Below are positions 1 through 9,475 of a stretch of 9,475 nt of DNA, piece after piece (positions within the stretch are counted from its first letter, which is position 1; the number at the start of each line of letters is the position of its first letter). The notes beneath the pieces were generated by a model. That model worked only from the letters and a program-made list of their open reading frames with translations, ran no database searches and was not told the origin of the DNA. The translations under genes were made by a program, and so were the position numbers. Where the stretch lies: NCBI GenBank assembly GCA_037439705.1, contig JBBIVP010000074.1:1-9475 (forward strand), in the 5' to 3' direction. This DNA comes from JBBIVP01 sp037439705 [NCBI: bacterium] (lineage in GTDB: Bacteria; JBBIVP01).

Positions 1-760
1 ACTCAAGCCTGCCAAAATTTTCATCCATTATTTTTCTGATTTCTTTTACATCGTCTTTTAGGGAGTTTACATAAATTGATAGATAATGTGTCGAATAATC
101 AAGTATTACCGGATCATCAATTTCCCTTGCTATGTCTAAAAATGTTGATTTTAGCTTATCCTTAAATCCAAGCCAGTCAGCACATATATAGGCACTCATC
201 AAAACAGCAAAAATTTCATTGGTTTTTGATGTCGTGTTCAGTTCTTCAATATATGTATTATAACATTCCTGAGCAATTTCTGGTATCATAGATGGTTCCA
301 ATTCCTTTGCCAAGAAAATTGCTTTAAGATACATACCATTCTCTTTCAGATGATTGATTGCTTGCCTATATTCACCCCTTCTTAAAAATTGCCTTGCTTC
401 AAGAATGATGCGTATCCAATCAGGCATCTCCTCCTCTTTCTTTTGTTCTACCGAATTGTTTTGCTGGCTTTTTCCATATTCAATTTGCCCTTCCTGCTTA
501 CTTGCTTCCTTTTTCACAAAATTGTTTTTCAAACTTTCAAAATCAGACCTTCCAATTTCTTTTTTCCGATTTCCATATTCGGTTGTAAAATTTGGCCTGC
601 CTTGTTCTTTTGGCAAATTTCTGTATTTTGTGGGCAAGCTAATGTATATCAGCCCACCTATTATGGGAATCAGGAGGTATTTAATTTTTTTCAAAAATTC
701 CAATTTTTCCCCTTCGCTGAAGAACCGGACTGAGTAGTATTTTCCCTTCTTTTTCTTCAC
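1..760 (-). CDS. Membrane-anchored protein with TPR-like helical domain (3' end beyond window)
   Basis: No recognised family. An open frame of 253 codons runs off the left edge. It begins with a basic N-terminus (KKKKGKYYSVRFF), then has one hydrophobic segment at about residues 26-43 (KYLLIPIIGGLIYISL), a polar Lys/Gln/Glu-rich linker (about 45-112), and from Trp115 a helical region. The stretch RRGEYRQAINHLKENGMYLKAI resembles a TPR unit. I infer a short cytoplasmic tail, one membrane pass and a helical interaction domain. The start is uncertain. GTG at 760-758 is used here, but no Shine-Dalgarno precedes it. A TTG at 703 has a good GAAGGGG upstream, but using it would remove part of the charged N-terminus. 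An out-of-frame ATG at 764 could be joined by a 1-nt indel. The gene follows the decarboxylase gene on the same strand after 231 bp, so it probably has its own promoter. A plus-strand open frame overlapping this region is a shadow. Confidence 0.72.
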   Translation of the reverse strand, partial: MKKKKGKYYSVRFFSEGEKLEFLKKIKYLLIPIIGGLIYISLPTKYRNLPKEQGRPNFTTEYGNRKKEIGRSDFESLKNNFVKKEASKQEGQIEYGKSQQNNSVEQKKEEEMPDWIRIILEARQFLRRGEYRQAINHLKENGMYLKAIFLAKELEPSMIPEIAQECYNTYIEELNTTSKTNEIFAVLMSAYICADWLGFKDKLKSTFLDIAREIDDPVILDYSTHYLSIYVNSLKDDVKEIRKIMDENFGRLE

Positions 761-827
761 CCATTTAAAATTTTAACATTTTTAAAACATAAATTCAAGC
801 ATTTCGGTGTTTGATTAAATTTCAACC

Positions 828-856
828 ATTATAAAATTTAACGAGAAAAATTTAAT
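828..856 (-). promoter_or_regulatory. Candidate promoter for the TPR-like membrane protein gene
   Basis: The minus strand carries a perfect TATAAT at 833-828 in a very AT-rich stretch, about 68 bp upstream of the GTG start at 760. The matching -35 is poor (ATTAAA at 856-851 with a 17-bp spacer). In this AT-rich context a TATAAT can arise by chance, so this is only a candidate. Confidence 0.3.
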
Positions 857-934
857 TGAAAATTTTGGCTGCTCTTCATTGTTATCTTTCTCCTCTTCTT
901 TATCTCCCTATCCACTTTTTTAGAGGAGGGTAAA

Positions 935-997
935 ATGAGTGCCACAAATCAACAGGTTGAATCTATTGAGAGAAATTGCCTAAAATTTAATCTATAA
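935..997 (+). CDS. Possible 20-residue micro-ORF with strong ribosome binding site
   Basis: ATG at 935 is preceded by GAGGAGGG with a 4-base spacer, one of the best Shine-Dalgarno matches in the window. The frame runs 20 codons to TAA at 995-997, and its last 6 bases overlap the stop end of the convergent decarboxylase gene. The peptide (starting MSATNQQVE, ending CLKFNL) is polar and not recognised. The same frame is open upstream back to a TGA at 857 and would encode a very hydrophobic run, but it has no ATG, GTG or TTG start there. This could be a real small peptide, the tail of a decayed gene, or chance, since the minus strand here is simply purine-rich. No convincing plus-strand promoter was seen. 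Confidence 0.2.
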
Positions 998-1921
998 TTT
1001 TTTTAAGAAATGCTCCCATGTCCTTTTGAGTCCTTCCCTTAACCTAATTTTTGGTTCCCAATTCAGGACATTTTTTGCAAGGGATATATCGGGCTGTCTT
1101 CTGTGAGGGTCGTCTTCCGGAAGGGGGAGGTATTTTATCTCCAGTTTTTTACCTGAAATTTCCATAAAGAGTTTTGCAACCTCCTTTATCTTCCATTCCT
1201 CCGGACTTCCAAGATTCATTGGACCGTTAAAATCTGATTCCATAAGTTTTATCAAACCCTCAATCATATCATCTATGTAGCAGAAACTTCTTGTATGTTC
1301 TCCGTTCCCGAACACTGTTAAGGGTTCATCATTCAGCGCCTGGTTTATAAAGTTAGGTATAACCCTTCCATCATCAAGCCTCATAAAGGGTCCGTATGTG
1401 TTGAATATCCTTGCTATCTTCACATCAAGTTTATGAATTTTGTTATAAGCCATTGTAAGTGCTTCTGCGAATCTCTTGGCTTCATCGTAAACCCCCCTTG
1501 GTCCAACTGGATTCACATTACCCCAGTATGTCTCTTTTTGTGGATGTTCAAGAGGGTCTCCGTAAACCTCTGATGTTGATGCGAGAAGAAATTTTGCTTT
1601 TTTATGAAGGGCAATGCCGAGAGCATTGTGGGTTCCATACGCTCCAGCCTTTAATGTCTGTATTGGATATTGAGCATAATCTTTTGGGCTTGCAGGTGAG
1701 GCAAGATGGAAAACTTGGTGAATCTCTCCTTCAATAAAGATTGGTTTTGTAATATCATGTTTTATAAAGAGAAATTCTTTTCTCTTCATAAGGTCTTCAA
1801 TGTTTGAAAGGTTCCCTGTAAGGAGATTATCAATACATATCACCTCATTTCCCATTTCAATGAGTTTTCGTGACAGATGAGAACCTATGAAACCAGCTCC
1901 ACCTGTGATAAGAACCCTCAT
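992..1921 (-). CDS. uxs: UDP-glucuronate decarboxylase (UDP-xylose synthase), extended SDR family
   Basis: This enzyme converts UDP-glucuronate to UDP-xylose and CO2 with bound NAD+, supplying pentose for surface polysaccharide or glycans in the cytosol. The 309 residues match the usual bacterial length. The Rossmann motif GGAGFIGSH is at residues 7-15, HLASPASP at 72-79, the catalytic TSE at 116-118 within STSEVYGDP, and the SDR pair Tyr145/Lys149 in GVYDEAKR. Later come RIFNTYGP (171-178) and [10 protein letters not shown] (270-279), where Arg275 fits the arginine typical of this decarboxylase family. [19 protein letters not shown] is a strong signature separating it from dTDP-glucose 4,6-dehydratase and UDP-glucose 4-epimerase. 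Its ATG overlaps the gltX stop (ATGA), and with little Shine-Dalgarno of its own it is probably translationally coupled. The UDP-glucose dehydrogenase that would supply its substrate is not in the window. Confidence 0.93.
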
Positions 1922-3306
1922 TTCTCTAAGACCATTTTTATTCTTCTTATGGATTCCTCAACGCCCAGCGATTTAATTAGATCAAATATACCAGGACTGA
2001 CTGTTCTTCCCGTGAGGGCAAGTCTTACTGCCTGGGCTACATGAAGAAGTTTTAAACCGAGTGAATCTGCTATCTCTCTGAAGCCTTTTTCAAGAGTTTT
2101 TTCATCAACCTCTTCATTCTTCACTGTCTCAAGAAAAGAAGAAACCTTTTTTAAAGCCATTATTCCGTTTTCATCAAAAAACCTTTTACTTCCTTCTTCC
2201 TCGTATTTAAGTTCTCTGAGAAAATAGAAAGCAGACATTTCAGCTACTTCTTTAAGGGTCTTCGCCCTTATTTTTACATGTTCAAGGAGGTAAAGGTATC
2301 CTTTCTCCGGTTTTGGATTTATTCCCATTTTTTTTAAAAATCCTTCAATTAATGGATAGAGTTCTTCGGGCGTTTTCTTCCTCATGTACTCAGCGTTTAA
2401 CCAGTTAAGTTTTTCTATCTTGAAAACGGATGGAGATTTACCAACATCCTTTATGTCAAAAAGTCTTATAAGTTCATCTATTCCGAATATCTCCTGGTCG
2501 CCGTGCGACCATCCTAATCGGACGAGAAAATTGAGCATAGCGGAAGGGAGGTAACCTTCATCCCTGTAGCTCAAAAGTGCAGTTGCTCCGTGTCTTTTGC
2601 TCAATCTTCCTCTGTCTTCTACAAGTATGAGCGGAACATGGGCAAATTTAGGAATTTCTTTCCCAAGGGCTTCATAAAGAAGTATCTGTTTCGGAGTATT
2701 GTTTATGTGGTCTTCACCCCTTATTATATCAGTTATTCTCATATCAATGTCATCTACAACTACTGATAGATGATATGTTGGCATCCCGTTTGAACGAAGA
2801 ATGACAAAGTCCTCTATTTCTTCTGCATAAAAAATGAGTTCCCCCCTTATCATGTCCTTGACCATTATAGTTCCCTCCAATGGAGATTTAAATCTTATTG
2901 CAAATGGCTGAGGTTTTATTTCTTTCAAATTTCTGCATTTTCTATCATATTTTGGAGGGATTCCGCTTTTTAATGCAGTTTCCCTTTTTCTTTCAAGCTC
3001 TTCCGGAGAGCAGTAGCATCTGTAAGCCTTTCCAGACTCAAGGAGGAGGTTAGCAATCTCTCTATACCTCTCAAGCCTTTTGCTCTGAAAATACGGTCCT
3101 TCATCCCAGTTTAAACCAAGCCACTCTAATCCTTCAAGGATGTTCTTTACAAATTCTTCTGATGAGCGTTCAAGATCTGTATCTTCAATCCTCAAAATGA
3201 ATTTTCCGTTGTGGTGTCTCGCATACAGCCAGTTAAACAGTGCAGTCCTCGCTCCTCCTACATGGAGATAACCCGTTGGAGAAGGTGCAAATCTAACCCT
3301 TACCAT
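1918..3306 (-). CDS. gltX: Glutamyl-tRNA synthetase
   Basis: Class I aminoacyl-tRNA synthetase that charges tRNA-Glu with glutamate using ATP. The 462 residues are normal for bacterial GluRS. The HIGH-type motif is [11 protein letters not shown] (8-18), RIEDTD is at 39-44, and the KMSKS variant RLSKR is at 234-238. A zinc site of the E. coli type is intact: Cys97 and Cys99 (CYC), Tyr120 and Cys124 (YDRKC). The remaining C-terminal half is the helical anticodon-binding region. Whether it is discriminating or also charges tRNA-Gln cannot be read from these motifs. The start shares one base with the stop of the upstream dehydrogenase gene, with AAGG 7 bases upstream of the ATG. The stop overlaps the decarboxylase start by 4 bases, so the three genes form a coupled series. 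Confidence 0.97.
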
Positions 3307-4334
3307 CAGTCAACCTTAAGCACAACTTTTCCAATGACTTCCTTTTCTTCAAGAATTCTGTGCCCCTCTTTTGCTTCTTTAAGTGGAAGGACTTTATAAA
3401 CCACCGGCTTGAGCACCCCCCTTTTCACAAGTTCAAGGACTTCAAACAGGTCACCCTTTGACCCCATTGTTGAACCAATTATTGATAATTGCTTGAAAAA
3501 TATATGTCTCAGGTCTATCTCAGCGTTAAATCCTGAAGTAGCGCCACAGATGACAATTCTTCCGCCCCATTTGAGAGAGGCTATTTTTTTATCCCAGTTC
3601 ACTACTCCTGTGTGGTCAAGAATTAAATCCACGCCTCCACCTGTAATTTCTTTTATTCTTTTTGGTATGTCTTCTTTTGAGTAGTTTATGACTTCATCTG
3701 CTCCAAGCTCTTTTGCCTTTGCAAGTTTTTCATCGCTTGATGCACCTGCTATAACATAAGCTCCAATCGCTTTTGCAATTTGAATCGCTGCTGTGCTGAC
3801 ACCACTTCCAGCAGCTGTGATGAAAACCGTTTCCTGTGGCTGGAGATTTGCTTTTTTCACAATCATATGCCAGGCAGTTAGAAAAACGAGAGGAATGGCA
3901 GATGCTTCTTCAAAAGACATTCCTTCAGGAAAAGGAAGTACATTTTCCTGGGGAATAACGACATATTCCGCATATCCACCATTTATACCTTCTCCGAGGA
4001 TGTGGTAATTTTTACAGAGATTATCTCTTCCAGATAAACACATTTTACATTTTCCACAGCTCACTCCCGGAGAAATCAGAACCTTTTCACCTGTTTTCAA
4101 TCCATCAACTCCTTCTCCCAGTTCTGCTATTTCCCCTGCTATATCTGCTCCGAGAATGTGGGGATATTTGAGTTTCAAACCAGGAATTCCTCTTCTCACC
4201 CATATATCAAGGTGATTTAATGCGCAGGCTTTAATTTTTACAAGGACCTGCTTAGGAGAAGGTTTTGGAGTCGGAATTTCTTCATACTTTAACACATCTC
4301 TGTTCCCATGTTCGTAAATCACCACCGCTTTCAT
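3306..4334 (-). CDS. Zinc-binding medium-chain dehydrogenase/reductase, quinone-oxidoreductase-like
   Basis: An NAD(P)H-dependent oxidoreductase of the MDR superfamily, 342 residues. The N-terminal GroES-like domain has the structural zinc loop, with Cys93, Cys96, Cys99 and Cys107. The usual catalytic zinc ligands of alcohol dehydrogenases are not evident: where Cys is expected the protein has Asn40 in ALNHLDIWVRRG, and the GHE motif is replaced by GADIAG (62-67). That N-x2-D-x3-R-x-G pattern is typical of quinone oxidoreductases and enoyl reductases. The nucleotide-binding fold begins at about 170 (TAAGSGVSTAA). A reductase acting on enones, quinones or aldehydes is the best guess; the substrate is unknown. 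The ATG has GGAGG 6 bases upstream. It is the first gene after the 121-bp gap and overlaps gltX by one base. I see no metabolic reason for that pairing. Confidence 0.88.
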   Translation of the reverse strand: MKAVVIYEHGNRDVLKYEEIPTPKPSPKQVLVKIKACALNHLDIWVRRGIPGLKLKYPHILGADIAGEIAELGEGVDGLKTGEKVLISPGVSCGKCKMCLSGRDNLCKNYHILGEGINGGYAEYVVIPQENVLPFPEGMSFEEASAIPLVFLTAWHMIVKKANLQPQETVFITAAGSGVSTAAIQIAKAIGAYVIAGASSDEKLAKAKELGADEVINYSKEDIPKRIKEITGGGVDLILDHTGVVNWDKKIASLKWGGRIVICGATSGFNAEIDLRHIFFKQLSIIGSTMGSKGDLFEVLELVKRGVLKPVVYKVLPLKEAKEGHRILEEKEVIGKVVLKVD

Positions 4335-4455
4335 CTCCTGCCTCCAGAATTTTTAAAAAAGTTATCACAGAAGGCAATTTAAAACAAACTTAGGTTTTAC
4401 AGTCTATTACCTTTTTACCAGTTGAAAGAGGTTTAAGAACTTTCTCCTTAACTTT
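4335..4455 (-). other. 121-bp gap between khpA and the dehydrogenase gene
   Basis: This is the longest gap inside the minus-strand series, so it may hold a second promoter. Candidate elements on the minus strand are weak: a TTGTTT followed about 15 bases later by GATAAC, and a TTGCCT followed by an AT-rich run. There is a weak stem (ACCTCTTT against AAAAAGGT, one mismatch, 8-base loop), but no U-tract follows it, so I do not call a terminator. The clear element is the GGAGG ribosome binding site just before the dehydrogenase ATG. The khpA frame stays open for 21 codons past its TAA, which I take as chance. Confidence 0.35.
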
Positions 4456-4689
4456 TTATTCTATTATTTCTAAGTGAATTCTTTTGTTAATTTTATTTCC
4501 TATAGCGTTAAGGAGGGTTCTTATTGCTTTTGCATTTCTTCCCTCCTTCCCTATGACCTTGCCGAGGTCCTCTTTGGCAACCCTTAACTCTATTACATTT
4601 GTCTGGGTGCCTTCAAGGACATTCACCTTTACTTCGTTTGGCTTGTCCACTATGAGCTTCGCTATGCTCTCTACCATTTCTTTAACCAT
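4456..4689 (-). CDS. khpA: KhpA-type KH-domain RNA-binding protein
   Basis: A small cytosolic RNA-binding protein of the KhpA (YlqC) family, known in Firmicutes to partner with KhpB/Jag and affect cell envelope and division. Its 77 residues are the usual length. The single KH fold has the GxxG loop at 47-50 (VIGKEGRNAKAIR), flanked by the expected strands (VNVLEG, NVIELRV) and ending in a short strand (IHLEII). Charged residues inside the GxxG loop (Lys48, Glu49) are normal. The ATG lies inside the end of rpsP with an 8-base overlap, and GGAGGTGA sits 6 bases upstream when measured from GGAGG, a strong ribosome binding site. Position directly after rpsP is the classic location of this gene. 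khpB is not in the window. Confidence 0.93.
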   Translation of the reverse strand: MVKEMVESIAKLIVDKPNEVKVNVLEGTQTNVIELRVAKEDLGKVIGKEGRNAKAIRTLLNAIGNKINKRIHLEIIE

Positions 4690-4945
4690 TGCTCACCTCC
4701 GTCTGTGGAATTTCTTTTTCTCTAATTTTCACAAGTCGTGAAACTGCAGGAGTAAGCTCCGCCCCTTTTTTAATCCATTCTCTTAATTTTTCCATTTCAA
4801 TATGGGATTTATTCACGAGAGGGTCGTAATACCCGAGCATATCAATGAAGTTGGTGTATCTCGGTTTTTTTGAATCCACAACCACAATCCGATATGAAGG
4901 CTTTTTCTTTTTTCCTGTTCTTGCAAGTCTTATTCTCACTGCCAT
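4682..4945 (-). CDS. rpsP: 30S ribosomal protein bS16
   Basis: Structural protein of the small ribosomal subunit, 87 residues, which is normal for bS16. The conserved start MAVRIRLARTGKKKKPSYRI is followed by VVVDSKKPR, then LGYYDPL and the helix around EKLREWIKKGAELTPAVSRL. The frame is open 4 more codons upstream to a TTG at 4957, but the ATG at 4945 is the real start: it begins the family consensus, and GGAGG lies 5 bases upstream of it, inside what would be those extra codons. The gene begins one base after the ffh stop codon and overlaps khpA at its end, so all three are almost certainly co-transcribed and balanced by coupling. The C-terminal tail (REKEIPQTEVSNG) is short and polar. Confidence 0.96.
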   Translation of the reverse strand: MAVRIRLARTGKKKKPSYRIVVVDSKKPRYTNFIDMLGYYDPLVNKSHIEMEKLREWIKKGAELTPAVSRLVKIREKEIPQTEVSNG

Positions 4946-4946
4946 T

Positions 4947-6237
4947 TTATCCTCCAAAAAGATTCAGGATGTTTATATTTTTAAACCTTTTCATAATTTT
5001 TTTCAAGTTTTTATAAGATTTAAGAACTCTATTGACATCAGCCACTGTTGTCCCACTTCCTTTTGCAATCCTCAATCTTCTGTTGCCATCAATTATCTCG
5101 GGATTTGCCCTTTCCTTTTTGGTCATAGATAGGATAATTGCCTCAGTTTTTTTCAAACTTTCCTCTGCGAATAGAAAATCAATATCATTATTCAATCCTG
5201 AGGAACCAGGAAGAAGAGGCAGGATTTTTCTTAATCCCCCCATCCTTTTTAAAATGGCTATATGCTCAAGGAGGTCATCAAGGGTAAACTCCGCTTTTTT
5301 GAGTTTTTCTTCCATTTTCCTTGCCTTTTCCTCATCTATAGTTTTTGCAACTTTTTCCATAATACCTTCAATGTCTCCAAAGGAAAGGAGTCTTTTTGCT
5401 ATTCTATCTGGCAAAAACCTTTCAAGGTCATCCAGCTTTTCTCCGGTTCCAAGAAATTTTACTGGTCTTCCAGTGACTTTACGAACAGAAAGGACCGCTC
5501 CTCCTCTTGTATCTGTATCCACTTTTGTGAAGACCAATCCCGTAATTGGAACTGCCCTTTTAAATTCGGTTGCAATTCTTATTGCTTCCTGTCCTGTCAT
5601 CGCATCAATAACGAGGAGGTGCTCAGATGGTCTTATCTCATTATAAATTTTATTGAGTTCCTTCAACAATTCTTTATCAATGTGAAGCCTTCCTGCAGTG
5701 TCAAAAATTGCTACATCGTAGGCTTTACTTTTTGCAAACTTTAATCCCTTTGATGCAACCCTTACCGGATCTGTATAGCCTTCCGGGTCAAAGAAATCAA
5801 CTCCTGCTTTTTGAGAAAGAGCACCTTTTCAAATCACATGGAATAAGGATAACGGATTTTCCCCTTTCTCTCAGAAATAGTGCAATTTTTCCGCAGGTGG
5901 TTGTCTTTCCGCTTCCATTAAGTCCACTTATCATGATTGAAGAGGGTTTCCCCTTAAGAATCAGTTCTTCGCCTCCACCCAAAAGGTTTTTTATCTCGTC
6001 ATAAAGGGTGAATATGAAAAAATCTCCAGGAGAAACTCCCTGTGGAACCTCTTTTCCACTTATTTTCTCTTTGATTCTGTTAACTATCTCATGGGCTATT
6101 TCATAATGAACATCTGCATCTATGAGGTTTTTTATTGTTTCAGAAGTAATCTCTTTAAGAAGGGAATCCGTCATAACTGCTATTCCACTCACCCTGTTGA
6201 TTATTGTAGAAAATTTTTGTGTCAGTCCCTCAAACAT
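4947..6237 (-). pseudogene. ffh: Signal recognition particle GTPase Ffh, disrupted by a frameshifting deletion
   Basis: Ffh binds 4.5S/6S SRP RNA and signal sequences and delivers ribosomes to FtsY at the membrane. The N-terminal frame (6237 to 5824) holds the N domain and P-loop GLNGSGKTTT (about 105-114) and reaches CDLKR. It then leaves frame and stops at 5797. The other frame resumes at GCT 5822 (ALSQKAGVDFF) and continues through DTAGR, DAMTGQ, TKVDTDTRGGA, GTGEK and the M domain (MGGLRKILPLLPG, RLRIAKGSG) to the stop. The missing piece is the conserved RPAA-x2-QL insertion-box stretch. About 8 codons are expected there but one base is present. Restoring 23 nt gives 437 residues, a normal length. 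No ATG or GTG allows the second half to be made alone at full length. ATG 6237 has GGAG 10 bases upstream. This is either a sequence or assembly error, strain variation or true loss; both halves look under normal constraint. Confidence 0.9.
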
Positions 6238-6241
6238 GACA

Positions 6242-7435
6242 TTATTTCTCCAGCGGAATTATTTTCACTTTTAAATCCTTTATGTCGGGAAGCATTTCGT
6301 TCATAACGCAGAGTTGAAATACGAAAGAGTAATTTCCCTTATTTAATTTTTCAAATCCGTTGAGTTTCCATGAAAGGGAGAATCCGTCCTCCTTTTTTGA
6401 AAAAATAATGTTTCCGTTTATTTTTTCTTTTATTTCAGAGGGAATAAGTAAGTGGGCAATGAAGGAGTTTTCTGAACCTTTAAATTCAATTTCTCTCACA
6501 TCAGGGACAGTTCTTTCTTCCATATTGTTCAATTTTCCAGGTGAGACCATACTGCCATCCGGAAGAAGTATATTAAACTTTTCCAGCGCATTTGTAAAAT
6601 CAAAGGAGAGGTTTAAAAATGCTTCGTCTACAAATGTTGAGGGTTTTATGGGGATATTTACTTCGGTTGGAAAATTTCCGCATGCTCTATAAGTAATGGA
6701 TGTTCTCAAAGCCTTTGGGGTCTGAATCCCTTTTGCTATTCTCATCCTATAATTCATAAGTTTTACAAGTCGGACAGGTCCATCTGTATAACCTGCAACA
6801 TCCGCAGAGAGGTCTTCCTCTGTTCTTTCAAATTTTATCTTTCCTTTAAGGGATGAAATATTGAGGTGAAGTCGGAAATTCTTGATAAGGTTTTCTCGGA
6901 CACCTTTTATTAAAAAATGATTAAGAACTGCATGGTTTGAAGAATTTATGGACCCGTAAGAGAAGAATTCGGAAGAAAAGAGGTCATTGAACGGGAGATA
7001 GGATATATATTTTTTGGATTCCCTTTCTCCTGAGCCTACATAGAAAAAACAGGTTTTTCCATCCATTTCAACTTGTATTTCGTAAATATCTCTCATATCC
7101 CTGAATGGTGATTTTTCTCCACAATCAGATGCCATAAAAACGATTTCGTCATCGCCGTTAAACTTTCCGAACTTCCATCCATCTCTTCTTTTTTTAAAAT
7201 CTCCATTATCCCTTACATAAGTGGTAAGGTAATTTCCATTTTTGTCAACCTCATCTATTTGAAAAGAAACAGACCCCCTTTTTCCATCTCTGTAAACGGA
7301 GACACTTATCTCATCAACAGGCTTTTTTTCAATAAGTGGTAGTTCCTTTGCTTTTATTATTACAGGGGGGTCAACGAGAAGAATAAAATTTATTAAAATC
7401 CAGTAGCCCATTTTCAAAGATTTTTTACAATTCAT
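6242..7435 (-). CDS. Exported protein of unknown function
   Basis: Not a family I recognise. The 397 residues begin with a signal-peptide-like segment: basic NCKKSLK, a hydrophobic core YWILINFILLV at 11-21, and a plausible cleavage after Ala29 (VIIKA, then KELP). The mature part opens with a beta-rich region (about 38-130) with SFQIDEVDKNGNY and GDDEIVFMASDCGE, an Asp/Asn-rich pattern seen in several uncharacterised secreted bacterial proteins. The rest alternates short strands (for example SLKGKIKFERTEED, FIAHLLIP), suggesting a periplasmic or surface beta-sandwich protein. No catalytic motif or lipobox was seen. ATG 7435 has no Shine-Dalgarno; an in-frame ATG at 7411 (residue 9) is an alternative but would drop the basic n-region. 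It ends 4 bases before ffh, whose ribosome binding site lies in its last codons, so it is probably the first gene of the ffh-rpsP-khpA transcript. Confidence 0.75.
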   Translation of the reverse strand: MNCKKSLKMGYWILINFILLVDPPVIIKAKELPLIEKKPVDEISVSVYRDGKRGSVSFQIDEVDKNGNYLTTYVRDNGDFKKRRDGWKFGKFNGDDEIVFMASDCGEKSPFRDMRDIYEIQVEMDGKTCFFYVGSGERESKKYISYLPFNDLFSSEFFSYGSINSSNHAVLNHFLIKGVRENLIKNFRLHLNISSLKGKIKFERTEEDLSADVAGYTDGPVRLVKLMNYRMRIAKGIQTPKALRTSITYRACGNFPTEVNIPIKPSTFVDEAFLNLSFDFTNALEKFNILLPDGSMVSPGKLNNMEERTVPDVREIEFKGSENSFIAHLLIPSEIKEKINGNIIFSKKEDGFSLSWKLNGFEKLNKGNYSFVFQLCVMNEMLPDIKDLKVKIIPLEK

Positions 7436-7450
7436 TTAAAGTCAAGTCAA
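7422..7450 (-). promoter_or_regulatory. Possible promoter overlapping the start of the exported-protein gene
   Basis: TTGACT at 7450-7445 is followed after 17 bases by TAAAAA at 7427-7422 (4 of 6 matches to TATAAT). Transcription would start near 7415, just before the in-frame ATG at 7411, which would imply a leaderless message starting at residue 9. If the ATG at 7435 is the true start, the promoter must lie further upstream, where I see only weak candidates. Confidence 0.3.
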
Positions 7451-7589
7451 TTTTTTATCCTGTTACGGATGAGTAATATATCCCGATCCGGAATACAATC
7501 CTGCTTTATCTTTTTGGCCCACTCAATTCTTTTCACTCCATTACAGAAATCATGCATGTATTGTTTTCCAACACAATTTGACTTTAAAT
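7434..7589. repeat. Outward-facing inverted pair of the 12-mer TTGACTTTAAAT
   Basis: TTGACTTTAAAT occurs exactly on the minus strand at 7445-7434 and on the plus strand at 7578-7589, at opposite ends of the divergent intergenic region, both pointing outward. The plus copy supplies the -35 of the TPR gene promoter. The minus copy overlaps the start codon of the exported-protein gene and is preceded by a second TTGACT in direct, 1-base-overlapping array (7450-7445). This may be a shared regulator site or a promoter signature. Confidence 0.6.
7447..7557 (-). CDS. Possible 36-residue micro-ORF upstream of the exported-protein gene
   Basis: In the divergent gap the minus strand has ATG at 7557 and 36 codons to TGA at 7449-7447, ending 11 bases before the ATG of the exported-protein gene. 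The peptide looks protein-like (HDFCNGVKRIEWAKKIK, then DRDILLIRNRIKN) and the frame stays open upstream to a TAG, with FLYLKSNCVGKQY before the ATG. No good Shine-Dalgarno precedes it. It could be the C-terminal remnant of a decayed gene, a leader peptide coupled to the downstream gene (which lacks its own ribosome binding site), or chance. It is not recognised. Confidence 0.25.
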   Translation of the reverse strand: MHDFCNGVKRIEWAKKIKQDCIPDRDILLIRNRIKN

Positions 7590-7607
7590 ATAAAAAATTG
7601 GTATTCT
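7578..7607 (+). promoter_or_regulatory. Sigma70-like promoter of the large TPR gene, possibly leaderless
   Basis: TTGACT at 7578-7583, an 18-bp spacer and TATTCT at 7602-7607. Transcription from this promoter should begin about 7 bases after the -10, at 7614-7615, and the gene's ATG is at 7615-7617. No Shine-Dalgarno sequence precedes that ATG. Together these suggest a leaderless mRNA. Confidence 0.55.
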
Positions 7608-7614
7608 ATAAGAA

Positions 7615-9475
7615 ATGAAGGATAAAGAGCAAAGGCAGAAACTACTCATAAAGAAGGCGATTGAGGAATACACAAAAAGAGGAGACTATAAACTTGCTAT
7701 TGAGGAATGTAAGAAATATCTGAACCTACCGGGAATTCTTTCAAAGGATTATCTTGAAATGAAAAAGAAAATGGCGGACCTGTATGAAAAACTTAAGGAT
7801 TATCCAAATATGATTAAAGAATATCTGGAAATTACGGATATATACATAAAAGAAGGATTTGCATCAAAAGCTCCATCCCTTCTGAGAAAAGCCATAACCC
7901 TTGCCCCTCAAAATGAAAAAATTTTAGAAAAGATGACCGAAGTTTATGAGGCTATGGGGTGGAGAAGCGAGATGGTAAAAACCTACCTTCAGTTAATAGA
8001 GGTATATGCTGAAAGAAAAGAACATTATAAGGCTATTGATATTTACAGGAAACTTCTTGAAATTGATCAGGGTAACATTCAGAACAGAGTAAAGTTTGTA
8101 GATTACCTGATTCACATAGGATATACAGACGAAGCAAAGGAGGAAATTAACCTACTGCTTGAAAAACTTGCTACAGCGGATGACAAAAGAGTTATCCTTC
8201 CTATCTTTAAAAAAGCTCCAAATCTATTTCCAGATGAATCCCTTAAACTGATAGCGGAGGCTTTTTATGCTAATGGGGAATACAAGGCAGGAATAAATGT
8301 AATAAAGCATTATATGGAGAAAACGGGCAGGAAGCGGGAAGCAGATATATTTGAACTACTTGCATATGGTTTTCAGGCTATCGGAGATAAAGAAAAATCT
8401 CTTATAGCTCTAAGGGGGCTCCTGGATATATACAAAAAACAGAAAGACAATAAAAAATTAAGAAATGTGTATGAAAGAATTCTTCAAATAGACCCAGAAA
8501 ATCAGGAAGTTAAAGCCTTTCTCAGCAAAACAGAAATTGAAGGAGAAGAGGATTTTTACTCAAAACCTCCATCCCTTATAAAAACAGATAGCCTTTCACT
8601 GGCTCTTACAAAGCTTGAGATTTATATAAAGTTTCCTTTTGAAGGGTACAGAGAAAAGGCAGAGGAAATTTTAAGGAACATAAACATCCTTTCCATTGAG
8701 GAAGAACTGTATCTTGACAGAATAATGAAAATATTAGAAAAACTCGGTCACCAGGAACTTTTTTCTCTTGCTGCCTACAGGTTAGCCTATCTTTGGAAAG
8801 AGAAAGGAGACACAGAGAAAGCTTTAAAATATCTCAACCTTTCGCTCTCTGCCTGGCCCGATAATACCCTTGCAAAAGAACTTCTTTCAAAGATATTACC
8901 ACAAAAAGAGGTTTCAGAAGAAGAGGAGATAGTTACAGAGGTGGAAATAGAGGAGGTGCCCAAGGAATCCATTCCGATAGAGGTGGAAGAAGAAAAAATA
9001 GGACAAGAAGAAGAATTTAAAGTTACTCCTGTTGAAGAGGTAAAGGATGGTGAATATGACCTTGAAAAGGCACTTATCCATGCTGAAGAGGAATTTCGGG
9101 AAGAGGTTAAAGTTGCCCCCCCTGAGCCTGAGGAAGAGATAAAAATTGAATTGCCCGAATACAAAGAAAAACCAGAAGAGGAAATAAAAGTTGAGCTGCC
9201 CGAATATAAAGAAAAACCTGAAGAAGAAATAAAAATTGAAATGCCTGAGGAATTTGAAAGTCCGAAAGAAGAAAAAATTTATGAAGAAATCCTTGTAGAG
9301 CCACTAAAAGGGGTTGAGGAGATTTCAAAAGAAGAAAGGATTGATGCAAACTATATAGATTCTCTCATCAAAGATGCCCAGTTTTTTAAAGAGATTGGAG
9401 ATTATAACACAGTGAAGGAAACATGCAATGAGATATTAAAACTTGACCCCAAAAATGTTTTTGCAACCTCTCTCT
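7615..9475 (+). CDS. Large TPR-repeat protein with acidic repeat linker (3' end beyond window)
   Basis: An open frame of 620 codons runs off the right edge. Residues 1 to about 428 are almost all helical TPR-like units, for example KRGDYKLAIEECKKYL, a unit around KEHYKAIDIYRKLLEID, GDKEKSLIALRGLL, and KGDTEKALKYLNLSL with a trailing WPDN. From about 430 to 575 there is a strongly acidic Glu/Lys/Pro/Val linker containing three 15-residue tandem repeats. TPR-type sequence resumes at about 576 (YIDSLIKDAQFFKEIGDY, then ILKLDPKN). No signal peptide or membrane segment is visible, so it is probably a cytosolic scaffold for protein-protein contacts. Partner and pathway are unknown. The ATG at 7615 is the first in-frame start and fits the promoter just upstream. 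It is divergent from the minus-strand series. A Ser-rich open frame on the opposite strand is the shadow of the Glu-rich linker. Confidence 0.9.
   Translation, partial: MKDKEQRQKLLIKKAIEEYTKRGDYKLAIEECKKYLNLPGILSKDYLEMKKKMADLYEKLKDYPNMIKEYLEITDIYIKEGFASKAPSLLRKAITLAPQNEKILEKMTEVYEAMGWRSEMVKTYLQLIEVYAERKEHYKAIDIYRKLLEIDQGNIQNRVKFVDYLIHIGYTDEAKEEINLLLEKLATADDKRVILPIFKKAPNLFPDESLKLIAEAFYANGEYKAGINVIKHYMEKTGRKREADIFELLAYGFQAIGDKEKSLIALRGLLDIYKKQKDNKKLRNVYERILQIDPENQEVKAFLSKTEIEGEEDFYSKPPSLIKTDSLSLALTKLEIYIKFPFEGYREKAEEILRNINILSIEEELYLDRIMKILEKLGHQELFSLAAYRLAYLWKEKGDTEKALKYLNLSLSAWPDNTLAKELLSKILPQKEVSEEEEIVTEVEIEEVPKESIPIEVEEEKIGQEEEFKVTPVEEVKDGEYDLEKALIHAEEEFREEVKVAPPEPEEEIKIELPEYKEKPEEEIKVELPEYKEKPEEEIKIEMPEEFESPKEEKIYEEILVEPLKGVEEISKEERIDANYIDSLIKDAQFFKEIGDYNTVKETCNEILKLDPKNVFATSL
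9127..9261 (+). repeat. Three tandem 45-bp (15-residue) repeats in the acidic linker
   Basis: Units lie at 9127-9171, 9172-9216 and 9217-9261. The peptide unit is PEEEIKIELPEYKEK; unit 2 differs by Ile to Val, and unit 3 decays at its end (EMPEEFES). Synonymous differences between units (for example TAC/TAT, TTG/CTG, CCA/CCT) show the peptide has been kept while the DNA diverged. They form a charged, probably extended spacer between TPR blocks. Confidence 0.9.

What the first reader, a model, noticed from the sequence alone, without database searches (positions are those of the whole stretch)
5797..5850. ffh broken by a net 23-nt loss exactly at the conserved RPAA-x2-QL segment
The frame reads ...CDLKR ending at 5824, then one base (5823), then ALSQKAGVDFF in another frame from 5822. 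In E. coli Ffh the residues between the matching Arg and the matching Leu-containing helix are PAAIKQLE plus one, so about 8 codons are missing and the frame shifts. 1291 nt plus 23 gives 438 codons, a normal Ffh. Both sides look intact, with no further stops. Ffh is normally essential and single-copy, so this is an assembly error, a low-frequency variant, or a real loss compensated by another copy or by recoding.
Basis: partly seen in the sequence, partly recalled or inferred. Interest (0 to 1): 0.65.

Follow-up and report, generated by a model that had tools for sequence, protein, structure and literature searches.

The report
ffh gene broken by 23-base deletion
The gene for Ffh, the core protein of the bacterial protein-targeting particle, is missing 23 bases in this sequence and is broken there; this is most probably an assembly or single-template error or an ordinary dead copy, not a new kind of biology.

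Summary
The minus-strand gene at 6237-4947 is ffh. Its first 138 codons (6237-5824) end at CDLKR, the Arg aligned with T. aquaticus Ffh residue 138. One spare base follows (5823), then 291 codons in the +1 frame, starting at the position aligned with residue 147. Eight residues (PAAxxQLx) are absent: net loss 23 nt. All 24 full-length relatives that I aligned have them, without length variation. Codon usage puts the frame switch at 5830-5821.

As written, the record gives no working Ffh. The first frame stops at 5799-5797; the second has no ATG/GTG/TTG before 5669, beyond the DTAGR motif. Recoding could not replace the missing residues.

Of 686 other genomes, 608 have ffh over the family cut-off. 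Of the other 78, 30 were inspected: one ffh was broken inside a contig, by N runs of ill-fitting length (an assembly gap). 48 had no match and were not followed.

I favour a deletion made in assembly or in one template molecule; a real, recent null allele remains possible. Neither reads nor the window's own genome were available, so this stays undecided. The finding is ordinary.

The parts
5824..6237 (-). N-terminal part of ffh: N domain and P loop (GLNGSGKTTT), 138 codons ending CDLKR
   Evidence: (the whole 146-residue frame matches TIGR00959 positions 1-142, 5.1e-32)
5823..5823 (-). the junction: one spare base; eight codons (aligned with T. aquaticus Ffh 139-146, PAAxxQLx) are absent here, net -23 nt
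5797..5823 (-). stretch where the first frame runs on for eight unrelated residues to a TGA stop (5799-5797)
4947..5822 (-). rest of ffh in the +1 frame: rest of the G domain (DTAGR, TKVD, DTRGG) and the complete M domain; 291 codons and stop
   Evidence: TIGR00959 150-428, 1.6e-105; SRP_SPB 1-91 of 91
4682..4945 (-). rpsP (ribosomal protein S16), 87 codons, open; its ATG begins one base after the ffh stop, and a GGAGG lies in the last codons of ffh (4955-4951)
4456..4689 (-). khpA (KH-domain protein), open; the order ffh-rpsP-khpA is that of the relatives with long enough flanks

Best explanation
The sequence record carries one small deletion, net 23 nt, in the ordinary chromosomal ffh of an unidentified bacterium. 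It was most probably made during assembly (two ends joined with a stretch lost, or a wrong path at low coverage) or in one or a few template molecules, and is not fixed in the living population. As written, the gene makes a 146-residue fragment (N domain and P loop plus eight wrong residues) and no functional Ffh. Shown: the break, its size and place, and that the rest of the gene is open. Inferred: that the cells themselves have an intact ffh, and how the deletion arose.
For: One lesion in an otherwise clean 9.5 kb: no N, and rpsP, khpA, the dehydrogenase, gltX and the epimerase gene each match their families over most of their length in one frame. The downstream frame is still open and coding-like over all 291 codons, so there is no sign of long decay. 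The gene sits in the order ffh-rpsP-khpA: of 24 relative loci, 15 show both partners downstream, 4 rpsP only, 5 neither (flanks short in these 9). Intact ffh is the rule: 227 of 288 genomes and 381 of 398 are over the family cut-off. The 13 and 17 below it that I inspected were pieces at or across contig ends (11), full length just under the cut-off (2), genomes with only partial FtsY-like or weak hits or none (16), and one in-contig break, G624/L044, which lies at N runs of 117 and 60 nt whose lengths do not fit the missing codons. False pseudogenes from assembly are documented (PMC11017572, abstract and passages).
Against: No reads, coverage or second assembly could be seen, so nothing here shows an error directly. 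A clean 23-nt loss is not a typical base-calling error, and no direct repeat of 9 nt or more lies in 5700-5950 of the present sequence. In PMC11017572 the passages tie frameshifts, unlike internal stops, to a technical cause (coverage) only with low confidence (37%) in the causal model, and its data are mostly genome assemblies rather than metagenome contigs. This Ffh keeps 56 of 66 testable columns that are invariant in the 24 relatives, whereas each relative, left out in turn, keeps 71 of 71 to 71 of 75. The N domain in particular keeps fewer invariant residues than every relative compared (12 of 28 against 17-24 in 11 loci; 11 of 21 against 14-19 in 13 loci). This could be distance from the two phyla compared, or relaxed constraint.
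Confidence: 0.65

Rival explanations
1. A real, recent null allele: the cells (or a strain among them) have lost this ffh and live with a second ffh elsewhere or without SRP.
For: A clean, single deletion with both sides open is what a young mutation looks like. The lower retention of invariant residues would fit some relaxation. Loss of SRP is survivable in S. mutans and, with translation-slowing suppressors, in E. coli (PMC7844537 passages; PMC8299109 abstract).
Against: In each of the 5 genomes of the first relatives there is one full-length Ffh match, the second match being partial and FtsY-like. The window copy sits in the usual neighbourhood, where the working copy would be expected. E. 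coli suppressor strains grow about 5 times slower. No letter-for-letter break of this type was seen in the genomes inspected.
Confidence: 0.3
2. Recoding: a +1 ribosomal frameshift in the 5828-5800 overlap joins the two frames into a working protein.
For: The two frames overlap without a stop between the second-frame stop at 5831-5829 and the first-frame stop at 5799-5797, so a +1 shift there would give one continuous product.
Against: The joined product would still lack the eight residues that 24 of 24 relatives have, among them the conserved motif II Gln whose FtsY counterpart helps coordinate magnesium (PMC1904258 passages). No stabilising RNA structure: z = 0.20, 115 of 200 shuffles fold at least as well.
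Confidence: 0.02
3. A split gene: the two pieces are made separately and act together.
For: Both pieces keep recognisable domains.
Against: The second piece has no ATG, GTG or TTG before 5669, beyond the DTAGR motif, and the cut runs through the GTPase fold with eight residues gone.
Confidence: 0.01

Closest known systems
Ffh / SRP54 (NCBIfam TIGR00959, Pfam PF02881 + PF00448 + PF02978)
   Same: Domain order, P loop, DTAGR, TKVD, DTRGG, complete M domain, ffh-rpsP-khpA neighbourhood
   Different: Eight residues of motif II missing and frame broken; neither piece reaches the family cut-off
Spurious pseudogenes made by assembly (as described in PMC11017572, abstract and passages)
   Same: A frame-breaking indel in a gene that otherwise looks normal
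   Different: Not shown by reads here; the loss is 23 nt, and that study deals mainly with genome assemblies
ffh-null suppressor strains of E. coli and SRP mutants of S. mutans (PMC7844537, passages)
   Same: Would be the living equivalent of a real loss
   Different: Those are laboratory mutants; nothing here shows that this organism lives without Ffh

Membership tests
Functional Ffh (TIGR00959) | One open frame scoring over 473.2 bits | tested here: not met
   N piece 111.2 bits, C piece 353.4 bits, in different frames
Functional Ffh (TIGR00959) | N domain and P loop | tested here: met
   PF02881 1-75 of 75; GLNGSGKTTT, whose Asn occurs in 6 of 24 relatives
Functional Ffh (TIGR00959) | Motif II segment RPAAxxQL | tested here: not met
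   Arg kept, next eight residues absent; present in 24 of 24 relatives
Functional Ffh (TIGR00959) | Remaining G motifs and M domain | tested here: met
   DTAGR, TKVD, DTRGG read by eye in P0002; PF02978 1-91 of 91
Programmed +1 frameshift gene | Shift product equals the full protein of relatives | tested here: not met
   Eight residues would still be missing
Programmed +1 frameshift gene | Stimulating RNA structure at the site | tested here: not met
   z = 0.20 for 5835-5740; pseudoknots are not covered by that prediction
Old pseudogene | Several stops or frame breaks | tested here: not met
   One break only; 291 open codons after it
Assembly or template artefact | Reads disagree with the contig at the junction | not testable with these tools
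   No reads held
Compensated real loss | A second intact ffh in the same genome | not testable with these tools
   No whole genome held for the window

The most novel reading that the evidence does not exclude
A bacterial lineage outside the two phyla compared here has truly lost Ffh in its usual place and lives without the signal recognition particle, or with a relocated ffh.
Probability: 0.06. Interest if true: 0.6.

Novelty: not a real feature. Interest (0 to 1): 0.12.

Why it matters
If it were fixed in a free-living bacterium it would be a natural case of life without the standard SRP GTPase. Far more likely it is a reminder that a broken essential gene in an unplaced contig should be checked against reads first.

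Tried and rejected
Search for a second ffh or for the SRP RNA in the window's own genome: not possible, none held. Rfam on the window: 0 matches at gathering score. tRNA scan: none. A displaced copy of the lost segment in the window: none found by motif in six frames; the one PAA hit, read at 3808 on the plus strand, is unrelated. Viral contigs: 31 pattern stretches, none a relative of the C piece, and 0 matches of a pattern spanning the junction with 0-30 free bases. Direct repeats of 9 nt or more in 5700-5950: none. RNA structure after the junction: none beyond shuffles.

Literature: Ffh with R138 and Q144 (at least 4 of 5 terms) gave 0 papers. Ffh with frameshift, pseudogene and signal recognition particle gave 9 papers, none about a broken ffh as far as titles and abstract starts show (listing only). 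Searches were seen as listings, from which four papers were opened: PMC11017572 (abstract, passages), PMC7844537 (passages), PMC8299109 (abstract), PMC1904258 (passages).

The kinship of the organism was not settled. The 24 aligned relatives are 37-44% identical overall, and only two phyla were reachable. That 'FtsY-like' hits are FtsY is inferred from their partial coverage and score. The roles of Arg138 and Gln144 in Ffh are recalled; the passage read concerns FtsY Arg142 and Gln148 and says that analogous residues act likewise in Ffh.

Limits of the yardstick; 288 genomes, 240 with a match at 1e-20, 227 over the cut-off; 48 without a match were not followed. The 13 below the cut-off were inspected (16 genomes, 3 of them over the cut-off): 4 split between two contigs, 1 piece at a contig start, 1 full length, 7 with only a partial FtsY-like or weaker hit; 398 genomes, 390 with a match at 1e-70, 381 over the cut-off. 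The 17 others were inspected (18 genomes, 1 over the cut-off): 6 with pieces at contig ends, 1 with N runs, 1 full length, 6 with only partial FtsY-like or weak hits, 3 with no match at 1e-8. The match tables are cut, so unlisted genomes rest on the tally alone, and a break near either end of the gene could stay over the cut-off. In one search (101 genomes, all but one also's range of handles) 100 matched the C piece, all 100 listed without a stop inside.

Full report
What is there. The gene on the minus strand from 6237 to 4947 is ffh, the GTPase subunit of the bacterial signal recognition particle. Two open stretches in different frames each match the NCBIfam ffh model: 6237-5797 matches positions 1-142 at 5.1e-32, and 5822-4947 matches positions 150-428 at 1.6e-105. 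Neither alone reaches the curated cut-off of 473.2 bits. Pfam gives the same split: SRP54_N complete, SRP54 GTPase positions 2-42 in the first piece and 51-195 in the second, and the signal-peptide-binding M domain complete in the second.

The exact lesion. The first frame is right up to CDLKR, with the Arg codon at 5826-5824. It then runs on for eight unrelated residues to a TGA at 5799-5797. The second frame begins with GCT at 5822-5820, and base 5823 is left over. Against solved structures, residue 138 of the first piece falls on residue 138 of T. aquaticus Ffh, and residue 2 of the second piece falls on T. aquaticus 148 and E. coli 151. In 24 full-length relatives (14 loci, mostly the best-scoring ones) the eight residues are always present, PAA and QL are identical in all 24, and there is no length variation.

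Not chance. A codon-usage score trained on five other genes of the window, without homology (stop codons count in it), finds its best single frame switch at 5830-5821 (about 170, against -91 for no switch). The second frame is free of stops over more than 282 codons, where the off-frames of those genes have a stop every 12 codons, giving a probability near 2e-11.

What the record would make. The first frame gives a 146-residue fragment. The second frame has no ATG, GTG or TTG until 5669, beyond the DTAGR motif. A +1 slip in the overlap 5828-5800 would give one chain, but without the eight residues, among them the conserved Gln of motif II. [quoted passage not shown] The RNA after the junction folds no better than shuffles (z = 0.20). 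Recoding is thus no rescue.

Real loss or artefact. The rest of the window is clean: there is no N, and the five complete neighbours with known families are each open in one frame. The gene lies in the order ffh-rpsP-khpA. Both partners follow ffh in 15 of the 24 relative loci, rpsP alone in 4, and neither in 5; the flanks are short in these nine. So this is the place of the normal copy. As a yardstick I examined ffh in 288 genomes of one phylum and 398 of another. Of these, 227 and 381 are over the family cut-off. Of the other 78, 30 were inspected: in 10 the pieces are split between contigs or lie at a contig end, and an eleventh, G153, has one piece at a contig start. Two are full length just below the cut-off. 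In 16 there are only partial FtsY-like or weak hits, or none. One, G624, is broken within a contig, at N runs of 117 and 60 nt whose lengths do not fit the missing codons. The other 48, without any match at 1e-20, were not followed. So a letter-for-letter break like the one in the window was not seen, and the one broken gene that was seen inside a contig comes from an assembly gap.

Against my reading. A clean 23-nt loss is not the usual sequencing error, no direct repeat of 9 nt or more lies around the junction, and no reads were available. The absence of such breaks from the yardstick genomes cuts both ways: it says that ffh is kept, and also that assembly rarely leaves a break of this kind in genomes chosen for a collection. 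This Ffh keeps 56 of 66 testable columns that are invariant in the 24 relatives, while each relative, left out in turn, keeps 71 of 71 to 71 of 75. By phylum, it keeps 89 of 122 sites invariant in the 13 Bacillota loci (11 Verrucomicrobiota loci: 86-110) and 68 of 87 invariant in the 11 Verrucomicrobiota loci (13 Bacillota loci: 75-82). The N domain is the most divergent (12 of 28 against 17-24; 11 of 21 against 14-19); the G and M domains lie within the range in one comparison (77 of 94; others 69-86) and below it in the other (57 of 66; others 61-64). This fits a distant lineage, but relaxation is not excluded.

What is known. A real null allele is not impossible in principle: SRP loss is survivable in S. 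mutans and, with suppressors and about fivefold slower growth, in E. coli (PMC7844537, passages; PMC8299109, abstract). Many putative pseudogenes in public bacterial genomes have been attributed to assembly, with low coverage as one cause. In that study's causal model coverage was linked to frameshifts only with low confidence (37%), though simulated and subsampled reads did produce spurious ones at low coverage (PMC11017572, abstract and passages).

Verdict. Its most likely meaning is an assembly-level or single-template deletion in a normal ffh (0.65), next a real recent null allele (0.3). It is ordinary unless reads show otherwise.

Noticed in passing
992-4456 (-): After khpA the often-seen rimM and trmD genes (order recalled) do not follow; a zinc-type alcohol dehydrogenase-like gene, gltX and a sugar-nucleotide epimerase/dehydratase-family gene come next.
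   Followed up: no
6242-7435 (-): A 397-residue open frame directly upstream of ffh with no match in Pfam or NCBIfam at 0.001.
   Followed up: no
2-760 (-): A 253-residue open frame running off the window end with no Pfam or NCBIfam match at 0.001.
   Followed up: no
9133-9245 (+): A 45-nt tandem repeat, 2.5 copies, inside the TPR protein gene, coding for a Glu/Pro/Lys-rich stretch.
   Followed up: no
L044 1057-1173 and 1439-1498: In another genome (G624) ffh is interrupted by two N runs that shift the frame of the middle piece, the first soon after RPAAxxQL; it looks like a mis-sized scaffold gap.
   Followed up: partly
G539 contig C2 18915-19739 (no locus fetched): A weak SRP-GTPase-like match with three stops inside and no other match to the ffh model in that genome at 1e-8.
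   Followed up: no
5940-6237 (-): The N domain of this Ffh keeps fewer invariant residues than every relative compared.
   Followed up: partly
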